Shown here piece after piece: positions 1 to 64,000 of a DNA stretch of 64,000 bases (position 1 is the stretch's first letter; the number at the start of each line of letters is the position of its first letter). The stretch is from assembly GCF_024029775.1 (NCBI RefSeq), contig NZ_CP097122.1, positions 924,001 to 988,000 on the forward strand, given 5' to 3'. A program made the position numbers and the translations under genes. The notes below the pieces were generated by a model that was not told the DNA's origin, did not search any database, and saw only the letters and a list, made by a program, of their open reading frames with translations. The stretch is from Fructobacillus americanaquae (GTDB lineage: Bacteria; Bacillota; Bacilli; Lactobacillales; Lactobacillaceae).

Positions 1-740
1 TAAATGCCGCCTATAGTTTGGATGGGGTTGGTGCTTCCATGAAGGCTGTGCAAAATTACTTGAATGTGCCAATTGATACTTATGCGCTAGTTAATATGAA
101 GGGCTTAGAAACCTTAGTTAAGAAGGTTGGCGGTGTTTCAGTTAAATCACCACTCTCCTTCCAATATAGTCAAGCAACGGCTCATGATTATGGCCCAGAT
201 TTGTATCGCTTCCACAAAGGTTCGACTTCTTATGAAAAGTCAACGGATAACGGTGTGACTTGGTCAGCAAGTAAGACAGTAATGGATGGTGATGCTGCAT
301 TGGCCTTTTCACGGATGCGCTATGATGACCCACAAGGTGATTATGGTCGTCAACAACGCCAGCGCTTGGTATTGGAAGCAATGCTTAAGAAGGCAGTTAA
401 CATTAAGACGTTGATTGATCCAAGTTTCGTCAAGGCAATTTCAAAGAATGCTCAGACGGATTTGTCCTTTAACGACATTGTTAAAATTGCCCAGAAGTAT
501 CGTGGTGCTGTCGAAAACCAAGTTTCTGATCATTTGCAAGGTCAGGGCGTGATGTACGAAGGTGTTTCTTACCAGATGGTGCCAACCTCCGAGAAACAAC
601 GGATAACAAACCTCTTAAGGTCTCAGCTTGGTTTGAAAGCTAAGGAAACTGGTTCTCAGTTTGCTAGTGATGTGCCATCTGCTCAGTTGCGTTCGGCGGC
701 CTATGCTTTAGCACAAATTAATGAGAAATTAGTTCAATAA
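1..740 (+). CDS. LytR-CpsA-Psr (LCP) family protein, 5' end cut by window
   Basis: C-terminal part of an LCP-family protein, a membrane-anchored enzyme class that transfers undecaprenyl-linked polymers (teichoic acid or capsule) to peptidoglycan. The open frame runs into the left edge: residues NAAYSL precede the first possible start (a TTG at 18), and this is the conserved INAAY stretch of LCP domains, so the true start lies outside. Visible family blocks are the region around YALVNMKGL (polyprenyl-phosphate pocket), VGGVSV, and ALAFSRMRYDDPQGDYGRQQR, which carries the conserved arginines. It ends at TAA, followed by a hairpin terminator. Family assignment is confident; which polymer it handles is unknown. 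Confidence 0.93.
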   Translation, partial: NAAYSLDGVGASMKAVQNYLNVPIDTYALVNMKGLETLVKKVGGVSVKSPLSFQYSQATAHDYGPDLYRFHKGSTSYEKSTDNGVTWSASKTVMDGDAALAFSRMRYDDPQGDYGRQQRQRLVLEAMLKKAVNIKTLIDPSFVKAISKNAQTDLSFNDIVKIAQKYRGAVENQVSDHLQGQGVMYEGVSYQMVPTSEKQRITNLLRSQLGLKAKETGSQFASDVPSAQLRSAAYALAQINEKLVQ

Positions 741-756
741 ATCTTTGAATCAAACA

Positions 757-796
757 GTCAGCTAGTGGCGATAAAAACGCCTCGGCTGGCTTTTTT
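757..796 (+). terminator. Rho-independent terminator after the LCP gene
   Basis: GTCAGC...TGGCG pairs, with G-U pairs, to CGCC...GGCTGGC around an A-rich loop and is followed by six T. It separates the LCP gene from ppx. Confidence 0.8.
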
Positions 797-811
797 CTTG
801 ACGATTATTCG

Positions 812-820
812 TGTTATACT
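812..820 (+). promoter_or_regulatory. Extended -10 promoter for the ppx operon
   Basis: TGtTATACT gives an extended -10 about 30 nt before the ppx start. A TTGACG lies only 11 nt upstream of the hexamer, too close to serve as its -35, so the extended TG motif probably carries the promoter. Confidence 0.6.
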
Positions 821-849
821 GAGTAATAATCAAACGATTGGGGTCTGAT

Positions 850-1794
850 ATGCAAGATAGAAAAATTGCCATTATCGACTTGGGCAGTAATTCGACGCGG
901 TTAGTGATTGAACAATTACATTCAAATGAAAGCTACACGGAGATTTTGCGCGTAAAGGAAGATACAAGACTTTCGCAAAACATGGGGCGGAATCTGATTT
1001 TGCAAGAGGAACCAATGGCTCGGACCATTAAGGTTTTGCAGAAGTATCGGCAAAAAATTGAAGATTATCAAGTTAGTGAGGTTTACGCCATCACAACGGC
1101 GGCAGTCCGTTCTGCTAAGAATCAAGCAGAATTTTTGGAGCGGGTCAGAGACGAAGCAGAAATTAGCTTCCGAGTCTTGACTGGTCAAGAAGAGGCTCAC
1201 TACGATTTTCTCGGTGTTCGAGAGGCGTTGCCGGATGTGCTCAATGGTGTCATTTTAGACACTGGTGGTGCATCTGTCGAATTAATCCCCTTTAAAAATG
1301 GCCAGGCGTTAGCTGAGGTATCGGTTCCCTTTGGCGCGGTTAACCTTTCGGAGCGCTATCATTTGGCTGACAGGATTGATGAAGCTAATATTGAACAGGC
1401 GAACACGGATATTCAGGCCGCTTATCGCCAGTTGGATTTTCTCGATGATTGTCAAAACCTACCGGTTATTCTTTTAGGTGGAGCAAATCGATCCTTAGCA
1501 AAAATGGCCGAACAAAAAGAATTGGTGTATCATCCAAAGGCCCTCCACGGTTTTATGATGCCAGCCAACCAGGTTGGCAAAATTTTTCATCAGATTGCTC
1601 AGATGTCTCGAGCTGATCGGGAACATCTTGCCGGATTAGAGAAAAATCGGGCCGATATCATCATATCGGGCCTGTTGCCGGTACTGAACTTAATTAGTGT
1701 TTTAAATGCACCCCAGGTAATCTTTTCAGAATCTGGTGTTCGCGAAGGACTAATTGAAAGCCTGTTTGAGGAAAAAGAAGAAATCGATGACTAA
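850..1794 (+). CDS. ppx: Ppx/GppA family exopolyphosphatase
   Basis: Hydrolyses terminal phosphate from polyphosphate and/or pppGpp in the cytoplasm. The 314-residue protein has the sugar-kinase/Hsp70-type ATPase fold: phosphate loop DLGSNSTRLV near the N terminus, TTAAVRSAKN, the catalytic GQEEAHYDF block, ILDTGGASVELI and LLGGANRSL. It is the short two-domain form without a C-terminal HD domain. ATG at 850 is chosen over an in-frame TTG at 838 because GGGG lies just upstream and homology begins there. Its stop overlaps the mvaA start, so the two are probably translationally coupled. Polyphosphate versus pppGpp preference cannot be read from the sequence. Confidence 0.9.
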   Translation: MQDRKIAIIDLGSNSTRLVIEQLHSNESYTEILRVKEDTRLSQNMGRNLILQEEPMARTIKVLQKYRQKIEDYQVSEVYAITTAAVRSAKNQAEFLERVRDEAEISFRVLTGQEEAHYDFLGVREALPDVLNGVILDTGGASVELIPFKNGQALAEVSVPFGAVNLSERYHLADRIDEANIEQANTDIQAAYRQLDFLDDCQNLPVILLGGANRSLAKMAEQKELVYHPKALHGFMMPANQVGKIFHQIAQMSRADREHLAGLEKNRADIIISGLLPVLNLISVLNAPQVIFSESGVREGLIESLFEEKEEIDD

Positions 1795-3025
1795 AAAATT
1801 TTACGAATTAACGCCAGAAGAACGACTCGACTTATTGAACTTGCCAGAAGAAATGATGGCGCGGTTCGTAAAAGACCAAGAAGTTGCACACCAGGATTTA
1901 GTTGAGAATTATTTGACTGATTTTTCCTTGCCAGAGGGAATGGTCAGGCATTTAGTTTTAGATAACCAGTTTTATCAAGTACCAATGGTCACTGAAGAGC
2001 CCTCTGTCATTGCAGCGGCGAATAACGGTGCCCGCCTGTTTAAAATGGGTGGTGGCTTTAAAAGTGCTGGTACCAGCCAGGCAATCCTGGGCGGGCAAAT
2101 TCTCTTTGAAAACATTGATTTTGAGCAGCTGCAGTCTTTTGTAACGGCCAACAAATACGAAATTTTTCAAGCGGCTGAAGAGGCAAAACCAAGCCTTTAT
2201 CGTCGTGGTGGTGGTTTAAGGAGCATTAACCTCCGTCATGTTAGTGGTCACCGGGCAAGCCTGGATATTCTAGTTGATACTAGCCAGTCAATGGGGGCAA
2301 ATGCCGTTAATACCATCTTGGAGAGTATTCGGGCAATTTTTGCGCCCTTTGATGAACAAATTTTAGGAGCAATTTTGACCAATGCGGGTCACCAAAGCGT
2401 GGTCAGTGTTACTGGCCGTGTGCCAGTCACAGCCTTGGGAGGCATTGCTGCTGCCCAGCGAATTGTTGACTTAGCTGATTTTGCCAAGGTTGACCCGGAC
2501 AGGGCTGTAACTGAAAATAAGGGCATTTTTAACGGTCTATCTGCCGTTGTTTTGGCATTGGGAAACGATTGGCGCGCGGTTGAAGCCGCAGGACATGCCT
2601 ATGCTAGCCGGACAGGACAGTATCAGGCGCTCACTAACTGGCGAGTGAGCGCTGACCACGAATTTTTAGAGGGGGAGTTTTCTCTGCCATTGAATCTTGG
2701 TCTTGTTGGTGGCGCCATTTCCGGTCTGACCAAAGCACAGGATAATTTGGCCTTGTTGGGCAACCCAACATTAGATGAAATGAAAAAAATCGTTTTGTCT
2801 GTTGGCCTTAGCTCGAACCTGGCTGCCTTAAAGGCAATTGCAGGCGAAGGCATTCAAGCCGGGCACATGCGCATGCAAGCCCGTTTACTGGCCATTTCAG
2901 TTGGGGCAACGAAAGAAGAAATTGTGCCATTGGCTAAAAAATTAGCCAAGGCATCAGTAATTAACGAAGAAAATGCAAAAAAATTATTAGGAGAACTGCG
3001 TCACCATGAATCCGAAGTTAAATGA
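1787..3025 (+). CDS. mvaA: Hydroxymethylglutaryl-CoA reductase, class II (degradative type)
   Basis: Interconverts HMG-CoA and mevalonate; in Gram-positive cocci and lactobacilli the class II enzyme feeds the mevalonate route to isopentenyl diphosphate and hence undecaprenyl phosphate. Diagnostic stretches are VPMVTEEPSVIAAANNGARL (catalytic Glu), DTSQSMGANAVNT, the substrate/NAD(P)H-binding block VTENKGIFNG (catalytic Lys) and the C-terminal GHMRMQAR with the catalytic His. Length 412 aa is usual. The ATG at 1787 overlaps the ppx stop by eight bases. The 3' end overlaps the next ORF by 20 nt. The genes form a ppx-mvaA-3006-sirtuin unit. Confidence 0.95.
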   Translation: MTKKFYELTPEERLDLLNLPEEMMARFVKDQEVAHQDLVENYLTDFSLPEGMVRHLVLDNQFYQVPMVTEEPSVIAAANNGARLFKMGGGFKSAGTSQAILGGQILFENIDFEQLQSFVTANKYEIFQAAEEAKPSLYRRGGGLRSINLRHVSGHRASLDILVDTSQSMGANAVNTILESIRAIFAPFDEQILGAILTNAGHQSVVSVTGRVPVTALGGIAAAQRIVDLADFAKVDPDRAVTENKGIFNGLSAVVLALGNDWRAVEAAGHAYASRTGQYQALTNWRVSADHEFLEGEFSLPLNLGLVGGAISGLTKAQDNLALLGNPTLDEMKKIVLSVGLSSNLAALKAIAGEGIQAGHMRMQARLLAISVGATKEEIVPLAKKLAKASVINEENAKKLLGELRHHESEVK

Positions 3026-3977
3026 GCTCTTAGAGCAGGCCAATCAGATCTATCCTGGTACCGTGATGACCCGAGTTGGGCAGAAACAGGATGGGATGCT
3101 TCGTATTGACCGTGCCGAACAGTCTGCTTTGGCAGACCGCCTGTTGATTGAAGTACCCGACCAAACGGAAGCTGATTTTGTCCTAGGTAATGAACTTTTG
3201 CAGTTAGTTTTGACCTTGAATGGGATTACGCCACAAATTTATTTTGCTTTGACCTTTAACGATGAGGACCTTGACCAACAGTTAATCACGATTGCAACCC
3301 GTTTGCATCGGACTGTTCTGCATGCCATCACTTATCAAGAGTTAGCAAAGCAAGGCTTCTTGACCGCTGAGACTGTCGGCGCTTTCCTGGCCGGTGTTCA
3401 AGATGAATTGTCGGTCGAAACAGCTAAGGTCGATGGTGAGGACCTTTTCCGCTTGCTAACAGTTTTGGACGCACAAATCTTTTTGGCGGCAGCTGATAGG
3501 GTCGGCTTGTCTCCATTGGTAGCGGACGCGCTGGCGACATTAAAAGAGGACTATCCGCGGGCGACTGTACAGGCTGAAAAATTAGCTGCGCCAATTTTGG
3601 CGGCTAATTTGAAGGATGCTCGACAAATCCGTAAGCAGATGTTGCGCTTGTTTGCGGGATTAGATGAAAGCTTGACCGAATTAGAGTTGCCAACGGTTAA
3701 CGCTAACCAATACGTGACTTTGACACCAGTTTTGTCGCAACGGCAGTTGGATGGACCGGTTGCCAACCTTTATGAAGTTTTCCATTCTGAAATGACTGAT
3801 TTCCAAACGAAGGAAACCGCTTTTGTTGGCGTTGGTAAGCAAGACCATCAAAATACTTTTGTGGTGACACCCCCAAAGAATGAGGCTGATCGGCCGAAAT
3901 TTTTTACTGAACTATACCAAACATCTGTTAAGGAGTTGTTAACAAAATTGGCCTTGCCATATATTTTGCGTCAGTAA
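3006..3977 (+). CDS. Conserved protein of unknown function downstream of mvaA
   Basis: A 323-aa soluble protein with no signal peptide, membrane segment or cysteine-rich motif. It resembles proteins labelled IpaB/EvcA family in lactobacilli, a label without demonstrated function. The ATG lies inside the 3' end of mvaA, with AGGAGAACTG upstream as ribosome binding site, indicating translational coupling. Composition is Leu/Ala/Asp/Gln-rich and mainly helical by eye. Its place between HMG-CoA reductase and a sirtuin hints at isoprenoid or acyl metabolism, but this is only context. Confidence 0.8.
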   Translation: MNPKLNELLEQANQIYPGTVMTRVGQKQDGMLRIDRAEQSALADRLLIEVPDQTEADFVLGNELLQLVLTLNGITPQIYFALTFNDEDLDQQLITIATRLHRTVLHAITYQELAKQGFLTAETVGAFLAGVQDELSVETAKVDGEDLFRLLTVLDAQIFLAAADRVGLSPLVADALATLKEDYPRATVQAEKLAAPILAANLKDARQIRKQMLRLFAGLDESLTELELPTVNANQYVTLTPVLSQRQLDGPVANLYEVFHSEMTDFQTKETAFVGVGKQDHQNTFVVTPPKNEADRPKFFTELYQTSVKELLTKLALPYILRQ

Positions 3978-4003
3978 CATTGTGATTGAAAGAGGGGAAG
4001 ACA

Positions 4004-4726
4004 ATGCTTGTTAGCCCAGCAGTTCAAGAAAACTTTGATCAAGCAAAATCGATTGTTTTTATGACCGGAGCGGGGGTTTCGACTCTTTCTGATATTCCGG
4101 ATTATCGATCAAAAAATGGCGTTTATCAAGGACTTGACCTTGCGCCGGAATATCTTTTGTCCGACCAAGCTTTTGCTGAAATTCCAGAAATTCAGTACCA
4201 GTTTATGCAGGAAAATCTTTATTTTCCAGCTGCTAAGCCAAATGTCATTCATGAAAAGATGGCAGCCTTTACTCAAGCGGGCCGTGGCCGAATTATCACT
4301 CAAAATATTGATGATTTGGATGTTGCTGCCGGCGTCAAGCAAGACCGTCTGATTCGATTTCATGGCTCACTCTACAACTTGTATGTTCCCAAAGATGGCG
4401 CCAAGGTGACATTAGCCGAATATCAAAAGAGTTTGTATCGGCTATCTGATCATGCAAAAATTAGACCGGATATTACTTTTTATGGAGAGCAACCAAAGTA
4501 CATTCAAGAAGCGATTTCTTGGGTACAGCAGGCTGATTTGGTTGTGGTTGTTGGGACGTCCTTTCGCGTTTATCCCTTCGCGGGGCTTTTGGCCTACGCT
4601 AAGCCAACCGCAAAATTAATGGCGGTTAATCTAACCGCCATCCCGGTACCGGGTCAAGTTGAACAAATTGCGGGGGATGCAGGTCAGTTTTTTGAGGAAC
4701 TGGTCGTCAAGACCACATCCAAATGA
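4004..4726 (+). CDS. Sir2-family NAD-dependent deacylase (sirtuin) lacking cysteines
   Basis: Predicted NAD-dependent protein deacylase or ADP-ribosyltransferase. NAD-binding motifs are present: GAGVSTLSDIPDYR near residue 25, TQNIDDLDVAAG near 104, catalytic His in RFHGS near 122, and VVVVGTSFRVYPFAG near 180. The 240-aa protein contains no cysteine at all, so the four-Cys structural zinc site of most sirtuins is absent, and the usual His of NIDxLH is Asp. ATG 4004 is chosen over TTG 3986 because AGAGGGGAAG sits at proper distance. It is the last gene of the ppx-mvaA operon. No macrodomain or lipoylation gene lies next to it, arguing against a SirTM system. Confidence 0.85.
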   Translation: MLVSPAVQENFDQAKSIVFMTGAGVSTLSDIPDYRSKNGVYQGLDLAPEYLLSDQAFAEIPEIQYQFMQENLYFPAAKPNVIHEKMAAFTQAGRGRIITQNIDDLDVAAGVKQDRLIRFHGSLYNLYVPKDGAKVTLAEYQKSLYRLSDHAKIRPDITFYGEQPKYIQEAISWVQQADLVVVVGTSFRVYPFAGLLAYAKPTAKLMAVNLTAIPVPGQVEQIAGDAGQFFEELVVKTTSK

Positions 4727-4825
4727 AAGTAAATCAGTTATTTTAAACCTTTGTCTACAAGACGGAGGTTTTTTGTTTGTAATTTATATGAAAAAAGATT
4801 AATATGTTTTTCAGGAGGAAGTTTT

Positions 4826-5839
4826 ATGACGAATGATCAAGGCGACAACCGGCAGAATGCCGCTGTTCATGCACCAAGAACACCGAGTCAACAGAAAATA
4901 CAGGCACATAATCATGGGCATGCCACACCGCAACAGCTATCGCAAAAGCCTTATATTATCGGGATTACCGTTAATCTAGTTTTTGTTTTAAGTGAATTAG
5001 TCTTTGCCAAAGTTGCTCATTCAACAGCCTTGTTTGCAGACGCTTTTCATAATCTGTCTGATGTGTTGGCACTTGTCATTGCTTGGTTAGCCGTTCTCGT
5101 GTTTGCGATCAAGGCGACTAGAAAGAAGACTTATGGTTGGCATAACGTATCGATTTTAGCTTCAATTTTTAATATGATTTTGTTGCTCTTTGCGGTTGGA
5201 ACGATTTTTATCGAAGGGGTTCGTGACTTAATTGCGCCAGGACAAGTTCACACAAACGGGACAATTATCACCATTGTGGCAGCAATCGGAATTGTGGTCA
5301 ATCTAGCAACAGCTCTTTTGTTTAAGGTTTCGAATACACCTGATGAACATGGTCACCAGCATGGTCAGGATTTAAATGCGAAAACGGCCTATCTACACTT
5401 GCTTTCGGATGCTGGGGTTTCGCTTGGCGTCATTGTAGCAGGTTGGTTGATTGATTTGACTGGTTGGCAGATGATTGACCCAATTGTATCGCTGATGATT
5501 GGCGTGATTATCTTGGCTTCTGCTTGGCCAGTGATGCGAGAAACTGTCAATCTAGCGATTAATGCCGTACCGGAGGCGGTTGATGAGTTTGCCATCAGTC
5601 AGTATTTGGTCAGCCAAGCGGGAGTGTTGGCGATGCATGACTTGCATATCTGGCCACTTTCGACTACTGAAACGGCGTTAACAGTGCATTTATCCGTCGC
5701 TGATAATGTTTTTGATCAGGACCACGGTCAGGAATTTTTAACTCAAATTGAGGATGATTTGAAAACAGATTTTGCCATCCAACATGTCACGATTCAGTTA
5801 GAAGCAGCCGAACATCAAGAAAATTGTAATACGATTTAA
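4826..5839 (+). CDS. czcD: Cation diffusion facilitator (CzcD/ZitB-type) metal exporter
   Basis: Proton-coupled efflux of Zn2+ or related divalent cations across the cell membrane. The 337-aa protein has a His-containing N-terminal tail, six predicted membrane helices, the TM2 metal site ADAFHNLSD and TM5 HLLSDAG (HxxxD-type ligands), a His-rich loop HGHQHGQD between TM4 and TM5, and a C-terminal cytoplasmic ferredoxin-like domain containing HDLHIW. The ATG at 4826 follows TCAGGAGGAAG. It lies alone between a sirtuin gene and the mntH cluster. The metal exported cannot be decided from sequence; zinc is the family default. Confidence 0.93.
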   Translation: MTNDQGDNRQNAAVHAPRTPSQQKIQAHNHGHATPQQLSQKPYIIGITVNLVFVLSELVFAKVAHSTALFADAFHNLSDVLALVIAWLAVLVFAIKATRKKTYGWHNVSILASIFNMILLLFAVGTIFIEGVRDLIAPGQVHTNGTIITIVAAIGIVVNLATALLFKVSNTPDEHGHQHGQDLNAKTAYLHLLSDAGVSLGVIVAGWLIDLTGWQMIDPIVSLMIGVIILASAWPVMRETVNLAINAVPEAVDEFAISQYLVSQAGVLAMHDLHIWPLSTTETALTVHLSVADNVFDQDHGQEFLTQIEDDLKTDFAIQHVTIQLEAAEHQENCNTI

Positions 5840-5902
5840 AGTCTTGCCAGTAAAAATGGCCAGCAAAAGTTAATTTCAAGGTGAAATTTAATAAAAGAGA
5901 TA

Positions 5903-5940
5903 AAGCGCTAAGATGACTGTTGTCATGGCGTTTTTCTTTT
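5903..5940 (+). terminator. Terminator after czcD
   Basis: ATGAC-tgtt-GTCAT core, with outer GCGC/GGCG pairing, followed by TTTTTCTTTT. Confidence 0.75.
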
Positions 5941-5980
5941 GCAGTTTTCATGACTACTGGGCATAAAAATTAGTTTGTCC

Positions 5981-6008
5981 TTGACCTGAGCTCTCACCAG
6001 TGTATGAT
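5981..6008 (+). promoter_or_regulatory. Promoter of mntH1
   Basis: TTGACC and TATGAT separated by 16 nt, with TG immediately before the -10. The same TTGACCT start recurs before mntH2. Transcription would begin near 6015, giving a leader of about 215 nt. An arm CCTGAG overlapping the -35 is repeated inverted as CTCAGG at 6017-6022, so a regulator site is possible. Confidence 0.65.
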
Positions 6009-6014
6009 GAACGA

Positions 6015-6137
6015 GAACTCAGGAAGACCAATCGGGTTAACTAGCTTTCATAAGACTTCAAGCTTGTACTTGGCGGACGTTATGAAAATTATTTAGCACT
6101 TGCATCCTTTTCGGCCACAAAATTGCTGGTCTTTTTT
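6015..6137 (+). ncRNA. Structured leader RNA of mntH1 (same fold as 7855-8017)
   Basis: TTTCATAA (6046-6053) pairs with TTATGAAA (6080-6087) and encloses an inner CAAG/CTTG stem with a six-base loop. The 3' strand continues into AATTATTTAGCACTTG, which is identical in the mntH2 leader; the shared block from TTATGAAA is 23 nt. AAGACCA (6024-6030) can pair with TGGTCTT (6127-6133), which runs straight into a six-T tract, so a terminator or closing stem forms around the core. I do not recognise it as yybP-ykoY or M-box. The Lactobacillales lacto-usp motif, known from usp leaders, is a possible relative, but I could not compare it. Confidence 0.6.
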
Positions 6138-6231
6138 GGCATTTTTAGTGGTACTGAAAAAATGATGATTTTCAAGACAATTTAATTCGTTTGATGACTT
6201 CCTGAGGAATCTAATTTTCCAAAGGAGAATC

Positions 6232-7641
6232 ATGATCATGATGGTACAACAAACCACTGATAATCAGCCACATGGCGCATTGCTCACGCAAGGCGGCACT
6301 CAGAATAAAAGCCTGGCACAGGTCAACGGGACAATCGTCGTCCCGAAGTCTGGTTCATTCTGGCGCCGCCTCCTTGCATTTTCAGGGCCGGGCGCATTAA
6401 TCGCTGTCGGCTATATGGACCCTGGCAATTGGGTGACATCCGTTCAGGGAGGGGCATCCTACCACTATCTCTTGATGTCGGTTGTGATGCTATCGGCTGC
6501 TATTGGTATGCTGTTACAGTATTTGGCTGGTAAACTAGGGATCGTAACCCAAGAAGACTTAGCCCAGGCAACGGCTAAAAGAACTAAGAAAGCGACACGG
6601 TATTTTCTCTGGTTGATCACGGAACTGGCCTTGATTGCAACTGATATTGCCGAAGTGGTCGGTGGGGCAATCGCCCTTAACCTGCTCTTTGGCTGGCCGC
6701 TCTTGCTGACCGTTGTCATGACGGCCTTTGATGTCATCTTATTGCTAGGGCTGATGAAGTTCGGCTTTCGTAAAATTGAAGCGATTGTCATGACCCTGAT
6801 TTTAACAATTTTATTTGTTTGCCTATACTTGGTTTTCTTAGCAAAACCTGATTTGGCAGGTGTATTTGGCGGATTATTACCACAAAAAGAAGTGGTTTCA
6901 ACCCGGGCAATTCATGGATTATCGAGTCCGCTGTTTTTAACGGCCGGCATTATTGGTGCCACGGTCACACCGCACAACCTTTACTTGCATTCATCGATTG
7001 TTCAAACCCGCCAAGTTGATCAGGAAAAGCCTGCCGAAATTAAAGAGGCTATCAAGTGGATGGCTTGGGATTCAAACGTCCAGCTGACCATAGCCTTGAT
7101 TGTCAATGCCTTACTCTTAATTGTTGGTGCGGCCCTTTTTTATGGCCACGCCAACCAATTGGCATCATTTAAAGGCATGTACTTGGCCTTAGAAAATCAG
7201 CAAATGGCTGGTGCGATTGCCTCACCAGTGCTCTCAACGTTGTTCGCAGTGGCGCTATTGGCATCCGGGCAAAACTCGACTATTACTGGGACTTTGGCCG
7301 GTGAAATTATTATGGAGGGTTTCTTACACTTTCAGATTCCGATGTGGTTGCGGCGCGTGATTACCCGTGGCGTCGCTTTAATACCAGTGATTGTCATTGC
7401 TGTTTTGTATGGCGGCAATGAACGTGATTTGGATGCTTTGATTACTGGTACGCAAGTTTTCCTTTCTGTTGTTCTACCATTTTCGATGGCACCGTTGCTT
7501 TATTTTACTTCCTCCAAGGAAATCATGGGACAGTTTGTGAACAAAAGAAGTGTGACCATCGTTGGCTGGATTTGCTTTATGGTTCTAACAGTGCTCAATA
7601 TTTGGCTTGTTTTTGAACAAGTAGGTCAGTTTTTTGCTTAA
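6232..7641 (+). CDS. mntH1: NRAMP-family divalent metal transporter with Thr in the TM6 metal site
   Basis: Proton-coupled NRAMP importer, 469 aa, about eleven helices. TM1 carries the metal-binding DPGN (in GYMDPGNWV). In TM6 the canonical M-P-H reads T-P-H: codon ACA at 6970 gives Thr247 where the neighbouring paralogue has Met238. That Met sulfur is a direct Mn2+/Fe2+ ligand and selectivity determinant in characterised NRAMPs, so this copy may move a different ion. AAAGGAG precedes ATGs at 6232, 6238 and 6241; spacing allows any of them. Codon use is less optimised than in mntH2. It is preceded by the leader RNA and followed by 445 nt with a second leader, so it is likely transcribed separately. 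Confidence 0.93.
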   Translation: MIMMVQQTTDNQPHGALLTQGGTQNKSLAQVNGTIVVPKSGSFWRRLLAFSGPGALIAVGYMDPGNWVTSVQGGASYHYLLMSVVMLSAAIGMLLQYLAGKLGIVTQEDLAQATAKRTKKATRYFLWLITELALIATDIAEVVGGAIALNLLFGWPLLLTVVMTAFDVILLLGLMKFGFRKIEAIVMTLILTILFVCLYLVFLAKPDLAGVFGGLLPQKEVVSTRAIHGLSSPLFLTAGIIGATVTPHNLYLHSSIVQTRQVDQEKPAEIKEAIKWMAWDSNVQLTIALIVNALLLIVGAALFYGHANQLASFKGMYLALENQQMAGAIASPVLSTLFAVALLASGQNSTITGTLAGEIIMEGFLHFQIPMWLRRVITRGVALIPVIVIAVLYGGNERDLDALITGTQVFLSVVLPFSMAPLLYFTSSKEIMGQFVNKRSVTIVGWICFMVLTVLNIWLVFEQVGQFFA

Positions 7642-7819
7642 GGAAAATGACAATGATTTCAATTTAATTTAGAATAATTCCTTTTTTTATTGTGAAAAAC
7701 CAGGGAAAATCAGAAAAAGATTAAGTGAAATTTAAATCATTTATGATTCTTTAAGATTGGTATAGCGGTCTTTTGACTGAAAATGTTACAATTGGTTTGC
7801 AACATTACAAAAATATCAC
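7642..7819 (+). other. Intergenic region between mntH1 and the mntH2 promoter
   Basis: AT-rich with no gene. A Fur/PerR-like AT-rich stretch lies at about 7648-7670. AATGTT (7782-7787) and AACATT (7801-7806) form an inverted repeat with a 13-nt spacer ending 14 nt before the -35 of mntH2, a possible metalloregulator site. It is absent upstream of mntH1. No convincing terminator was found after mntH1. Confidence 0.4.
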
Positions 7820-7848
7820 TTGACCTTAGAATTGTCAGGTGTAATACT
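7820..7848 (+). promoter_or_regulatory. Promoter of mntH2-usp
   Basis: TTGACC (7820-7825), 17-nt spacer, AATACT (7843-7848) with an upstream TGt extension. The -35 and following bases match those of mntH1, indicating that promoter and leader were duplicated together with the gene. Confidence 0.6.
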
Positions 7849-7854
7849 TACTAT

Positions 7855-8017
7855 AGACTTAGGAAGAAGTCATTGAGTTAAGTAGCTTTCATAAGCTTTC
7901 AACAACCAAGTTGAATGAAATCCTTTATGAAAATTATTTAGCACTTGAAAAAAATACATGGTGGATTGACCGGTCTGCCTAAATTTCAATGAGATCAGGG
8001 TGGAAGACTGCTTTTTT
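7855..8017 (+). ncRNA. Structured leader RNA of mntH2 (paralogue of 6015-6137)
   Basis: TTTCATAA (7887-7894) pairs with TTATGAAA (7925-7932). The inner stem is TTCAAC/GTTGAA with a six-base loop, whereas the mntH1 leader has CAAG/CTTG, so one base pair is compensated (G-C to C-G). AAGAAGTC (7864-7871) pairs 7/8 with GACTGCTT (8006-8013) entering a six-T run, again compensated relative to mntH1. TCATTGA (7870-7876) can also pair with TCAATGA (7986-7992). Conservation of core and change of flanks argue for selection on RNA structure. The 70 nt from here to the mntH2 start contain two purine-rich ribosome-binding-like tracts. Confidence 0.6.
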
Positions 8018-8087
8018 ACTTTGGTCGTTTTTTCGAGTGAGAATTTAATTGCTTTGTCCCTAAGGAGAATTCCGAAGGAGAGATATT

Positions 8088-9476
8088 ATGGATAATCCCG
8101 TAAAGAAGAGCCATTCCCTTATCGAACACACGGGCGATAAGAGTTTGCAAGAAGTAAACGGCACGATTGAAGTGCCAAAGGGCGCCCCTTTTTGGCGGCG
8201 CTTGCTGGCATTCTCAGGCCCTGGTGCCCTGGTTGCCGTGGGTTACATGGATCCAGGTAATTGGGTAACGTCAGTAGCCGGTGGTGCTTCTTACCACTAC
8301 CTGTTGCTGTCAATTGTTTTGATTTCTTCACTGATTGCGATGCTTTTGCAATACATGGCTGGTAAGTTAGGTATTGTGAAACAAGAAGATTTGGCTCAGG
8401 CTACTGGTAACCGAACGAACAAGTTTGGCCGTTACTCACTTTGGGTGATGACGGAGTTAGCCTTGATTGCAACGGACATCGCCGAAGTTGTCGGTGGTGC
8501 CATTGCCTTGAACTTGCTCTTTGGCTGGCCACTTCTGATCACGGTGTTCTTGACGGCTCTTGATGTTATCTTACTGTTGTTGCTGATGAAGTTCGGTTTC
8601 CGTAAGATAGAAGCGATTGTGATGACTTTGATTATGACCATCCTGGTTGTTTTCATTTATCTGACAATCTTGTCAAAGCCTGACTGGGCATCATTGTTCT
8701 ATGGCTATGTGCCACAACCAAAGGTGATTTCACCTGAATCACTGAAGGGACTGCAGAGTCCTTTGATCTTGACCGCTGGTATCATTGGTGCCACGGTCAT
8801 GCCACACAACTTGTACTTGCACTCATCAATTTCACAAACTCGTAAGGTTGATCATGAAAACCCTGAAGAAGTTCATGATGCTGTCAGGTTGATGACTTGG
8901 GATTCAAACATCCAATTGACGTTAGCCTTTGTGGTGAACACTTTGCTTTTGGTTGTTGGTGCCGCCTTGTTCTTCGGACATGCTCAAGAATTGGACTCAT
9001 TTAAGTCCATGTATAATGCCTTGGGTGACACAAAGATTGCCGGTGCGATTGCCTCACCAATCTTGTCAACGTTGTTTGCCCTGGCCTTGTTGGCTTCCGG
9101 ACAAAACTCAACAATTACTGGTACTTTGACCGGTGAAATTATCATGGAAGGTTTCTTGCACTTACGTGTGCCAATGTGGCTCCGTCGTGTCATTACCCGT
9201 GGAATCGCCTTGGTTCCGGTTTTGGCGATTACCATTATTTACGGTGGTAACGAAGCTCAGTTGGATAACCTGATTACTGCCACACAGGTCTTCTTGTCAA
9301 TTGCCTTGCCATTCTCAATGGCACCATTAATCTACTTTACTTCTTCAAAGAAGATTATGGGCGAATATGCTAACCGTAAGTGGATTACTTGGACTGGTTG
9401 GATTTGTTTTGCTGTCTTGACTGCCATTAATGTTTGGTTGGTTCTTGACCAATTCTTCCCACAATATTTCGGATAA
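8088..9476 (+). CDS. mntH2: NRAMP-family Mn2+ (Fe2+) transporter
   Basis: Proton-dependent manganese importer, 462 aa, closely related along its whole length to the adjacent mntH1 but with canonical metal ligands: DPGN in TM1 and M-P-H (Met238) in TM6. Codon use is strongly biased to TTG, GGT and AAG, suggesting high expression, as expected for LAB that accumulate manganese. GAAGGAG lies eight bases before the ATG. A universal stress protein gene follows after 55 nt in what looks like one transcript. Control is presumably through the leader RNA and any metalloregulator at the promoter. Confidence 0.95.
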   Translation: MDNPVKKSHSLIEHTGDKSLQEVNGTIEVPKGAPFWRRLLAFSGPGALVAVGYMDPGNWVTSVAGGASYHYLLLSIVLISSLIAMLLQYMAGKLGIVKQEDLAQATGNRTNKFGRYSLWVMTELALIATDIAEVVGGAIALNLLFGWPLLITVFLTALDVILLLLLMKFGFRKIEAIVMTLIMTILVVFIYLTILSKPDWASLFYGYVPQPKVISPESLKGLQSPLILTAGIIGATVMPHNLYLHSSISQTRKVDHENPEEVHDAVRLMTWDSNIQLTLAFVVNTLLLVVGAALFFGHAQELDSFKSMYNALGDTKIAGAIASPILSTLFALALLASGQNSTITGTLTGEIIMEGFLHLRVPMWLRRVITRGIALVPVLAITIIYGGNEAQLDNLITATQVFLSIALPFSMAPLIYFTSSKKIMGEYANRKWITWTGWICFAVLTAINVWLVLDQFFPQYFG

Positions 9477-9531
9477 ATCAGTAAAGATACCGAAGTTGTA
9501 ACGATGTTCTAACATTCACTGGAGGCAAATA

Positions 9532-9993
9532 ATGGCTGAATTAAAATTAGATGTAGAACCAAAGCAATTTAAGACAATTCTTGTTGGTGTTGATGAATCA
9601 GAGCAAGGCTACCACGCCTTGTCAAACGCAATTCACCAAGCTCGTGAAGATAATTCGCAATTAATTATTGCGACAATTTTGGAAATGGGGGACTTGTCAA
9701 CGATTTCCGCTTTACACTTAGACTTCATCAAAGAAAAGCGTCAAGAATTGGAAAACAATCTGGTTAAGTACCGTGATTATGCACTTTCACAAGGATTGAA
9801 AAACGTGAAAGTTGTCTTTGACGACGGTATCAAGGCTGGTGAAATTTTAAACGATGAAATCGCACCACAGGTTGGGGCTGATTTAATCGTTGTTGGGGCT
9901 CACTCACATGAAGGCTTCTTTGAATCAATCGGTTCACAGGCTGCTTACATCGCCCGTAACGCTAAAATTTCTGTTTTGATCGTTAAGGATTAA
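9532..9993 (+). CDS. usp: Universal stress protein, UspA family
   Basis: Cytoplasmic nucleotide-binding stress protein of 153 aa. N-terminal ILVGVDESEQG and the C-terminal VGAHSHEGFFESIGSQAAYIA block, ending in ISVLIV, correspond to the ATP-binding Usp fold (GxHG-type loop altered to GAHSHEG). CTGGAGGC precedes the ATG. It is co-directional with mntH2 and precedes a terminator, so mntH2-usp is probably a bicistron. Exact role is unknown; the pairing with an Mn importer suggests a metal or oxidative stress link. Confidence 0.92.
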   Translation: MAELKLDVEPKQFKTILVGVDESEQGYHALSNAIHQAREDNSQLIIATILEMGDLSTISALHLDFIKEKRQELENNLVKYRDYALSQGLKNVKVVFDDGIKAGEILNDEIAPQVGADLIVVGAHSHEGFFESIGSQAAYIARNAKISVLIVKD

Positions 9994-10004
9994 TTTTATC
10001 CAAA

Positions 10005-10034
10005 AACTAATAACCAATGGTTATCAGTTTTTTT
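10005..10034 (+). terminator. Terminator after usp
   Basis: AACTAATAACC pairs with GGTTATCAGTT across an AAT loop and is followed by a T run. Confidence 0.85.
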
Positions 10035-10040
10035 ATGTTC

Positions 10041-10070
10041 TATACATGAATAAAATTTCATGTTATACTG
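10041..10070 (+). promoter_or_regulatory. cadD promoter with overlapping ArsR/CadC-type operator
   Basis: ACATGAA and TTCATGT form an inverted repeat whose right arm runs into the extended -10 TGtTATACT (10061-10069). The AT-rich ATA-ends and spacing resemble ArsR/SmtB operators, and an extra half-site TATTCATATA lies near 10092. Binding of the ArsR protein encoded two genes downstream would block the promoter. Confidence 0.6.
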
Positions 10071-10114
10071 AATGGGTTAAAGATGAAAACTTATTCATAT
10101 AAAAGGAGCAGTTA

Positions 10115-10732
10115 ATGATAGCAACGTTAATGACAGGATTTTTTTCATATTTAGGAACAACATCAGATTATTTCGTGATTTTAGTTTTACTATTTGCCAC
10201 TTTTCGTCAGAAGTCGCAGGTCCGGCCAATTGTTTTGGGTGCCTATCTCGGGAACGCTCTGTTAGTGGGAGTCGCTTTGTTAATTGGTGGTGTACTCAAG
10301 CAAATACCTGCCGAATGGCTTTTAGGATTTTTAGGCCTGGTGCCGATTGCGATTGGCTTGAAAAATTATTTCTCAGATGAGGAAGAAGAGGAGGGCGAGG
10401 TTTTTGTTACTAAGGTTCAAGAAACACCGCATCAACGAATTATTTTGACAGTGGTTTGGATGACGATTGCTGGCTGTGGTGCTGATAACCTTGCGCTCTA
10501 TATTCCTTATTTCTTATTAGCTAATTGGTTAGTCTTACCGATTATCTTTTTAATGTTTACAGTCATTTTGACAAGTTGCATTTTCCTGGCTTACCGATTA
10601 GCAAAGGTGCAAAAGGTTCAAAATTTCTTCGAACGTTATGGTGATTTTATGCAATTACTGGTCTATGTAGTCTTGGGGATTTACATTTTATTTGATGCTG
10701 GAACGGTGACACACTTACTTTCCTTGTTATAA
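10115..10732 (+). CDS. cadD: CadD-family cadmium resistance transporter
   Basis: Five-helix membrane protein of 205 aa of the CadD family, which confers cadmium resistance in staphylococci and LAB. Matches include the N-terminal helix with TSDYFVILVLLF, the GAYLGNALLVG helix, an acidic cytoplasmic loop DEEEEEGE, and the VVWMTIAGCGADNLALYIPYF segment. AAAGGAGC precedes the ATG. It is followed after 7 nt by an ArsR repressor gene, the usual cadDC arrangement. Metal specificity (Cd versus Zn or others) is inferred from the family. Confidence 0.92.
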   Translation: MIATLMTGFFSYLGTTSDYFVILVLLFATFRQKSQVRPIVLGAYLGNALLVGVALLIGGVLKQIPAEWLLGFLGLVPIAIGLKNYFSDEEEEEGEVFVTKVQETPHQRIILTVVWMTIAGCGADNLALYIPYFLLANWLVLPIIFLMFTVILTSCIFLAYRLAKVQKVQNFFERYGDFMQLLVYVVLGIYILFDAGTVTHLLSLL

Positions 10733-10739
10733 TAGGGAT

Positions 10740-11090
10740 ATGAAAAAAGATGTCCAACATGAATTAAGTATAATTTTCAAATTGCTGGGGTCGGAAAGGC
10801 GCTTAGCAATTCTAGCCCTATTGCGCGAGAAACCTTGTTCGGTTTCTGAAATTGTGGATCAGCTCTCGATGGAGCAGTCTGCCGTTTCTCATCAGCTACA
10901 AATGCTTCGAGAGGCACAGGTTGTCACGGTGGAAAAAGTGGGACGGTCTGTCTACTATCAGCTGAATGATTCCCATATTTTAACCTTGCTCAATAATGCC
11001 GAGCATCATGTGGACCACGTTTTGCGGGAAATGAGCCACGCTGAAGCGGTGGCTGAAGAGCAAGCCGCAGCCAAGAAAAACCACAAATAA
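10740..11090 (+). CDS. cadC: ArsR/SmtB-family metal-sensing repressor
   Basis: 116-aa winged-helix repressor. Recognition region SVSEIVDQLSMEQSAVSHQLQMLREAQVV is followed by a beta wing (VGRSVYYQLND). The C-terminal helix carries HILTLLNNAEHHVDHVL, fitting an alpha5-type metal site with several His, and Cys32 (KPCSV) could join a thiol site. It is probably co-transcribed with cadD and autoregulated through the palindrome at 10041-10067. The symbol is by context; the sensed metal is not determined. Confidence 0.85.
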   Translation: MKKDVQHELSIIFKLLGSERRLAILALLREKPCSVSEIVDQLSMEQSAVSHQLQMLREAQVVTVEKVGRSVYYQLNDSHILTLLNNAEHHVDHVLREMSHAEAVAEEQAAAKKNHK

Positions 11091-11115
11091 AAATGATAAA
11101 AAATATATTTTTTTG

Positions 11116-11144
11116 TTGACAGTTTTATCTGCCGTTGATATACT
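11116..11144 (+). promoter_or_regulatory. Promoter of tRNA-Leu
   Basis: Consensus TTGACA, 17-nt spacer, TATACT, ending 24 nt before the tRNA 5' end. Confidence 0.85.
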
Positions 11145-11168
11145 AATATAGTTGTGAAATACAGCAAT

Positions 11169-11252
11169 GCCCTTGTGGCGGAATTGGCAGACGCGCTGGA
11201 CTCAAAATCCAGTGGTGGCAACACCGTGTGGGTTCGACTCCCACCGAGGGCA
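11169..11252 (+). tRNA. tRNA-Leu (anticodon CAA)
   Basis: 84-nt class II tRNA: acceptor GCCCTTG/CGAGGGC, D arm, anticodon stem CTGGA/TCCAG with loop CTCAAAA (anticodon CAA, reading TTG), a long variable arm and T arm GTGGGTTCGACTCCCAC. The 3' CCA is not encoded. TTG is the dominant Leu codon in this window, matching this tRNA. Confidence 0.97.
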
Positions 11253-11263
11253 TTCATGAGAGC

Positions 11264-11292
11264 AAACAGCTAACTTTGTTAGCTGTTTTTTC
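11264..11292 (+). terminator. Terminator after tRNA-Leu
   Basis: Perfect stem AACAGCTAAC / GTTAGCTGTT with a three-base loop, then T6. Confidence 0.9.
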
Positions 11293-11310
11293 TTATCTAA
11301 ATAGTCAAAG

Positions 11311-11352
11311 AAAAAGACCGCGACCATGTCATCATGGTGAGCGGTCTTTTTG
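11311..11352. terminator. Bidirectional terminator ending the cystine/nuclease operon
   Basis: AAAAAGACCGC...CCATG/CATGG...GCGGTCTTTTT is symmetric, so it serves the minus-strand nuclease gene and backs up the tRNA terminator. Confidence 0.88.
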
Positions 11353-11370
11353 TTGTGATTCGATGATTGG

Positions 11371-12285
11371 TCAATTAACCTGGGCATCACCAGTTTGGTA
11401 ATTAATGGTAACGCCGGGTTCGACGTTAAAAATCCAGTAGTTCAGATTTAGGGTTTGACCGTTATCTTCTACTGATTTTGCCATGTAATGGACACCCTGT
11501 GGTAGGCGGTCAGTGCCGTTATAAAGTGGTGTGACCTGGCCACGAATGCTAATATTAGGGGTTGTTTTCAGGGCATTGCGAATATCATCTTCGGGGACTA
11601 ACTGTCCGGGATAGGCATTTTCTACCCGGGTTCCCGTTGTCATATTCTCGGTCACCATGGTGGCCATCCCGAAGAATTGGTAGCCAACAATATGGGACTT
11701 GTTCCAAAGAGCTTGTTTGCTGCCACCAAGGTTTACCTGTGGATTTTTATGGTAGCCGCCAACCCAGGAACTTCCGGTAAAATGATCGTTGATATACCAA
11801 CCAGAAGGGCGAACACTTTCGGGAATGCGGGCGGGCCGCTTAGTGACTGCATCCATGCTGGCTTTAGTAGCCACAAAGTTTGCTTGTCCGGACCGACCGA
11901 GAGAATCAAGGGCGGATAAGGCTAAACCATTGGTTGGTCGTAATTTGTTGCCGCTTTGAGCTGGGAAGGTCTGCTGTAATTCCTGGCTGGTAAAGGTGGC
12001 TTGATTTTGGTTAATGTGGACGATGTCACCGTCGAGCGTGCCGTCCCATTTAATCTTTAAGAGGTCCTGGTCGGAATTGGTTGTGGCTGCCGGCCGCGGG
12101 GCAGTTTTTGAGCGATTGAGGCTTTGGCTCGCAGTCGTTGTGTTTGTTTTTTGGTAACCTTGGTTATGGCCGTTTTTACCTGGTAAGAACGACAAAGCCG
12201 CCACAACCAAAATTAAGGCTGTGACGGCCGAACCAAAGTGCTTGGGCCGGTTGGGCCGCTGCCTATAAGCACGTTTTTTTGTCAT
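11371..12285 (-). CDS. Membrane-anchored DNA/RNA non-specific endonuclease (EndA-like)
   Basis: 304-aa protein with a basic N terminus, one membrane anchor (FGSAVTALILVVAALSFL), a Thr/Ser/Asn-rich linker, and an endonuclease NS-type domain. The DRGH-like catalytic box appears as NKSHIVGYQF, with downstream conserved N (TENMTTGTRVEN) and D/R residues. It would act outside the membrane, degrading extracellular nucleic acid as EndA does in streptococci. Its ATG shares one base with the stop of the ABC ATPase gene, so it is translated with the cystine transporter operon. A role in DNA uptake, nutrition or biofilm cannot be decided. Confidence 0.85.
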   Translation of the reverse strand: MTKKRAYRQRPNRPKHFGSAVTALILVVAALSFLPGKNGHNQGYQKTNTTTASQSLNRSKTAPRPAATTNSDQDLLKIKWDGTLDGDIVHINQNQATFTSQELQQTFPAQSGNKLRPTNGLALSALDSLGRSGQANFVATKASMDAVTKRPARIPESVRPSGWYINDHFTGSSWVGGYHKNPQVNLGGSKQALWNKSHIVGYQFFGMATMVTENMTTGTRVENAYPGQLVPEDDIRNALKTTPNISIRGQVTPLYNGTDRLPQGVHYMAKSVEDNGQTLNLNYWIFNVEPGVTINYQTGDAQVN

Positions 12286-13019
12286 TAGAAAGTCATTGCT
12301 CCTAAGAATTGTTTGATCCGTGGATCGTTTGAATTGAAGAAGTCTTCAGTCTTGCCGTCATAGCCAACATGACCGTTGTCGATAAAGACAATTTTGTCGG
12401 CTACTTGCTGTGCAAAGGCCATGTTGTGGGTGACGATAATCATGGAGGTTTCTTTTTGAGCCAATTTGCGTAGAACACGAAGGACTTGGGCTTCTAACTC
12501 GGGATCCAAAGCAGAAGTGGGTTCATCTAAGAGAAGATATTGGGGTTCCATAGCTAGCGCTCTTAAAATGGCTACCCGCTGTTGTTGGCCGCCGGATAGC
12601 TGATAGGGGTAGCGATTAGCTAGCTCTTCCATATTAAACTGCTTGAGCAGGTCGTGGGCTTTTTTTAAGGCTTTTTCTTGACTGATTTTTTTAACCTTAG
12701 TGGGTCCTTCAGTTAAATTTTTGAGAACAGTTAAATGAGTAAAGAGGGCTTTTTCTTGAAAGACCATCCCGAAATGCTTTCGAACATCAAGCACCTGCAC
12801 CTGAGTGAGCGTTTTGTTGAGATCTAGGTCAAGCTCATCGACAATCAACCGTCCGCTCGTTGGTCGTTCAAGCAAATTGAGCGAGTGCAAGAGAGTTGAC
12901 TTTCCTGAGCCAGAAGGTCCTACAATGGCGGTCGTTTCCTCAGCCGGGAAGGTGACGGAAATGTTATCCAGGGCATTTTTATCGGGGTACTTTTTGCTTA
13001 AATTTTCAACTTTAATCAT
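12285..13019 (-). CDS. tcyC: Amino-acid (cystine-type) ABC transporter ATP-binding protein
   Basis: 244-aa ATPase of the polar amino acid uptake family. Walker A GPSGSGKST, Q-loop (GMVFQE), signature [11 protein letters not shown], Walker B YLLLDEPTSALD and switch His (VTHNM) are intact. Its start overlaps the permease stop by ATGA. It acts at the membrane with the permease and binding protein encoded upstream. Naming as tcyC follows the likeness of the binding protein to TcyA and is therefore indirect. Confidence 0.93.
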   Translation of the reverse strand: MIKVENLSKKYPDKNALDNISVTFPAEETTAIVGPSGSGKSTLLHSLNLLERPTSGRLIVDELDLDLNKTLTQVQVLDVRKHFGMVFQEKALFTHLTVLKNLTEGPTKVKKISQEKALKKAHDLLKQFNMEELANRYPYQLSGGQQQRVAILRALAMEPQYLLLDEPTSALDPELEAQVLRVLRKLAQKETSMIIVTHNMAFAQQVADKIVFIDNGHVGYDGKTEDFFNSNDPRIKQFLGAMTF

Positions 13020-13714
13020 TGGGCAAACCTCGATGTGTACTTTTCTAAGTAGTGTTGGCCGATCGAAAGCAGCGACGTAAAGAGGGCATAGACCATGGCT
13101 ACGAGGATATACATCGAAAGGACCTTATAGTTTGTGGCGGCAATTTGTTGAGAAAGGTAAAACATCTCGACAATCGTAATGACGGAAGCCAGTGACGTGT
13201 CTTTTAACAGGGAAATTAGCGAGTTCGACAAAGGTGGAATTGAAATGCGGGCCGCTTGTGGTAGAACAACGTAGAGATAAACCTGTGTGGTTGTCATCCC
13301 AAGAGACTCTGCTGCCTGTTTTTGAACTTCTGAGACAGATGAGATGGCTGCCCGAATCGATTCGGAAGCATAGGCCCCAGTATTCAGAGAAAAGACGGTG
13401 ATGGCTGAAACCCAAGCTGATTGGAACAGAGCAATGTGTGCGTTAGGCAAACCGTAGAAAACAATGAACAATTGTACCAACATTGGCGTTGACCGGAAAA
13501 ACCAGACATAGGTAGCGGCAACACCCTTTAAAATTTTCAAAGCGGCATCAGCCCACTCGTTTTGCGGTGCTTTCGCAACGCGAATCAAAGCGGTGGTGAT
13601 GGCAAAGATTATTCCAAAGAAGAAGGACATGGCCGTCAACGGCAGGGTGTATTGAAAAGCCGCCACTAACAGTCTTGGCAAGTATTTAATTGCCAAATCG
13701 ATAAAATCTGTCAT
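13016..13714 (-). CDS. tcyB: Amino-acid (cystine-type) ABC transporter permease
   Basis: 232-aa HisM/GlnP-type permease with five predicted helices and the EAA loop ESLGMTTTQVYLYVVLPQAARISIPPLSN. GAGGAA lies eight bases before the ATG. Middle gene of the operon between binding protein (28-nt gap) and ATPase (4-nt overlap). Confidence 0.92.
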   Translation of the reverse strand: MTDFIDLAIKYLPRLLVAAFQYTLPLTAMSFFFGIIFAITTALIRVAKAPQNEWADAALKILKGVAATYVWFFRSTPMLVQLFIVFYGLPNAHIALFQSAWVSAITVFSLNTGAYASESIRAAISSVSEVQKQAAESLGMTTTQVYLYVVLPQAARISIPPLSNSLISLLKDTSLASVITIVEMFYLSQQIAATNYKVLSMYILVAMVYALFTSLLSIGQHYLEKYTSRFAQ

Positions 13715-13741
13715 GAAAGAGTTCCTCTTTACTTTTATTAA

Positions 13742-14533
13742 TTAGTCGTGGCTCAAGTCCATGCCAAAGTATTTCTTAGAAAGCTTTGTCAAGGTACCGT
13801 CCTTCTTTAACTCGGAAATGGCTTTGTTCATGTCCTTTTGCAAAGCGGCATTCTTCTTGTTCATCAAAACACCGGTTGGTACCGATTGAATATCCTTTGA
13901 GATATCAACTGTGGTCAAATCAGCATCTGGATTAGCTTTCTTCCAAGCGGCAAAGGCACCTTGGTCATTCAAGGAGCCATCGGCACGGTTGGTAGTAATC
14001 AAGTTCATGGCTTCAACGATACCGGCAACGGCCTTGATGTTGGCACCTTTTTGTTGGGCAACTTGACCATAGTTTGATGTCAATGACTGGGCCATCGTCT
14101 TACCCTTGATGTCAGCCAATGAGTTCAAATCAGTTTCACCAGTACGCTTGATCAAGACTGATTTTGAGTAAAGGTAAGGCTCTGACATTCGATAATTCTT
14201 TTCGCGGTCGGGACGAATGCCGATGTTGTTAATCACGGCATCATAGCGGTCTGAACCAAGACCAGCGATGAGAGAATCCCACTTTGTTTGAACAAAAGTG
14301 ACCTTCATGTTTAACTTTTTACCAATGGCTTTGGCCATGTCAACTTCGTAGCCAACCAGTTTACCAGAATCATCATGGTAAGAAAATGGTGCGTAGGTTC
14401 CTTCGAGACCAACGGTTAAGGTTCCTTGTTTGATGGTCTCATCTTTTTTTGGTTGACTTAGCTGGGCAAAACCAAAGATGCCACCGATGACCACGATCAG
14501 ACCGGCCAGTAAAATCAAAACTTTCTTATTCAT
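13742..14533 (-). CDS. tcyA: Cystine-type ABC transporter substrate-binding protein
   Basis: 263-aa periplasmic-binding-protein type 2 fold. Stretches TVGLEGTYAPFSYHD, GKTMAQSLTSNYGQ and DGTLTKLSKKYFG match Bacillus TcyA-like cystine receptors. The N terminus has one hydrophobic segment (LILLAGLIVVIGGIFGFA) but no lipobox cysteine, so anchoring would be by an uncleaved helix rather than a lipid. The ATG at 14533 is preceded by GAGGAGAAGAAG; an upstream in-frame TTG is ignored because it covers the ribosome binding site. First gene of the operon; a leader with two terminator-like hairpins precedes it. Confidence 0.9.
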   Translation of the reverse strand: MNKKVLILLAGLIVVIGGIFGFAQLSQPKKDETIKQGTLTVGLEGTYAPFSYHDDSGKLVGYEVDMAKAIGKKLNMKVTFVQTKWDSLIAGLGSDRYDAVINNIGIRPDREKNYRMSEPYLYSKSVLIKRTGETDLNSLADIKGKTMAQSLTSNYGQVAQQKGANIKAVAGIVEAMNLITTNRADGSLNDQGAFAAWKKANPDADLTTVDISKDIQSVPTGVLMNKKNAALQKDMNKAISELKKDGTLTKLSKKYFGMDLSHD

Positions 14534-14570
14534 CTTACTTCTTCTCCTCAAAATAGGTAAAACAGTGCAA

Positions 14571-14608
14571 AATAAAACCGCCCCTAGTGTACACCAAGGG
14601 CGGTTTTT
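14571..14608 (-). terminator. Second leader hairpin upstream of tcyA (possible attenuator)
   Basis: On the minus strand AAAACCGCCC pairs with GGGCGGTTTT, followed by ATTTT. Upstream AGGGTG (14631-14636) is complementary to the CGCCCT arm (14597-14602), so an alternative antiterminator pairing exists. It lies between promoter and tcyA, so it must be read through or relieved. Confidence 0.6.
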
Positions 14609-14636
14609 ACGTCTGTAAATCAGATAAACTCACCCT

Positions 14637-14664
14637 AAAAAAGCGGTAAATAACACTTTACCAC
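14637..14664 (-). terminator. First leader hairpin upstream of tcyA (possible attenuator)
   Basis: On the minus strand GTGGTAAA pairs with TTTACCGC around GTGTTA and is followed by six T. It is a full intrinsic terminator located about 60 nt after the predicted start of transcription. Confidence 0.6.
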
Positions 14665-14728
14665 AGTCATGTTTGGGTTGTTAGTTAAGCTTTTAGCTAA
14701 CATTAATCTTCTCCGATTTCTTTTTATC

Positions 14729-14757
14729 AGTGTAACGGGACAAGAAAAGTTTGTCAA
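14729..14757 (-). promoter_or_regulatory. Promoter of the tcyABC-nuclease operon
   Basis: Minus strand TTGACA (14752-14757), 17-nt spacer, TACACT (14729-14734). It gives a leader of about 190 nt before tcyA. Confidence 0.75.
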
Positions 14758-14854
14758 CAGAATTGAACCGATTTCACCAAAAAAGACAAAATTGGTTTAC
14801 TGGAAAAGTCTGCTCACATGCTGGTTCCCCCACCTAGTTTGGCTAGCCGGCTTT

Positions 14855-14863
14855 TGCTATAAT
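14855..14863 (+). promoter_or_regulatory. Extended -10 promoter of metG
   Basis: TGcTATAAT, about 42 nt before the metG ATG. No good -35 at 17 nt; the TG extension compensates. Confidence 0.65.
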
Positions 14864-14905
14864 GAAAGCATGGTATCGGTCATCATTTGACCAGAAAGGA
14901 CTCAT

Positions 14906-16948
14906 ATGTCAGACAAGAAAACATTTTATATCACAACCCCAATTTACTATCCATCAGGAAAGTTACAACTGGGAAATACTTATACGACAGTTTTGGCGGA
15001 TGCCGCTGCTCGTTACCATCGTCTTTTGGATGAAGACGTCTTCTTTTTGACTGGGACCGATGAACACGGTGAAAAGATTCAAAAGAAGGCGAACGAAGCC
15101 GGTACAAGCGAAATTGAATACTTGGACAAGATGATTAAGGATATCAAGGACCTGTGGTCATTGATGGGCATTTCATATGATAAGTTTATTCGAACGACTG
15201 ATGAAGGACACGAAAAAGCAGTTCAGAAGATTTTCCAGCAATTATTGGACCGAGGTGACATCTACAAGGGGCAATATGAAGGTTGGTATTCTGTTTCCGA
15301 TGAAGAGTATTTCACGGAATCACAATTGGCTGAGGTGTACCGTGACGAAAACGGTAAGATGATTGGTGGTAAGGCGCCTTCTGGTCATGAAGTTGAAAAG
15401 ATCCAAGAAGAATCATACTTCTTCAAAATGTCTAAGTATGCTGACTGGTTGGTTGATTACTATCAGTCACATCCTGATTTCGTCCAACCACATGCACGAA
15501 TGAATGAAATGTTGCAAAACTTCATTTTGCCGGGCTTGGAAGACTTGGCCGTGACGCGGACTTCTTCTAACTGGGGTGTGCCTGTCCCAGGCGATGAACG
15601 TCACGTCATTTATGTTTGGATTGATGCCTTAGCTAACTATATTACTGCTTTGGGTTACGATTCAGCTGATGATTCACTTTTGCAGAAGTTTTGGCCAGCT
15701 AATGTGCAATTAGTCGGAAAGGAAATTGTTCGTTTCCATATTATTTACTGGCCAATCATGTTGCATGCCCTTGGTTTGGAGTTACCAAAGGAAATCATTG
15801 GTCACGGTTGGCTCGTGATGAAGGATGGCAAGATGTCTAAGTCCAAGGGAAATGTGATTTACCCTGAAGATTTAACGGCCCGTTATGGCTTGGATGCTGT
15901 TCGTTACTATTTGTTGCGCTCAATGCCATTTGGCAATGACGGTGTCTTTTCACCGGAGGACTTTGTGTCACGCGTGAACTTTGATTTGGCCAACGATTTG
16001 GGAAATCTCTTGAATCGAACAGTCGCCATGATTAATAAGTATGAAGATGGCGTCATTCCAGCATTTACAACCGGCAAGACTGATTTTGATGAAGACTTGG
16101 ATTTGGTTGTTGAAAAGCAGATTACAGAATATAACCAGCACTTGGCCTCTGTTCATACAGCGGACGCCTTAGAAGCTGTTTGGGGTGTTGTTCGTCGAGC
16201 CAACAAGTATATCGATGAAACGGAACCTTGGGTTTTGGCCAAGAAGGCTGGGGAAGATGAAGCTGCGAAAGCAACTTTGCAATCTGTTTTGGCTCACTTG
16301 GCTGGAGCACTCCGTGCTGTTGCAGCGATGCTGCAACCGGTCATGACAGATGCGCCACGACAAATGTTCGCCCAACTTGGATTAGACTACCCCGAAAAGG
16401 GCGTTTCATTAGTTGGTCTTGCCATCGATCAAGTACCTTCAGGTACGCGGGTAGTTGCCAAGGGTGAGCCAATCTTCCCTCGTTTGGATGTGGAAAAAGA
16501 GGTGGCCTACATTGCCTCATTGGTTTCAAAAGATACTAAGGGTAAAGGCCGGGCCGTCAAGGAAGCAGCTAAGCAGGGCGCAAGGGAGCAAGAAGTGAGC
16601 GAAGAAATAAAACATAAGGATTTGATTGAGTACGACGACTTTGATAAAGTCGAAATTTTAGCAGCTAAGATTACTGCTGCTGAATTTGTGGAAAAGTCAA
16701 AGAAGCTGATTAAGTTCACTTTAGATGATGGTTCTGACAAGCCTCGGCAAATCTTGTCGGGAATTCGTCAATGGTATCCGGAACCTGAAGTTTTGTTAGG
16801 CAAGACGGTAGCAATTGTGGCCAATATGGCACCACGAAAGATGGCTGGTGAACTATCAGAAGGAATGATCCTTTCTGCTGAAAAAAACGGTATTGTAACC
16901 GTTACGATTTTGCCAGAAGTCATTGAACCTGGTTCAGGCATTGAATAA
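14906..16948 (+). CDS. metG: Methionyl-tRNA synthetase
   Basis: Charges tRNA-Met with methionine. 680 aa: Rossmann catalytic core, KMSKSKGN loop near residue 310, anticodon-binding helical domain, and a C-terminal EMAP/Trbp111-type tRNA-binding domain (about residues 575-680, FDKVEILAAKI...ILSGIRQW...MAPRKMAGELSEGM). The HIGH signature is diverged: PSGKLQLGNTYT, with Gln and Asn in place of both His, a drift I associate with LAB MetRS. No zinc-knuckle cysteines are seen, as in the Bacillus type. AAAGGACTCAT precedes the ATG. Confidence 0.97.
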   Translation: MSDKKTFYITTPIYYPSGKLQLGNTYTTVLADAAARYHRLLDEDVFFLTGTDEHGEKIQKKANEAGTSEIEYLDKMIKDIKDLWSLMGISYDKFIRTTDEGHEKAVQKIFQQLLDRGDIYKGQYEGWYSVSDEEYFTESQLAEVYRDENGKMIGGKAPSGHEVEKIQEESYFFKMSKYADWLVDYYQSHPDFVQPHARMNEMLQNFILPGLEDLAVTRTSSNWGVPVPGDERHVIYVWIDALANYITALGYDSADDSLLQKFWPANVQLVGKEIVRFHIIYWPIMLHALGLELPKEIIGHGWLVMKDGKMSKSKGNVIYPEDLTARYGLDAVRYYLLRSMPFGNDGVFSPEDFVSRVNFDLANDLGNLLNRTVAMINKYEDGVIPAFTTGKTDFDEDLDLVVEKQITEYNQHLASVHTADALEAVWGVVRRANKYIDETEPWVLAKKAGEDEAAKATLQSVLAHLAGALRAVAAMLQPVMTDAPRQMFAQLGLDYPEKGVSLVGLAIDQVPSGTRVVAKGEPIFPRLDVEKEVAYIASLVSKDTKGKGRAVKEAAKQGAREQEVSEEIKHKDLIEYDDFDKVEILAAKITAAEFVEKSKKLIKFTLDDGSDKPRQILSGIRQWYPEPEVLLGKTVAIVANMAPRKMAGELSEGMILSAEKNGIVTVTILPEVIEPGSGIE

Positions 16949-16956
16949 AAATCAGT

Positions 16957-16990
16957 AAAAAAGGCGGTTGCGCGAGCAACCGCCTTTTTT
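16957..16990. terminator. Bidirectional terminator between metG and pyrE
   Basis: AAAAAAGGCGGTTGC...GCAACCGCCTTTTTT, ten GC-rich pairs, usable from both strands. Confidence 0.92.
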
Positions 16991-17064
16991 CATGTGGCTG
17001 AAGAAAGACTTGTTTGGGGAAATGTTAGTGGTAATGAAATCTTAGCCACCGCGCAATCAAAACC

Positions 17065-17700
17065 TTACTTTAACGGCCAAGCCCAGGGGTCCTGGTGCCA
17101 CTTGGCTAGGCGGGCATGGTCTTCGCCATTAATAACTTGTTGGTCGGCTAGCAATTGAATGAGACCGGTATAAGTTAAGAGTGGGGCGAAATCAAAGCCA
17201 GCCTCTTGGAAGTTCTTGTCAGCATCTGGGAAACCATATGAAAAAATTGACACGACACCGGCTACGTTGAAGCCTGCATTTTTGACGGCATTTGCAGCCC
17301 CAAGAACAGACCCACCGGTTGAAATTAGGTCATCAATCAAGACAACTTGGTCATTTGCTTGGATGACACCCTCGACCTGACGGCCAGTGCCATGGTCTTT
17401 TGGCTTGGAACGAACGTAAACCATCGGTAAATTCAACTCGGCGGCAACTAAGGCTGCTTGGGGGATGCCGGCGGTGGCAACACCAGCAATCACCGATACT
17501 TCTGGGTATTGTTCCTGAATTAATCCAGCTAATGCCCTGGTAATGGCGTGCCGTGTTTTGGGATAAGAAATTGTTTGGCGCAGGTCGGTGTAGATGGGAG
17601 ACTGGATGCCAGAGGCGAAGGTAAAGGTGTCGTCAACCTTTAATTGGACGATCTTGTGATCAATTAAGTCTTGGAGGATTGTTTCTGTTAAAACTGTCAT
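17065..17700 (-). CDS. pyrE: Orotate phosphoribosyltransferase
   Basis: Converts orotate and PRPP to OMP in pyrimidine synthesis. 211 aa with the type I PRTase motif VVLIDDLISTGGS (PRPP binding), FTFASGIQSPIYTDLR near the N terminus and VAGVATAGIPQAA. It lies 45 nt after pyrF on the minus strand, so OMP is made and decarboxylated by products of one operon. The rest of the pyr genes are not in the window. Confidence 0.95.
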   Translation of the reverse strand: MTVLTETILQDLIDHKIVQLKVDDTFTFASGIQSPIYTDLRQTISYPKTRHAITRALAGLIQEQYPEVSVIAGVATAGIPQAALVAAELNLPMVYVRSKPKDHGTGRQVEGVIQANDQVVLIDDLISTGGSVLGAANAVKNAGFNVAGVVSIFSYGFPDADKNFQEAGFDFAPLLTYTGLIQLLADQQVINGEDHARLAKWHQDPWAWPLK

Positions 17701-17745
17701 GGATAAAACCTTTCATGTTACTTTTAATGTGTTTATTGGTCGAAG

Positions 17746-18459
17746 TCAGCCTTGCCAAGCACTCTGGTAGCGCTGCCAGGCGGCAACTGGGTCACTTGCC
17801 TTGGTAATTGGCCGACCAACAACGATTGCCTTGGCACCATCTGCAGCTGCCTGGTCGGGACTGGCGACCCGAACTTGGTCACCGGTTTGGTCTGCTTGCA
17901 TGCGAATGCCAGGTACAACAAAGAGAAAATCGGGTCGTAAGTGGGCGTTTAGAGTCGTTAACTCTAAGGCGGAACAGATAACACCATCACATCCGGCCTG
18001 CTCGGCCATTTGGGCTAAGGCCAAGACCTGGTCTTGCATTGATAGAGCTGCGTGCTGTTCGTTTTTGAGAACTTCGTCGGAAATAGAAGTTAGCTCTGTT
18101 ACCGCTAGGAGGGCGGGCGTGTTGACGCTAGTTTTTGCTGCCCCGATTTCCAGACCTTCCTTGGCAGCTTGCAACATTAAAGATCCGCCTAGCGAGTGGA
18201 CGGTGACGTAGTCAACACCGAGACGACCGATTTGGGCCATAGCTTGTCGGACGGTATTGGGAATATCAAAAAGCTTCAAGTCTAAGAAAATCAGGCAACC
18301 GCGCTTTTTTAAATCAGTAATAATGGCAGGTCCAGCTTGGTAGAAGAGCTCCATCCCGACTTTGACGGTTAATTGGCTGGGATCCGGAAAGTGATCTAAA
18401 AAGACTGTGACGGCGGCTAAGTCGTCAAAGTCCAAGGCAATCATTAGTGGCTTTTCCAT
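17746..18459 (-). CDS. pyrF: Orotidine 5'-phosphate decarboxylase
   Basis: Final step of de novo UMP synthesis. 237-aa TIM barrel with the catalytic DLKLFDIPNT block (Asp-Lys-Asp array), MIALDFDD at the N terminus and VVGRPITKA at the C-terminal phosphate site. GAAGGAGAG precedes the ATG. It is first in the pyrF-pyrE transcript and is preceded by a PyrR-type attenuation leader. Confidence 0.95.
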   Translation of the reverse strand: MEKPLMIALDFDDLAAVTVFLDHFPDPSQLTVKVGMELFYQAGPAIITDLKKRGCLIFLDLKLFDIPNTVRQAMAQIGRLGVDYVTVHSLGGSLMLQAAKEGLEIGAAKTSVNTPALLAVTELTSISDEVLKNEQHAALSMQDQVLALAQMAEQAGCDGVICSALELTTLNAHLRPDFLFVVPGIRMQADQTGDQVRVASPDQAAADGAKAIVVGRPITKASDPVAAWQRYQSAWQG

Positions 18460-18482
18460 TGTTACTCTCCTTCATGGGCAAG

Positions 18483-18571
18483 AAAAAAGACTATTCCCTA
18501 AAAAAGTTCAGAGAATAGTCTTATTGTGTTAAAAATTAAATGTAAGTTAATCATCTGGCTTCTCTGAACCA
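18483..18571 (-). promoter_or_regulatory. PyrR-type attenuator leader of pyrFE
   Basis: On the minus strand a stem TGGTT...AGCCA displays CAGAGA (18556-18571), resembling the PyrR anti-antiterminator site. The segment GTTCAGAGAA is exactly complementary to TTCTCTGAAC (18506-18515), which is the 5' arm of a terminator AAGACTATTC...GAATAGTCTTTTTT (18483-18523). The three mutually exclusive pairings are the classic pyr attenuation layout: PyrR-UMP binding favours termination. Confidence 0.82.
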
Positions 18572-18587
18572 ATTAATGACTAATGAA

Positions 18588-18616
18588 AGTATAAACTATC
18601 TGTTGACTTTCGACAA
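18588..18616 (-). promoter_or_regulatory. Promoter of pyrFE
   Basis: Minus strand TTGTCG, 17-nt spacer, TATACT (18588-18593). Start of transcription near 18581, just before the PyrR leader. Confidence 0.7.
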
Positions 18617-18624
18617 ATTTATTT

Positions 18625-18658
18625 TAAAAAAGCCCCAAGGAGTGTTTCCTTAGGGCTT
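18625..18658 (-). terminator. Terminator after the flavoprotein oxidoreductase
   Basis: Minus strand AAGCCCTAAGG ... CCTTGGGGCTTTTTT. Confidence 0.88.
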
Positions 18659-18674
18659 GAAAAGCAGTTCTAAT

Positions 18675-20009
18675 TTAAAGGAGGTCGCCGATGGCAGAGT
18701 AACCAATCGTTGGGAAAATTGTAACCAAGCGACTCAGTTGTTCTGGCGTATAGGCAAATTCAATGGCAGGCAAGAGAGCGTTGATAATGTCTTCTGCGTG
18801 TTCTGAAATTTCGATTGCACCCACTAAGTGCTTTTCCTTGTCATAAATCAATGAAAGGTGGCCTTCCTTTTCATAGTCGACCATTCGGTACCAATCATCC
18901 ATGACGTCCTTTTCAACGACATCATATTGGTCAGGGTGAGCGGCAGCTTCATCGAGTGTTACGCCAGTCTGGGCTAAACGGGGTGTTGTAAAGACCGTTG
19001 TACCAACAGCTGGATAATTAATGGCTTGGTCGTCTTGACCTAAGAGATGCTTGGCAACATATTGGGATTCGAAGGTTGCTGTTGGTGTCAACTTTGGCTG
19101 ATTCTTTTTTACCACGTCACCAGTAGCGTAAATATTTGGAACGGCTGTTTGGAGGTATTCGTTGACTACAATACCGGCCTTGTCGAATTCAATTCCTAAG
19201 TCTTCCAAGCCCAGGTCAGCTGTGTTTGGAATTCGACCGGTAGCATCCATGATGTAATCGGCTTCATAGGTACCGGTTGATGTCTTGACTGCAAAGCCAG
19301 AAGTCACTTGTTCGACACTTTCGGTCTGACTATTCTTAACGAATGTAATCCCTTGTTTTTCAAGTGCTTTAACTAAAGCATCGCTATAGCGCTGGTTGAA
19401 TGCTGGCAAAGCGCGGTCGGAACGCAGAATAACCGTTACATCAACACCGGCGGCATTCATCATTGCGGCTGTTTCCAGTCCAATATAACCAGCCCCAATG
19501 ATGACCATCTTGTCGGGGGCTTGGTCTAATGACAAGAAGTCCTTTGAATCGTGTAGGTACTCGGCGCCAGGGATGTTCAGGCGGTTAGAGTGCATACCAG
19601 TGGCAATCACGATATTTTCGGCCGTAACGGTTTGGTCACCGACCTTGACGGTGTGAGCATCCGCTAAGTGACCGGCACCAAAGTAGAACTTGATGCCAAG
19701 TCCTTCCATGCCACTTTGGATAGCGTTTGGGAAGATGGCGATAATTTCCTTTTTACGGGCCATGTTCTTGGCCCAATCAATATCACCGCTACCTGAGACA
19801 ATGCCGTTTGAAGCGCGAAGTTCACGTTGTAAGGAAGTTGCATTTTCTAGGATAACCTTGGCGTTACAACCCCAGTTTGGGCAGGTGCCGCCGACCTTTT
19901 CTTTTTCGACAAAGGCGACTTTCTTACCGGCTTGGGCCAAAAGCGGTGCGCCATCAAAGGCCCCATGGCCGGCTCCAAGGTATAAAACGTCATAATCATA
20001 TGCTGCCAT
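18675..20009 (-). CDS. FAD/NAD(P)-dependent disulfide oxidoreductase family protein (glutathione reductase-like)
   Basis: 444-aa class I pyridine nucleotide-disulfide oxidoreductase fold: FAD dinucleotide motif YLGAGHGAFDGA, redox site GGTCPNWGCNAK, NAD(P) motif IIGAGYIGLETAAM, second FAD motif IYATGDV, and a dimerisation domain. The C terminus, where active-site His-Glu (HPTxxE) normally sits, reads IFPTIGYSA, so the catalytic His is Phe and the Glu is missing. Many LAB annotate such proteins as glutathione reductase, but the change makes that reaction doubtful. AGGAGGAATC precedes the ATG. Monocistronic. Confidence 0.85.
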   Translation of the reverse strand: MAAYDYDVLYLGAGHGAFDGAPLLAQAGKKVAFVEKEKVGGTCPNWGCNAKVILENATSLQRELRASNGIVSGSGDIDWAKNMARKKEIIAIFPNAIQSGMEGLGIKFYFGAGHLADAHTVKVGDQTVTAENIVIATGMHSNRLNIPGAEYLHDSKDFLSLDQAPDKMVIIGAGYIGLETAAMMNAAGVDVTVILRSDRALPAFNQRYSDALVKALEKQGITFVKNSQTESVEQVTSGFAVKTSTGTYEADYIMDATGRIPNTADLGLEDLGIEFDKAGIVVNEYLQTAVPNIYATGDVVKKNQPKLTPTATFESQYVAKHLLGQDDQAINYPAVGTTVFTTPRLAQTGVTLDEAAAHPDQYDVVEKDVMDDWYRMVDYEKEGHLSLIYDKEKHLVGAIEISEHAEDIINALLPAIEFAYTPEQLSRLVTIFPTIGYSAIGDLL

Positions 20010-20161
20010 TTTCTAGATTCCTCCTAATTTGAAAGCTTAATATGATTATCGCACAGTTTCTTTTAGAAGTGAAATTTAAACTATACCAAATTGTCATTTT
20101 ATTTACATTTTTGGCCTATTATCTAAACAAATAAAAAGCCCCTGTAAAGATGATTATAAAG

Positions 20162-20247
20162 AAAAAGCCACAACCAACACTGGCAGATGACCCCAAAGTT
20201 TTATTATCCTAATCTTTGGCTTATGCCTATGTTGGTCAAGGCTTTTT
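20162..20247. other. 86-nt long interrupted hairpin between an ECF gene and an oxidoreductase gene
   Basis: Successive paired segments AAAAAGCC/GGCTTTTT, CAACCAACA/TGTTGGT, GGCA/TGCC and CCAAAG/CTTTGG stack around a loop of about 16 nt. It starts with A5 and ends with T5, so it can stop transcription from both strands, but it is far longer than a normal terminator. It could be a structured RNA, a MITE-like element or a decayed inverted repeat. Confidence 0.7.
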
Positions 20248-20275
20248 ATATTGTTACTCCGTGATTTTGGTTTAG

Positions 20276-20770
20276 TTAGTTTAAGGACACCCGCTTTGAC
20301 AAAGCGGGACGAACCACGAGGGCGATGACTAGACCAAAGGCACATTGAGCAATGTTACCAATAATTGAAGCAAAGCCGGTCGCCCAGCTGTGAGAAAGGA
20401 AGGCGGTGGCAAAGAAGTAGCCCACAACCATCACAAGTGAAGCCACAAGTACAGCAATTGTTTGGCTCATGACTGATTTTTTAGCGCCAATTAATCCGGC
20501 TAAGTAACCTTCCAAACCGTGAATAATCAAAGAGAAGGGGGCCCAAGCAGCATAACCGGCCAAAAGATCTAAGAGTAAACCGGATAAACCACCGACAATC
20601 ATCCCAGAGCGTGCACTACCCAACAGTGCGACTAAGAAAATTCCAGCTTCTACTAAGTTGACGTAGCCACCTGGCGTTGGAATGCGGACCACGTAAGAAA
20701 GGGCGAGGTTCAAAGCAGTGATCACGGCCAAAGTCGTGATGGTCTTGGTAGTAAAGTATTTATTCATCAT
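20276..20770 (-). CDS. ECF transporter S component (substrate unassigned)
   Basis: 164-aa integral membrane protein with about six helices and the ECF S-component pattern: an N-terminal TLAVITALNLALSYV helix holding the Ala-rich coupling face, PGGYVNLVEAGIFLVALLG, GLSGLLLDLLAGYAAWAPFS and HGLEGYLAGLIG. It would bind a vitamin or precursor and use a shared EcfAA'T module encoded elsewhere. The pattern recalls pyridoxine or hydroxymethylpyrimidine S components, but I cannot assign the substrate. No riboswitch of known type was recognised upstream. Confidence 0.85.
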   Translation of the reverse strand: MMNKYFTTKTITTLAVITALNLALSYVVRIPTPGGYVNLVEAGIFLVALLGSARSGMIVGGLSGLLLDLLAGYAAWAPFSLIIHGLEGYLAGLIGAKKSVMSQTIAVLVASLVMVVGYFFATAFLSHSWATGFASIIGNIAQCAFGLVIALVVRPALSKRVSLN

Positions 20771-20926
20771 TATCTCTCCATATCTTCAAATAATAGGAAT
20801 ATTATAGCAAGGATTATAATGAATAAAATAAAAGTTTCTTTTCAGTTATCCAACAAAGTCAGAAAATGGTATGGTTAATTTTCCAAACAATTTCTAGTGA
20901 AGACTTGCACTGGTTTCTGGCCTTTG

Positions 20927-20935
20927 TGTTATAAT
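20927..20935 (+). promoter_or_regulatory. Extended -10 promoter of gap
   Basis: TGtTATAAT about 45 nt before the gap ATG; TTGCAC lies upstream at 19 nt spacing. Confidence 0.65.
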
Positions 20936-20980
20936 GTCCTTGTTGACATAAGTCAAAAAATTAATTGGAGGTCTACACAC

Positions 20981-21991
20981 ATGACTGTGAAGATTGGTAT
21001 TAATGGATTTGGTCGGATTGGTCGTTTGGCATTCCGTCGTATTTTGGAACTTGGCGACTCAGCAGCTGATGTTGAGGTTGCAGCCATCAACGATTTGACT
21101 AGCCCATCAATGTTGGCATACTTGTTGAAGTATGACTCAACTCATGGAACTTTGGATGCTGAAGTTTCTGCTGATGAAACTGGTATCGTGGTTAACGGTA
21201 AGCACTACACTGTCTACGCAGAACGCGATGCAAAGAACATTCCTTGGGTTAAGAATGATGGCGTTGAATATGTATTGGAAGCTACTGGTTTCTACACTTC
21301 AGCCGAAAAGTCACAAGCCCACTTGGATGCAGGTGCTAAGAAGGTTTTGATCTCAGCTCCAGCTGGTGACGTGCCAACTGTTGTTTATGGTGTAAACCAA
21401 GACATCTTGAAGACTGACGACAAGATTGTTTCAGCTGGTTCATGTACTACACAGTCATTGGCTCCAATGGCTCGTGTATTGCAAGACCAATTTGGTGTTG
21501 AAGTGGCAACGATGACTACTATCCACGCCTTTACTTCAACTCAAATGATTTTGGATGGTCCTAAGTCAAAGAAGTTCCGTTCAAACCGTACTGCTTCAGT
21601 AAACACAATCCCTCACTCAACTGGTGCTGCTAAGGCGATCGGCCTTGTTGTTCCTGAATTGAAGGGTAAGGTTGACGGTCACGCACAACGTGTTGCCGTT
21701 GTTGATGGTTCTGTTACTGAATTGACTTCTGTTTTGTCAAAGAAGGTTTCAGCAGACGAAATCAATGCAGCGATGAAGGCAGCTTCATCTGACTCATTTG
21801 GCTACAACGAAGATGAAATCGTTTCATCAGACATCATTGGTGACACTCATGGTGCTACTTTTGATGCTACTCAAACGCAAATCGTCGAAGCCGGTGACAA
21901 GCAATTGGTTAAGACTGTTTCATGGTACGACAACGAATATGGTTTCACTTCAAACATGATCCGTACTTTGTTGCACTTTGCAAACGTATAA
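20981..21991 (+). CDS. gap: Glyceraldehyde-3-phosphate dehydrogenase
   Basis: NAD-dependent glycolytic and phosphoketolase-pathway enzyme, 336 aa. [12 protein letters not shown] binds NAD; the catalytic cysteine is in [12 protein letters not shown], where the second residue usually Cys (CTTNCLAP) is Ser. [13 protein letters not shown] and [15 protein letters not shown] complete the family pattern. ATG 20981 follows TTGGAGGTC. Codon use is extremely biased to preferred codons, as expected for a very highly expressed gene. No cggR or pgk/tpi neighbours, so it is monocistronic with its own terminator. Confidence 0.98.
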
Positions 21992-22007
21992 TCATTTATA
22001 TAAAGGA

Positions 22008-22031
22008 GGAACGCTACGGCGTTCTTTTTTT
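22008..22031 (+). terminator. Terminator after gap
   Basis: GAACG ctacgg CGTTC followed by seven T. Confidence 0.8.
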
Positions 22032-22137
22032 GTGTTCTTTTTGACTGATTACCACAAAATCGGTTTCTGGTAATCGAACTTGTTTGTTCTCTCGTGGTAG
22101 ACTGGTTTATACGAAGAAAAAGAACACGAGGACAAAG

Positions 22138-22950
22138 ATGCAAGTTGCTATTTCGTCAGATAATCATTTGGATTTAAATAAGGTTGAAACAGAGTGGGCG
22201 CTTGAACAGCAAACTGTCTACCTTCAAAAACATCAAATTGCTGTTTATATTATTGCTGGCGACCTGTTTAATCGTTTTGATAAGACATTAGACTTTGCCC
22301 ACGACCTGCAAAAGCGGTTAGGGTCGGCGACTGCGGTCCGTTTTTTGGCTGGTAACCACGAAATGGGGGCGGGGGTCAGTTACCAGGAACTAGAAAGTTC
22401 GGTGGATGACCTTTATTTCCATCATAAAACGCTGGATATTGGTTCGGCCCGCTTGATTGGCAATAATGGTTGGTATGATTATAGTTTTGATCAAAATCAG
22501 CATAGTATTGAAGAAATCACTCGTTTTAAGCGTGAATTTTGGTATGACCGGCGAATTGAACAACCAATGACCGATCCAGAACGGTTGGCCATTAACCTAA
22601 CTCAGATGGACCAAGATATCAAAGAAGCAAAAAAAATGGGGAAAAAGCCAATCTTAATTAACCATTTTGCTCAAGAACAAGCCTTTATTGATCAAATACC
22701 GTTTCGGAGGAAACGGCTTGATGTATTGAGATCTTTTTTAGGTAGTCAGGCTGTCGGTGATTTAGCGGTGGCCAATCAAGTTCAGGTTGCCATTTCTGGT
22801 CATTTGCACCTGCATGTTCAGGCATTGCCGATTCAGCAGACTACCTTTTATAATGCCTCGGTTGGTTATCGGACTCGTCGAGTCAAGGAATGGTTTAGCC
22901 ACGACTTTATGACGGAGTGGCGCAACCGCTTAGTTATTCTCGATGTTTGA
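22138..22950 (+). CDS. Calcineurin-like metallophosphoesterase
   Basis: 270-aa cytoplasmic phosphoesterase with the five blocks of the superfamily: SSDNHLD (D-x-H), GDLFNRFD, LAGNHE, INHF and SGHLHLH. The substrate is unknown; the family includes nucleases, cyclic-nucleotide and protein phosphatases. ATG 22138 follows GAGGACAAAG and begins exactly at the first beta strand. Located alone between gap and the fatty acid operon with no operon partner. Confidence 0.88.
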   Translation: MQVAISSDNHLDLNKVETEWALEQQTVYLQKHQIAVYIIAGDLFNRFDKTLDFAHDLQKRLGSATAVRFLAGNHEMGAGVSYQELESSVDDLYFHHKTLDIGSARLIGNNGWYDYSFDQNQHSIEEITRFKREFWYDRRIEQPMTDPERLAINLTQMDQDIKEAKKMGKKPILINHFAQEQAFIDQIPFRRKRLDVLRSFLGSQAVGDLAVANQVQVAISGHLHLHVQALPIQQTTFYNASVGYRTRRVKEWFSHDFMTEWRNRLVILDV

Positions 22951-23093
22951 ACTTGTGAAAGAATTTATTTTTTCTAATTTTGTCTATATCAATCTAAGCC
23001 ATTAAATAGCAGCCAGGCGGAAGGTAGATTTTTAATTATTAACAATTATTAACATAAGAAGAAAGTGTTAAAATTAGTTGAACAAATGTTAAT

Positions 23094-23125
23094 AGTTTGA
23101 CTATCGAAGTATTAACTGTTAGACT
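23094..23125 (+). promoter_or_regulatory. FabT box overlapping the promoter of the fatty acid operon
   Basis: AGTTTGACTATCGAAGT (23094-23110) matches the FabT palindrome of streptococci, which has the form TTTGAnTATCAAA. Inside it lies the -35 TTGACT (23097-23102), 17 nt before the -10 TAGACT (23120-23125). FabT bound to acyl-ACP would occlude RNA polymerase. Upstream, AATTATTAAC is repeated in tandem at about 23034-23053; its role is unknown. Confidence 0.78.
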
Positions 23126-23185
23126 GTTTTTATTGTGAATTGAAGTTAACTAGGGCCATTCTCGGCCATTAAGAAAGGAAACCTG

Positions 23186-23629
23186 ATGCCAGTACTGACT
23201 ACGACTGAAATTATGGACCTCATTCCAAACCGTTACCCAATCATCTATATGGACTACGTTGAAGAAATGGTTCCTGATGAATCAATCGTTGCTGTGAAAA
23301 ACGTGACGATTAACGAGCAATTCTTCCAAGGCCATTTTCCCGGTAACCCAGTAATGCCCGGCGTGCTAATTATTGAATCATTGGCGCAAGCAGCGTCAAT
23401 TTTGATTTTGTCATCACCCCAATTTAAGGGCAAGACAGCCTATATGACGGGTATCAATGATGCCAAGTTCAAGAAGATGGTTGTTCCTGGTGATGTTTTG
23501 AAGCTACATGCTACATTTGGTAAGGTTCGAGAGAACATGGGGACCGTTACGGTCACGGCTAAGGTTAATGATAAGGTCGCAACCAGCGCGGAATTAATGT
23601 TCGTGGTGGCACCTGATGAGCAAAACTGA
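23186..23629 (+). CDS. 3-hydroxyacyl-ACP dehydratase, FabZ-like, candidate FabN-type isomerase
   Basis: 147-aa hot-dog protein with NRYPIIYMD and the catalytic helix GHFPGNPVMPGVLIIESLAQAASIL (active His and Glu present). It is one of two FabZ paralogues in the operon (the other at 29999). It occupies the first position, where streptococci have the isomerase FabM. In enterococci one of two FabZ-like proteins, FabN, isomerises trans-2-decenoyl-ACP to the cis-3 form and so makes unsaturated fatty acids. A FabN role here is inferred from position and from absence of FabA/FabM. Its end overlaps fabT by 14 nt. Confidence 0.88.
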   Translation: MPVLTTTEIMDLIPNRYPIIYMDYVEEMVPDESIVAVKNVTINEQFFQGHFPGNPVMPGVLIIESLAQAASILILSSPQFKGKTAYMTGINDAKFKKMVVPGDVLKLHATFGKVRENMGTVTVTAKVNDKVATSAELMFVVAPDEQN

Positions 23630-24086
23630 GCTGGCTAACCAGCAGGTCAACGTCAAGCAAATCAATCATGATTTGATGGAGATGTTTGCCAACGTTGTTT
23701 GGGTCGAAGAGTACGAACTCAAGCAAAGCCCTTTTTCGGCCTTGACGGTCAAAGAAGTGCACACGATTTATGCTATCTCCATGTATGAGGAAAAAACTGC
23801 CTCGCAGGTGGCCAAGGCTGTTCACCTTAGTCCAAGTGCGATGACTACGGCCATCGATCGTTTAGTTGATAAAGGATATGTTGAACGTCGCCGATCAAAG
23901 GAAGATAAGCGAGTGGTAAAATTAGGTTTGACTCATCAAGGGCGTATCTTATACCGGGCGCACCAAGCGTTTCATTTTAAAGTCACTAAGGCTTTGTTGG
24001 ATGATATGTCTAATGAAGAGGCCCTGGCGATGGAACGCGCGGTACATAACTTACAAGCTTATTTGAAGGCCTTAATTGATAGTTAG
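23616..24086 (+). CDS. fabT: MarR-family regulator FabT
   Basis: 156-aa winged-helix repressor: helix-turn-helix TASQVAKAVHLSPSAMTTAIDRLVDKGYVERR and wing SKEDKRVVKLGLT. In streptococci FabT, helped by long-chain acyl-ACP, represses the fab operon to match membrane needs. Here it sits second in the operon behind a FabT box and before fabH, the streptococcal order. The ATG lies within the upstream dehydratase gene, so translation is coupled. Confidence 0.92.
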   Translation: MSKTELANQQVNVKQINHDLMEMFANVVWVEEYELKQSPFSALTVKEVHTIYAISMYEEKTASQVAKAVHLSPSAMTTAIDRLVDKGYVERRRSKEDKRVVKLGLTHQGRILYRAHQAFHFKVTKALLDDMSNEEALAMERAVHNLQAYLKALIDS

Positions 24087-24108
24087 GCGAACGGGATTGT
24101 GAAAAAAT

Positions 24109-25083
24109 ATGGAAAACATTAAGATTGTTACCACGGCGATGCAAGTGCCAGAACGAGTGGTGACAAATGATGAATTGACAGGATTGATGGATACCAGTGA
24201 TGAATGGATTTACCCACGGACTGGTATTCACCAACGCCATGTTGTGACAACTGAAAATACATCAGACTTGGCAACTAGTGTTGCCAAAAAGTTATTAGAA
24301 CAATCAGGCTGGGATGCTGCTGATTTGGACTTCATTATCGTGGGGACAATGTCACCCGATGCCCTTTCTCCTCATACTGCTGCGATTGTTCAAGGAAATA
24401 TTGAAGCTCCAAATGCTTTTGCTTTTGATTTAAATGCGGCATGTTCAGGCTTTGTTTACGGCATGTCTGTTGCCTCTTCTTTTCTGTCTTCTGGTCGCTA
24501 CCAGAAGGGGATGTTTATTGGAGCGGAAGTGCTGTCAAAGCTGGTTGACTGGAAGGACCGGACGGTTTCTGTCTTATTTGGCGATGGTGCTGGTGGCGTT
24601 TTGCTTGAGAAAACCGACGAACCTGTTGGTTTGATTGCAGAAGAATTGCAATCATTTGGTGACCGTGGCCAGGCCATCTTGACTGGTCGCTTTGCCAACA
24701 AGAATGCCTTTGCTGGTGAAATTTCACCACTTGATCCTTACTTCCACCAGGATGGTCGAAGTGTTTATGGATTTGCCACACGGGAAGTACCCAAGGTGAT
24801 GCAAAAAGCTTTGGAGAAGGCCGGAACTGAAGCCGATGATGTCGACTTTTACTTGACCCATCAAGCAAACAAGCGGATTGTCGAATCCATGGCGAAGAAT
24901 TTTGGCCAACCAATGGACAAGTTCCCAACGAACATGGAAGAATATGGCAACACATCCGCCGGTTCAACGGCTATCTTGCTCGATGAATTGCGTCGCAGTG
25001 GCCAGCTAAAGCCAGGGATGAAGGTTGCTTTTGTCGGCTTTGGCGGTGGCCTGGCGATTGGCGTCCAAATTTGGCAACTTTAA
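24109..25083 (+). CDS. fabH: 3-oxoacyl-ACP synthase III
   Basis: Condenses acetyl-CoA with malonyl-ACP to start fatty acid elongation. 324-aa thiolase fold with catalytic Cys in NAACSGFVYG, His in LTHQANKRI and Asn in YGNTSAGS, and the C-terminal GFGGGLAIGVQ. Starts 22 nt after fabT. Confidence 0.96.
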   Translation: MENIKIVTTAMQVPERVVTNDELTGLMDTSDEWIYPRTGIHQRHVVTTENTSDLATSVAKKLLEQSGWDAADLDFIIVGTMSPDALSPHTAAIVQGNIEAPNAFAFDLNAACSGFVYGMSVASSFLSSGRYQKGMFIGAEVLSKLVDWKDRTVSVLFGDGAGGVLLEKTDEPVGLIAEELQSFGDRGQAILTGRFANKNAFAGEISPLDPYFHQDGRSVYGFATREVPKVMQKALEKAGTEADDVDFYLTHQANKRIVESMAKNFGQPMDKFPTNMEEYGNTSAGSTAILLDELRRSGQLKPGMKVAFVGFGGGLAIGVQIWQL

Positions 25084-25100
25084 TTAACAAATAAAAATCA

Positions 25101-25151
25101 GGATTGCGGTGTAGTAGGCTGCACCGTAAAAATCCAACGTATTGCAATACG
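25101..25151 (+). promoter_or_regulatory. Two stem-loops in the acpP leader
   Basis: GGAT..CGGTG (25101 onward) pairs with CACCG..ATCC, and a perfect 14-bp palindrome CGTATTGCAATACG lies at 25138-25151. Neither is followed by a T tract, so they are more likely mRNA stability/processing elements or an operator than terminators. Confidence 0.5.
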
Positions 25152-25176
25152 AACATCTATATAGGAGAGCGTGCTC

Positions 25177-25419
25177 ATGACTAACGAAGAGATTTTTGAC
25201 AAGGTTAAGGAAATTTTGATCGACCAATTCGATTTGGAAGATTCAGAAGTGTCATTGACGACTAACATGACTGATGACATCGATGCTGATTCATTGGACT
25301 TGTTCGAAGTTTTGAACCGTGTCGAAGACGACTTTGACATCAAGTTGGAAGAAACTGAAGAAGTTAAGACTGTTCAAGACTTGGTTAACAAGATCAAGGA
25401 CCAACTTGACAAGAAGTAA
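25177..25419 (+). CDS. acpP: Acyl carrier protein (fatty acid synthesis)
   Basis: 80-aa acidic four-helix protein; phosphopantetheine Ser in DIDADSLDLFE. ATG 25177 follows TATAGGAGAG; an upstream GTG in frame is ignored. It carries the growing acyl chain for all enzymes of this operon and is activated by AcpS, encoded at 63395. It is flanked on both sides by intercistronic hairpins, which may raise its message level relative to neighbours. Confidence 0.96.
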   Translation: MTNEEIFDKVKEILIDQFDLEDSEVSLTTNMTDDIDADSLDLFEVLNRVEDDFDIKLEETEEVKTVQDLVNKIKDQLDKK

Positions 25420-25426
25420 GCATCAA

Positions 25427-25441
25427 GCGGTTTTTAACCGC
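25427..25441 (+). promoter_or_regulatory. Intercistronic hairpin between acpP and fabK
   Basis: GCGGTT ttt AACCGC, a compact stem without a downstream T run. Confidence 0.5.
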
Positions 25442-25476
25442 ATACATACAATAGATAAAATAAAGAGGCAGAGATT

Positions 25477-26442
25477 ATGACATTTAAAATTGACAACCCC
25501 ATTTTTGATAAATTAGGGCTGAAGTACCCAATCGTTGAAGGTGGGATGACTTGGGCTGGAACAGGTGCTTTAGCTGCCGCTGTATCTGAAGCTGGTGGGC
25601 TTGGTTTCATCGGAACTGGTTACTGGCATGGTGATGAGGTTCGCCGCGAAGTTCGTCGCGCCAAGGAATTGACGGACAAGCCTTTTGGAGTCAACGTGAT
25701 GTTGATGTCTCGTCACATTCGTGAGGTCTTTGATGTGATTTTGGAAGAAGGTGTTAAGGTTGTTGCAACCGGTGCCGGTGATCCATCGCCATTTTTAGAA
25801 GAACTGCATGCCGCGGGCGTAACGGTTATCCCTGTTGTACCATCCGTTTCAATGGCCAAGATGATGCAACGTAAGGGTGTTGATGCCGTGGTTGCTGAAG
25901 GAATGGAATCGGGTGGTCACATCGGCCAAATGACAACGATGGCTTTGGTGCCACAAGTTGTTGATGCTGTTGATATCCCCGTTATCGCCGCTGGTGGAAT
26001 TGGTGATGGCCGTGGTGTTGCCGCTGCCTTTGCCTTGGGGGCTTCAGGCGTTCAAATGGGAACTCGTTTCTTGACAGCTGCTGAATCTGAAGTTCATCCA
26101 AACTATAAGGCGAAGGTTTTGAAGGCCCGTGATATTGACACAATTATCACTGGTAACATTGTTGGTTCACGAGTCCGTGTCTTGAAGAACAAGATGGCCA
26201 AGGAATACGTGAAGCGTGAAGTGGAAGAAATTGGGAAGCCAGAACCTGATTATGAAACGGTTGAAAAGCTAGAATCAGGGACCTTGCGTGCCGCGGTTGT
26301 CGATGGTGATAAGAGCGGTGGCGCCTTCATGGCCGGTCAAATTTCAGGAATGGTTAATGATGAAAAGCCTGTTGCTGAAATTTTGGCTGAAATTTGGGCA
26401 CAAGCAACGGACATCATGGGCATTGAAAACAAGGCAAAATAA
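25477..26442 (+). CDS. fabK: Enoyl-ACP reductase II (FMN-dependent)
   Basis: 321-aa TIM-barrel flavoenzyme of the FabK/nitronate monooxygenase group that reduces enoyl-ACP, replacing FabI. Motifs: YPIVEGGMTWAGTG, ESGGHIG, PVIAAGGIGDGRG and GASGVQMGTRF (phosphate of FMN). Its presence with no FabI in the operon predicts insensitivity to triclosan, as in streptococci. SD AAAGAGG. Confidence 0.96.
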   Translation: MTFKIDNPIFDKLGLKYPIVEGGMTWAGTGALAAAVSEAGGLGFIGTGYWHGDEVRREVRRAKELTDKPFGVNVMLMSRHIREVFDVILEEGVKVVATGAGDPSPFLEELHAAGVTVIPVVPSVSMAKMMQRKGVDAVVAEGMESGGHIGQMTTMALVPQVVDAVDIPVIAAGGIGDGRGVAAAFALGASGVQMGTRFLTAAESEVHPNYKAKVLKARDIDTIITGNIVGSRVRVLKNKMAKEYVKREVEEIGKPEPDYETVEKLESGTLRAAVVDGDKSGGAFMAGQISGMVNDEKPVAEILAEIWAQATDIMGIENKAK

Positions 26443-26454
26443 GCGAGGTTGCAA

Positions 26455-27396
26455 ATGAAAGTAGGACTGCTATTCAACGGGCAGGGATCACAACAAGCGG
26501 GCATGGGGACAGACCTTTATGAAAACTTGCCTGGTTACAAGGCTTATATCGATAAGGCTTCTGCCATCTTGGGGTATGACTTAAATGAGTTAGACCAAGA
26601 TGAGGAAAAGATTCGGCAAACGCAGTACGCCCAACCAGCTATTGTTGCCATGGATGCGGCTTTAGCCGCTTCTTTAAAGGATGCCGGATTGACGGATGTG
26701 GTTGCTGGTTTGGGTCTTTCGTTAGGTGAATATCCTGCCTTGGTGGCCAATGGCATTTTGACCTTTGAGCAGGCAATTGTCCTGGTTAGAGACCGTGGTC
26801 AATACATGCAAGAGGTCGGCGACAAGAACCCTGGCAAGATGGTTGCGGTTTTGGATGATAACCAAGACATGATTGTTGCAGTTGTTGAAGGCTTGCAAAA
26901 AAAAGGCCTAAAAGTTTACCCAGCTAATTTTAATACCTTTTCACAATTGGTTATCGGCGGTGTTAAAGCCGATGTTGACCAGGCCGTTGAGGCATTGACA
27001 GAAGCCGGTGTGAAAAAGAAAGTCGAATTACCAGTTGTTGGTGCTTTCCACACGCCATTGCTGAACGAAGCTTCTGAAAAGATGGCGACGCGCTTTTCAG
27101 AAGAAAAATTTGGTGCCGGTACTTATCCTGTGTATTCCAACACGACGAAGCAAGCCTTTACACCTGAGACAGTCAAGGATACCTTGACCAAGCAGATTAT
27201 TTCACCAACCTACTTTGCACAGTGCTTGCAGGAAATGGTAAACGCTGGGGTTGATACCTTGGTTGAAATTGGTCCTGCTGCTACTCTCGTAAAATTTGCA
27301 AAGAAAATCGCGCCAAAGGACGTTATCAAATATACGGTGACGGACTTTGCTTCCTACCAAAAAGTCGTTGATGCTATTAACGCAGAGAAAGGATAA
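26455..27396 (+). CDS. fabD: Malonyl-CoA:ACP transacylase
   Basis: 313 aa; loads malonyl onto ACP. Active Ser in GLSLGEYPAL, N-terminal LFNGQGSQQAGMG, His in GAFHTPLL. ATG 26455 is chosen since GCGAGG lies seven bases upstream; an in-frame TTG is two codons earlier. Confidence 0.96.
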   Translation: MKVGLLFNGQGSQQAGMGTDLYENLPGYKAYIDKASAILGYDLNELDQDEEKIRQTQYAQPAIVAMDAALAASLKDAGLTDVVAGLGLSLGEYPALVANGILTFEQAIVLVRDRGQYMQEVGDKNPGKMVAVLDDNQDMIVAVVEGLQKKGLKVYPANFNTFSQLVIGGVKADVDQAVEALTEAGVKKKVELPVVGAFHTPLLNEASEKMATRFSEEKFGAGTYPVYSNTTKQAFTPETVKDTLTKQIISPTYFAQCLQEMVNAGVDTLVEIGPAATLVKFAKKIAPKDVIKYTVTDFASYQKVVDAINAEKG

Positions 27397-27401
27397 AATC
27401 C

Positions 27402-28130
27402 ATGGACTTTACTAATCAAACCGTGTTGGTAACTGGGTCATCACGAGGAATCGGCTTAGCCGTTGCCCACGCCTTTGACAATGCGGGTGCTCGTGTTATC
27501 TTGCATGGCCGTTCTGCTATTAAAGAAGAGGTGATTAACTCTTTCAAGCAAAAACCGATGACTTTGCAATTCGACGTTGCTGATGCCAAAACAGTTGAAG
27601 AAACTTTCAAAGACTTGTACAAGCAGGAAGGTTTTGAAGGCATTGATATCTTGGTGAACAACGCCGGGATTACCAAGGATCAGTTAGTAATGGGCATGAG
27701 CCCAGCTGATTTTGCCCAAGTTGTGAATACAAACTTGAATGGAACGTTCAACGTCACGCAGCCAGTTTTCAAGAAGATGATTCGACAAAAGCATGGTGTG
27801 ATTTTGAACATGGCTTCTGTTGTTGGTCAGATGGGGAATGTTGGTCAGGCCAATTATGCCGCCTCAAAGGCTGGAATTATTGGCTTGACAAAGTCTCTGG
27901 CTAAGGAAGGGGCGAAGCGCAATATCCGCGTAAACGCCATTGCCCCTGGGATGATCGTTTCAGATATGACGGATGCCTTGTCAGACAAGGCACGTGAAGC
28001 CATCTTGAATGAGATTCCTTTGTCGCGGTTTGGTTCAATTGATGATGTGGCTGATGTTGCGCTATTCTTAGCCGGCAACGACTACATGACAGGACAAACA
28101 ATTACCGTTGACGGTGGCCTGTATATTTAA
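27402..28130 (+). CDS. fabG: 3-oxoacyl-ACP reductase
   Basis: 242-aa short-chain dehydrogenase: NADP motif TGSSRGIGLA, NNAG, catalytic Ser (NMASVVGQMG) and YAASKAG, C-terminal GQTITVDGGL. Reduces 3-ketoacyl-ACP. Six bases after fabD. Confidence 0.96.
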   Translation: MDFTNQTVLVTGSSRGIGLAVAHAFDNAGARVILHGRSAIKEEVINSFKQKPMTLQFDVADAKTVEETFKDLYKQEGFEGIDILVNNAGITKDQLVMGMSPADFAQVVNTNLNGTFNVTQPVFKKMIRQKHGVILNMASVVGQMGNVGQANYAASKAGIIGLTKSLAKEGAKRNIRVNAIAPGMIVSDMTDALSDKAREAILNEIPLSRFGSIDDVADVALFLAGNDYMTGQTITVDGGLYI

Positions 28131-28175
28131 TAATCATCGTTCATTTTAGTTACTTAGATTAGAAAGGAAGCGGCA

Positions 28176-29426
28176 ATGACACGAGTCGTAATTACTGGAA
28201 TTGGGGCCGTTACCCCATTAGGAAATGATACAAAGACCTTCTTGGATGGCCTATTTGATGAAAAATTAGGAATTAAACCAATCACGAAGTTTGATGCAAC
28301 TGAAACTGGCATTTCAGTTGCTGGACAAGTTGACGGCTTTGATCCAGCTTTGCGCGTAGGAAAACGTGATGCACGTAAGTTGGATTTGTTCTCACAATAT
28401 GCGATTGATGCTTCCTACCAGGCATTGGACCAAGCTGGCTTGTTACCTGATGAAGGTTCAGAAGCAAAGTCAAAGGTTGCTAATTCCGAACGTTTTGGTG
28501 TTATCTTGGGAAACGGAATTGGTGGTTTGACGACTATCCAAGAACAAGTGATTAAGATGCACGAAAAGGGACCGCAACGTGTTTCACCATTGTTTGTCCC
28601 TGAATCAATTCCAAACATGGTTTCGGGAAACGTTTCATTGCGCTTTGGTGCTCGTGGTGTGAACTTCACAGTCGTAACTGCTTGTGCTTCAGCTACGAAC
28701 GCGATTGGTGAAGCCTTCTGGCGCATCCAATCTGGTCGTGAAGACGTGATGTTGACTGGTGGATCAGAAGCAACTGTTAACGAAATTGGAATTGCTGGTT
28801 TCGCTGCCTTGACTGCTTTGTCAAAGGAAGAAGATCCAACACAAGCTTCAAAGCCATTTGACAAGAACCGTCATGGTTTTGTCTTGGGTGAAGGTTCAGG
28901 AATTCTTGTAATGGAATCATTGGAACATGCTGAGGCTCGTGGGGCTAACATTTTGGCCGAAGTGGTTGGTTACGGTGCATCATCAGATGCTTATCACATG
29001 ACTTCTCCTGCCCCTGATGGTGAAGGAGCCGCTCGGGCAATGAAGGCAGCCTTGAAGGACGCCGATATCAAGCCAGAAGACATCACTTATTTGAATGCCC
29101 ACGGTACTGCTACCGGTGCGAACGACTCAGGTGAAGCCGAGGCTGTTGCTTCTGTTTTTGGTCCAAATTCTGTCTTGGTTTCATCAACCAAGGGAATGAC
29201 CGGTCACCTTTTGGGTGCCGCTGGTGCTATTGAAGCTGTTGCCTCTGTTGGTGCCATCGACCGCGGTCAATTGCCAGTTAACGTTGGATTTGTTGAGCCA
29301 GATGAGCACACAAAGTTGGTTAACTTGGTGAACGAATCGAACAAGAATACGGCTCCTGAATATGTTTTGTCTGCTAACTACGGTTTTGGTGGCCATAACG
29401 CAGCTGTTGTCTTTAAGAAGTGGTAA
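28176..29426 (+). CDS. fabF: 3-oxoacyl-ACP synthase II
   Basis: 416-aa elongating condensing enzyme with Cys in VTACASATNAIG, His in NAHGTATGANDS, and KGMTGHLLGAAG holding the second His and Lys. GAAAGGAAGC precedes the ATG. Elongates saturated and unsaturated acyl-ACP. Confidence 0.97.
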   Translation: MTRVVITGIGAVTPLGNDTKTFLDGLFDEKLGIKPITKFDATETGISVAGQVDGFDPALRVGKRDARKLDLFSQYAIDASYQALDQAGLLPDEGSEAKSKVANSERFGVILGNGIGGLTTIQEQVIKMHEKGPQRVSPLFVPESIPNMVSGNVSLRFGARGVNFTVVTACASATNAIGEAFWRIQSGREDVMLTGGSEATVNEIGIAGFAALTALSKEEDPTQASKPFDKNRHGFVLGEGSGILVMESLEHAEARGANILAEVVGYGASSDAYHMTSPAPDGEGAARAMKAALKDADIKPEDITYLNAHGTATGANDSGEAEAVASVFGPNSVLVSSTKGMTGHLLGAAGAIEAVASVGAIDRGQLPVNVGFVEPDEHTKLVNLVNESNKNTAPEYVLSANYGFGGHNAAVVFKKW

Positions 29427-29441
29427 GAGGGAAGTTCAATA

Positions 29442-29918
29442 ATGAATTTAAATGTCAAAGAAATTCGTGAATTGATGGAGGACTTGGAAAAGTCTACTCT
29501 GCGCGATGTTTATATCCAAGATGGTGAATTTTCATTGCACTTGTCTAAGAACGAGCAGGTTCAAGGCGGCAACGTTCCAGCTCCAGTAGCACCGAGTGCA
29601 CCAGCAGCACAGTCTGATGTGAACCAGACACCAACAGCTCCAGTTACTGCACCTGAAGTAGCTGCACCCGCAGCTGCTGGAAAAGAAATCAAGGCACCAA
29701 TGGTCGGAACGGTTTATCTCCAACCAAAGCCAGGTGAACCAAACTTTAAGAGTGTTGGCGACCACGTCGAAAAGGGCGAAACAGTTGCCATTATTGAAGC
29801 CATGAAGTTGATGACTGAAATCAAGTCAGATGTTTCTGGTACTATTGCTGAAGTTTTGGTTGATAACGAAGAAGTGGTTGACTTTGATAAGTCACTTTAT
29901 CGTGTCACAACTGATTAA
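29442..29918 (+). CDS. accB: Acetyl-CoA carboxylase biotin carboxyl carrier protein
   Basis: 158 aa: N-terminal helical part, a flexible Pro/Ala-rich linker (residues about 45-82) and the C-terminal biotinyl domain with EAMKLMTEI (biotinylated Lys). Carries carboxybiotin between AccC and AccAD. Confidence 0.96.
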   Translation: MNLNVKEIRELMEDLEKSTLRDVYIQDGEFSLHLSKNEQVQGGNVPAPVAPSAPAAQSDVNQTPTAPVTAPEVAAPAAAGKEIKAPMVGTVYLQPKPGEPNFKSVGDHVEKGETVAIIEAMKLMTEIKSDVSGTIAEVLVDNEEVVDFDKSLYRVTTD

Positions 29919-29924
29919 GAGATT

Positions 29925-29968
29925 AGACGGCAATTTCGGCCGATCGTCTTGTCCAAGCGTTGCTTGGA
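29925..29968 (+). promoter_or_regulatory. Two intercistronic hairpins between accB and fabZ
   Basis: AGACG/CGTCT (29925-29949) and TCCAAGC gtt GCTTGGA (29952-29968). No T tract follows. Confidence 0.5.
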
Positions 29969-29998
29969 TATACATAGACAGCTAAAAGGAGAAGAGCT

Positions 29999-30430
29999 AT
30001 GACTCAATTGAACACAAAGGAAATTCAAGAAATTCTTCCACATCGTTACCCAATGTTGATGTTGGATACGGTTGAGGAATTAGTACCTGGTGAGCGTTGC
30101 GTGGCCATCAAGAATATTTCAATTAACGAAGAAATTTTCCAAGGACACTTCCCTGGTAACCCAACTTTCCCAGGGGCTTTGACAGTTGAAGCATTGGCCC
30201 AAGCTGGTGCTGTTGCCTTGCTTTCAATGCCTGAGTTCAAGGGTAAGACAGCTTATTTTGGTGGGATTAAGAAGGCTCGTTACCGTCAAATGGTTCGTCC
30301 TGGTGACCAATTGCGCTTAGAAGTCATTTTGGATCGTTTGCGTGGCCCGGTTGGTTCAGGAAAAGGAATTGCCTGGGTGAACGGTAAGAAGGCAACAACT
30401 GCTGAATTGACCTTTATTGTTGGAGAATAA
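29999..30430 (+). CDS. fabZ: 3-hydroxyacyl-ACP dehydratase
   Basis: 143 aa hot-dog dehydratase with LPHRYPMLMLD and catalytic GHFPGNPTFPGALTVEALAQAG. It occupies the standard fabZ position between accB and accC. It differs from the first-gene paralogue by keeping His in PHRYP. AAAGGAGAAGAGC precedes the ATG. Confidence 0.95.
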   Translation: MTQLNTKEIQEILPHRYPMLMLDTVEELVPGERCVAIKNISINEEIFQGHFPGNPTFPGALTVEALAQAGAVALLSMPEFKGKTAYFGGIKKARYRQMVRPGDQLRLEVILDRLRGPVGSGKGIAWVNGKKATTAELTFIVGE

Positions 30431-30431
30431 G

Positions 30432-31814
30432 ATGTTTAAAAAAGTATTGGTAGCCAATCGTGGCGAAATCGCCGTGCGGATTATCCGGACGTTGAAGGAA
30501 ATGGGCATCCAAACGGTTGCGATTTATTCAACGGCTGATAAGGGTTCTTTGCACGTTCAAGTAGCAGACGAGGCCATCTGTGTTGGTGGCCCAAAGCCTG
30601 CTGATTCTTACCTAAACATGAAAAATGTTGTGACGGCCGCCTTGTTAACGGGTGCTGAAGCAATCCACCCAGGTTATGGGTTTTTATCAGAAAATGCCCT
30701 ATTTGCCGAAATGGTCGGTGATGTCAACATTAAATGGATTGGTCCTCGCCCTGAAACAATCGATTTGATGGGAAATAAAGAACATGCCCGCGCAGAAATG
30801 ACCAAGGCAGGTGTTCCGGTAATTCCTGGATCAGATGGCTATATCCATAATGTCGATGAAGCCATTGCGGTTTCGAAAAAGACGGGATTCCCATTGTTGC
30901 TGAAGGCTGCTGCTGGTGGTGGTGGTAAAGGAATGCGCTTTGTTTACTCAGAAGGTGAACTGGCAGAAAACTTTGTTAATGCCCAAAGTGAAGCTCAGTT
31001 GTCCTATGGCGATGATCATATGTACATCGAAAAGGTGATGACGGATGTCCGCCATATCGAAATGCAAGTGATTCGCGACCAATTTGGCAACGTGATTTGC
31101 TTGCCAGAACGAAACTGTTCTTTGCAACGTCGTAACCAAAAGGTGATGGAAGAATCACCAGCCGCTTCTGTAACACCAACAATGCGTGAAGAGTTGATGG
31201 ATATTGTTACAAAGGCCGTGAACGCGATTGACTATGAAAATACTGGAACGATTGAATTCTTGCAAGACCAAGAAGGTAAGTTCTACTTCATGGAAATGAA
31301 TACTCGTATTCAGGTTGAGCATCCAGTAACTGAAATGGTGACGGGCTTGGATCTGGTTCGCTTGCAGGTCGAAGTTGCTGCTGGTGACGAATTGAAGTTA
31401 AAGCAAGCTGACATTCAAATTAGCGGCCATGCCGTTGAAATGCGTTTGACGGCTGAAAAGCCAGAAGCTAATTTTGCCCCTAGTGCTGGGAAGGTTGACT
31501 TTGTCTTCTTGCCAACCGGTGGACCAGGGGTTCGAATCGATTCAGCCCTTTATAATGGTGATACAATCCAGCCTTTCTATGATTCAATGATTGCAAAGCT
31601 GATTGCTCATGATGAAACTCGAGGGGAAGCATTAGCTAAATTGGAACGAATGGTTGATGAAACTTCCTTAGTGGGCGTTTCGACATCACAGTCTTTCCAA
31701 AAGGCATTGTTGTTGGATGAAAACGTTTTGACAGATAACTTTGGAACGAAGTACCTTGAAGATACATTTATGCCAAAGTGGGAAGAAAAACAGGCTGAAC
31801 GGGCTGGTAAATAA
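30432..31814 (+). CDS. accC: Acetyl-CoA carboxylase, biotin carboxylase subunit
   Basis: 460 aa, ATP-grasp enzyme that carboxylates biotin on AccB. KVLVANRGEIAVRI at the N terminus, glycine-rich AAAGGGGKGMRFV, EMNTRIQVEHPVTE. ATG 30432 follows the fabZ stop by one base; TTGGAGAATAAG is the ribosome site. Confidence 0.97.
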   Translation: MFKKVLVANRGEIAVRIIRTLKEMGIQTVAIYSTADKGSLHVQVADEAICVGGPKPADSYLNMKNVVTAALLTGAEAIHPGYGFLSENALFAEMVGDVNIKWIGPRPETIDLMGNKEHARAEMTKAGVPVIPGSDGYIHNVDEAIAVSKKTGFPLLLKAAAGGGGKGMRFVYSEGELAENFVNAQSEAQLSYGDDHMYIEKVMTDVRHIEMQVIRDQFGNVICLPERNCSLQRRNQKVMEESPAASVTPTMREELMDIVTKAVNAIDYENTGTIEFLQDQEGKFYFMEMNTRIQVEHPVTEMVTGLDLVRLQVEVAAGDELKLKQADIQISGHAVEMRLTAEKPEANFAPSAGKVDFVFLPTGGPGVRIDSALYNGDTIQPFYDSMIAKLIAHDETRGEALAKLERMVDETSLVGVSTSQSFQKALLLDENVLTDNFGTKYLEDTFMPKWEEKQAERAGK

Positions 31815-31824
31815 AATTTCTTGA

Positions 31825-31850
31825 TGAAAGCCGCCTTTGAGCGGCTTTCA
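31825..31850 (+). promoter_or_regulatory. Intercistronic hairpin between accC and accD
   Basis: Perfect ten-pair stem TGAAAGCCGC / GCGGCTTTCA, followed by CTTGC instead of a T run, so probably a processing or stability element or a weak attenuator. Confidence 0.55.
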
Positions 31851-31911
31851 CTTGCTTAAGAAACTTTAGACCCAAACAGTGATGAGGGGAGAGGGCAGAG
31901 CCCAAAAGATT

Positions 31912-32754
31912 ATGGATTTATTTAATTCAAAAAAACCTGAACAAAATAAGATTAAGGTGACGGATGCTATTAAGGATCGGATTCCTGATGGTCTCTTTCT
32001 GGCATGCCCATACTGTGGCGAACAGATTTATAACAAGGAGTTGGGACCATACCGTGTTTGTCCAAAGTGCGACTATGGCTTCCGTTTGCAGGCACACGAA
32101 CGGGTTGCTTTATTGACGGAAGACTTTGTCGAAATCAACGCTGATTTGACGATTGATCATTCTGATTTTCCTGGCTATGAGGAAAAATTAGCGCGGGCTA
32201 AGAAGCAGACTGAGATGAACGAGTCTGTTTTGACTGGTACAGCCACTATTGAAGGCGAAAAGGTTGCCTTGGGTATCATGGATGCTTACTTTATGATGGC
32301 GTCACTGGGCTCAATGACTGGTGAAAAGATTACGCGCCTCTTCGAATACGCCACAGAGAATCGTTTGCCAGTTGTGATGTTTACCGCCTCTGGTGGAGCG
32401 CGAATGCAAGAAGGAATCAATTCCTTGATGCAGATGGCCAAGGTATCAGCTGCAGTTGCCGCACACCAAGAAGCGGGCTTGTTGTATTTAGTTGTGCTGA
32501 CAGACCCAACAACCGGTGGGGTGACTGCTTCCTTTGCAATGCAGGGTGACGTTACGTTGGCTGAACCACACGCATTGGTTGGTTTCGCTGGCGCTCGCGT
32601 TATCGAATCAACGATTCATGAAAAGTTACCAAAGGATTTCCAGCGAGTGGAAACCCTTTTGGAGAACGGTTTTGTTGATAAGATTGTTCCTCGCCAAGAG
32701 ATGGCTGACATGATTGCTGATATTGTGTCATCACACCAACAGGAGGCTGAATAA
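31912..32754 (+). CDS. accD: Acetyl-CoA carboxylase carboxyltransferase beta subunit
   Basis: 280 aa. Zinc ribbon CPYCG...CPKCDYGF at residues about 30-55, then crotonase-type carboxyltransferase domain with TASGGARMQEGI and DPTTGGVTASFA. The start at 31912 fits AccD homology (MDLFNSKK), but the strong GAGGGGAGAGGG tract is about 20 nt upstream, an unusually long spacing; an in-frame GTG/ATG at 31879-31882 would lie on or before that tract. One-base overlap with accA. Confidence 0.95.
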   Translation: MDLFNSKKPEQNKIKVTDAIKDRIPDGLFLACPYCGEQIYNKELGPYRVCPKCDYGFRLQAHERVALLTEDFVEINADLTIDHSDFPGYEEKLARAKKQTEMNESVLTGTATIEGEKVALGIMDAYFMMASLGSMTGEKITRLFEYATENRLPVVMFTASGGARMQEGINSLMQMAKVSAAVAAHQEAGLLYLVVLTDPTTGGVTASFAMQGDVTLAEPHALVGFAGARVIESTIHEKLPKDFQRVETLLENGFVDKIVPRQEMADMIADIVSSHQQEAE

Positions 32755-33551
32755 TGTTCGAATTTATTAAGACATTGTTTAAAAAAGAAATCGACCCAGC
32801 TGAAGTGGTGAAAAAGTCTCGCGAGGACCGCTTTATGGCGCGCGAATTGATTAATGGTATCTTTGATGATTTCATTGAATTACATGGCGACCGTTTTTAT
32901 GGCGATGACAAATCAGTTATCGGTGGTTTGGCACGATTAAACGGTCAACCTGTCACTGTGATTGCGATCGATAAGGGTACGGACATTAATGATAAGTTGT
33001 CTAAACGCAATGGATCACCACAGCCCTGGGGTTACCGAAAAGCCCAACGCTTGATGGAACAAGCAGCAAAGTTTCACCGGCCAATTGTGACCTTTGTGAA
33101 TACACCTGGTGCCTTTCCCGGTAAGGATGCTGAAGCCTTGGGCCAAGGCGAAGCCATTGCTCAGTCAATTCTGAAGTCAATGAAGTTGCCAGTTCCGATC
33201 ATTTCCATTATTTATGGTGAAGGTGGTTCGGGTGGTGCCTTGGCATTGGCCACAGCTGATCAGGTGTGGATGTTTGAAAATGCAACATACTCAATTTTGT
33301 CACCTGAAGGCTTTGCTTCGATTTTGTGGAAGGACGCCAAGCGAGCCGACGAAGCTGCTAACATTATGGGCTTAACTGCCGCTGATTTGCTGAAGAAAAA
33401 CGTGATTGACCTGGTTATTCCTGAAGGACATAATCATAGTAAAATTTTTAATGGCATGAAGGAAAAGCTGTCGAGTGAAATTCAAGAATTACAGACACTG
33501 TCTGATGATGAGCTGATTCAACAACGACGGCAGCGTTTTCGGTCCTTTTAA
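32754..33551 (+). CDS. accA: Acetyl-CoA carboxylase carboxyltransferase alpha subunit
   Basis: 265 aa. ELHGDRFYGDD, TFVNTPGAFPGKDAE, IYGEGGSGGALAL and YSILSPEG are the usual blocks. It pairs with AccD to transfer CO2 to acetyl-CoA. It is the last gene of the operon; ACAGGAGGC within accD is its ribosome site. Confidence 0.97.
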   Translation: MFEFIKTLFKKEIDPAEVVKKSREDRFMARELINGIFDDFIELHGDRFYGDDKSVIGGLARLNGQPVTVIAIDKGTDINDKLSKRNGSPQPWGYRKAQRLMEQAAKFHRPIVTFVNTPGAFPGKDAEALGQGEAIAQSILKSMKLPVPIISIIYGEGGSGGALALATADQVWMFENATYSILSPEGFASILWKDAKRADEAANIMGLTAADLLKKNVIDLVIPEGHNHSKIFNGMKEKLSSEIQELQTLSDDELIQQRRQRFRSF

Positions 33552-33838
33552 AGCAAAAATAAAATGTGGATGTGGATCATGAAAAAATGATCTCGCCAAG
33601 GAAGTCGACGTCCAGTTTGAGGACAGGTCCAGCGTTTTTATAATTATCAGCCTGATACTTTATAGTATTGGGCTTTTTTTATTAATGTCTGGTAGATTTG
33701 TTGATTAAAGGTGATGCGGTCAGAAACAAAGTGTATTTTTCACTGGAAATTTAATAAAATTATTTTTATTAAAGTAATCAAAAAGAAATATAATTAAAAT
33801 CAATAGATAGAAATGTTATTATTTTTTCATAGAGGAGA
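33552..33838 (+). other. Intergenic region after accA
   Basis: Holds the operon terminator at 33648-33681 and then a very AT-rich stretch with TATAAT at 33789-33794 as likely -10 of the adhesin gene. No other gene seen. Confidence 0.5.
33648..33681 (+). terminator. Terminator of the fab-acc operon
   Basis: AGCCtgATAC tttata GTATtgGGCT followed by T7. Confidence 0.85.
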
Positions 33839-36800
33839 ATGGACTATGAACAACAAACATACAAATTATATAAGGCTAAAAAATTATGGGTAACAGCTTT
33901 AGCAGGTGCTAGGATGTTTGCCATCGCAGGTGTTCACCAGCAGGCTCAAGCCGATGATGTTTCTAGTTCGCAAACAGCAACGAAATCTGTCGATACAGAG
34001 AATACAAGTGACTCAACTGCTCAACAGAGTCAGACTGCCAGTTCACAGGTGGAGAGTACTGCTAGTACAGACAGTCAAAGTGCGGTTGCTCAGGGATTGA
34101 ATCCACAAAGTACAACGAGTCAAAATACTGTTTCACAAAGTGCCAGTATACAAGAAAATACAAACAATAATGACACTTCGGCAACGGGCAGTGGTCAGGG
34201 GCAGGACACTAGTAGCGCTACTAGTGAAAGTACCACTCAGTCACAAACTCAACAGGAAGGCAGTACCGCTGCTTCAAATAGTAGCCAGAGTAGCCAAACA
34301 CAGTCAACCTTGGACTTCCGCGATGCCAGTGATGCTGCGTTGGGCACGAGTCAACCAGTGACCGATGATAATTTATCAGTTACGGTTACCAAGAATAATT
34401 TTTTGCAGTGGTTTAAATTAAACGGCTCGGCAACCTATGATGCTGACACAAATACTACGACTTTAACGACTGACCAAGGTGAACTCAAGGGAAATATCAG
34501 TCTGAATACTAGGATTAATGCTAATGATGCCTTTGAATTACACGGAACGATTAACCTCGGCAGCAAATTACAGAATTATGCTGGAGCCGATGGCATTGGG
34601 ATTGCCTTCCACCATTGGGACTGACGTACTTGGGACACACATTTACCATTCCAGTTACTGATTTCCAATATTCATTGGCTCTAACAATTGGAGGATCAAC
34701 TGGTGCATATAGCAACTTACAAACGGTTTCAGTCGATTCATTTACTTTTGCTCCAGTACAAAATAACACGGTTTCGCGGACCATCAACTATGTCGATCAA
34801 AATGGTAATAAAAATGCGGCCTCAACGGTTCAGTCTGCCATTTATCGGCGGCAGGGAACCTTGGTTAACAACCAACCAACTTATACTGATTGGCAGTTGG
34901 CCAGTGGGGTAAACAGTAATAATTTTGTCTCAGTCACTGCACCAACGATTCCTGGCTATACGGTCGAAAGTAATCAATCCACTTATTTTTCGTCATTGAT
35001 GGTTAACAATGATTCGGGTCAGCTGGTTTACAATGTTGTTTATGATAAGAATAGTGGGCAAACGACCTTGAATGCACAGGATAGTACGATTGTTGCCGGC
35101 CCTAGCGCCCAATGGTCTCCTAGCCAAAACTTCTTAAGTGCCGTGGACCAAAATGACTCAGGTGTTGACTTAAGTAAGGTACAAGTCAGTGGTTCAGTGC
35201 AAACGACGATTCCGGGTTCTTATCCAATTAACTATACTTATACCGATACTGCTGGCAAAACGATTACCAAGACGGTTACTGTTACCGTTGTTCCAAGTAA
35301 AAGTAGTCTGCAAGCCAAGGACAGTACCTTAGTTGTCAATACAAAGTGGAATCCCAGTGCAAACATTACCAGTGCTACCGATGAAAATGGGAATATTCTT
35401 GATTTAAGTCAGGTTCAGGTTTCCGGTAATGTTGATACTAGCACCCCAGGGACATATCCTGTTACTTATAGCTATACGGATGCTAGCGGTAACCAACATA
35501 CACAGCAAGTAAATGTCACTGTCATTAATAGTCAAAGCGCTTTGACTGTAAAGGATAGCACAATTTTTGTTAATGATAGCTGGAAACCGGCGGACAATTT
35601 AACGGCTGCCACTGATGAATATGGTCATCCAGTTGATATTAGTAAAATCAGTATTTCTGGTAATGTAGATACCAGCAAAGCTGGTACCTATCCTGTCACT
35701 TATAGTTATACGGATGGCCAAGGAAAGTCCTTCAAGGTTGTCGCGAACGTGACCGTTAAGGATAATCAAACACAGCTTCAGGGACAAAACAGTACCTTGA
35801 TTGCAGGGCCAAAGACAACTTGGAAGCCAAGTGATAATTTACAAACGGCGACAGATGCTAATGGTAATCCACTAGCAATTAACCAAGTACAGGTTTCTGG
35901 CAATGTTAATCCACAACAACCAGGTAACTACCAAGTCACCTCTAGCTATGTTGACCAGCAAGGATACTATCACAGTACCCCTGCCACTGTGACTGTTGTC
36001 GCCAGTCAGGCTAGTGTTAATGCGCAGGATAGTACGGTTGTTGCCGGTCCAAACGTGCAATGGTCAGCAAAAGATAACTTCTTGACAGCCACGGACGACA
36101 CAGGCCAGCAGGTTGATTTTTCCCAAGTTCAAACGACAGGCAATGTCGACGCTCAGACGCCAGGAGTTTATCCAATTACTTATACTTACACCGATAGTCA
36201 AGGAAATTCCTATGCGAAAACAATTAATGTAACGGTTGTTTCTAGTAAAAATGGTGTAGTCACCAAGGATAGTACTTTGGTTGCTGGACCAAATACGCAA
36301 TAGCATTCCAAGGATAATTTTGTTTCAGCAACAGATGAAAGTGGTAATACCATTGATTTGAGTCAGCTAGCCGTTTCTGGCAATGTGGATACGAATCAAG
36401 CTGGCAAGTACCCAGTTACTTATACTTATACTGACCGCTCAGGAAATACTGCAACAGCAACAGTGACAGTAGTTAGCAGCAAGGCTAATGTTGTTCCAGA
36501 AAATAGCACGCTAATTGCCGGTCCAAACACACAATGGTCTTCTAAGGATAATATTGCTGATTTGCAAGATGAATATGGCAATAGTATTAATCCTAATCAG
36601 GCGAAGGTTTCTGGTAGTGTGAATACCCAAGTACCGGGAACTTATACGGTGACCTATTCTTATACTGATGATCAGCGAAATACCGTTTCAAAACCGGCTA
36701 CGATTACGGTTGTGCCTAGTCAAGGAAGCTTAACGACTCAAACGGTTAAGTTAGTGGCGGGTCCTCAAAACCAGTGGTACAAGCAAGAAAATTTGCAAAG

Positions 36801-37977
36801 CGCTACCGATGAATATGGTCATCCAATTAATATTAATCAGATAACCGTGACTGGAACGGTAAACCCTAATCAGGTGGGGACGTACCCACTGACCTACTCT
36901 TATACTGATGGTCGTGGTAATACTTATACCAAGACCACGGAGGTTGATGTTGTTCCTAGTCAAGCAACAATTGTCACCAAAGATGAAACGATTATTGCTG
37001 GGCCACAGAGCCACTGGTCAACGCAGGACACTTTGACCAAGGCAACGGATGAAAACGGCCAGCCAATCAGTGCTATTCAGGTTTCAGTGGCTGGTCAGGT
37101 TCAACCGTCGACGGTCGGTACCTATACGATTACGTATTCCTATACGGACGGGCAAGGAAATGTTGTTACCCAACCGGCAACTGTAACAGTTGTTGCTAGC
37201 CAAGCTAAAATTCAGTCACAGGACAGCACATTGGTTGCTGGACCAAAGACCAAGTGGAGTCCGGAGGATAACTTCGTCGCTACTCAGGATGAAAATGGAC
37301 AATCGATTAGCTATGGTAACCATATCGGCGTTCATGGTGGTGTTAATACTGGAAAACCAAACATCTATTCGGTAACCTATAGTTATCACGATTCAGCCGG
37401 CAACATTGTCTCGAGTACAGCGAACGTGACGGTCATTGCTAGCCAAGGCGAGATAACAGCCAAGAATAGTACAGTGGTTGCTGGACCAAATACCAAGTGG
37501 ACGCCAGGAGATAACTTCACAGGTGCCACTGATGAAAATGGCCAACCAGTGGACTTGAGTAAGGTCACGGTTAGCGGCAATGTTGATACGCAGACACCGG
37601 GATCATATCCAGTCACTTATACCTATACGGATGGCAGTGGAAATGTCTTTACCCAGACAGTCACGATTACAGTGGCTGCTAATGTTGCCCCTGCTTCAAA
37701 TGCTAACCAGGATTCAAGCACTGGAATGACGACAAATAGTGCCAGTCAGTTAGTGAATCAAGATTTGAGACGAAACTTGATTGGTGGAACATCAAACCAG
37801 GGCTACGAAGCTGGTAGTCAGGTAAATGCCACATCGCAAACGACTAGCGTATTACCACAAACAGGTCGTCATCAAGCAAAGTCAACAAGCCAAAAAGCAC
37901 TCGAAATTGGCTTGATTTCAGCTACCTTTGGACTGATTTTATTGATGAAGCGCAACAAGAAAAACGGAATTGACTGA
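33839..37977 (+). pseudogene. LPxTG-anchored adhesin with L-type lectin remnant, MucBP-like and 11 Ig-like repeats, disrupted
   Basis: Order: KxYKxGKxW-like signal (TYKLYKAKKLW), Ser/Thr/Gln-rich stalk, start of an L-type lectin domain (DADGIGIAFH equivalent), MucBP-like region (SRTINYVDQNG), eleven repeats of about 79 aa of the Big_3 type (35068-37690, each with DST(V/L)VAGP, DE.G, SGNVDT, PGTYPVTY.YTD), and sorting signal LPQTG with hydrophobic tail. Three lesions: the well-spaced ATG at 33846 is out of frame with the signal (one A missing); a deletion plus frameshift at about 34610-34624 removes most of the lectin domain; TGG to TAG at 36301 in repeat 6. Frames after 34615 are otherwise continuous. 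Would have bound glycans or mucus at the cell surface. Confidence 0.9.
35068..37690 (+). repeat. Eleven tandem Ig-like (Big_3-type) coding repeats
   Basis: Unit about 238 bp, diverged at DNA level but regular in length and in the KDSTLVAGP / YTYTDxxGN pattern. Copies 6 and 7 share much of their sequence; copy 6 carries the amber codon. Confidence 0.9.
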
Positions 37978-37993
37978 TATGCAATGAAGTTTT

Positions 37994-38002
37994 TGTTATA
38001 AT
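37994..38002 (+). promoter_or_regulatory. Extended -10 promoter of ssrA
   Basis: TGtTATAAT; TTGACT at 37970-37975 lies 21 nt upstream. The mature tmRNA starts 34 nt downstream. Confidence 0.6.
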
Positions 38003-38031
38003 GAAAGCTGAGGGATTTCCTCGGCTTTTTG
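38003..38031 (+). terminator. Hairpin between adhesin and tmRNA
   Basis: AAAGCtGAGG gattt CCTCgGCTTTTT. It terminates the adhesin transcript but also lies downstream of the ssrA -10. Confidence 0.8.
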
Positions 38032-38035
38032 TTTT

Positions 38036-38389
38036 GGGCTCGTCTTGGAATTCGACAGGCTGTTACGAGCATTAGCTGCATTCCGCCATCCGGGCGTAAA
38101 GCGGGCAGACATTTAACTGCAAAAAACAATAACTCTTACGCTGTCGCTGCCTAAAAACCAGTGATTCGTAGCCAAGATGGTTATGCTGACATGGTGGTCT
38201 TGGTTTAATAAATGGTCAGATCGGCTTAATGGTGATGCCTGCACGATTAAGTTTAAATCAATTAGGTTCCCAGTCAGAGTCAAGTTCTGGACAATGACTG
38301 CTTTGGCTGTGGTAACAATCATTGCCCTATGAATGTAGACGCTAGTGTGGCGGGCGGTTTGGACAGGGGTTCGACTCCCCTCGAGTCCA
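38036..38389 (+). ncRNA. ssrA: tmRNA
   Basis: 354-nt transfer-messenger RNA. The 5' end GGGCTCG pairs with the 3' CGAGTCC; tRNA-like TTGGAATTCGACAGG and T arm CAGGGGTTCGACTCCCCT are present. The tag ORF at 38119-38154 reads AKNNNSYAVAA then TAA, of the Leuconostocaceae type. CCA is not encoded. It rescues stalled ribosomes with SmpB. The 3' end is a common integration site. Confidence 0.97.
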
Positions 38390-38698
38390 TTAGTACTATC
38401 AGGAGACGTCAAGAGACGTCAAAAATCCCAGTTTTAAGCTATTTTGTTTTTTTGACCGTCACTGAACGTCACTGACAATCAATAAAAGTAGAGGATAAAA
38501 AACACTTGCACCGCAGCAATGTGACGGCTTTTATAGCCGTTTTTATTTTGTCCAAAATATGCAAGAATTGCAAAGGGTAGCGGATATTGTTATATTGTCA
38601 GAATTCAATGCCGAAACGGGAACGGGTTTAGATAATCAGCTATCGTGCTTATAAGCATGCAGGTTGTGAAACGCATTTAAAAGTGCGCTTTTTTGTTT
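38390..38698 (+). other. Possible integration-site remains downstream of tmRNA
   Basis: Directly after ssrA come tandem GAGACGTCAA units (38402-38421) and, about 40 nt on, CCGTCACTGAACGTCACTGA, resembling clustered integrase arm-type sites. A terminator ACGGC ttttata GCCGTTTTTATTTT (38522-38550) and another CGCATTT/AAGTGCG T6 (38672-38694) follow, plus a 12-bp palindrome TGCTTATAAGCA at 38646-38657. No integrase and no second copy of the ssrA 3' end is in the window. Confidence 0.45.
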
Positions 38699-38938
38699 GT
38701 TCGAGCCTTAATGGCCTAACCATGGCCACTTTCCCAGCGGTTTTACCGGAGTTCATGAATTATACGCTCTACCGGTTTGAAATTGCCGTTCGCTCCGCCT
38801 CGGTTTTGGGAATTGTCGGTGCTGGTGGGGTAGGGGGACCACTGATTTTTGCTCTCTCGACTAGATCCTGGCCACGGGTAGGGATGATTTTGATTGGAAT
38901 TGTGGTTATGGTCACAGTCATTGATTTTATTTTCATGA
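38699..38938 (+). pseudogene. 5'-truncated phnE fragment
   Basis: The reading frame LNGLTMATFPAVLPEFMNYT through GIVVMVTVIDFI corresponds to the last 80 residues of the second PhnE permease encoded at 41775-42566, at roughly 80% DNA identity by eye. The beginning of the gene is gone and the frame runs on into unrelated AT-rich codons until 39021. A remnant of a diverged phn copy, perhaps left by recombination at the tmRNA locus. Confidence 0.85.
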
Positions 38939-38981
38939 ATATTCGGATTTTTCAGACAATAGTTGTCTTTGTAATTAAAAT

Positions 38982-39014
38982 AACAAGAAAAAACAAAAAA
39001 ATATTCTTGTTTTT
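38982..39014 (+). terminator. Hairpin after the phnE fragment
   Basis: AACAAGAA ... TTCTTGTTTTT with an A-rich loop; weak, AT-only stem. Confidence 0.45.
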
Positions 39015-39174
39015 GAGGTAAATTTACTTGAATATTCATTTAATCTACGTGATAATTTAAGTGTTGCGGACAAGCAGATTTGAGTTTTTGCTCAGTTACT
39101 TAATCGTCAACACACAATCAAGCAGTTGCATAGTTTATCAGCACCTATGGGAATAGAGGAGTGAGAATCGCATC

Positions 39175-40137
39175 ATGCAGAATAGCGCTACGAAGAAGAT
39201 CATTGCAGCAATTGCTGTCTTAGTGGTCGTCATTGGAGGATTCTTTGCCTTTACGGGTTCAAAGCATTCGGATTCATCGACTGACTCATCAAGCAGTAGC
39301 AAAAAGATGTCTTTGAAGGAATTAAACATTCAGTTTGTTCCTTCATCACAGGCGGATACCATTTTGGCTAAGGCTAAGCCATTGGAAACCTTGCTTAGCA
39401 AGCAGTTGGGTATTCCGGTTCACGTTTCAATCTCGACGGATTACAACACCGTGATTGAAGCAATGGGTTCAAAGAAGGTGGACATGGGCTTCTTGCCACC
39501 TGATGGTTATGTTATAGTTCACAAGCAGTATGGTGCAAAAGTTATCTTGCAATCAACACGCTTGGGCATGAAGGATGACAACACTGGTGCAACAACTGAT
39601 AAGTTAGTTAATAGTTACAAGTCAATGGTTCTGGTTAAGGCAGATTCACCAATCAAGTCAATCAATGATTTGAAGGGGAAGAAGATTGCTGTCCAGGGTG
39701 CTACCTCATCAGCTGGGTACATTTACCCAACAGTTGAGCTTTATAAGAAGGGTGTTAACGTTGTCAAAGATTCAACACTTGTTCAAGTCAAGGGACATGA
39801 TCAAGGTGTAATGTCTGTATTGAACGGGGACACTGACGCTGCCTTTATCTTCGATGACGCACGAAATGTGGTCAAGAAGGATCAGCCAGACGTCTTTAAG
39901 AACACACGTGTTCTTTACTACACAAAGGGTATTCCAAACGATACCATTACTTTGCGTAAGGATATTTCAAGCTCTGATTCAGACAAGATTAAGGCTGCGA
40001 TTATTGCGGTTTTAAAGACGGACGAAGGAAAGAAAGTCTTTAACGATGTTTATTCATGGGCCGGTGTGACCGACTCAAAGGATTCAAACTTTGATGACAT
40101 CCGCAGTTATGATCAGACGATGAACAAAATTAAGTAA
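39175..40137 (+). CDS. phnD: Phosphonate/phosphate-ester ABC transporter substrate-binding protein
   Basis: 320-aa PhnD-family receptor: LNIQFVPSSQADTILAKAKPLE, MGFLPPDGYVI, GKKIAVQGATSSAGYIYP and ALIFDDAR-like AAFIFDDAR. The N terminus has a single hydrophobic segment (IIAAIAVLVVVIGGFFAF) followed by a Ser/Asp linker and lacks the lipobox Cys, like TcyA in this window. First gene of phnDCEE; a strong hairpin after it may set higher receptor dosage. The ligand could be phosphonate, phosphite or organophosphate ester. Confidence 0.9.
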   Translation: MQNSATKKIIAAIAVLVVVIGGFFAFTGSKHSDSSTDSSSSSKKMSLKELNIQFVPSSQADTILAKAKPLETLLSKQLGIPVHVSISTDYNTVIEAMGSKKVDMGFLPPDGYVIVHKQYGAKVILQSTRLGMKDDNTGATTDKLVNSYKSMVLVKADSPIKSINDLKGKKIAVQGATSSAGYIYPTVELYKKGVNVVKDSTLVQVKGHDQGVMSVLNGDTDAAFIFDDARNVVKKDQPDVFKNTRVLYYTKGIPNDTITLRKDISSSDSDKIKAAIIAVLKTDEGKKVFNDVYSWAGVTDSKDSNFDDIRSYDQTMNKIK

Positions 40138-40153
40138 AATGATTTTGTGAAGA

Positions 40154-40189
40154 AAGGTCGCCGCCATCTTGGATGGTGGCGACCTTTTT
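40154..40189 (+). terminator. Partial terminator between phnD and phnC
   Basis: Fourteen-pair stem AAGGTCGCCGCCAT / ATGGTGGCGACCTT then TTTATA. With the operon continuing 45 nt later it probably acts as an attenuator or 3' stabiliser for phnD mRNA. Confidence 0.75.
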
Positions 40190-40234
40190 ATATACGAATT
40201 AGAACTTGTTGCAAGACAGAAAAAGGAAGTTTAC

Positions 40235-40996
40235 ATGTCAAAAAAGGGCACGATTAAAGTAGAAGGCGTTTCCAAGGTGTACCCTAATGGAGTTGTTGGC
40301 CTAGATAATATTAATCTTGATATTGAAGCGAGCGAGTTTGTGGTCATTGTTGGTCTGTCAGGAGCCGGCAAATCAACGCTATTACGGGCGATCAATCGCT
40401 TACATGACGTGACAGATGGCCATATCTTGATTGATGGTGAAGAAATTACTAAGGCAGCCGGTAAAGAATTGCGGACTCTAAGGCGCAATATTGCCATGAT
40501 TTTTCAAAACTATAACTTAGTCAAGCGGTCAACGGTTGCTCGCAATGTCCTTTCTGGACGGGTTGGTTACTATCGAACTTGGCAATCGACTTTGGGGCTC
40601 TTTACTAGGGAAGACCAGGATCGAGCCGTCAAAAGTTTAAAACGAGTTAACTTGCTCGATAAGTATTATATGAAGGCACGTGACTTATCTGGTGGCCAGC
40701 AGCAGCGAGTGGGCATTGCGCGTGCTTTGATGCAGGAACCGGCTGTATTCTTAGCTGATGAACCAGTATCTGGTTTGGATCCTAAGACCACAAAAGTCGT
40801 GATGGATGACTTGAAGCGGTTAAACGAAGAGGATGGTTTGACGATTGTGGCTAACTTGCACTCGATGGAGTTAGCCATGGATTATGCCACTCGGATTGTT
40901 GGTTTAAAGGCTGGAAAATTAGTCTATGATAAGCCAATCGCCGAAGTTCAGGCTTCTGATTTTCAAAAGATTTATGCAGAAGTGGGTGACCGATGA
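40235..40996 (+). CDS. phnC: Phosphonate-type ABC transporter ATP-binding protein
   Basis: 253 aa. Walker [10 protein letters not shown], signature [11 protein letters not shown], Walker [13 protein letters not shown], switch His in [11 protein letters not shown] 40235 follows AAAAGGAAG. Overlaps phnE1 by ATGA. Confidence 0.94.
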
Positions 40997-41775
40997 TGGA
41001 GAACTTACCAAAACGCAGTTTTGCAAAGGAATGGCACCTTGTTGGTTTTAGTTTGTTCATCCTTTTTATCCTGTTGACCTTGCTATCGGGGATGATGACG
41101 GGGGCAGGACAAAATTTTTCCTGGGATCAGTTCTTTGATTTGTGGGTCAAGATGTCGAACCCGGATTGGTCTTACTTGCCGGCCATTTTATCACCGATTG
41201 CGCAAACGATTCAGATGGCGCTAGTTGGAACCTTGATTGGTGGTGTGGCTGCCATTCCAGTCTCACTATTAGCAGCAGGTAATATTGTTAAAAATCCCTA
41301 TGTTCGTGGTCTGGTACGTTTTTTGATGAATCTGACCCGGTCACTGCCAGAAATGCTGTTAGCCGCCTTGTTTGTTGCGGTTGTTGGTATTGGGGCTTTT
41401 TCCGGGGTCTGTGCTTTAGCGGTCTTCTCTTTTGGAATGGTCTTTAAGCTATTATACGAAGCAATTGAAACAATCGATGAAGGACCACTGGATGCAATGA
41501 AGGCGGCCGGTGCCAATAGTGTTCAAATCATTGTCTTTGCAGTTGTTCCACAGGTCTTTAATCAGTTTTTGAGTTTCTTCCTCTATACGCTTGAAATTAA
41601 TGTTCGCGCCTCAACGGTTCTGGGGTATTTGGGTGCCGGGGGAATTGGACTTTATTTGAATACTACCTTGGAGATGTTCCGTTATGATCGGACTGCTGTG
41701 GTGATTTTATCGATTTTAGTGGTGGTGGTCATTGTTGACACCATTTCAAATCAGTTGCGGGAGGCGTTGGCTTAA
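40993..41775 (+). CDS. phnE: Phosphonate-type ABC transporter permease 1
   Basis: 260-aa BPD-type permease with about six helices and the EAA-loop [25 protein letters not shown]. Shares one base with the next permease start. Confidence 0.92.
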
Positions 41776-42566
41776 TGATTGAAAAAAGAAGTAGCTGGCA
41801 AAAGATTCAACCGTGGGTGATTGGAGCCCTGGTAATCGCCATTTTTGCTTGGGGCTTTTCAGGTGTTCCAATTAATGGCATTAAAAGTACTGCCGGTCAG
41901 GTTTTAGGGTCAATTGTTAATGGAATCATTCACCCTGATTGGTCCTATGTTTATTCAGGCGACGGGGAGGATCTGCTGACAGCCTTACTCGAAACCTTGG
42001 CCATTGCCTTTTTGGGGACCTTTATTTCGGCTGTTTTGGCGGTTCCTCTGGCTTTTTGGGCTGCAAAAACGAAGAAAAATTTTTTCTCAGCCAAATCAGC
42101 TTCCGGAAAATTGTTGTTAACGGTGATTCGTGTTTTTCCAGAACTTGTGTTGGCAATTATGTTCACGAAGGCCGTTGGTCCTGGGGCCTATGCCGGGGTT
42201 TTGGCCCTTGGTTTCCATTCCGTTGGCATGATGGGGAAGCTATTTGCTGAAGCGATTGAAAATATCGACCGTGGCCCAAATGAGGCCATTGCAGCAGCTG
42301 GTGGATCTTCTTTAGATGGCTTGTCAATGGCCACCTTCCCAGCAGTTTTACCAGAGTTTATGAATTATACGCTCTACCGTTTTGAAATTTCTGTTCGATC
42401 GGCTTCTATTTTGGGAATTGTTGGTGCTGGTGGTGTTGGGGCACCATTGATTTTTGCCTTATCAACACGGTCATGGCCACGCGTGGGTATTATTTTGATT
42501 GGCATTGTGGTCATGGTGACGGTCATTGACTTTATTTCCGGCCAGATCCGGAAGCGCTTTGTATAA
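41775..42566 (+). CDS. phnE: Phosphonate-type ABC transporter permease 2
   Basis: 263-aa permease homologous to permease 1; EAA loop AIAAAGGSSLDGLSMATFPAVLPEFMNY. Its 3' third has a diverged duplicate at 38699-38938. Two different PhnE proteins likely form a heterodimer. Confidence 0.92.
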   Translation: MIEKRSSWQKIQPWVIGALVIAIFAWGFSGVPINGIKSTAGQVLGSIVNGIIHPDWSYVYSGDGEDLLTALLETLAIAFLGTFISAVLAVPLAFWAAKTKKNFFSAKSASGKLLLTVIRVFPELVLAIMFTKAVGPGAYAGVLALGFHSVGMMGKLFAEAIENIDRGPNEAIAAAGGSSLDGLSMATFPAVLPEFMNYTLYRFEISVRSASILGIVGAGGVGAPLIFALSTRSWPRVGIILIGIVVMVTVIDFISGQIRKRFV

Positions 42567-42632
42567 AAAAATAACATTTTATAAGGGGATATGCTGGTCA
42601 TCTCTCCCTTTCTTTGGTCAAAAGGGGTAATA

Positions 42633-44159
42633 ATGGTGCAGGTTAAAATTTTATCGACTTCCGATGTGCACGGGTATTTTACGGGTGACGACTTCCGTCG
42701 GCCATTGCAAAATAATGGCTTTGGCTTAGCTCGAGCAGCGACGGTTGTCGAACAAGAAAAGCAAGCAGCGACCGAGGACCTGGTGATTACCATCGAAAAC
42801 GGTGATTTTATCCAAGGTTCCCCGCTAACCGACTATGTTGAAAAACAGGCGAGTGCAGAGGGAAGCCTGTACCGGAATTTAGTGGCAACGGTTGGTTACG
42901 AAGTTCGCATTTTGGGTAATCATGAATTTAACTATGGTCGGACCTACTTAGAAGAAGTTTTGCATGATGATCAGACGCTCTTAAATGCGAATATCTTGGA
43001 TAAAGACACGAAGAATCCTTTTATTGGGCGTCCATACCAAATCTTTGAAAAAGGTGGCTTGAAGGTGGCAGTCATTGGAGTCACCACCCAGTACATTCCC
43101 CATTGGGAAAAACCTGAAAACATCAAGGGCTTGCTTTTTCAAGATCCGGTCAAGATTGTTTCAAACCTGGTTGCTGATCTCCGCTTCCAAGTGGACAAAA
43201 TCGTGGTTGCTTATCATGGCGGTTTTAATCGTGATTTAAAAACAGGGCAAGCCCTGGAACCGCTCACTCAGGAAAATCAGGGAACTGATTTATTGACGAT
43301 TGAAGGGGTTGATGCACTGGTGACGGGGCACCAGCACCGCACACTAGCAGAAGTTGTTAATGGTAAGCCAATCACACAGCCTGGCTATCGTGGCGACCAT
43401 GTTGGGGTAATCACCTTGTCCGATCAACAGGTTGCAGCAAAAACGATTGCAACGGCAACGGCTGGTGAAAACTTGGCGATTATGGCGCTAGCAGAGCCAT
43501 TGTTGAACCGGGTCAATCAGTGGTTGGACGAACCCGTTGGCCATGTTGGGGATAACATGCGGATCACGGATCATTTTTCCGCTCGTCTCCATGGCCATCC
43601 CTTTACGGAGTTGATTAACCGGGTTCAGATGGCTGCAACTGGAGCAAAAATTTCTGCTAATGCCATTTTTAATGATGAAATGCGGGGCTTTGATAATACG
43701 GTCACGATTCGAGATGTGATGACTAATTATATCTACCGAAATACTCTGGCGGTTGTTGCGCTAACGGGAGCAGAACTTGTGTTGGCTTTGGAACAGAACG
43801 CTAATTATTTTGATTGGCAGGATGGTCAGCCAATGGTTAGCTTAGACTATCTTTATCCAAAGCCAGCTCATTTTAATGAGGATATTTGGAGTGGGGTCGC
43901 GTATAAGTTGGATGTAAAAAAGCCACGTGGCCAGCGAATTAGCGCTGTGATGGTCGGCGGGCAAGCCATCCAACCAGAAGCAAAATACGAGGTCGTGGTG
44001 AACAATTATCGCGCTGGTGGAGCTGGCAATAGTATTTTTAACCGTAATCAAGTTGTCCGTGAGGGGCAAACGGACGTTGCTCAGCTGATTGTTGATTATC
44101 TGCGACAACATCCAAAAATCAGGATTGATCAGCCAACGAATATCCACGTTGTTAACTAA
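42633..44159 (+). CDS. Cytoplasmic 5'-nucleotidase / 2',3'-cyclic phosphodiesterase family protein
   Basis: 508 aa in two domains: metallophosphatase (STSDVHGYF, ENGDFIQGSPL, LGNHEFNYG, AYHGGF, GHQHR) and 5'-nucleotidase C-terminal domain from about residue 320. No signal peptide or anchor, so unlike UshA or YfkN it acts inside the cell. ATG 42633 follows AAAAGGGG. It follows phnDCEE by 66 nt, suggesting that the importer brings in phosphate esters, for instance nucleotide derivatives, dephosphorylated here. That link is inferred. Confidence 0.9.
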   Translation: MVQVKILSTSDVHGYFTGDDFRRPLQNNGFGLARAATVVEQEKQAATEDLVITIENGDFIQGSPLTDYVEKQASAEGSLYRNLVATVGYEVRILGNHEFNYGRTYLEEVLHDDQTLLNANILDKDTKNPFIGRPYQIFEKGGLKVAVIGVTTQYIPHWEKPENIKGLLFQDPVKIVSNLVADLRFQVDKIVVAYHGGFNRDLKTGQALEPLTQENQGTDLLTIEGVDALVTGHQHRTLAEVVNGKPITQPGYRGDHVGVITLSDQQVAAKTIATATAGENLAIMALAEPLLNRVNQWLDEPVGHVGDNMRITDHFSARLHGHPFTELINRVQMAATGAKISANAIFNDEMRGFDNTVTIRDVMTNYIYRNTLAVVALTGAELVLALEQNANYFDWQDGQPMVSLDYLYPKPAHFNEDIWSGVAYKLDVKKPRGQRISAVMVGGQAIQPEAKYEVVVNNYRAGGAGNSIFNRNQVVREGQTDVAQLIVDYLRQHPKIRIDQPTNIHVVN

Positions 44160-44206
44160 AAAAGCAGGTTTCAGATCCCAATTTGGGTATGAAACCTGCT
44201 TTTTTA
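44158..44206. terminator. Terminator after the phn-nucleotidase operon
   Basis: AAAAAAGCAGGTTTCA...ATCCC/GGGTA...TGAAACCTGCTTTTTT, symmetric and very stable. Confidence 0.92.
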
Positions 44207-44245
44207 TCGATGATGAAGTTTTAGTCTGTTTGACTGTTTGATTGC

Positions 44246-44379
44246 TTACAGGCTTGTTAGCCCTGACTCTGGCACCCTTGATTTCTTAATGCAGGCTTTT
44301 GCATCCTTGTCGTGGTAGAGCGTTACTAATTTCATTAGTCGCTCATCAAGGACGTTCAAAAATTAAAATCAATTGGCAT
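44246..44379 (-). pseudogene. Small ORF of about 44 codons with a probable one-base frameshift
   Basis: On the minus strand GGAGA precedes ATG by five bases and MPIDFNF is read, then a stop; adding one T to the T5 run near 44361 joins it to an open frame LNVLDERLMKLVTLYHDKD...VPESGLTSL ending at TAA 44246. The joined product is a charged soluble peptide of about 44 aa. No family recognised. It lies just past the gtrB terminator. Either a decayed small gene or a homopolymer error in the sequence. Confidence 0.3.
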
Positions 44380-44397
44380 GAGATTCTCCAAAAAACA

Positions 44398-44438
44398 AAA
44401 AAGAATGCCACTAACAATGGAGTTAGCAGCATCCTTTT
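44398..44438 (-). terminator. Terminator of the GT39-gtrB operon
   Basis: Minus strand GGATGCTGCTAAC / GTTAGTGGCATTC then T6. Confidence 0.88.
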
Positions 44439-44484
44439 GAGGGGGATATTTATTGATTAATCCCAGTCAAGGTTAACTAATTGC

Positions 44485-45552
44485 TTAGCGACTAATCACT
44501 TGGTGGACAACCTGGTAATCAGTTTCATAGTTTTCAGTTTCTTCTGATTGTGGCATTGGACTGACTTTTGTCAGTTTTTCTTCTGCCACCGGGTAGCCAT
44601 CCTCACGCTCAATCTGGAAAAGTGGCCGGTGCTTGACCTCGGTAAAGATTTTACCAATATAGGTACCGACAACACCCAAAGCAATTAGGTTCAAACCACC
44701 GAGCAACCAGATGGAAATCATTAATGATGACCAGCCAGCTGTTGGATTGCCGACGACTTTTTCAAAAACCGTATAAGCAATTTCGATGCCAGCAATTCCG
44801 ATGACGAGAATTCCTAGGTGCAGCAGTAAGCGAATTGGTTGGATACTAAAACTTGTGATCCCATCAATGGCAAAGGAGAACATCTTTTTTAGTGGATATT
44901 TAGACTTACCGGCTTGACGCTCACCACGCTCGTAGTAGACCTTAGCAGACTGGAACCCAACCAAGGGAACCATTGCCCTGAGAAAGACGTTGCGTTCTGG
45001 CATTTTGAGGAGGGCCTTCACGGCAACTTTACTCATTAAGCGGAAATCAGCATGGTTGGGGACCATTTTGACCCCTAACCAACCAGCCAGCTTGTAGAAA
45101 GCTAGAGCTGAATTACGCTTGAACCAAGTATCGGTTTCGCGACTGGAGCGTACAGCATAGACGACTTCATTGCCTTCTAAATACTTTTCGACCATTTGTT
45201 TAATAACGTCCGGATTGTCCTGCATGTCGGCATCAAGGGTAATCATGATATCTGCCAGCTTGCTACTTTCCGTCATACCGGCCAACAGGGCTGGTTGGTG
45301 ACCAAAGTTTTTAGACAACTTGACACCGATAATATCGGAATTTTGTCGTTCTTGCTGTTGAATAATTGACCAGGTCTTATCCGCTGAACCATCATCAACA
45401 ATCATAATGAAGCTATCTTCGCTGACAAGCATCTGATTAACCAAGCTTGCTTTAATCCCTTGGAGGACGTTCAACGTGGTAGGAAGAACTTCTTCTTCAT
45501 TATAAGCTGGTAGGATTAACCCTAATCGTGGGATTTTTGAACGTGTCAACAT
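44485..45552 (-). CDS. Membrane glycosyltransferase, GtrB/DPM1-like (undecaprenyl-phosphate sugar synthase)
   Basis: 355 aa. GT2 domain with LGLILPAYNEEEVLP, VDDGSADKT, LDADMQDNPD and a C-terminal pair of membrane helices (about residues 235-315), the form of bactoprenol glucosyltransferases that charge undecaprenyl phosphate with a hexose or HexNAc. It is 18 nt after the GT39 gene, which would use the lipid-linked sugar outside the membrane. Acceptor (teichoic acid, glycoprotein or other) unknown. AAAGGAGTCC precedes the ATG. Confidence 0.92.
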   Translation of the reverse strand: MLTRSKIPRLGLILPAYNEEEVLPTTLNVLQGIKASLVNQMLVSEDSFIMIVDDGSADKTWSIIQQQERQNSDIIGVKLSKNFGHQPALLAGMTESSKLADIMITLDADMQDNPDVIKQMVEKYLEGNEVVYAVRSSRETDTWFKRNSALAFYKLAGWLGVKMVPNHADFRLMSKVAVKALLKMPERNVFLRAMVPLVGFQSAKVYYERGERQAGKSKYPLKKMFSFAIDGITSFSIQPIRLLLHLGILVIGIAGIEIAYTVFEKVVGNPTAGWSSLMISIWLLGGLNLIALGVVGTYIGKIFTEVKHRPLFQIEREDGYPVAEEKLTKVSPMPQSEETENYETDYQVVHQVISR

Positions 45553-45570
45553 AATTGGACTCCTTTCGTC

Positions 45571-47793
45571 TTAATAAATTGAGGACAAATCGTACAAGGT
45601 AGAGCTTGAGGAGCCACCCATTCCTGTTGGACCACCGGCTGTCATGCGGGCTGTAGGTGAACCGCCAGCAGTTGTCGTTGTTGTAGTGGTTGCTGTTGTT
45701 GCTTGGTTAGTAGTTGTCGTTTTAGACTTTGAACTTGAGTCATAGTTGACAACTGTACCCTTTGCTTTTACCCAGGCCAGAATTTTCTTAATTTGGCCAT
45801 CAGAACTCTTACTACGGGAACCAAGGACGAAGTACTTCAACTTGCCGTCCTTGACAAGCTGCTTAAATTGCTTAAAGGTCATAGTTGGATCAGTACCATT
45901 GTAACCTCCAAGGGCCATGACAGCCTTCCCTGATTTGATAATGTAACCGGAAGCGGAGTTTGAATCAGTTGTGGCAAAAAGGTACTTAGCAGAACCTTGG
46001 TGCTTTTCAGTGTAGGCTAAGAGCTTTTTGTTGACAGTACCACCCATATCGGTACCGCCACGACTGAAGAGTGATGGACCAGCAGCTGGAATGGCTGCTG
46101 AAGTATGGGTGATAGTTGGTGTGGAAGCCCAGAAGGCACCCATCGCCAAGACTGAAACAGCTGTGGCAATCACTTTTGCTTTGATTGCTGTTTTTTGTGG
46201 GAAGAGCCACCAGACACCAAGGCCAAGGGCCAAGACAATCAGGATTCCAGTAATCACTGGATAATAAGAAGAAACGTAATAAGCTTGTAGGAGGAGCGTG
46301 GCAATCACGGCTACACTAAGAATGATGCGGGCAACAAATGGTTGCGTCTTGCCAACGGTTTCATCTTCAGTGTTGACATTGACCTTCATCATTTTGGTAA
46401 CGGCAGCGACACCGATGGCCGTTAAGGCAGCAATGGCTGGTGCCAACATGATGGTGTAGTATGGGTGGAAGAATGAAGCAACTGAGAAGAAGCCGTAAAC
46501 AGGGACGAACCAGCCGGCCCACAGGAGAACTTCTTCTTGTTGACTTGTAACGTGGTACCACTTGCTGCCGCGCTTGCGGAAGCCAAGCCAACCAGCAATG
46601 AGGCCAAGGAAGGCTAATGGGAGATACCAACCAATTTGAGAACCAAGATCGGATTGGAAGAGACGGAATGGCCCGATAGAACCGATGGCGAAGGCACTTC
46701 CAGCACCGCCCATGCCGCCACGCTTGCCAGTTTTACCACCAGGTTGACCGGTCATCTTGCCCATCTTACCGGTTGGCTTTTGGCCGTTCATACCAGTAGG
46801 AGCTTGACCAGCTTGGCCTGTTGGTGCTTGACCAGTTGGTGTATTGCTATTAGTGGTCTGACCGGTTTGTGTGCCGGTCTGATTTTGACCATTGGTTCCT
46901 GTTGTAGGAGCCTGGCCCATTTGATTAGCACCAGTGGTTGATTTTGAAGACTTTGAAGTCTTCTTTGTTCCCATACCAGAGAATGTCCCACCAGTACCAG
47001 TTGATTGCCCAAGTAAACGTTGTGTCCCGTTGTAGCCAAAGGCTAATTCCATCAAGGAATTAGTTTGAGAACTACCAATATAAGGACGTGAACTCTTGCT
47101 TGCTGAATCAACTGCCATTGGGTAAGCCAAGGTAAAGACGGAAAGGGAAACGACTGCAAGTCCTAACCAGCCAACCTTCTTTTTCCAAGGGACCTTGATG
47201 GCGATGATGTAGTAGACGAACATGGCTGGTAAAATCATGAAGGCTTGGAGCATCTTGATGTTAAAGGAAACACCAATCAGAGCAAAGCTCAACATGACTA
47301 ACCAGACATTCTTCTTATTAACAGTTTTTTGCAAGGTGAAAACTGCTAACAGAAGGAAAAGTACTAAGATGGCATCCATGTTGTTTGTCCGACTATTGGC
47401 GACAACAGTGGGCGTCAACGTCATGAATAGCGCTGCTGTTCGTCCTGCCCAGACGCCAAATTTTGGCTCTAAGAGACGGTACATTAGGTAAACAGAGGCG
47501 ATTCCTGCTAAGACACTTGGGAGGACAACGGACCAGCCGTGAACACCGAAAATCTTAGCAGAGATGGCCATGAACCAAAGCGCTACAGGTGGCTTATCCA
47601 CCGTAATGAAGCCGGCGGGGTCAAAAGCCCCATACCAGAAGTTTGACCATGACTTTGTCATGGAAGTGATGGCTGCAGTGTAGAAACTGTTAGCACTGCC
47701 TGCATCCCAGGTACCCCAACCATATAAAATGGCGCTGAGAATCAGAATGCCGACTAGGTACCAATCAAGTTTGTGTATCCTTTTTAATCGCAA
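45571..47793 (-). CDS. GT39-family (ArnT/YkcB-like) membrane glycosyltransferase
   Basis: 740 aa with about twelve helices; the N-terminal periplasmic loop FITVDKPPVALW bears the catalytic DKPP motif of YkcB-like GT39 enzymes, and RTNNMDAIL follows. Residues about 260-365 are a low-complexity Gly/Gln/Thr/Pro/Lys insert (repeated GQAPTG), and a Thr/Ser-rich tail precedes the end. Translation starts at TTG 47793, decided by GGAGG nine bases upstream and by lack of an upstream ATG. It likely transfers the sugar made by the GtrB-like partner to an envelope polymer. Three 11-bp repeats lie over its promoter. Confidence 0.9.
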   Translation of the reverse strand: MRLKRIHKLDWYLVGILILSAILYGWGTWDAGSANSFYTAAITSMTKSWSNFWYGAFDPAGFITVDKPPVALWFMAISAKIFGVHGWSVVLPSVLAGIASVYLMYRLLEPKFGVWAGRTAALFMTLTPTVVANSRTNNMDAILVLFLLLAVFTLQKTVNKKNVWLVMLSFALIGVSFNIKMLQAFMILPAMFVYYIIAIKVPWKKKVGWLGLAVVSLSVFTLAYPMAVDSASKSSRPYIGSSQTNSLMELAFGYNGTQRLLGQSTGTGGTFSGMGTKKTSKSSKSTTGANQMGQAPTTGTNGQNQTGTQTGQTTNSNTPTGQAPTGQAGQAPTGMNGQKPTGKMGKMTGQPGGKTGKRGGMGGAGSAFAIGSIGPFRLFQSDLGSQIGWYLPLAFLGLIAGWLGFRKRGSKWYHVTSQQEEVLLWAGWFVPVYGFFSVASFFHPYYTIMLAPAIAALTAIGVAAVTKMMKVNVNTEDETVGKTQPFVARIILSVAVIATLLLQAYYVSSYYPVITGILIVLALGLGVWWLFPQKTAIKAKVIATAVSVLAMGAFWASTPTITHTSAAIPAAGPSLFSRGGTDMGGTVNKKLLAYTEKHQGSAKYLFATTDSNSASGYIIKSGKAVMALGGYNGTDPTMTFKQFKQLVKDGKLKYFVLGSRSKSSDGQIKKILAWVKAKGTVVNYDSSSKSKTTTTNQATTATTTTTTTAGGSPTARMTAGGPTGMGGSSSSTLYDLSSIY

Positions 47794-47824
47794 AAGCGAG
47801 GACCTCCTTCGTTCGAATAAAGTT

Positions 47825-47878
47825 AGTGTAGGCCTAAAGCGCTATATCAAGATTAAGTGAGTATCAAGTGAAGATTAA
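47825..47878 (-). promoter_or_regulatory. GT39 promoter with three tandem 11-bp repeats
   Basis: Minus strand TTAATCTTCAC (47868-47878), TTGATACTCAC (47857-47867), TTAATCTTGAT (47846-47856) are head-to-tail 11-mers. A -10 TACACT lies at 47825-47830, so the repeats cover the -35 region. An 11-bp period on one DNA face is typical for OmpR/PhoP-type response regulators. Confidence 0.6.
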
Positions 47879-47931
47879 AATAGCCAACGAACTATAATCC
47901 GTTACTAGATAAATGAAAAAATAAAAAACCA

Positions 47932-48150
47932 TCAAAAAAATTGACAGTCTCTAACAACGATAAAAAAGCTCACAATTGAGCCTTGATTAAGCTGCATAAC
48001 AGGAAATAAGAATAGGGCAACAGCTACCATTAAAAGACTTTTTGTAGTTGAAATAGCAAAAACATGGAAAGCAGATGGCTGTTTTCCATCGGCCATCAAA
48101 CGGCCACTAACAAGGGGGGTCAAGTTGGTGAAAAACCATGTTTGAGTCAT
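47932..48150 (-). CDS. Small membrane-spanning ORF (72 aa) upstream of the GT39 operon
   Basis: Starts with MTQTWFFTNLTPL and has one hydrophobic segment (SLLMVAVALFLFPVMQL). It has GGAGG seven bases before the ATG and its own promoter (TTGACA 48202-48207, 17 nt, CATACT 48179-48184). An intrinsic terminator lies inside its last codons (47962-47981), ahead of its stop. It may be a leader peptide whose translation melts the terminator and lets transcription pass into the GT39 genes. No homologue recognised. Confidence 0.5.
   Translation of the reverse strand: MTQTWFFTNLTPLVSGRLMADGKQPSAFHVFAISTTKSLLMVAVALFLFPVMQLNQGSIVSFFIVVRDCQFF
47962..47981 (-). terminator. Terminator overlapping the 3' end of the 72-aa ORF
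   Basis: Minus strand GCTCA attg TGAGC TTTTTT. A ribosome reaching the ORF stop (47932-47934) would cover this hairpin. Confidence 0.7.
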
Positions 48151-48178
48151 TTTTACGCCTCCGGTATTCTTATAAAGA

Positions 48179-48207
48179 AGTATGGGCTTTCGAATAAAAA
48201 TTGTCAA
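48179..48207 (-). promoter_or_regulatory. Promoter of the 72-aa ORF
   Basis: Minus strand TTGACA, 17-nt spacer, CATACT; transcription start about 22 nt before the ATG. Confidence 0.65.
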
Positions 48208-48297
48208 GATAAGCCCGTGTAGTCCAAATTTTTTAAAAATCAGTCTGAAAGAGACTGTGATGGTTGTCTTTAATAAAACATTGTTTGCTGATAAAGG

Positions 48298-48306
48298 TGC
48301 TATAAT
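48298..48306 (+). promoter_or_regulatory. Extended -10 promoter of the quinone reductase gene
   Basis: TGcTATAAT, about 65 nt before the ATG. Confidence 0.6.
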
Positions 48307-48370
48307 GTAAAAAAATATGGTGCAATAACGAATATCCGAGTGGGTATTCGAACCGAAAAGGAAAAATAAC

Positions 48371-48928
48371 ATGAAAATGCTTGTTATTCAGGGCCACCCT
48401 GATCAAGAATCATTTACCCACGCTAATGCGATGAATTTCGCAGCGGTGGCAAAAGAAAAAGGCCATGACGTTCAAGTTGTTGACCTAGCAACTGCTAATT
48501 TTGATTGTGTCCTACGCTATGGTTACCGCCAGCATATGGACGATGAAAGTTTTCCGATGCTCGTTCAAGAAAAAATTGCTTGGGCAGATCGGATTTCCTT
48601 CTTCTTCCCCATTTGGTGGTCAGCAGAACCGTCTGTTTTGAAGGGGATGATTGACCGTGTCTTCACACCTGGCTTTGCTTATAACCGTCGTAACGGGAAA
48701 ATCGTTAAGCACCTAACGGGCAAGAAGGCGGACGTCTTTACAAGTTCTAATTTTGGTGGCTGGTATTACAAGCTGTTTGGTAACATTGTGAGCCGTTATA
48801 AGTTAGGAATTTTTTCTTACACAGGAATTAAGCTGAACAAAGCTTATGTTTTGGGTCACATGGATTCAGGAGTGACACAAAAAGACCGGCAAGCATATAT
48901 TGAAAAGTGCGCGGCGACAATTGACTAA
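48371..48928 (+). CDS. NAD(P)H-dependent quinone/flavin oxidoreductase (MdaB/KefF-like)
   Basis: 185-aa flavodoxin-like fold protein: VIQGHPDQESFTHA (FMN phosphate loop), FFFPIWWSAEPSVLKGMIDRVFTPGFAY and SSNFGGWYYK. It would reduce quinones or other electrophiles with NAD(P)H in the cytoplasm. AAAAGGAAAAA precedes the ATG. Monocistronic, closed by the hairpin at 48935-48968. Confidence 0.9.
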   Translation: MKMLVIQGHPDQESFTHANAMNFAAVAKEKGHDVQVVDLATANFDCVLRYGYRQHMDDESFPMLVQEKIAWADRISFFFPIWWSAEPSVLKGMIDRVFTPGFAYNRRNGKIVKHLTGKKADVFTSSNFGGWYYKLFGNIVSRYKLGIFSYTGIKLNKAYVLGHMDSGVTQKDRQAYIEKCAATID

Positions 48929-48934
48929 ATGAAA

Positions 48935-48968
48935 AGAAGGACTGGCGTTAATGAACGCCAGTCCTTTT
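48935..48968 (+). terminator. Terminator after the quinone reductase gene
   Basis: AAGGACTGGCG ttaatga ACGCCAGTCCTTTTC, eleven pairs. Confidence 0.9.
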
Positions 48969-49297
48969 CTGTTCCGGATTTTGCTGTTTGAAATAATGGC
49001 CTTATAGGTGAAAGAGAGGGCAACGCCACCAAAGAGTCACATGCTAGTGGACTTTTTGGTGACCAACCAGAGAGAACAGATTTGAAAATAACCCGACTAG
49101 CAAATTTCTTTTTTGGTTCTGATTAACTAGTTTTTTTCACAAAGTTTCTTCAATTGTAGTTCTATCAGTTCAGTACTAGTATTCAGCTTCCAAGGTTCTT
49201 TTCTTGTGGTTTCTTGTCGATAAACGACGTAAAGAAGCCAAAACTCTTAGTAAGTTGGCCTCTATTAAAAAGTATCGGTTCATTCTTTTACGGGCTG
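48969..49297. other. Intergenic region without a clear gene
   Basis: No recognised gene. On the minus strand, 15 nt after the TetR stop, an ATG (49283) opens a 35-codon basic ORF (MNRYFLIEANLLRVLASLRR...) ending at 49176, followed in another frame by TELIELQLKKLCEKN. It lacks a ribosome binding site and may be a coding remnant. Confidence 0.3.
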
Positions 49298-49852
49298 TTA
49301 GTTGTCGAAAAAACTATCCGGCATCGTATTGACCAAAAAATCAGCCATTTCTTCGGGGCTTTCCTTGGCTCCATTTTGTAACCAGGCCATCATTACGTGG
49401 AAGGAAGCACCGAAAACAAAGATGTGCTGATAATTAAAACTATCCTTTTTTTCAGGGTGTTTAGCTTTGATGATTTCACCAAAGTTCACAAAAAATTCAT
49501 AAATATGGCTAGAAAGGCCCCGGTCGATTAACAGCATAAAGCGCTCTTCCTGACTCTTAAAAGCCACAAAAGAATCAGTAAAGTGAATTTTCATTGTTTC
49601 CCGGCTGTGATTATGAGAGGGTGCACTTTGTTTTTCTTGCTGATGATGCTGAACAACCAAACAGGTTAAATAAAAGGTCAGAATATCTTCAATACTATCG
49701 AAGTTGCGGTAGTAGCTCACCCGTGCAACCCCAGCTGACTTAATCAACTGGGCAACACGGATTTCTGAAAGGGGTTGTTCTTTTAATTGTTCAAAAAAAC
49801 CGTCAACAATTTGTTGCTTAACTCGGATATTTTCTTGTTGGCCAAATTTCAT
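49298..49852 (-). CDS. TetR-family transcriptional regulator
   Basis: 184 aa. N-terminal helix-turn-helix LSEIRVAQLIKSAGVARVSYYRNFDSIEDIL, then a ligand-binding helical domain with a His-rich segment (VVQHHQQEKQSAPSHNH). Divergent from an MFS exporter whose leader holds a 15-bp palindrome, so it probably represses that exporter and is released by its substrate. GGAGGAAACC precedes the ATG. Confidence 0.9.
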   Translation of the reverse strand: MKFGQQENIRVKQQIVDGFFEQLKEQPLSEIRVAQLIKSAGVARVSYYRNFDSIEDILTFYLTCLVVQHHQQEKQSAPSHNHSRETMKIHFTDSFVAFKSQEERFMLLIDRGLSSHIYEFFVNFGEIIKAKHPEKKDSFNYQHIFVFGASFHVMMAWLQNGAKESPEEMADFLVNTMPDSFFDN

Positions 49853-49942
49853 CTGGTTTCCTCCACGACAGGTGTCGTTTTGTGATTAAATTCCTTTATT
49901 TCTAAGAATATTATAGCAAATAAAAGAATTTAGTGAAACAGG

Positions 49943-50004
49943 TTGACTCAGTTAATTCTAGCTGTTACACTATGTTCCATGAAGTAACTGGTACACATTG
50001 TACC
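49943..50004 (+). promoter_or_regulatory. Promoter and TetR operator of the MFS exporter operon
   Basis: TTGACT (49943-49948), 17 nt, TACACT (49966-49971). Palindrome GGTACA cat TGTACC at 49990-50004 lies just after the start of transcription. GTTAC...GTAAC also flanks the -10. Confidence 0.75.
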
Positions 50005-50020
50005 ACGAAAGGAAATAACG

Positions 50021-51511
50021 ATGGAAGCAGTTCAAACAAACAAGCGAACTTACAATCGAACACTCGTCGTCGTAGTCATGATGATTGCCATGACAGCCGG
50101 TGCGTTGATGCAGACATCATTGGGGACGGCCATTCCTTCTCTAATGAAAGCTTTCGACATTAACTTGTCAACAGCACAACAAGCAACGACATGGTTCCTT
50201 CTCTTTAATGGGATGATGGTGCCACTGTCAGCTTACTTAGCTAACCGAATTCCGACTAAAGTTTTACACATGATTGCCTACGGATTACTCTTTATTGGGG
50301 TCCTGGTAACCATGTGGACACCAGAAAATAGTGGGTCTTGGTGGATTTTCATTATTGGTCGAATTATTTCAGCCATGGCCTTTGGAATTATGATGCCAAT
50401 GATGCAAATCGTCATCTTGAACATGTATGCCCCCGAAGAGCGAGGCGCAGCCATGGGTGCGATGGGATTAGTCATCGGAATGGCTCCAGCCATTGGGCCA
50501 ACCTTGTCAGGGTGGATTTTGAAGCAAGATCATACAATTTTAGCCTTCACCTTGTCTGATAGTTGGCGCTCAACTTTCTTAATTCCTTTGATTATCACTG
50601 GGATTGCGCTGATTATGACACCATTTTTGATGAAAAATGTTGTGCCAACTAAGAAGGTTAAGCTTGATTTCTTATCATTAATTCTTTCAACAATTGGTTT
50701 TGGTCTCTTCTTGTGGGGCTTCACCAATGTTGGCTCACACGGTTGGGGTAATGTGCCAAACGTCCTTGTCCCAGTTTTTGCCGGTGTTTTGCTTATCGTA
50801 ATCTTTGTTTGGCGTCAGTTGAAATTGTCGAATCCATTTTTGGACGTGAAGGTTTTCTTGACTAAGGACTTCACGATTCCAACTGTTGTTGGAATTTTGG
50901 CGATGATGGCCATGTTCGGTGTTGAAATGATGTTGCCAACGTACTTGCAAAACGTGCGTGGCTTGTCAGCATTTGATTCTGGATTAACTTTGCTTTGGGG
51001 AGCCTTGTTAATGGGGGTCTTCAGTGCCGTCTCGGGCGCCTTGTATAACAAGGTTGGTGCAAGGGTCTTGGGAATGGTCGGTTTTGCTATTCTTGGTTTG
51101 GGAACTTTCCCATTCTTGTTCTTAACTCCTGAAACACCAACGATTATTATTACTGTCTTGTATGGTGTTCGAATGGCCGGAATTGCCATGGCGATGATGC
51201 CAATGACAACCAATGCGATGGCCGCTTTGCCTGATGCAAAAGCATCTCATGGAACTGCTGCTAATAACACCTTGCGTCAGGTGGCCAACTCTGTGGTGGT
51301 TGCTTTATTGACATCAGTTGTCCAAAACGTAATCAACAACAATACACCAAGTACCCATCTGAAGGTTACAGAACCATTGCGTTACGCAAGCAAGATGTTG
51401 GATGCTTCTTTGGATGGTTTCAAGATTGCCTTTATGATTAGTCTTGGTTTCGCCATGTTGGGCTTCATCTTGGCATTCTTTGTTAAGCAAGATAAGAAGG
51501 AGGAAGCTTAA
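50021..51511 (+). CDS. MFS drug exporter, DHA2 (EmrB/QacA) family
   Basis: 496 aa, fourteen predicted helices. TM1 with TAGALMQTSLGTAIPSLMKAF, motif C-like region GLVIGMAPAIGPTLSGWIL and motif A-like loop LANRIPTKVLHMIAYG. Proton-driven export of toxic amphiphiles. AAAGGAAATAACG precedes the ATG. Two bases after it begins a DUF4811 gene, a pairing seen in other LAB efflux loci. Confidence 0.93.
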   Translation: MEAVQTNKRTYNRTLVVVVMMIAMTAGALMQTSLGTAIPSLMKAFDINLSTAQQATTWFLLFNGMMVPLSAYLANRIPTKVLHMIAYGLLFIGVLVTMWTPENSGSWWIFIIGRIISAMAFGIMMPMMQIVILNMYAPEERGAAMGAMGLVIGMAPAIGPTLSGWILKQDHTILAFTLSDSWRSTFLIPLIITGIALIMTPFLMKNVVPTKKVKLDFLSLILSTIGFGLFLWGFTNVGSHGWGNVPNVLVPVFAGVLLIVIFVWRQLKLSNPFLDVKVFLTKDFTIPTVVGILAMMAMFGVEMMLPTYLQNVRGLSAFDSGLTLLWGALLMGVFSAVSGALYNKVGARVLGMVGFAILGLGTFPFLFLTPETPTIIITVLYGVRMAGIAMAMMPMTTNAMAALPDAKASHGTAANNTLRQVANSVVVALLTSVVQNVINNNTPSTHLKVTEPLRYASKMLDASLDGFKIAFMISLGFAMLGFILAFFVKQDKKEEA

Positions 51512-51513
51512 TC

Positions 51514-52044
51514 ATGATTTTGGTAATTATTCCGCTTTTTGTTATCTTGACTGCTGCTAGCTGGTTTTTGATTCCATCAAAAGTCTTGAAGGCTATTTTT
51601 GGAACAATTTTCTCATTGGCAATGATTGCTTCAATCGGTCTGTTGGCTGCTAATATGGACGCTCATTACGGGATGAAGAAGGAAACAACAGTCGCAACAA
51701 AGGAAGTTTACTCTGCTGCACCTGCTCAAATGCCTGTTGGCATGGTTGCTGCTAAGAAGATTGGTACTGATGACTATGTATTGGTTTATAAAGACCAAGA
51801 AGCGGACAAGGAAGCATCTGCTCACTTTGTTCCTGATACGAGTGACATTGTGAAAGCAGTTAAGCAGTCAGCTACTTATAAGAAGGCTGATATTCAAACT
51901 GCTCAAGTCAAGACAACGACGACGAAATGGGTTTACAAGAATGACACTTATAAGTGGTTGTTCAAGCAAAATAAAGAAGATAACTTGGTCAAGGAAGTAC
52001 ACACTTTAGAAGTGCCTACTAGCTGGCAAGTTGTTCTGAAGTAA
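51514..52044 (+). CDS. DUF4811-type membrane protein paired with the MFS exporter
   Basis: 176 aa: two N-terminal membrane helices (VIIPLFVILTAASWFLIP and AIFGTIFSLAMIASIGLLAA), then a soluble extracytoplasmic domain with TTKWVYKNDTYKWLF and a YVLVYKD strand. The family has no known function. AAGGAGGAAGC at the end of the MFS gene is its ribosome site, so both are made together; it may assist or modulate the exporter. Confidence 0.82.
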   Translation: MILVIIPLFVILTAASWFLIPSKVLKAIFGTIFSLAMIASIGLLAANMDAHYGMKKETTVATKEVYSAAPAQMPVGMVAAKKIGTDDYVLVYKDQEADKEASAHFVPDTSDIVKAVKQSATYKKADIQTAQVKTTTTKWVYKNDTYKWLFKQNKEDNLVKEVHTLEVPTSWQVVLK

Positions 52045-52104
52045 CTAACGCTTAAAGTTAACTTATGCTTAAAATACATTTCTGCTTAATTTATTCTTCT
52101 CTCC

Positions 52105-52137
52105 AAGCACCCGGATTCTGCTTTCCGGGTGCTTTTT
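52105..52137 (+). terminator. Terminator after the DUF4811 gene
   Basis: AAGCACCCGG ... CCGGGTGCTTTTT. Confidence 0.92.
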
Positions 52138-52156
52138 CTATTTTGGCATTGATTTC

Positions 52157-52165
52157 TGTTATAAT
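52157..52165 (+). promoter_or_regulatory. Extended -10 promoter of the ydcF-like gene
   Basis: TGtTATAAT, 31 nt before the ATG. Confidence 0.6.
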
Positions 52166-52195
52166 TGAAATAAAAGTGTAAAGAGGGTGGCTGAA

Positions 52196-53215
52196 ATGCT
52201 GACACCATTAATTTATTTATTATTAGCGCTTATCGTCATTGCAATCGTTGCTGTTGCCATTGATAAGCGAAACTTCATTGTTGGGAGTTTATTAATTTTT
52301 TCCTTGCTGCTGACTGTCATGGCTTTGTACCTGAAACTGGCTGGCTATGTTTTAGACCAGCAGGTACCAGTGATGAACGTTCTAGTCATTTTATTACCAA
52401 TTGTGGTTATTGCCTTCCTCATTTTTTTGGTTGGTGTGTAATACTAATATTATTTCCCATAAGGAAGGTCAAAGCTTCACTGCTAAATTAGCGCTCTTTT
52501 TGGCTGTAACGATGGGCATTGACTTTTATTTACTTTTTGTAGTTGGAGAAGTCCATGGCCGCTTGCTTTTCTTTGCTTATGTTCTGGGATTGTTAATTTA
52601 CAATACTTTCTTCCTGTTTTTTCTTAGTTATCTGGGTTATTCACTTTTATATCAAGTTTTGCCTGCCACGAAAAAGGCCGATTACATGATTGTTCTTGGT
52701 AGTTATATCCATAATGGCCGAGTAACGCCGTTGCTCCAAAGTCGGGTAGATCAAGCTTTACACTATTATCGCCAGGCCGATGAAGGGCAGAAGCCTAAGT
52801 TTGTGGTTTCCGGCGGAAAGGATCTGACGAAAGTACTTCTGAAGCGGATGCCATGCGCAAGTATTTACTTGAAGTTGGTGTACCGACAGAAAAGATTATC
52901 TTAGAGGATCAGTCCCGCAATACCTTTGAGAATTTTATGTTTTCTAAGGAGAAAATTTTAGCGGACTGGGAAAAATCAGGCCACACCGGTCAACCGCAGA
53001 TTCTCTTTGCGACCAGTAATTACCATGTTATGCGGGCCAGCCTTTATTCCAAGCGAATTGGTTTTTCAGCCCAGGGAATCGGCGCACCAACTTCTCTGTA
53101 CTTTTTGCCGACGGCCTTGATCCGAGAGTACATCGGAATTCTTTCTTATTACCGTCTGATTACCTTTTTGCTTTTGGTCGTTGAAGCCTTTCTTGCTTAT
53201 TTTCTTGCTTTTTAA
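52196..53215 (+). pseudogene. YdcF-like (DUF218) membrane protein gene with two single-base frameshifts
   Basis: Three overlapping frames reconstruct one protein of about 340 aa: N-terminal membrane helices, the DUF218 core DYMIVLGSYIHNGRVTP, FVVSGG, DQSRNTFENF, FATSNYHVMRA, and C-terminal helices. Frame 1 breaks at a T7 run (52422-52428; six T would restore it), and the second break is at AAAGGATC near 52820 (one G missing; AAGGGATCT restores SDESTSEADAMR). ATG 52196 follows GAGGGTGG. DUF218 proteins act on envelope precursors or cofactors; function uncertain. Real decay or sequence error both fit. Confidence 0.85.
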
Positions 53216-53257
53216 AAAAACGATGGTCACTGATGTTTGGTCAGTGGTCATCGTTTT
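53216..53257. terminator. Terminator after the ydcF-like gene
   Basis: AAAACGATGgtCACTGA ... TCAGTGgtCATCGTTTTT. Confidence 0.9.
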
Positions 53258-53311
53258 TGATAGTATTACTGCTAATCGGGGCTAGTTCGAATTTGATTTT
53301 CTTGCCTGGCA

Positions 53312-53494
53312 TTAATGAAGGGTCGTCAGGTTATAAATAATAAAGGCAAGCCCGATTAGAAAAAGAAAGGCGGCAATTCCAAGCAGTGGGAGCATGCTAA
53401 CGTCTCCCTTGCGGAAAAGCTTCCAGCCATGAGCAGCCGCAAATAAGATAATTAATAAAGCAAAGGTAACGACGAGTAATCCAACAATGGCCAT
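53312..53494 (-). CDS. Small two-helix membrane protein of unknown function
   Basis: 60 aa: MAIVGLLVVTFALLIILFAAA, a short basic loop WKLFRKGD, then LLGIAAFLFLIGLAFIIYNL. AAAGGAG lies seven bases before ATG 53494; an in-frame TTG at 53512 covers that site and is rejected. No family recognised. Own transcription unit between convergent and divergent neighbours. Confidence 0.7.
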   Translation of the reverse strand: MAIVGLLVVTFALLIILFAAAHGWKLFRKGDVSMLPLLGIAAFLFLIGLAFIIYNLTTLH

Positions 53495-53669
53495 GATTTT
53501 GGCTCCTTTCAACTCTTCAATAAGGAATATTATACCGATTAATAGTTGATTGAAAAAGAGACAATCTGGTCAACCTGTTGTTTTTGACTAGTATTAAAAG
53601 TTAGATCGGGCGTTATTAGTTAGCGAATGTGATTCTTTGACCGCGGCGATTGATGAGGGTTTGCTTTTG

Positions 53670-54725
53670 CTATTTAAAGACTGGTAATTCGCCCAAAAGT
53701 TGCACAATGATAATCCAGAGTGGCAAGACTATGGTGGCTGAAATTGTCGAAATCAGTGAGGTATTGGCCGCCAGTAAGCTTTGATGGTTGAAGGCCATGG
53801 CGTAGTTGACTGCCACCGTTGCAACAGGGGTCGCCATCATGATGACCATTGTTGCCATTGCCACTTGGTCAACGGGCAAAAGATGGGTGACATTTGCTAA
53901 GATGGCGATGGCCGCCATGATGATTGGGACAATGATGACTTTATTAAAGGAATAGTACCAAGCGGTGTGGTTTTTAATGGCATCTGTGAAGGACATCTGA
54001 GCCAAGTTTGCCCCAATGGCTAACCAAGCCAGTGGCGATGCTAGACCGGCTAATAGTTTCATCCAGGAAAAAAGCCAAGGGACGGTTACATCGAGGCGGT
54101 AGAAGGCCACGTGGCTGGGATTACTTTCACTGTAGCTACTAATTTGAGACATCCAGTTTTGACTAACCCAGAGGATTAGGCCAAGAAAAGTGGCAATGAT
54201 AATTGGATTAACCAGCATTTTTTTGATGTGCTCGCCGCGTAGCTGTTCGCCAGACATTTTGATGTAGGCGTAGGAGTATAAGAAGACACGATAGCCGATA
54301 TTAAAAACGGAGGCGTACATAATTCCTTTGGCACCGTAAACAGCGCCCGCGATTGGCATCCCGAAAAAGGTCGTTGATCCAAAAGCAGTTAACACACCTA
54401 AAACTTCGCGTTGGTCTTTGCCGTAGCGACCGTATAAAAAGGGCATCGTGACAATCAAGATAACATAAATAATCAAGCCCCAAATCAGAACATCGATACT
54501 TTGAACGAGGGTTTGATGGTTCAATGGCGTAAGAAAGGCTGTAAAGGCTAAGAGGGGGAGGGCAACACTCGTGGTAATGCTCGTCAAGGTTTTGACGGCG
54601 TCTTGGCTAAGAGTTTGCCGGTTGCGGAGAAAAAAACCTAATAGGATAGTTCCTAGGGTTTCCACAATTGCAGCGATAATCGAATTGTTGGTAAGCGTTT
54701 TTTCAAGAGCAGAACTAATCGACAT
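53670..54725 (-). CDS. AEC-family transporter (auxin efflux carrier / malate permease type)
   Basis: 351 aa, about ten helices with the two-fold AEC pattern; conserved segments LPLLAFTAFL, TAFGSTTFFGMPIAGAVYG and ATMVIMMATPVATVAVNYAM. Bacterial members carry malate or related acids. No malolactic enzyme gene is adjacent, so the substrate is open. GGGAGGTATAC precedes the ATG. Confidence 0.88.
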   Translation of the reverse strand: MSISSALEKTLTNNSIIAAIVETLGTILLGFFLRNRQTLSQDAVKTLTSITTSVALPLLAFTAFLTPLNHQTLVQSIDVLIWGLIIYVILIVTMPFLYGRYGKDQREVLGVLTAFGSTTFFGMPIAGAVYGAKGIMYASVFNIGYRVFLYSYAYIKMSGEQLRGEHIKKMLVNPIIIATFLGLILWVSQNWMSQISSYSESNPSHVAFYRLDVTVPWLFSWMKLLAGLASPLAWLAIGANLAQMSFTDAIKNHTAWYYSFNKVIIVPIIMAAIAILANVTHLLPVDQVAMATMVIMMATPVATVAVNYAMAFNHQSLLAANTSLISTISATIVLPLWIIIVQLLGELPVFK

Positions 54726-54867
54726 GTATACCTCCCGTTGCCAATTTTTGGCGCCTAATGGTTTATTTATTAGTCTATCATTAAAATTAAATTAGAACAA
54801 TTCTCTTGTTAGAAAAATTAACTTACAAAGCTGTAACGAAATGAAATAAAAGAAATGGCTAAAAAGA

Positions 54868-54950
54868 TTGTTCGATTATCGAAGTTCTTGTATAATAGTA
54901 TTATTCTTTATGTGAGACAAAAATAGCCCCAACCAGTAATAGTTGGGGCT
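54868..54950 (+). promoter_or_regulatory. Orphan plus-strand promoter with downstream hairpin (possible small RNA)
   Basis: TTGTTC (54868-54873), 17 nt, TATAAT (54891-54896) point right, but no plus-strand gene follows. A transcript from about 54903 would meet the AGCCCCAAC/GTTGGGGCT hairpin within 50 nt. The T tract on this strand is poor. Confidence 0.35.
54918..54950 (-). terminator. Terminator after lemA
   Basis: Minus strand AGCCCCAAC / GTTGGGGCT then ATTTTTG. Confidence 0.85.
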
Positions 54951-54970
54951 TTCTGCTGTCTTCTGCAAAA

Positions 54971-55597
54971 TTAGTTACCGAAGTTAACAGTTGGATTTTC
55001 TTGGGCAGAACTGTCTGCGGTGAAGTAGTTGAACTTATGGTGATTGGTTAGAGAAGCCACCAAAGAACTTGGAAATGCTACAACTTTATTATTGTAGTCT
55101 TGAACAGCCTTGTTATAAACCTTACGTTCGTAAGTGACACGGTTGTTGACACCTTCTAGTTGGACCATCAAAGTTTGGATTTGGTCAGAGGACTTCAAAT
55201 CCGGATAGTTTTCGTTAATTGTGGAAACCATCAAATTGAAAGCCTTATCTTGATTTTGCATGGCTGTTGTCTTTTGGTCTTGATCATTGGCATTTGCATA
55301 GCTTTGCTTTGCTTGATTGTATTGAGTTCTGGCATCGGCAATCTTACCGTAAATGGCAGATTCCTGTCCCTGGGCTCCCTTAACAGCATTGACCAAATTT
55401 GGAATCAAATCGGCGCGGTTTTGCAGCGCGGTTTGAATCCCACCCGTGGCAGCATCAACGTCCTGTTCCTTGCGGGATAAGCCGTTGGCAGAAGAAATAA
55501 AGCCACCAATGAGAATGATGAAGACAAGGGCAATGACTGCCGTAATTTGCCAACCACGTTTCTTGTAAAAGGGTGCCTTTTCATTAATAATCGTCAT
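54971..55597 (-). CDS. lemA: LemA family protein
   Basis: 208 aa with one N-terminal membrane helix (ITAVIALVFIILIGGFI) and a long helical domain with the LemA pattern NRADLIPNLVNAVKGAQGQE and VQLEGVNNRVTYERKVYNKAVQDYN. Membrane-associated; function unknown, often linked to TPM-domain proteins as here. Last gene of the minus-strand EIIC operon. Confidence 0.93.
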   Translation of the reverse strand: MTIINEKAPFYKKRGWQITAVIALVFIILIGGFISSANGLSRKEQDVDAATGGIQTALQNRADLIPNLVNAVKGAQGQESAIYGKIADARTQYNQAKQSYANANDQDQKTTAMQNQDKAFNLMVSTINENYPDLKSSDQIQTLMVQLEGVNNRVTYERKVYNKAVQDYNNKVVAFPSSLVASLTNHHKFNYFTADSSAQENPTVNFGN

Positions 55598-55683
55598 GAT
55601 TCGTATCCTTTATCGTTGTTTAGCGATGAGCTATTAGAAATATTGTAGCGAGGAATGGGCTTTGAAACAAGAGTGGCTAGTCT

Positions 55684-56610
55684 TTAAAAATCGGACCCGC
55701 CACCACCAAAGTTACCACCACCGCCGGAATCAGAGCCACCACCGAAGTCTGAACCATCAAAATTAGATTCGCCACCAAAGCCATCATAATGGTCATCGTA
55801 ATAATGCCGCCTTGTACCCGAGAAAAGGTTTGATAGTAGAAATCCACCTAAGAACCAATCCAGACCAGAATGATGGCCGCGTTGGGGCCTATTTGAGGTC
55901 TGATTAAAGCGGTTGATATTATTACTATTATCAGTACCATAATAAGATCCTTTGCTGCCATTAAGACGCCGCATCTTGGACCAAACTAAGAAAATAATAA
56001 GGAGAAGGATGGTAATTAGACCAAGGGCAATCACTGAACTGGTTGTTGAAGCACTTTGTTTGCCACTTGTTTGGGTGGTTGGGAGTGTCTTTTCAACTTG
56101 TAAAAAGAGGTTGCGGATTCCCCGATCAATAGCGTTTGGATCTGAAGACTTTAACTCTTGTTGGTTGGCTTGCAGAAGCTGATAAATTTTGCCATCAGGT
56201 AGAACGGATTCAACACCTGTTCCGGTCACCACCCGCACGTTATTTTGACCGTTATTCTTAGCAAAGACAATAATGACACCATTGTCTTGCCCTTTTTTAC
56301 CAGCGTGCCAGACTGAGCGCATAGTTAAACTGTTAGTGAAGTCGCGAATTGATTGGCCATCGGTATTGTTGATAGTTAAAACCGCTACTTGCGGCTGTTC
56401 TTTGGTTTTTTTAAAGGTTTGCTCCTGCTTTAAGATAGCCTGCTTGGTTTGGTCTGAAAGCACATTGGCATGATCAGTCACCACAAAGTTCGAGCTGGGC
56501 TCAATTGTGTTTGGGTCTTCTGCTTGAGCCGTTTGAAAGTGGCAACTCAGGAAGAAGAGGGCGAATGCGCTAATGGTGGCTAGCCCGATTTTATTTTTTA
56601 GCAAAGCCAT
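55684..56610 (-). CDS. TPM-domain membrane protein (YgcG-like)
   Basis: About 308 aa: signal peptide (ATISAFALFFLSCHFQTAQA), extracytoplasmic TPM domain (VTDHANVLSDQTK ... VVTGTGVESVLPDG), one membrane helix (VIALGLITILLLIIFLVW), and a Gly-rich tail ending GGGGNFGGGGSDF. ATGs at 56613 and 56610 are both possible; GGAGG is best spaced for 56610. Pairs with LemA as in many Firmicutes. Function unknown; TPM proteins are tied to membrane quality control. Confidence 0.9.
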   Translation of the reverse strand: MALLKNKIGLATISAFALFFLSCHFQTAQAEDPNTIEPSSNFVVTDHANVLSDQTKQAILKQEQTFKKTKEQPQVAVLTINNTDGQSIRDFTNSLTMRSVWHAGKKGQDNGVIIVFAKNNGQNNVRVVTGTGVESVLPDGKIYQLLQANQQELKSSDPNAIDRGIRNLFLQVEKTLPTTQTSGKQSASTTSSVIALGLITILLLIIFLVWSKMRRLNGSKGSYYGTDNSNNINRFNQTSNRPQRGHHSGLDWFLGGFLLSNLFSGTRRHYYDDHYDGFGGESNFDGSDFGGGSDSGGGGNFGGGGSDF

Positions 56611-56652
56611 CATAAGACCTCCAATTAATGAAACAAAATAGTTGACAAGCGA

Positions 56653-57537
56653 TTAGCGGCTAAAGCCGCCACTGATGTTTTTGGCGCTTTTTGGTGTTAG
56701 CTTAGACCCGTCATTTGGATTTTGTAAAACCAGTTCGCGAATCAGGTTAATGACTTCAGGGTTTTCCGGTAGCTTTGAATGGCCAGCGTTATCGCCTGAA
56801 ACCGTTGTTTGAGTATACTTAGCAACCTGTTTTTGGAAAATATACTTACCAGAAAGCACCGATTGAACAGGGACTGTACCGTCGTCTGTGTAATCTTCTG
56901 AACCGGCAACCGAGTAGACGACCAAATCGCTCGGGAGGCTGCTTGCACCAGCAATCATATCTGAAAGCATGGTTGTTTGTCGTGTTGTGGATGTTTCAGA
57001 GAAGTTGAAAGGTGTTCCTAAAGTCATCAGCGTCCGAATGTGCAAGTTTGCTGCACTATAGTAATTTTCCAAGTAATCCGTCCAAATCAGCCCACCGTTG
57101 GAGTGACCAACAGCTGAGAAATTCCGGAAATGATAGCGGGATTGGAGGTCGGTCATCACCTTAGAGAGCGCCTCAGAATCAGCTTGAATGGTTGGATAAT
57201 TATCCTGGTTGCGTTCGAAGCCAACAACGATAAATGGTCGACGGTTGGAACCATCAACGTGACCGGAATAAGTCAAACTACCATTATAATTGACCTGAAC
57301 CTTCAAGACAGAGTGAGTTCCTTTATCACGGTCTTCTGAGTTAATGGTAGCAAAGAGATCATCGAACCGTCTGACAGTGGCACTAGATCCGGGAACAAAG
57401 ATAACGGGTTCCATCCGCGATTTTTGAATTGCTCGGTCATTTTGGTGCTCAGAAAGCATCCAGACACGACCAAAGAGCGCAATGATAACGGTCAATAGGA
57501 CTGTTAAGAAGAGCATGAATTTTGTACTTTTAGCCAT
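56653..57537 (-). CDS. Membrane-anchored alpha/beta hydrolase, DUF915 family
   Basis: 294 aa: N-terminal helix (FMLFLTVLLTVIIALFG), then an alpha/beta hydrolase with VIFVPGSSAT (oxyanion region), nucleophile elbow GHSNGGLIW, acid residue near EDYTDDGTVP and His in AGHSKLPENP. It would face outside the membrane and may act on lipids or envelope esters. The ATG overlaps the EIIC stop by eight bases, so the two are coupled. Confidence 0.88.
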   Translation of the reverse strand: MAKSTKFMLFLTVLLTVIIALFGRVWMLSEHQNDRAIQKSRMEPVIFVPGSSATVRRFDDLFATINSEDRDKGTHSVLKVQVNYNGSLTYSGHVDGSNRRPFIVVGFERNQDNYPTIQADSEALSKVMTDLQSRYHFRNFSAVGHSNGGLIWTDYLENYYSAANLHIRTLMTLGTPFNFSETSTTRQTTMLSDMIAGASSLPSDLVVYSVAGSEDYTDDGTVPVQSVLSGKYIFQKQVAKYTQTTVSGDNAGHSKLPENPEVINLIRELVLQNPNDGSKLTPKSAKNISGGFSR

Positions 57538-58747
57538 GCTTAACCTCCTTTTTAACCATGTCCTTGACGAATGGCCAGTAAATCAAAATTGAACCAAGCA
57601 AAACAAAGATCGCTAGGATTAATGATCGCCAAGGGGTTTGGCTGGCCATAAAGCCAAGCAGTAAGTGGGGTGTCCCACTGGGAGCGCTAAAGACGGTTGG
57701 CCGAACAAAATCGAGCTTAATGGCGACACTAGCCGACAGTGACCCAAAGAGGGAACTCAAAATCATCGGTACCAATGTCAGTGGCCGCAAGAAAAGCGGA
57801 ATTCCGTAAGCTAAAATGCGATTGTTGTCAAATAGAGCTGGGAGTAGTGACCAGAGGCCAAGTCGCCGGTTCTGTTTACTTTTAGCAAATATAAGAATTA
57901 GTGCTAATCCTAGGGTTGCCCCAACACCACCAATCATAGCTGAAGCGGTTAAAACAGAGTAGGGGTTTTGTGGTTGTGGCAATGTGGCCATCACTGATTG
58001 GTAAACGGCGTTCAGGTTTGTGTTCACCTGGGCTAAATCTGTGGCGCCGGTGGACAGGTCTAAGGGAATGCTAATACCCAAAACGAACAAGATGGGTGCC
58101 AAAACAGCAACCAATGCCAATGAATAATAATGGGCAAAAAAGTCAGATGAAAAGAAGGTAGTATACGTTCCTTGGGTGACAATGTTTGGTATAAATGATG
58201 TGCCCACCACGACGAGGATTGAGACAATGGCTGCCCAACTTAGATAGGTAAAACCCATGTCCTGCAACCGGTCTTTCGTGATTTTGGTTAACCCCAAGTA
58301 AGTGAGGTTGATCAGATAGGTGATGAGTAAACACAGGCCGAGATGAATGGTTAGCTGTCCCTGGCTGAAACCAGACGAGAAAGTTTGGATTAAGACTAGG
58401 CCAAAGTTAACGGTCACCGGCAGGATGGGGTCGCGTTTTTCAGAAAGTTTTTCTGTTAAATACTTTTTTGTCCAAAGCGCAACTGTAAAGGCCACCACGA
58501 GGTAGTCCAAAACGTTACTGATTCCTTGGGAAATCAGTGGATTGTTAAAAAAGTGAATTTTATAATGGAAAATTGTGGCGAACAGGGCGCCAGGGTCTAA
58601 GAATAATCGAGTAATCAAACGCCAATAAACATCAATAATCACCAAAGGAATTACTAGTTTGAATGAAGAAAAAAGATTTTTGATAGGTGAAAGACCTACC
58701 CAAGCCCGATCCCATCTTTGAACCCTTGCTAGGATCTTTGCAAACAT
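57530..58747 (-). CDS. PTS EIIC-like membrane permease without EIIA/EIIB partners
   Basis: 405 aa of the EIIC cellobiose-type fold, about ten helices, with GGVGATLGLALILIFAKSKQ, LLPALFDNNRILAYGIPLFL and SAPSGTPHLLLGF. ATG 58747 is chosen as GGAGGCAC lies upstream and homology starts at FAKILARV; the open frame extends further upstream without support. No EIIA or EIIB gene is near, and the gene is coupled to a DUF915 hydrolase and followed by TPM and LemA genes, so an envelope role rather than sugar uptake is possible. Confidence 0.85.
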   Translation of the reverse strand: MFAKILARVQRWDRAWVGLSPIKNLFSSFKLVIPLVIIDVYWRLITRLFLDPGALFATIFHYKIHFFNNPLISQGISNVLDYLVVAFTVALWTKKYLTEKLSEKRDPILPVTVNFGLVLIQTFSSGFSQGQLTIHLGLCLLITYLINLTYLGLTKITKDRLQDMGFTYLSWAAIVSILVVVGTSFIPNIVTQGTYTTFFSSDFFAHYYSLALVAVLAPILFVLGISIPLDLSTGATDLAQVNTNLNAVYQSVMATLPQPQNPYSVLTASAMIGGVGATLGLALILIFAKSKQNRRLGLWSLLPALFDNNRILAYGIPLFLRPLTLVPMILSSLFGSLSASVAIKLDFVRPTVFSAPSGTPHLLLGFMASQTPWRSLILAIFVLLGSILIYWPFVKDMVKKEVKHG

Positions 58748-58767
58748 GTAACAGTGCCTCCAAACTA

Positions 58768-58846
58768 ACCCCAAAATTTGGGGTGGTATTACAAGAAAAA
58801 GTATTGTGCTATAATAGTAAAAGTGTTTTACTAGGTACCACTGGTA
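58768..58846. promoter_or_regulatory. Divergent EIIC/dlt regulatory region with three palindromes
   Basis: Extended -10 TGcTATAAT (58807-58815) drives dlt. CCCCAAA-a-TTTGGGG (58769-58783) sits in the EIIC leader, AGTAAAA-gtg-TTTTACT (58816-58832) straddles the dlt start of transcription, and TACCA-c-TGGTA follows at 58836-58846. They look like operators for one or two regulators. Confidence 0.55.
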
Positions 58847-58896
58847 ATATGCCAATAATTATAACACTAACCGAACAATTTTGGGGGCGTCACGCG

Positions 58897-59037
58897 ATGT
58901 TCAAGCGTTTTCTGAGCAAGCCCTGGGTGACATTTGTTGTCAAAACCCTGGCTTATTTTTTAATCATTTTAGCCTTGATTTATCTATATGGCTATTCCGG
59001 CGTTACCGGGGGCCACTTCATTTATAACGAATTCTAA
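58897..59037 (+). CDS. dltX: DltX, teichoic acid D-alanylation accessory peptide
   Basis: 46-aa single-helix membrane peptide ending in the conserved FIYNEF motif. GGGGGCG precedes ATG 58897; longer upstream reading is rejected. Required with DltABCD to move D-alanine across the membrane. Confidence 0.93.
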   Translation: MFKRFLSKPWVTFVVKTLAYFLIILALIYLYGYSGVTGGHFIYNEF

Positions 59038-59056
59038 AATAAAGAGGAAGCGACAA

Positions 59057-60586
59057 ATGATTGATAACATTTACAAAAATATCGATGCCTATGCAGTGGA
59101 AAATCCTGATGCGATTGCCTACGACGGGTTGGGCCATACCTATACTTATGGCGATTTGAAGTCCTACTCTGACTCATTGGCGGCCTACTTAGATGAGCAA
59201 AACTTGCCTGAGAAGTCACCAATTATGGTTTTTGGTGGACATCAGTTCGAAATGGTAGCTGCCTTCTTAGCTGCTGTAAAATCAGGCCACGCCTATGCAC
59301 CGGTTGACAAGGATTCTGCCAAGGACCGGATTGAAAATATCTTGGAAATTGGTCAACCTTCAGCAGTGATTGCTTTGGATGAATTGCCATTGCCAATCGA
59401 ATCTGTCCCTGTTTTCCAGGGTGAAAAATTGCAAGCGGCTTTCACTGCTAAGAAGTCATATGACTTAACTCACCCAGTTTTGGGCGATGATAATTACTAC
59501 ATTATTTTTACTTCAGGTACGACTGGTAAGCCAAAGGGTGTTCAGATTTCACATAAGAACGCCTTATCTTACTTGAACTGGCTCTTCTCTGATGAATTTG
59601 ATTTACACCATGGAGACAATGTCTTGACTCAGACACCGTTCTCATTTGACGTTTCTGTTATGTCATGGGGAGGCTCACTGTTGATGGGTGGCGTTATGAA
59701 GCCATTGTCAAAGGAAATTGCCGATGACTTTAAGCAACTCTTTACTGTTTTGCCAGAAATGGACTTGGATTTGTGGGTTTCAACACCTTCATTTGCCAAC
59801 GTTGCCTTGTTGAGTCCTGATTTTAAGCAAGAAAATTACCCCCGCTTGAAGAAATTCTTGTTCTGTGGTGAAGTTTTGACAGCAACAACTTCCAAGAAAT
59901 TGCGCGAACGTTTCCCGGATGCCCGAATTTTTAATACTTATGGTCCAACGGAAGCAACCGTTGCCGTATCAGCAATTGAAATCACGGACGAAGTTTTGGC
60001 CAAGTATGACAAGTTGCCAATCGGGTACATGCAACCTGAAATGAAGGCAACCATCATGGATCAGGATGGAACGGTCTTGCCAGTTAATGAATCGGGTGAA
60101 ATCGTTTTGTCTGGTACAGCTGTTTCAAAGGGTTACTTGAATAACCCCGAAAAGACCAAGGCTGCTTTCTTAACGGTCGACGGTCAACCGGGTTATAAGA
60201 CTGGTGACTTGGGTTACATGGACAAAGACGGCCTCTTGCATTACAAGGGTCGTGTGGATTTCCAAATCAAGTTGCATGGCTTCCGAATCGAATTGGAAGA
60301 AGTTGCCCAGCACTTTTTGAAGTCTCAGTGGGTTGAACAGGCGGCTGCCGTTCCTCGCTACGACGCAGATGGTGAAGTTAAGCAGTTGTTGGCCATTGTT
60401 GTCCCAAAGAAGAACGATTTTGAAAAGCCAATGGATTTGACTAACGCTATTAAGGCAGACCTAAAGGACATCATCATGCCATACATGATGCCATCGCGGT
60501 TTATCTACCGCGATGCCATGCCTTTGACACCAAATGGTAAGGTAAACTTGAAGGGCTTGATTGCTGAGGTGAATGGCAATGCCTAA
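59057..60586 (+). CDS. dltA: D-alanine--D-alanyl carrier protein ligase
   Basis: 509-aa adenylate-forming enzyme: P-loop-like FTSGTTGKPKGVQ, NTYGPTEATVAVS, YKTGDLGYMD and C-terminal Lys in PNGKVNLK. Activates D-Ala and loads DltC. ATG 59057 follows AGAGGAAGCG; 19 nt after dltX. Confidence 0.97.
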   Translation: MIDNIYKNIDAYAVENPDAIAYDGLGHTYTYGDLKSYSDSLAAYLDEQNLPEKSPIMVFGGHQFEMVAAFLAAVKSGHAYAPVDKDSAKDRIENILEIGQPSAVIALDELPLPIESVPVFQGEKLQAAFTAKKSYDLTHPVLGDDNYYIIFTSGTTGKPKGVQISHKNALSYLNWLFSDEFDLHHGDNVLTQTPFSFDVSVMSWGGSLLMGGVMKPLSKEIADDFKQLFTVLPEMDLDLWVSTPSFANVALLSPDFKQENYPRLKKFLFCGEVLTATTSKKLRERFPDARIFNTYGPTEATVAVSAIEITDEVLAKYDKLPIGYMQPEMKATIMDQDGTVLPVNESGEIVLSGTAVSKGYLNNPEKTKAAFLTVDGQPGYKTGDLGYMDKDGLLHYKGRVDFQIKLHGFRIELEEVAQHFLKSQWVEQAAAVPRYDADGEVKQLLAIVVPKKNDFEKPMDLTNAIKADLKDIIMPYMMPSRFIYRDAMPLTPNGKVNLKGLIAEVNGNA

Positions 60587-61790
60587 TCTACAACCCTATG
60601 CCGATCCGACCTACTTCTTTTACCTCTTAGTGGCTTTGGTGCCACTTGCAATTGGACTTTACTTTGGTAAGCGCATTGTCTGGTATGAGATTTTGGTCTC
60701 TTTGGCTTTTATCTTTTTAATTTTCGATACTGGTCACTATGTCAACCAGGGAATTGCGATACTGGTATATAGTATCTGGCAGTTCTGTCTTGTATCTTTT
60801 TATTCGGCTTATCGCAAGACGAAGAATGCTAACTGGGTTTTCTACCTAATGGTGGCATTGTCAATCTTGCCGATTACATTAGTGCGTTTCGGCGCCATTG
60901 GTGTTTTCAAGCCTGAATTCACTCTGCTTGGTTTCTTAGGAATTTCTTATTTGACTTTCCGCTCAACAGGGATGATTATTGAGACGCGGGATGGTGCCAT
61001 TAAAGAGTTTAAGCCAATTATGTTTTTGCGCTTTATGCTCTTTATGCCAACCCTGTCATCAGGTCCAATTGATCGCTACACGCGCTTTGCCGGCGATGCT
61101 GGATCAGTACCTGAAAGAACAGACTATATTGACATGTTGGGCTATGCAGTTAAGTCTTATTTCTTAGGCTTCGTCTACAAGTTCATCTTGTCTTATTACT
61201 TTGGTCAAATTGTTTATCCATTCTTTCAAGGTTTGGCAATGGGCGATAATCATCATGGCTTTTCCTGGTGGTTAATTGGTGTGGCCTATTCTTATGGTAT
61301 GTATTTGTTCTTTGACTTTGCGGGTTATTCTCGCTTTGCCATCGCTACATCATATGTCATGGGGATTAAATCACCAATAAACTTTAACCAACCTTACCGG
61401 TCTCATAACATCAAGGACTTTTGGAATCGTTGGCATATGTCGTTGTCATTTTGGTTCCGAGACTTCGTCTTCATGCGCTTCTCCTTCATGGTGATGCGTA
61501 AGAAGTGGATTAAAAACCGGACTACTGTTTCAAACGTTGGCTATTTGGTCAACATGATGGTCATGGGCCTTTGGCACGGATTGACATGGTATTATATCGT
61601 TTATGCTTTGTTGCATGGAACAGGAATGATTGTCAACGATGCCTGGTTACGCTTTAAAAAGAAGCACCGTGATCAAATCCCACATAACAAATTCACGGAA
61701 GTGTTTGCCATCTTCTTGACCTTCAACTTCGTGATGTTAACATTCTTGGTATTCTGTGGATTCTTAGATAAGTTCTGGTTCCACCACTAA
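60579..61790 (+). CDS. dltB: DltB, MBOAT-family D-alanyl transferase
   Basis: 403-aa MBOAT membrane protein; catalytic His in MVMGLWHGLTWYYI, upstream FWNRWHMSLSFWFRDFV. Moves D-Ala from DltC to the outside with DltX and DltD. Start at 60579 is favoured because GAGGTG is only one base from the alternative ATG 60573. Overlaps dltA. Confidence 0.96.
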   Translation: MPNLQPYADPTYFFYLLVALVPLAIGLYFGKRIVWYEILVSLAFIFLIFDTGHYVNQGIAILVYSIWQFCLVSFYSAYRKTKNANWVFYLMVALSILPITLVRFGAIGVFKPEFTLLGFLGISYLTFRSTGMIIETRDGAIKEFKPIMFLRFMLFMPTLSSGPIDRYTRFAGDAGSVPERTDYIDMLGYAVKSYFLGFVYKFILSYYFGQIVYPFFQGLAMGDNHHGFSWWLIGVAYSYGMYLFFDFAGYSRFAIATSYVMGIKSPINFNQPYRSHNIKDFWNRWHMSLSFWFRDFVFMRFSFMVMRKKWIKNRTTVSNVGYLVNMMVMGLWHGLTWYYIVYALLHGTGMIVNDAWLRFKKKHRDQIPHNKFTEVFAIFLTFNFVMLTFLVFCGFLDKFWFHH

Positions 61791-61805
61791 TAGAGGAGAA
61801 ATATA

Positions 61806-62042
61806 ATGGACGTAAAAGCAGGCGTATTAGAAGTTTTGAACAATATCATTGGCGAAGACTTGTCTTCACAAATGGACGAAAACTTATTTGATTCAGGGTT
61901 GTTGGATTCAATGGCTACTGTTGAATTGTTGTTGGACTTGGAAAACAAGTTTGGTATTCAAGCACCTGTTTCAGAATTTAATCGCGAAGACTGGGACACA
62001 GCAAACAAGATTATTGCTAAAGTAGAATCATTGTTGGGATAA
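61806..62042 (+). CDS. dltC: D-alanyl carrier protein
   Basis: 78-aa ACP-like protein; phosphopantetheine Ser in DSGLLDSMATVE. Modified by AcpS and loaded by DltA. AGAGGAGAAAT precedes the ATG. Confidence 0.97.
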   Translation: MDVKAGVLEVLNNIIGEDLSSQMDENLFDSGLLDSMATVELLLDLENKFGIQAPVSEFNREDWDTANKIIAKVESLLG

Positions 62043-62048
62043 AACCTC

Positions 62049-63335
62049 ATGACTAACAAGAAAAAATTGTGGCAGATCTTTGGCCCGGTGCTTGCAGCAC
62101 TGGCACTTATCGGCCTGGTCTTTTTTCTGCCATTCCCGCTGAATCATTATAGTCAGCAGTACTTGAGGGAAGCTTCTGTGTCTTTCTCAAGCCAAATCGT
62201 TAAAGGGGAAGCGGTTAAAGACGCTGCCTTTAGTGACAAAAAAGTAAATTATATTCCTTTCTTTGGTTCATCAGAATTATCTCGCTTCGATTCTTTACAT
62301 CCATCTGTTTTGGCTGAAAAGTATAACCGCTCTTACCGACCATTTATGCTTGGTAAGGCGGGATCTGAATCAATGGTTCAGTTTTTGAATATGCAAGAGA
62401 TGCCAAAGGGGTTGGACCACAAGAAGGCAGTTTTTGTGATTTCGCCACAGTGGTTTACCAAGACGGGCTCAACGGATGCGTTTTCAATTTTCTATTCACC
62501 ACTACAAGTGGTGGATTGGTTGCTGAACATGGATCAGCCGAGCCAAACCGACCAGTTTATGGCCCAAGCTTTGTTGAAGCAGTCTTTGGTGCGTGATAAG
62601 CCGATGTTTAATCGGATGCTGCATAACGTGGAAGATGGTCAGGGACCAAGTTCAGCCGATAAATCAGCTTTGCGCTTCCAGCACAAGATTTTGTCACGAC
62701 AGGATGCCTTGTTCTCAAACTTTGAAACAAGCCATAACTACAAGAATGAAGTGATGAAGTATGCTAAGGACTTGCCGAGCCAGTATCAAGAGCAGGCCTT
62801 GAACCAAATTGGTTTCGAACAGGGTGAAAAGAACACTGGTTCGAACCGCTTTAGGATTAAGAACTCGTTCTATCGTACTCGTGTTTGGGCTGACCAGAAG
62901 ATGCTTAAGGATGCTCAGGTTCACTATGACTACCGTCAATCAGTTGAATATGCATACTTGCAAGCTGTTTTGGAAAACTTTGCCAAGAACCATACGGATG
63001 TCGAATTTGTCATTACACCAGTTAACCAACGTTGGGTTGCTTACACAGGTTTGTCTGATAAGATGTACTACCAGGCGGTTGATAAGATTAAGTATCAGTT
63101 GCAAAGCCAAGGCTTTAACAACATTGCTGATCTGTCACACCGTGGTGGGGAAGACTTCTTCATGCAGGATACGATTCACATTGGTTGGCGTGGTTGGCTG
63201 GCATTGGACCAGTACTTGAATCCATTCTTGTCTGGTAAGTACCAGGATAATGATTACAAGATCAACAACAACTTCTTGTCAAAGGAATGGCAGAACTTTA
63301 AGCCACAAGATCAAGAGCTACAAACCTTTTCATAA
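62049..63335 (+). CDS. dltD: DltD, extracellular D-alanine transfer protein
   Basis: 428 aa with an N-terminal anchor (FGPVLAALALIGLVFFLPF) and SGNH-like esterase domain: Ser in FFGSSELSRFDSLHP, His in DTIHIGWRGW. Transfers D-Ala to lipoteichoic acid. Six bases after dltC. Confidence 0.96.
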   Translation: MTNKKKLWQIFGPVLAALALIGLVFFLPFPLNHYSQQYLREASVSFSSQIVKGEAVKDAAFSDKKVNYIPFFGSSELSRFDSLHPSVLAEKYNRSYRPFMLGKAGSESMVQFLNMQEMPKGLDHKKAVFVISPQWFTKTGSTDAFSIFYSPLQVVDWLLNMDQPSQTDQFMAQALLKQSLVRDKPMFNRMLHNVEDGQGPSSADKSALRFQHKILSRQDALFSNFETSHNYKNEVMKYAKDLPSQYQEQALNQIGFEQGEKNTGSNRFRIKNSFYRTRVWADQKMLKDAQVHYDYRQSVEYAYLQAVLENFAKNHTDVEFVITPVNQRWVAYTGLSDKMYYQAVDKIKYQLQSQGFNNIADLSHRGGEDFFMQDTIHIGWRGWLALDQYLNPFLSGKYQDNDYKINNNFLSKEWQNFKPQDQELQTFS

Positions 63336-63341
63336 AAAGTT

Positions 63342-63380
63342 AGAGGATTGACACATTCTGTGTTGATTCTCTTTTTTTTT
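63342..63380 (+). terminator. Terminator of the dlt operon
   Basis: AGAGgATtgACACA ttc TGTGTtgATtCTCT followed by T8. The T run merges into the acpS promoter (TAAAAT at about 63383). Confidence 0.8.
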
Positions 63381-63394
63381 GATAAAATGAAGGT

Positions 63395-63799
63395 ATGATT
63401 ATCGGAATCGGAAACGACATGGAGTCCATTAGCCGAATTGAAGGCGTATTGTCTAGACGACCAAACTTCTTGTCGACAATCTTAACGCCGGCCGAACAGG
63501 AGGCAGTTCAAAAACGGACGGGCAAGCACTACTTAGAGTTTGTTGCGGGCCGCTTTTCAGCCAAGGAAGCTTATGCTAAGGCATTAGGGACTGGAATTGG
63601 TCGCGATGTGTCTTGGCAGGATATTTCAATCCTGAATGCCAAATCAGGTCGACCAGTTATGAAGGTTGTGGGACAAAAAAATCGGATTGAGGTCGCCATT
63701 ACCCATAGTGGTGATTATGTCAATACGGTTGTTACGATTGAAAGAGCTAGCTGGTTACAACGCTTCGCGGCTCGTTTTATTGGTAGAAAAGAGAATTAG
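63395..63799 (+). CDS. acpS: Holo-[acyl-carrier-protein] synthase
   Basis: 134-aa phosphopantetheinyl transferase with IGIGNDMESISRI (Mg-binding Asp) and FAGRFSAKEAYAKALGTG-type block (VAGRFSAKEAYAKALGTGIG). Activates AcpP and DltC. Upstream of alr by two bases, the usual acpS-alr pair. Confidence 0.96.
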   Translation: MIIGIGNDMESISRIEGVLSRRPNFLSTILTPAEQEAVQKRTGKHYLEFVAGRFSAKEAYAKALGTGIGRDVSWQDISILNAKSGRPVMKVVGQKNRIEVAITHSGDYVNTVVTIERASWLQRFAARFIGRKEN

Positions 63800-63801
63800 A
63801 C

Positions 63802-64000
63802 ATGAATGATGATCCATTTTCTAGGCGAGGAGCGGCACTCTTCGTTTCAGCAGCAGCGCTGGTTCATAATGCTAAAACAATTATGACCCATGCAAAAGCC
63901 AAGCGCTTAATTGCTGTTATTAAGGCAAATGCCTATGGCCACGGTGCCAAATGGGCAGCAACAGTTTTGGCGGGGCAAGCAGACGTTCATGACTTTGCTG
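63802..64000 (+). CDS. alr: Alanine racemase, 3' end cut by window
   Basis: First 66 residues of the PLP enzyme making D-alanine; AVIKANAYGHGA holds the PLP-binding lysine. It supplies peptidoglycan and the dlt pathway. AAAGAGAATTAG precedes ATG 63802. The rest lies beyond the window. Confidence 0.95.
   Translation, partial: MNDDPFSRRGAALFVSAAALVHNAKTIMTHAKAKRLIAVIKANAYGHGAKWAATVLAGQADVHDFA

Follow-up and report, generated by a model that had tools for sequence, protein, structure and literature searches.

Lactic acid bacteria rely on large manganese pools against oxygen damage, and several classes of leader RNA have been described before genes for metal transporters. The translational form of the yybP-ykoY riboswitch, found for example before mntP, adopts a fold that is stabilized by Mn2+ and prevents sequestration of the ribosome site (PMC9315381, in the part of the article accessible to us). 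According to the same part of that article, the 5' UTR of Salmonella mntH contains a Mn2+ riboswitch that exerts MntR-independent control and forms a Rho-independent terminator (PMC9315381). The M-box magnesium riboswitch, as stated in the accessible part of PMC4072509, occurs before Nramp-related genes (NrmT).

Here we have analyzed a stretch of 64,000 nucleotides of the Fructobacillus americanaquae genome (the window), in which each of two tandem mntH genes is preceded by a leader containing a long single hairpin (P2) and a 5'-terminal helix (P1). This leader resembles yybP-ykoY in preceding a metal-transporter gene, the ribosome site being what the Mn2+-stabilized fold of yybP-ykoY keeps from sequestration (PMC9315381, accessible part); it differs from yybP-ykoY in its architecture of one long hairpin plus P1, in its position before a likely importer rather than an exporter, and in giving no match to the yybP-ykoY model at the gathering threshold or up to an E-value of 10. 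Like the Salmonella riboswitch it leads an mntH importer gene, but the accessible description of the latter sets the two apart, with a terminator there and pairing of the Shine-Dalgarno region here (PMC9315381). With the M-box, which is a metal riboswitch, it shares the position 5' of an Nramp-family gene (PMC4072509, accessible part), whereas the M-box model does not match and the genes here are strong Nramp members (about 1e-100). The initial annotation had proposed Lacto-usp (RF01710) as the nearest known name, by gene context only. Lacto-usp is likewise an RNA of the Lactobacillales (PMC2864571, accessible part) and a usp gene follows mntH2 here, but the element precedes mntH instead of usp and gives no match to the Lacto-usp model.

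The Rfam scans bear out the earlier impression that neither yybP-ykoY nor M-box is present. No Rfam family matched the leaders of the window at the gathering threshold, and a scan of 5600-8400 up to an E-value of 10 returned seven sub-threshold matches, none of them to yybP-ykoY, M-box or Lacto-usp. At the gathering threshold, 18 homologous loci yielded only five tRNAs, and the 4227 families of Rfam 15 gave no match at E <=1 in the leader regions of a Leuconostoc locus (L086, 5100-5400) and a Weissella locus (L095, 4310-4510). The leader is thus an RNA family outside Rfam. No description of it was found in the literature searched, the coverage of which was incomplete, especially for subscription papers. 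The features of the locus are as follows.

5981-6008, forward strand: promoter of mntH1, sigma-70-type, TTGACC-16-TATGAT (promoter-like site scan)
6018-6035, forward strand: P1 5' strand of the mntH1 leader, near the predicted transcript start (cognate-versus-permuted duplex energies)
6036-6097, forward strand: P2 hairpin, mntH1 subtype (R1 match 6033-6101, 44 bits, E 1.5e-6; pair counts)
6187-6206, forward strand: P1 3' strand of mntH1, with the predicted anti-Shine-Dalgarno at 6199-6203 (duplex energies, folds)
6221-6227, forward strand: Shine-Dalgarno of mntH1 (sequence; pairs with 6199-6203 once the 5' arm is barred)
6232-7641, forward strand: mntH1, Nramp (PF01566, 4.1e-102)
7820-7848, forward strand: promoter of mntH2, TTGACC-17-AATACT (promoter-like site scan)
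7858-7876, forward strand: P1 5' strand of the mntH2 leader (cognate-versus-permuted duplex energies)
7877-7942, forward strand: P2 hairpin of the mntH2 leader, main type (R1 match 7874-7946, 99.8 bits)
8045-8064, forward strand: P1 3' strand of mntH2, including 8059-8061, the partner of the Shine-Dalgarno in folds with the 5' arm barred (duplex energies, folds)
8075-8080, forward strand: Shine-Dalgarno of mntH2 (sequence; fold with the 5' arm barred)
8088-9476, forward strand: mntH2, Nramp (PF01566, 4.2e-105)
9532-9993: usp gene after mntH2

The element therefore exceeds the segment 6015-8017 in which the twin leaders had been noticed, reaching the Shine-Dalgarno sequence of each gene. The mntH2 leader closely resembles that of F. 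tropaeoli and that of Fructobacillus sp. EFB-N1, differing from them at scattered positions. A promoter-like site lies before each mntH in the window. Of the 55 distinct leaders, 44 have such a site with a score of at least 9/12 and its -10 box ending 20-34 nt before the hairpin, against a mean of 6.1 and a maximum of 13 in shuffles. The distance from the end of the -10-like box to P2 is 20-30 nt, mostly 24-29 nt; because of this fixed spacing, and because the P1 5' strand runs up to the foot of P2, P1 should start at about the first transcribed base.

The P2 hairpin and the P1 closing helix

The sequence features on which the initial annotation had built are present: the twin leaders contain TTTCATAA/TTATGAAA, the inner stems CAAG/CTTG versus CAAC/GTTG, and an exact common 16-mer, AATTATTTAGCACTTG, at 6087-6102 and 7932-7947. 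Folded singly, the first leader (6012-6140) is as stable as its shuffles (z 0.02) and the second is somewhat more stable (z -2.29), so that the case for a leader RNA rests on comparison. A pattern search of 201 Lactobacillaceae genomes supplied diverged matches as starting homologues, and the covariance model R1 was built from 18 homologues, three of the mntH1 subtype being left out. R1 has strong matches in 57 of 397 Lactobacillaceae genomes, in seven genera, and together with the compensatory changes described below this distribution means that the resemblance of the twin leaders is not due to chance. Weak matches in three further genomes (G166, G366 and G028), which would have brought the count to 60/397, were rejected on inspection, as were those at L142-L146 (E 0.02-0.07), where there is no mntH downstream and the motif is absent by eye.

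In the model, the stem of P2 is made up of segments of 9, 8 and 6 bp; a 1-nt mismatch separates the first from the second and an asymmetric internal loop (3 versus 9 nt) the second from the third, which is the tip and carries a variable loop. The mntH1 subtype has, by eye, a long (3') side of the internal loop that is 4 nt shorter. Pairs were counted over 46 distinct rows after the E limit had been lowered from 0.01 to 0.001, which excludes antisense matches of the near-palindrome at L088 and L121, and with the partial match at L090 left out. In an alignment fitted to the model, which favors the structure, 96.2% of cells are paired, and both sides of the pair have changed in 29 cells at 8 pairs; none of 500 shuffles reached any of the five measures, so the covariation analysis over mntH leaders supports the P2 pairing. 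Controls with the pairing slid gave at most 51% paired cells and at most 4 pairs with a both-side change. In the smaller MAFFT alignment A3, 97.6% of P2 is paired and five cells have a both-side change, the two pairs involved not being above shuffles (63/500 reach as many). Slid controls and MAFFT alignment point the same way as the fitted one. Six contiguous base pairs, UCAUAA/UUAUGA, are invariant over the 46 rows, a conservation that goes beyond pairing.

Two further features of the hairpin region were considered. In 46/46 distinct rows, the P2 3' strand contains a short reading frame of five codons, which opens with ATG and closes with TAG or TAA (6082-6096 and 7927-7941 in the window). 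It was not taken as a gene because the invariant paired columns cover its ATG and the greater part of the stop codon and no Shine-Dalgarno is visible by eye; it is probably a by-product of those paired bases. A AAAGUGAAUA-like element lies 3' of P2 (e.g., in L086 and L137) in 27 of the 55 distinct leaders, mostly of Leuconostoc and Weissella; none of the Convivina or Fructobacillus mntH2 leaders has it. Its partner may be the CACUU that immediately follows P2, or it may dock at another site.

P1 is formed between the transcript's predicted first ~20 nt and a strand that lies immediately 5' of the Shine-Dalgarno. Its pairs differ between leaders: CTCAGGAAG with CTTCCTGAG in mntH1, CTTAGG with CCTAAG in mntH2, AATAGCCGA with TCGGCTATT in L. 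carnosum, and TGGGAGTATATCC with GGATATATCCCA in W. oryzae. Tests of P1 required a found start codon and 120 nt upstream of it, available for 63 of 65 rows (55 distinct). Among type I leaders (n=34), the mean duplex energy is -16.7 kcal/mol for cognate strands versus -12.5 kcal/mol for permuted ones, with 0/5000 permutations as good; the corresponding figures are 0/5000 for Leuconostoc, Convivina and others (n=17), 0/5000 for Weissella and Paucilactobacillus (n=15), 8/5000 for Fructobacillus (n=17) and 22/5000 for the W. kandleri group with W. halotolerans (n=6). Within the Fructobacillus mntH2 leaders the support is weak (545/5000) because these sequences are alike. When each arm was compared with every one of the 43 other downstream regions at their full and unequal lengths, the cognate mean was -17.3 versus -13.7, and an arm's own region was often not the best, 0 to 39 non-cognates being as good. 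RNAalifold on 13 whole Weissella and Paucilactobacillus leaders recovered P2 and not P1. P2 covariation and P1 cognate energies support that mntH is preceded, as originally proposed, by an RNA under selection that acts in cis, whose pairing is conserved and which, by the scans above, has no match in Rfam. Like a riboswitch, the P1/P2 leader is a conserved structured leader with covariation.

Other pairings of the 5' arm were also scored. In Leuconostoc and its relatives, pairing with the 30 nt that follow the hairpin seemed convincing on inspection for some species, yet 3126/5000 permutations were as good, and this candidate was dropped; in Weissella the count was 20/5000, but the segment tested there coincides in part with the P1 3' region. 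With a middle segment of the Leuconostoc leaders it was 6/5000, and a further competing helix in the leader is therefore possible.

Shine-Dalgarno access and the proposed switch

Each of the 55 distinct leaders, extended by 33 nt into the coding sequence, was folded as an ensemble with the 5' arm either free or barred from pairing. Barring the arm lowered the mean unpaired probability of the Shine-Dalgarno from 0.56 to 0.32; in 38/55 leaders the arm made the site more accessible by over 0.05, and in 3/55 less accessible, one of these three being the mntH2 leader of the window (0.34 with the arm, 0.40 without). With the arm barred, the Shine-Dalgarno pairs mainly with the P1 3' strand in 48/55 leaders, although this strand makes up on average a quarter of the downstream segment, and is thus the predicted anti-Shine-Dalgarno. 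In the window, 6223-6227 pairs with 6199-6203 in mntH1 and 8076-8078 with 8059-8061 in mntH2. Compared with dinucleotide-shuffled downstream segments, the unpaired probability is 0.32 versus 0.45, being lower in 45/55 leaders (Wilcoxon 1.5e-6, with rows that are not independent); for mntH2 of the window, sequestration is no stronger than in the shuffles (0.40 versus 0.33; 13/24 shuffles as low). With P1 formed, the Shine-Dalgarno of mntH1 is predicted to lie in a small local hairpin, and the minimum-energy fold leaves P2 not whole.

P2, P1 and the predicted competition for the Shine-Dalgarno are supported by comparative computation. We infer that this competition regulates translation in cells and that P2 senses a signal, and likewise what that signal is. 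A translational leader switch is likely: the first ~20 nt and the strand upstream of the Shine-Dalgarno would form P1, enclosing P2 with its conserved asymmetric internal loop. With P1 formed, the anti-Shine-Dalgarno would be occupied and the ribosome site freer; with P1 open, its 3' strand would pair with the Shine-Dalgarno and hide the ribosome site. P2 would be the likely sensing part, and the signal would most likely be Mn2+, or a linked metal or peroxide signal, such that plentiful manganese gives less MntH. As a whole, a cis-regulatory leader RNA that switches mntH translation, with P2 sensing and Mn2+ as the likeliest signal, is the best explanation and a reasonably probable one; Mn2+ taken by itself falls a little short of an even chance. 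It should be noted that ligand binding in riboswitches usually stabilizes P1. A ligand that followed this rule would turn expression on, which would be odd for an importer repressed by Mn2+.

An alternative that we consider unlikely, although it is the strongest of those weighed, is that P2 is bound by a protein, such as an RNA-binding sensor of metal or redox state, and that this protein shifts the balance between P1 and the anti-Shine-Dalgarno, the RNA itself not being the sensor. A protein site could explain the invariant UCAUAA/UUAUGA, which pairing alone does not, but a ligand pocket would explain the same invariance. Rather improbable is a constitutive 5' stem that responds to no signal and protects the transcript against 5'-end-dependent decay or modulates the access of ribosomes: P1 does begin at about the predicted 5' end of the transcript, but the conserved P2 loop and the enrichment of the anti-Shine-Dalgarno in the P1 3' strand would then be unexplained.

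The initial annotation had suggested a metal riboswitch with a terminator platform, in which a closing stem (AAGACC/GGTCTT versus AAGAAGTC/GACTGCTT) runs into a T tract, or else a short autonomous RNA. Transcription attenuation by a fold-dependent terminator before mntH now appears very unlikely. A terminator-like site does lie in the mntH2 leader at 7993-8026 (one of four sites in 5800-8150 on both strands, 2.4 being expected), and by eye several of the Fructobacillus leaders, and also that of L. fallax (L046), again show a GGYC-plus-T-run, so that the T run is not explained away. The proposed closing stem, however, pairs no better in cognate than in permuted combinations: for the 5' arm and the T-tract segment the energies are -7.35 versus -7.56 kcal/mol in Fructobacillus mntH2 leaders (n=12; 3474/5000 permutations as good), and 1873/5000 permutations are as good in the mntH1 leaders (n=5). 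In most Leuconostoc leaders, moreover, the T runs fall by eye inside the P1 3' strand. The closing helix that is conserved instead adjoins the Shine-Dalgarno from upstream, which suggests an action on translation. That the RNA is short and autonomous is disfavored since P1 spans the 5' UTR up to the mntH start and mntH lies directly downstream in 43/44 named loci, the 44th (L087) ending at the edge of its stretch. Finally, a DNA operator in which a repressor binds the repeated TTTCAT/ATGAAA elements is highly improbable, because these inverted repeats, strongly conserved just after the promoter as they are, lie within a hairpin that shows compensatory changes and a variable loop, and distant P1 partners co-change.

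Distribution and gene context

The family appears to be confined. An R1 search of the order gave matches in 8/395 genomes at E <=0.01, all of the same family, and a search of 398 genomes of the phylum at E <=0.001 gave only the window's own; both searches were filtered, and weak matches may be lost in them. An exact pattern was found in 44 stretches of the GTDB species collection, all Lactobacillaceae records with some species repeated, from Fructobacillus, Leuconostoc, Weissella, Convivina, Paucilactobacillus and two unclassified.

A search of 21 genomes with a laxer filter yielded 25 RNA copies in 19 genomes. By coordinates, 23/25 copies stand just before an Nramp gene and 2/25 before a gene for a DyP-type peroxidase, in the W. 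confusa-like genomes G381 and G395 (loci L133 and L136); the assignment rests on PF20628 (1.8e-40, Pfam on L136) for G395 and on a near-identical start for G381. Three distant Nramp relatives (E about 1e-25) in the searched genomes have no RNA match. High-scoring Nramp genes with no RNA match nearby occur in G055, G113, G220, G356, G365, G381 and G395, and these 7/21 genomes all belong to g18, apparently Weissella.

A protein with PF02742, the DtxR/MntR-type C-terminal domain, which is not always MntR, is encoded in 145/201 genomes of the family. By genus, it is found in 0/9 genomes of g1 (the genus of the window), 0/7 of g16, 0/2 of g6, 0/2 of g39, 1/1 of g7, 4/7 of g18 and 6/7 of g2. Among the matches listed, 5/28 RNA carriers (G007, G137, G184, G074 and G101) have it versus 140/173 other genomes, a comparison that one clade dominates and whose Fisher value of 1.2e-10 ignores shared ancestry. 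The five genera g9, g26, g28, g29 and g37 have neither RNA nor PF02742. Both the genes that follow the RNA and the missing regulator are suggestive of metal or oxidative signaling, with Mn2+ first, and since a peroxidase and a manganese importer would both be wanted when manganese is scarce, the context is consistent with a switch that high Mn2+ turns off. In the 23/28 carriers, among the matches listed, that have no DtxR/MntR-type regulator, the RNA family may do that job. Tentatively, and with more doubt than for the switch itself, the leader could be a translational Mn2+ riboswitch of a new class, seen to date only in Paucilactobacillus and the former Leuconostocaceae, which would have taken charge of manganese uptake where the protein repressor MntR was lost, and of a DyP peroxidase in W. 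confusa-like genomes. The family would provide a testable answer to how manganese import is controlled in lactic acid bacteria, with a fold absent from Rfam and next to an importer rather than an exporter.

Other metal genes surround the mntH locus of the window: a cation-efflux (CDF) gene lies 5' of mntH1 (within 4751-5839), and the usp gene is followed by a Cad-family cadmium transporter and an ArsR-type regulator (10115-11090). Elsewhere in the window there is a tmRNA gene (38036-38392; RF00023, 135.1 bits).
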